Shown here: positions 1-5,367 of the stretch, in pieces
Numbering within the stretch: position 1 is the first letter of the stretch
Layout of the letters: every line of letters starts with the position of its first letter
NCBI GenBank assembly: GCA_002712305.1
Contig: PATE01000091.1
Coordinates: 1 to 5,367 of the forward strand
Length of the DNA stretch: 5,367 bases
Direction: 5' to 3'
Source of the DNA: Gemmatimonadota bacterium
Lineage (GTDB): Bacteria > Latescibacterota > UBA2968 > UBA8231
The notes under the pieces: generated by a model
What the model was told of the DNA's origin: nothing
What the model saw: the letters and a program-made list of their open reading frames with translations, nothing else
Database searches by the model: none
Position numbers and translations under genes: made by a program

Positions 1-22
1 GCTAATCGCCCGCAACCGAAAA

Positions 23-99
23 TGGTGGGCCCACCAGGGCTCGAACCTGGGACCAACGGATTATGAGTCCGCCGCTCTAACCAACTGAGCTATAGGCCC
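23..99 (-). tRNA. tRNA-Ile2 (CAU anticodon, lysidine type); elongator tRNA-Met is the alternative
   Basis: The minus strand folds into a full 77-nt cloverleaf with an encoded CCA end (plus-strand 23-25). The acceptor stem is GGGCCTA with TGGGCCC (one T6-G67 wobble), the D arm is GCTC/GAGC, and the T arm is CCAGG/CCTGG around TTCGAGC. The anticodon loop is CTCATAA, with anticodon CAT at 63-65. It is not the initiator tRNA: it has a G1-C72 pair and lacks the GGG/CCC anticodon stem. C4-G69 and C5-G68 are present. In E. coli these pairs let TilS tell tRNA-Ile2 from tRNA-Met, so I favour tRNA-Ile2, whose C34 becomes lysidine and reads AUA. The gene lies 81 bp downstream of dnaG on the same strand. 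In E. coli, ileX (tRNA-Ile2) also lies near the dnaG-rpoD region. The tRNA call is near certain; the Ile2 rather than Met identity is an inference. Confidence 0.93.
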
Positions 100-180
100 A
101 TCGTCCTGTCGTCTGCCGGCGTCCTGCAAGGGTCAAAACATCAGGGCCGATCCGATCAGGGTCAAGAGGATGGCCGCCTC

Positions 181-2013
181 CTAGGCGCTGTCTCCCGTTG
201 CGTGTTCCGCCAGTTGTGTTCGTGTGCTGATCAGCTCTCGCACGTGCTCGTTCAACGACTGTACTTCACTCTCCAGTCTCGCCTCCTGGGCCTGCCGCAG
301 GCGTCGTGTCGTGTCGTCGATCTGGCGTGTCAGACTCTCGCGCCTCAGATGTAGCAGATGATCCTTCCACAGCTGCCGCGCCTGAGCCTCGTCGAATTCC
401 TCCATGGCGCTCGTGGCCACAAGCTGGCCCAGAGGATCGTCTCCCAGCTCACTCATCAATGCGGACACGTCGATTCGATCGGAACTGGCAAAGCGTGCTC
501 CCAGCAGTTCGACGAGATGGGCCACGAGAGGATCGGTAAACTCGTCCGCCCCCAGTCGCTGAATCGTTGGGCCAATGTACTGAGGGAACTGCAACAGAAG
601 GGCTCCGAATTGTCGTTCCAGCCGCTGCGCCGCTGTCGGTGGCGGCAAAGGTGCCGGACCTTGAGGCGCCTCTGGCTCAGACTGAGGTGCTTCAGATCGA
701 CGCCGGGATGCCGACGTCTTGCGGTGTGCCAGTGATTGCTCCACATCTCGGCGCAGGGCGGTTTCATCCACACCAAATCGCTGGGCTACACGTCGTAGCA
801 TCAGATCCTGCCGAACCGACTCGGTCGTGTCACCCACCAGGGGCAGGAGTTGATCGATGGCGCGGGCCCGGCCCTGGACAGACGTCACATCCATGGTGGA
901 GGCCATGTGATCGAGATATACATCCAGGGCAGCAGGGGCGCTCTCTACCAGTTGGGAGAGCGCCTCAGTACCTGACTCACGAACCAGGGAATCGGGGTCC
1001 TGGCCCTCAGGAAGTGTGACGACGCGAACGTCGAGATCGGTCCTGAGCAGGATTTCGATGCCGCGGACCGCCGCATTCGAACCCGCAGCATCTCCATCGA
1101 AGAGCAGGACCACCTTCTCGGCATAGCGACCCAGAAGCTCAGCATGCTCCGTCGTGAGTGCAGTGCCCGACGCGGCCACGACATTGTCGACGCCCGCCTG
1201 AACTAGACTCAGGACATCCATATAGCCCTCCACGACGATGGCCGTCTTGCTACGACGGATCGGTTCGCGGGATCGGCTCAGCCCATACAGAACCCGGCTC
1301 TTGTGGTAGATGGCCGTCTCGGGTGAATTCAGATACTTCGGCTCATCCTCATCCGACATGGCCCTGGCGCCAAAGGCGATGACGCGACCCGACAGATTGC
1401 TGATGGGGAAGATGATCCGTTGACGGAATCGATCGTAGTGACCCTGCCCGCGCCGGCTGGGCGAGACGAGTCCGGCCTGGCTGAGGACATCGGGTGCAAA
1501 CTGTCGGCGCCCCGCCATTTCAAGAAAACTCGTCCAGCCGCCAGGTGCGAAGCCAAGCTGCTCACGATCGATGACTTCGTCGCTCAAGCCTCTGCCGCGC
1601 AGGTAGCCGAGCGCTTCGGCCCCCTCGGGCTGCCGGATCATGTAGTGATAGTACTTTGTCGCCAGGTCGTGGGCGCGGAAGAGCGGATCGAGGCGATCAT
1701 CCTCTCCCTGACCGCGTTGCTTGGGTAGTTCGATTCCGGCGCGTTCGGCAAGGAACGTGACCGCCTCAATGAAGCTGACCTTGTCGATTTCCTGAACGAA
1801 CTTGAACACGTCACCCGAGACCTGGCAGCCGAAACAGTGATAGAACTGGCGTTGAGCATTGACATTGAAGGAGGGTGTCTTCTCTTCGTGGAAGGGGCAC
1901 AGCCCCGTCCAATTGTTGCCTCGCTGACGCAGTTGCACATGGGCCCCCACGACATCGATGATGTCGGAGCTGTCGCGAACGCGTTCGAGAGTTTCTTCGG
2001 GGATTCGGGCCAT
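181..2013 (-). CDS. dnaG: DNA primase DnaG
   Basis: This is the replicative primase (610 aa, normal length). It makes RNA primers for Okazaki fragments while bound to the DnaB helicase in the cytoplasm. The N-terminal CHC2 zinc ribbon has C39, H42, C60 and C63 within CPFHEEKTPSF...YHCFGC. The catalytic core follows, with RIIFPI (199-204), GRVIAFGAR (209-217) and EPKYLNSPET (224-233). The Toprim metal ligands are E262 and D266 in VEGYMDV, D306 and D308 in LFDGDAAG, and D339 and D341 in GQDPDSLV, so all expected acidic residues are present. A Ser/Pro/Arg-rich linker (about 430-462) leads to a helical C-terminal domain (about 463-605), the expected DnaB-binding part. The start is set by the family N-terminus (IPEETLERVRDSSDIIDVVG), although no Shine-Dalgarno precedes it. 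No rpsU, yqeY or rpoD is visible beside it. The downstream neighbour on the same strand is the tRNA. Confidence 0.98.
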   Translation of the reverse strand: MARIPEETLERVRDSSDIIDVVGAHVQLRQRGNNWTGLCPFHEEKTPSFNVNAQRQFYHCFGCQVSGDVFKFVQEIDKVSFIEAVTFLAERAGIELPKQRGQGEDDRLDPLFRAHDLATKYYHYMIRQPEGAEALGYLRGRGLSDEVIDREQLGFAPGGWTSFLEMAGRRQFAPDVLSQAGLVSPSRRGQGHYDRFRQRIIFPISNLSGRVIAFGARAMSDEDEPKYLNSPETAIYHKSRVLYGLSRSREPIRRSKTAIVVEGYMDVLSLVQAGVDNVVAASGTALTTEHAELLGRYAEKVVLLFDGDAAGSNAAVRGIEILLRTDLDVRVVTLPEGQDPDSLVRESGTEALSQLVESAPAALDVYLDHMASTMDVTSVQGRARAIDQLLPLVGDTTESVRQDLMLRRVAQRFGVDETALRRDVEQSLAHRKTSASRRRSEAPQSEPEAPQGPAPLPPPTAAQRLERQFGALLLQFPQYIGPTIQRLGADEFTDPLVAHLVELLGARFASSDRIDVSALMSELGDDPLGQLVATSAMEEFDEAQARQLWKDHLLHLRRESLTRQIDDTTRRLRQAQEARLESEVQSLNEHVRELISTRTQLAEHATGDSA

Positions 2014-2430
2014 GGGCGGGTCGGTTCGGCTGCCAGCTATGACTGCGGGTGACGGGGAGTGAGCTCTCGCTGGAAACTACAGTCAAAGAACGCCCCGGCA
2101 AATTCCCTACAATCAGGCCGCAGATCCCTGTGCCTCTATCCAAGATCTTGTGGCTACTTCGAATAGCTGAGCACAACTGGTTGGGGTGCCCTGGATCGCT
2201 CGCATGACGCTCAACCGAGTGCGCCACATCACAGACTTCACAACCCGGTCACGCGTATCTTGCGTCTTGGGGCTTGCCGATCGGTCTCGACTTTCAGGCG
2301 GCTGAGTTTCTGTAAGTCCTTGGAATCGCACCAGATCGGGCAGCAGCCAGACCCTATGTTTGGGCCGTGAGTTCAACGGTTGAAGATGCAGTCGCTGAGC
2401 CCGATTCCTCTCCTGTAGACGGCTAGAATT
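2014..2430. other. intergenic region upstream of dnaG, no supported gene
   Basis: About 420 bp separate dnaG from the promoter of the divergent secreted-protein gene. Short open frames exist on the minus strand (for example 2113-2376). Their predicted proteins show no motif, no ribosome binding site and no coding-like composition, so none is called. The dnaG promoter should lie here on the minus strand. A TTGACT (minus strand of 2081-2086) is a possible -35, but no matching -10 stands at 16-18 nt. A 10-mer GACTTCACAA at 2234-2243 recurs at 2609-2618 in the leader of the next gene. Otherwise I see nothing. Confidence 0.6.
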
Positions 2431-2449
2431 TGCTTGACTTGGCCTACCA

Positions 2450-2478
2450 TTGCCCTAACTTTACGGCGCTTCTATACT
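2450..2478 (+). promoter_or_regulatory. sigma70-type promoter of the first secreted-protein gene
   Basis: A -35 box TTGCCC (2450-2455, 4/6 to consensus) is followed by exactly 17 nt and a -10 box TATACT (2473-2478, 5/6). The predicted transcript starts near 2484-2486. An overlapping second candidate is TTGACT (2434-2439), 16 nt, TAACTT (2456-2461), with a better -35 and a poorer -10. Either choice leaves about 250 nt or more of leader before the start codon at 2735. This is a consensus match only, with no experimental support. Confidence 0.55.
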
Positions 2479-2584
2479 TTCGTAAGGACTTGGTGTGTCC
2501 GGCTCAAGGCTTCGGGGCCACAGTGACCCAGAGAGGTCAAGGCGTCGCTTGCTTTCAAGGCACGAACCCACCTTCCTTATGGAG

Positions 2585-2618
2585 ACGGTCTTGATTTGTG
2601 AAGACCGTGACTTCACAA
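2585..2618 (+). promoter_or_regulatory. hairpin / H-type pseudoknot or palindromic operator
   Basis: ACGGTCTT (2585-2592) pairs perfectly with AAGACCGT (2601-2608) around an 8-nt loop. The loop bases TTGTG (2596-2600) are complementary to CACAA (2614-2618), giving an H-type pseudoknot. Alternatively TTGTGAAG (2596-2603) pairs with CTTCACAA (2611-2618), a hairpin exclusive with the first. As DNA, 2596-2618 is a 23-bp near-perfect palindrome (TTGTGAAGAC, CGT, GACTTCACAA, with one mismatched pair), which could equally bind a dimeric regulator. The sequence cannot decide between these roles. Confidence 0.4.
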
Positions 2619-2624
2619 GCCATT

Positions 2625-2645
2625 GTACGCTCTCAGAGAGCGTGC
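2625..2645 (+). promoter_or_regulatory. leader hairpin without U-tract
   Basis: ACGCTCT (2627-2633) and AGAGCGT (2637-2643) form seven perfect pairs around a CAG loop. They are extended by T2626-G2644 and G2625-C2645. The next bases are CGTACCAG, with no run of T, so this is not an intrinsic terminator. It is a likely structural element of the leader. Confidence 0.4.
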
Positions 2646-2719
2646 CGTACCAGATCCACATAGGCGAACCATCTTTAGCTCACAAGCAAGAACGACTTCG
2701 AGATCGTGTGAATTAGATG

Positions 2720-2725
2720 AGGAGG
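2720..2725 (+). promoter_or_regulatory. ribosome binding site AGGAGG deciding the start at 2735
   Basis: A full AGGAGG stands 9 nt before ATG 2735. An in-frame ATG at 2717 lies immediately upstream of this site and has no ribosome binding site of its own. Starting there would also put six extra residues (MRRIED) ahead of an otherwise classical signal peptide. The 2735 start is preferred. Confidence 0.85.
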
Positions 2726-2734
2726 ATTGAGGAT

Positions 2735-4444
2735 ATGTCGAGAGGCAAAGGGACGCTCTTCGCTCTCGTAGCCATCGGTGCCATGATGGCTTCACCTGTC
2801 GTAGCTGCTACGACATCCGGCGCTGTCGCAGCGACGGATGAACGTGCTCCCGCGGCGGTCACAGATGTGACCGGATTTGCCGGAACGGATGGAGTCGAAA
2901 TCTCCTGGGCCCTTTCGGCCTCCGACTTCGTGCGCCCATCGCCGACCGGGTCGGACTTCACGTCCGGCGGCAGCTTCAGCAACGTCAATGACGTGGCTGG
3001 ATACAATGTCTATCGCGATGACGAACTTGCCGGCTCCGTGAAGGCCGGCGAGACGGCGTTCGTCGATTCGAACGCTATCGGCTCGTCCATCATTTACGTC
3101 GTGACCGCCGTTGACGCCGCAGGCAATGAGAGCGATCACTCCGAAGAGGTCATCATCTCTCTCGGTCCGGCCCCGGTGGCGGTTATCGAAACTCCCGATG
3201 GTGACTATGGCACCATCGATCCTGACGACTTCGATACGCAGACCATCAACATCGAGAACGCTGCGACGGTGGACGATGCCAACCTGACGGTGACCATCAC
3301 CGTCGTCGGCGAGGGTTTCAGTTCCTCGGACGATAGTATCGATCTTGCTCCGGGCGAAGAAGGTTCTGTCGAGATCACCTTCGATGCCGAAGATGTCGAC
3401 AACCTGAATGGCACCTACGTCGGAACCGTGACGGTCAAAACCACCGACCCCGACAATCGCAAGGTGGTCTACGACGTCACCGCAGAGATCGTCGACGGTA
3501 TCGGCCCGACAGAGATTGACATCACCCCTGCTAGCGTCACCTTCGCAGCCACCGTCATCGGTAATACGCGGACGATCGAGCTGACCATCGCCAACATCGG
3601 TCGCCCTACCCTTGAGGGCGAGGTTTCTATCTCCGGCGACGCCGAATTCACCATCGATGTGGACAGCTACTCGCTCGATACCGATGGCGAGGAAGTGGTG
3701 ACTGTCACCTTTGCCCCAACTGCGACTGTCACATCCACCGCGACGATCACGATTACCAGCAACGACGAAGGTGCCCCGAGCACAGATGTCGAGGTCAGCG
3801 GTCGTGGAACGGCCGCGCCCGAAGGTCCTGGTGTGGTCGCAGCTGAGGTGAGCAAGGTCCAGTTGACCTTGGATACGACGCTTCCCACCGAGCAGGCCGA
3901 CATCGACGCTCTCAGAGATCAGATCATCGCAGCGCTATCCGAGGCGCTCGGCATTCCCATCTCGCGATTCGTCGACGTCACCCTTACCGAGGGTTCGGTG
4001 ATCGTCAACTTCACAATCACCCAGACGGTCACAGAAGAGGGTGAGCCCACTGCAGCTGAAGCTGTTGCCACGCTACAGGCGGTTATCGCCGACACGGCGA
4101 CAGCTAACCCGATCACCGCCATCGCTCCCGTCACCGCAGTCGTCGACAACTCTGAAACCGTCGTCCTGCAGCCTGAAGATGCCGACGGCAATCCGGTCTT
4201 GGGTTGGTTCACGCGGGGTGCCTTTGGCAACCAGGTGGCTGTCGATGACTTCTTCGCCTTCGCCGGTGGCTACGGCAAGGCAGACGGCGTGGACGACGAT
4301 TTCGACGCAAAGTTCGATATCGCCGGTCCCGATGGTGATTCCGATCCCGATGGTAAGGTCGGAATCGATGACTTCTTTGCCTTCGCCGAAAACTACGGCA
4401 CCGTGGTCGCCAACGCCGACGAGATCATCGCAGCTCTTCAGTAA
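2735..4444 (+). CDS. secreted multidomain protein: FN3-like, two ASH-like, SEA-like and dockerin-like repeats
   Basis: 569 aa, function unknown, predicted exported. A signal peptide (MSRGKG, hydrophobic core, cleavage near PVVA-A at 24/25) is followed by an FN3-like domain (about 35-145, with GYNVYRD and YVVTAVDAAGNES). Two Ig-like ASH/Hydin-type domains follow (about 147-253 and 258-358, with typical 'VTVTFAPT...ITITSND' strands). Next is an alpha/beta domain (about 370-435) with the SEA-like motif E-G420-S421-V-I-V, then two dockerin-like repeats at 494-514 and 535-555. The second repeat has an EF-hand-like loop with D535, D537, D539, G540, V542 and D546. The first lacks those ligands except D505. 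I see no cysteine, and the protein is strongly acidic (many Asp/Glu, few Lys). The start at 2735 is set by AGGAGG at 9 nt. It is transcribed alone, with its own promoter and long leader and a strong terminator 45 nt after the stop. The next gene is a shorter-domain paralogue. Adhesion, scaffolding or matrix roles are guesses from the domains. Confidence 0.93.
   Translation: MSRGKGTLFALVAIGAMMASPVVAATTSGAVAATDERAPAAVTDVTGFAGTDGVEISWALSASDFVRPSPTGSDFTSGGSFSNVNDVAGYNVYRDDELAGSVKAGETAFVDSNAIGSSIIYVVTAVDAAGNESDHSEEVIISLGPAPVAVIETPDGDYGTIDPDDFDTQTINIENAATVDDANLTVTITVVGEGFSSSDDSIDLAPGEEGSVEITFDAEDVDNLNGTYVGTVTVKTTDPDNRKVVYDVTAEIVDGIGPTEIDITPASVTFAATVIGNTRTIELTIANIGRPTLEGEVSISGDAEFTIDVDSYSLDTDGEEVVTVTFAPTATVTSTATITITSNDEGAPSTDVEVSGRGTAAPEGPGVVAAEVSKVQLTLDTTLPTEQADIDALRDQIIAALSEALGIPISRFVDVTLTEGSVIVNFTITQTVTEEGEPTAAEAVATLQAVIADTATANPITAIAPVTAVVDNSETVVLQPEDADGNPVLGWFTRGAFGNQVAVDDFFAFAGGYGKADGVDDDFDAKFDIAGPDGDSDPDGKVGIDDFFAFAENYGTVVANADEIIAALQ
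4242..4400 (+). repeat. internal duplication coding for the two dockerin-like repeats
   Basis: A 24-bp stretch at 4242-4265 recurs at 4365-4388 with one mismatch (C4255 versus T4378). TACGGCA recurs at the same 123-bp offset (4271-4277 and 4394-4400). At protein level this is V-[AG]-[VI]-D-D-F-F-A-F-A-x-x-Y-G twice, 41 residues apart. The near identity at DNA level suggests recent duplication or gene conversion, or strong constraint on this motif. Confidence 0.8.
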
Positions 4445-4488
4445 CGCGGTCGATCATCTGCCGGCCGTATTCGGCAAGATCCAAATAG

Positions 4489-4529
4489 AAAGCCCCCACC
4501 GATCGCTCGGTGGGGGCTTTTCCTTTTTT
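4489..4529 (+). terminator. strong intrinsic (rho-independent) terminator
   Basis: A perfect inverted repeat, AGCCCCCACCGA (4491-4502) with TCGGTGGGGGCT (4507-4518) around the loop TCGC, extends to 14 pairs when the flanking A4489-4490/T4519-4520 are counted. It is followed by T4521, CC and six T (4524-4529). It lies 44 nt after the stop codon of the upstream gene and should separate it transcriptionally from the downstream paralogue. Confidence 0.95.
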
Positions 4530-4536
4530 CTGTCGG

Positions 4537-4554
4537 ACGTGATCCAGATCACGT
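4537..4554. promoter_or_regulatory. Crp/Fnr-like palindromic operator
   Basis: ACGTGATC, CA, GATCACGT is a perfect 8-bp-arm palindrome. Its core GTGA-N6-TCAC matches the Crp-family consensus TGTGA-N6-TCACA except for the outermost T/A pair. It is just downstream of the terminator and upstream of a candidate promoter. Its centre (4545.5) is about 93 bp before the inferred transcript start near 4639, a class I Crp-like distance. It is a candidate operator for the downstream gene. The regulator is not in the window. Confidence 0.5.
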
Positions 4555-4603
4555 AACCTCAAGTGGCTACAGCAGTTGGCGTCTCTTCGGCTACAGATTC
4601 TGC

Positions 4604-4632
4604 TTGACCACCGCCGCGAAAGCCGATACCGT
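4604..4632 (+). promoter_or_regulatory. candidate promoter of the second secreted-protein gene
   Basis: TTGACC (4604-4609, 5/6 to the -35 consensus) is followed by 17 nt and TACCGT (4627-4632), a weak -10 that keeps the T-A-x-x-x-T pattern. The octamer TGCTTGAC (4601-4608) also occurs at 2431-2438 upstream of the first paralogue. The weak -10 would fit a promoter needing activation. The predicted leader is about 75 nt. Confidence 0.4.
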
Positions 4633-4714
4633 TGTTGATCTGAAGTCGGGCTTCCCATTCAGCCTGTTTGCGGTTCATTTCGCCGCCGAGCACCCGCTCC
4701 GGAGATATTGCAAC

Positions 4715-5367
4715 ATGCGCTCATCCCAACGTCTGTTGTGCACGGCGGCCCTTGTCGTGGCCGCTGTAACCACATCATGGGCAGTAGAGTCCGGCCCAAT
4801 CAGGTCGGTGGACAACATCCCTCCTGCCCCTGTGACAGAGCTACGGGCCTTGAGTACGGGCGACGAAGTGTTGGTGACCTGGACGCAGTCGGTTGATGAC
4901 GCGATCTCCTTTACCCCCTTCGGCGACGCCATCGTGCCCCGCGGGGGTGTGAACGGATATCGTGTCTATCGCACGGTTCAAGGAGAGTCCGCGGAGCTCA
5001 TCGGCATCGTGTCTCCTGGATCCTTCGATTACATCGACGACGCCGCGACTGCAGGTATCACCTACATCTACTCCGTCAAGCCCTTCGACGCCGACAACGA
5101 GACAGACCCGGCCATCGAGCCTGGCTCCGCTGATGATCTCGCGCGAATCATCTCACTGGGTGGTCAGCCGCCGGATGTCGTTGTTGTAACTCGCGTCCAG
5201 AGCCAGATGACCTTCGACGCAGTCATCGATGTCGAGGATGAGGCGGCAGTCGAAGTCTTCGTAACCGACTTCATCACCTTGCTGGCGAATCTTCTCGGCA
5301 TCGATCCCGCGCGGATCAGCGTGACCTCCGTGACTGCAGGCAGTATCGTCGTCGACTTCGAGATCCT
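4715..5367 (+). CDS. secreted FN3-like / SEA-like protein, paralogue of the upstream gene (3' end outside window)
   Basis: This open frame has 217 complete codons and no stop before the window edge, so the C-terminus is unseen. The start ATG has GGAG (4701-4704) 10 nt upstream. The N-terminus is a signal peptide (MRSSQR, core LLCTAALVVAAVTT, cleavage probably after SWA at 23). An FN3-like domain follows (about 35-149), with GYRVYR and a TYIYSVKPFDADNETDP strand that parallels the upstream protein's YVVTAVDAAGNES. The ISLG end of both domains matches too. The alpha/beta SEA-like domain then starts at about 155 (VVVVTRVQSQMTF...LLGIDPARISVTSVTAGSIVVDF), with G209-S210-I-V-V. The two ASH domains of the upstream protein are absent. 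It has its own promoter after a terminator, so it is not in the same operon. By analogy its missing end may carry dockerin-like repeats, which is inference. Function unknown; export and paralogy are well supported. Confidence 0.9.
   Translation, partial: MRSSQRLLCTAALVVAAVTTSWAVESGPIRSVDNIPPAPVTELRALSTGDEVLVTWTQSVDDAISFTPFGDAIVPRGGVNGYRVYRTVQGESAELIGIVSPGSFDYIDDAATAGITYIYSVKPFDADNETDPAIEPGSADDLARIISLGGQPPDVVVVTRVQSQMTFDAVIDVEDEAAVEVFVTDFITLLANLLGIDPARISVTSVTAGSIVVDFEI

Follow-up and report, generated by a model that had tools for sequence, protein, structure and literature searches.

The P1-P2 locus

The window, i.e., the whole stretch of 5,367 nt from contig PATE01000091.1 of a Gemmatimonadota bacterium, carries two tandem genes for secreted proteins, termed here P1 and P2. 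P1 (2717..4444, + strand) is an open reading frame of 575 aa whose product displays a signal peptide, an FN3-like domain, two ASH/choice-of-anchor-D domains, a SEA-like domain and a dockerin-like C-terminus. The signal peptide, FN3-like and dockerin-like parts were assigned by inspection. The Pfam profile ASH (PF15780) matches P1 in two stretches (1e-12), and choice_anch_D matches at 1.9e-11 with 44.4 bits, the cut-off being 45. The second ASH domain, which is Ig-like (3512..3808, + strand; best PF15780 stretch aa 271-355, PF22073 aa 266-364), lies directly N-terminal to the SEA-like domain.

The dockerin-like end of P1 (4190..4441, + strand) displays two VxxDDFFAFAxxYG repeats, recognized by inspection, one of which has an EF-hand-like DSDPDGKVGIDD loop, also seen by inspection. 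A Pfam search of 4190-4441 matched no model. Such repeats (VDFDDFFxFAxxFG) are paired with FN3-like domains in numerous large secreted proteins encoded by the bacterial family to which the window belongs, and are also found at the end of P2 as read in locus L003. In some P1 relatives a CHRD domain is C-terminal to the dockerin-like repeats (L061, 3007-5091, by Pfam; L014, by inspection). The gap between P1 and P2 has an intrinsic terminator with a 15-pair stem and a T run (4488..4521, + strand).

P2 (4715..5367, + strand) is a tandem paralogue of P1 with a signal peptide, an FN3-like domain, a SEA-like domain and a dockerin-like end, and it continues beyond the window. Its SEA-like domain (5177..5367, + strand) is cut by the window end and reaches contig position 5515; the family profile described below matches it at 5177-5515 with 1.1e-40. 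The P2 motif is GSIVVDF, with the Gly-Ser at 5339-5344 (+ strand). Near the window end (~5367) one copy of the locus, L003, has an ambiguous or masked P2 codon near its base 868, which is Leu in the copy L002.

Several genomes of the family keep the gene order dnaG (on the opposite strand), then P1, P2 and rho and, where the contig extends past rho, DUF1385, prfA and prmC follow in the same order; the names of these neighbours were read off translated sequences. P1 and P2 are two secreted proteins among housekeeping genes (window 181-2013, - strand, and 2717-5367, + strand; L003). A tRNA-Met (CAT) gene at the start of the contig (23-99, - strand) adjoins dnaG.

The SEA-like domain and its Gly-Ser

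An earlier note on this DNA had picked out the stretch ...DIDALRDQIIAALSEALGIPISRFVDVTLTEGSVIVNFTIT... of P1 and described a strand, an amphipathic helix, a strand and then E-G-S-V-I-V-N-F. These are present in the open reading frame 2717-4444. The Gly-Ser, however, is not G420-S421 as had been given, but G426-S427 in the motif TEGSVIVNF (3992..3997, + strand), six residues further on, and the range proposed for the domain, 3842-4044, is too short, as it ends before helix 2 and strand 4. A profile match, an AlphaFold2 model and SEA-like structural matches place the domain at aa 373-486 (~3833-4174, + strand). Within it, helix alpha1 comprises aa 393-411 (the DIDALRDQIIAALSEALG region; 3893..3949, + strand; model H21-39), strand beta3 aa 428-436 (VIVNFTITQ; 3998..4024, + strand; model E56-64) and helix alpha2 aa 446-458 (4052..4090, + strand; model H74-86). 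G426-S427, the putative self-cleavage site, is at the beta2-beta3 turn, which in the paralogue model comprises residues 54-56.

A single-sequence search followed by a profile search reveals 21 homologous domains, all of them in the window's own bacterial family. Two matches of the single-sequence search, L017 and L025, were dropped as spurious on reading. The profile search detected no copy outside the family in the 64-genome phylum set or among 386 relatives, and no relatives of the domain were found in viral contigs, plasmids or phages. A search of the family profile against the sequences of solved structures gave chance matches only.

The 21-row alignment has a mean column identity of 46%, and its only invariant columns are G54, S55, F60, I62 and L81. 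The motif is thus more than a chance occurrence, since P2 has GSIVVDF and the Gly and Ser are invariant among the 21 domains. Of the 20 copies read, 16 encode the Ser with AGY and 4 with TCN; a few of these copies are counted twice, as some loci carry both paralogues. The use of both codon types argues that serine itself is selected.

The domain is optional and its position varies. P2 of G004 and of G008, at 243-247 aa, is devoid of it, and the P2 match of several further genomes runs contiguously around the missing domain. The order in P1 of the window is FN3-ASH-ASH-SEA-dockerin-like, and that in other members is FN3-SEA-ASH-ASH-dockerin-like. In all P1 and P2 arrangements seen, the Gly-Ser lies between the FN3 part, which is N-terminal, and the dockerin-like end.

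Sequence relation to SEA, DAG1 and TRADD-N

The Pfam SEA profile PF01390 (cut-off 26.4 bits), which the earlier note had named for a search, has no match in the window's own genome at E 10 and matches none of the 21 members; in a control search it matched MUC1 at 3.7e-14. Membership of the Pfam SEA family is not claimed. The Pfam profile DAG1 (PF05454), which represents dystroglycan, aligns to the family consensus over 79 residues with E 0.0023 and 17.8 bits, below its cut-off of 23.3, and to one family member with 15.8 bits. NCBIfam hydrolase matches at E ~1e-3 were judged to be chance, arising from a helix and a G-x-S-like stretch; thus family matches at E ~1e-3 to 1e-2, that to DAG1 included, are weak when taken alone.

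In the reverse direction, the family HMM scores 14.1 bits against the human dystroglycan SEA domain, which none of 5000 shuffles reach (best 8.3), and 3.4 bits against MUC1, reached by 27 of 5000; the S6 and GlnB controls score lower. An hhalign comparison with dystroglycan has a score of 25.9 and sets the dystroglycan GSIVV on GSVIV, with the cleavage site in register, compared with 15.6 for MUC1, which is weak, and 8.7 for ribosomal S6. The dystroglycan and MUC1 sequences used were confirmed by near-identical or identical chains of solved structures; those of S6 and GlnB may be approximate.

The only curated family found above its own cut-off (23.7 bits), in some members, is TRADD-like_N (PF20694). 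It matches 14 of the 21 members, the best at 5.1e-6, and covers only alpha1-beta2-beta3 (profile ~3-50 of 69). Among the 47 genomes searched in the class, three have a match above the cut-off (one at 26.9 bits, one at 25.5 bits and one, with its neighbours, at 24.1 bits), with P1 (14.3 bits) and P2 (~18-23 bits) below it. Within the class, every TRADD-like_N match found at E 0.01 lands on the SEA-like domain. TRADD-N domains have a conserved small-residue-plus-Ser beta2-beta3 turn that binds TRAF2 as an interaction residue, and their profiles also match DAG1 (PMC8195603). The DAG1/dystroglycan and TRADD-like_N matches, with this link between TRADD-N and DAG1, place the bacterial domain, as judged from sequence, in one superfamily with SEA and TRADD-N and intermediate between the two. 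The intracellular conflict or cell-death adaptor context expected of TRADD-like_N is not found in the family proteins, since these have signal peptides (by inspection) and are fused to ASH/FN3 and dockerin-like parts.

Predicted fold

AlphaFold2 models were built for the P1 domain (model 1; pLDDT 73.2, pTM 0.62) and for a P2 orthologue in L004 (model 2; pLDDT 81.1, pTM 0.74), each from a four-row alignment of sequences from the window and related loci. Both models, of paralogues that are ~30% identical, display beta1-alpha1-beta2-beta3-alpha2-beta4. In model 2 the Gly-Ser is in the turn 54-56, between strands 47-53 and 57-66 (beta2-beta3). Raw Foldseek E-values are not significant for either model (best 0.027 for model 1 and 0.018 for model 2), and a Foldseek search against viral structures gave nothing specific.

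Z scores were obtained by structural re-alignment of the Foldseek list for models 1/2. The best match is EpCAM (Z 11.6/11.0 over 107/104 residues), with Trop2 at 11.1/10.8, phogrin/IA-2 at 8.8/7.7, SorCS2 at 8.1/8.5, dystroglycan at 7.1/7.1, TRADD at 6.8/6.9 and Nup54 at 6.4/7.3. Found with model 2 only are TMPRSS6 (8.1), MUC16 SEA5 (7.9), CELSR1 (7.3), Notch2 (6.9) and cadherin-23 (6.7). One paper (PMC6586460) counts EpCAM, Trop2, IA-2, Notch, cadherin-23 and dystroglycan among the SEA or SEA-like proteins. In the same re-alignment, generic ferredoxin-like proteins (PII, S6, ACT) form a background of Z ~6. Nup54 is reportedly named as SEA-related in the title of the 2017 survey by Pei and Grishin, as cited in PMC6586460. 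Of the other structural matches, SorCS2, TMPRSS6 and CELSR1 we take to be SEA or SEA-like.

Thus the P1 region of about aa 373-486 and its P2 counterpart are predicted, with good support, to be a SEA-superfamily domain with a four-stranded ferredoxin-like sandwich. Support for the SEA-like fold suggested in the earlier note comes from the two models, for which SEA or SEA-like domains rank first among the structural matches, and from a weak in-register sequence match to dystroglycan. Structure prediction, which that note had proposed as a check, yields a SEA-type sandwich with the Gly-Ser in the predicted beta2-beta3 turn. The models thus predict both the beta-alpha-beta-beta-alpha-beta sandwich of the SEA superfamily and the feature of its cleaving members, a Gly-Ser with hydrophobic residues in the beta2-beta3 turn.

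Possible self-cleavage and alternative explanations

Among animal proteins, SEA autoproteolysis is known from mucins, dystroglycan and receptors. The self-cleaving site is G-S[V/I]VV, with the break between Gly and Ser (PMC10687090), and both GSVIV of P1 and GSIVV of P2 fit it. Putative self-cleavage of the domain is consistent with motif and architecture and stands at about even odds. It is favoured because the motif fits, the Gly-Ser is invariant and the Ser is kept across a codon switch. TRADD-N, however, keeps a Gly/Ser turn without known cleavage, so conservation of the Gly-Ser does not by itself imply cutting. The reading we prefer, with a probability of roughly 0.48, is that of an optional SEA-type module in secreted proteins, set between the Ig/FN3 part and the dockerin-like end and self-cleaving at its Gly-Ser. 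Counting against it are the failure of PF01390 to match any member, raw Foldseek E-values that are not significant, and models built on four sequences each.

The match to TRADD-like_N also bears on a different reading, in which the domain is a ferredoxin-like domain of SEA/TRADD-N type that does not cleave itself, the Gly-Ser is a turn or binding motif, as the TRAF2-binding turn would suggest, and the domain is a spacer or interaction module of a surface protein. We regard this as somewhat less probable than the preferred reading. No other curated family exceeds its cut-off; however, the TRADD-like_N matches are confined to three secondary structure elements, the proteins here are secreted and TRADD-N proteins are not, and the residues that follow the Gly-Ser fit a SEA cleavage site. 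EpCAM, Trop2 and SorCS2 also match the fold better than does TRADD, with a Z for EpCAM of 11.6 versus 6.8.

The likeness to SEA might instead be convergent, in a generic ferredoxin-like domain whose Gly-Ser is an ordinary tight beta-turn. The fold is common, the unrelated PII, S6 and ACT reach the background Z, the raw Foldseek E-values are weak, and weak family matches extend to unrelated hydrolases. Against this, SEA and SEA-like proteins take nearly all top places with both models, the best of them well over background, and the dystroglycan match lies beyond all shuffles while those of the S6 and GlnB controls do not, which makes convergence unlikely. Least probable, and very much so, is a domain that another protease cleaves in a regulated manner, as in Notch or EpCAM. 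SEA-like domains that do not cleave themselves, such as that of Notch, do contain sites at which other proteases cut (PMC6586460), and EpCAM and Trop2 come closest in fold; however, the Notch domain is described as lacking an autoproteolytic site (PMC6586460), whereas the Gly-Ser is invariant here, and no cognate protease was identified.

If the self-cleaving SEA-type module is real, strain at the beta2-beta3 turn on folding would drive attack of Ser427 on the Gly426 carbonyl, and the ester at Gly426-Ser427 would hydrolyse to give two chains held by their shared sheet. A split between the Ig/FN3 part and the dockerin-like end would then follow from the architecture. The N-terminal part may hang non-covalently from a C-terminal stub, perhaps to be released mechanically, and the stub may be anchored through the dockerin-like end. 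A broader proposal, that these are genuine self-cleaving SEA domains of dystroglycan/mucin kind in a bacterial secreted family, that they join displayed Ig/FN3 domains to a dockerin-type anchor non-covalently and perhaps so that force can release them, and that SEA autoproteolysis is older than or exists outside eukaryotes, is tentative and rated somewhat short of even.

No account of bacterial SEA domains was found among the papers searched, which does not amount to absence from the literature. A bacterial self-cleaving SEA domain, if true, would be a small and readily expressed model of strain-driven peptide self-cleavage. It would also help to trace where SEA and TRADD-N domains come from, and point to a way for bacteria to make breakable joints in surface proteins.

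Comparison with known systems

The dystroglycan SEA domain (DAG1, PF05454; PDB 8yt8, 9c3c) has the same fold as that predicted here, with the Gly-Ser at the same turn, and the motifs are near-identical (VTAGSIVVDF in P2, ITRGSIVVEW in dystroglycan). An Ig/cadherin-like domain is found just before the dystroglycan SEA domain, and in P1 an Ig-like ASH domain has the same place. Dystroglycan is, however, an animal membrane protein with a membrane helix, whereas the bacterial proteins have dockerin-like ends, as seen by inspection. Canonical SEA domains (PF01390; MUC1, MUC16) share with the bacterial domain the order of strands and helices and the G-S-[VI]-[VI]-V site. They differ in that the bacterial domain has no PF01390 match and is of bacterial origin, though MUC16 SEA5 matches model 2. 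The SEA-like domain of EpCAM and Trop2 is the closest in fold but has only ~6-10% identity to the bacterial domain, and is not known to self-cleave. TRADD-N (PF20694) has in common the Gly/Ser turn and the alpha1-beta2-beta3 sequence match, and bacterial members are known; TRADD-N proteins are intracellular immunity and cell-death adaptors, whereas the bacterial family described here is secreted.
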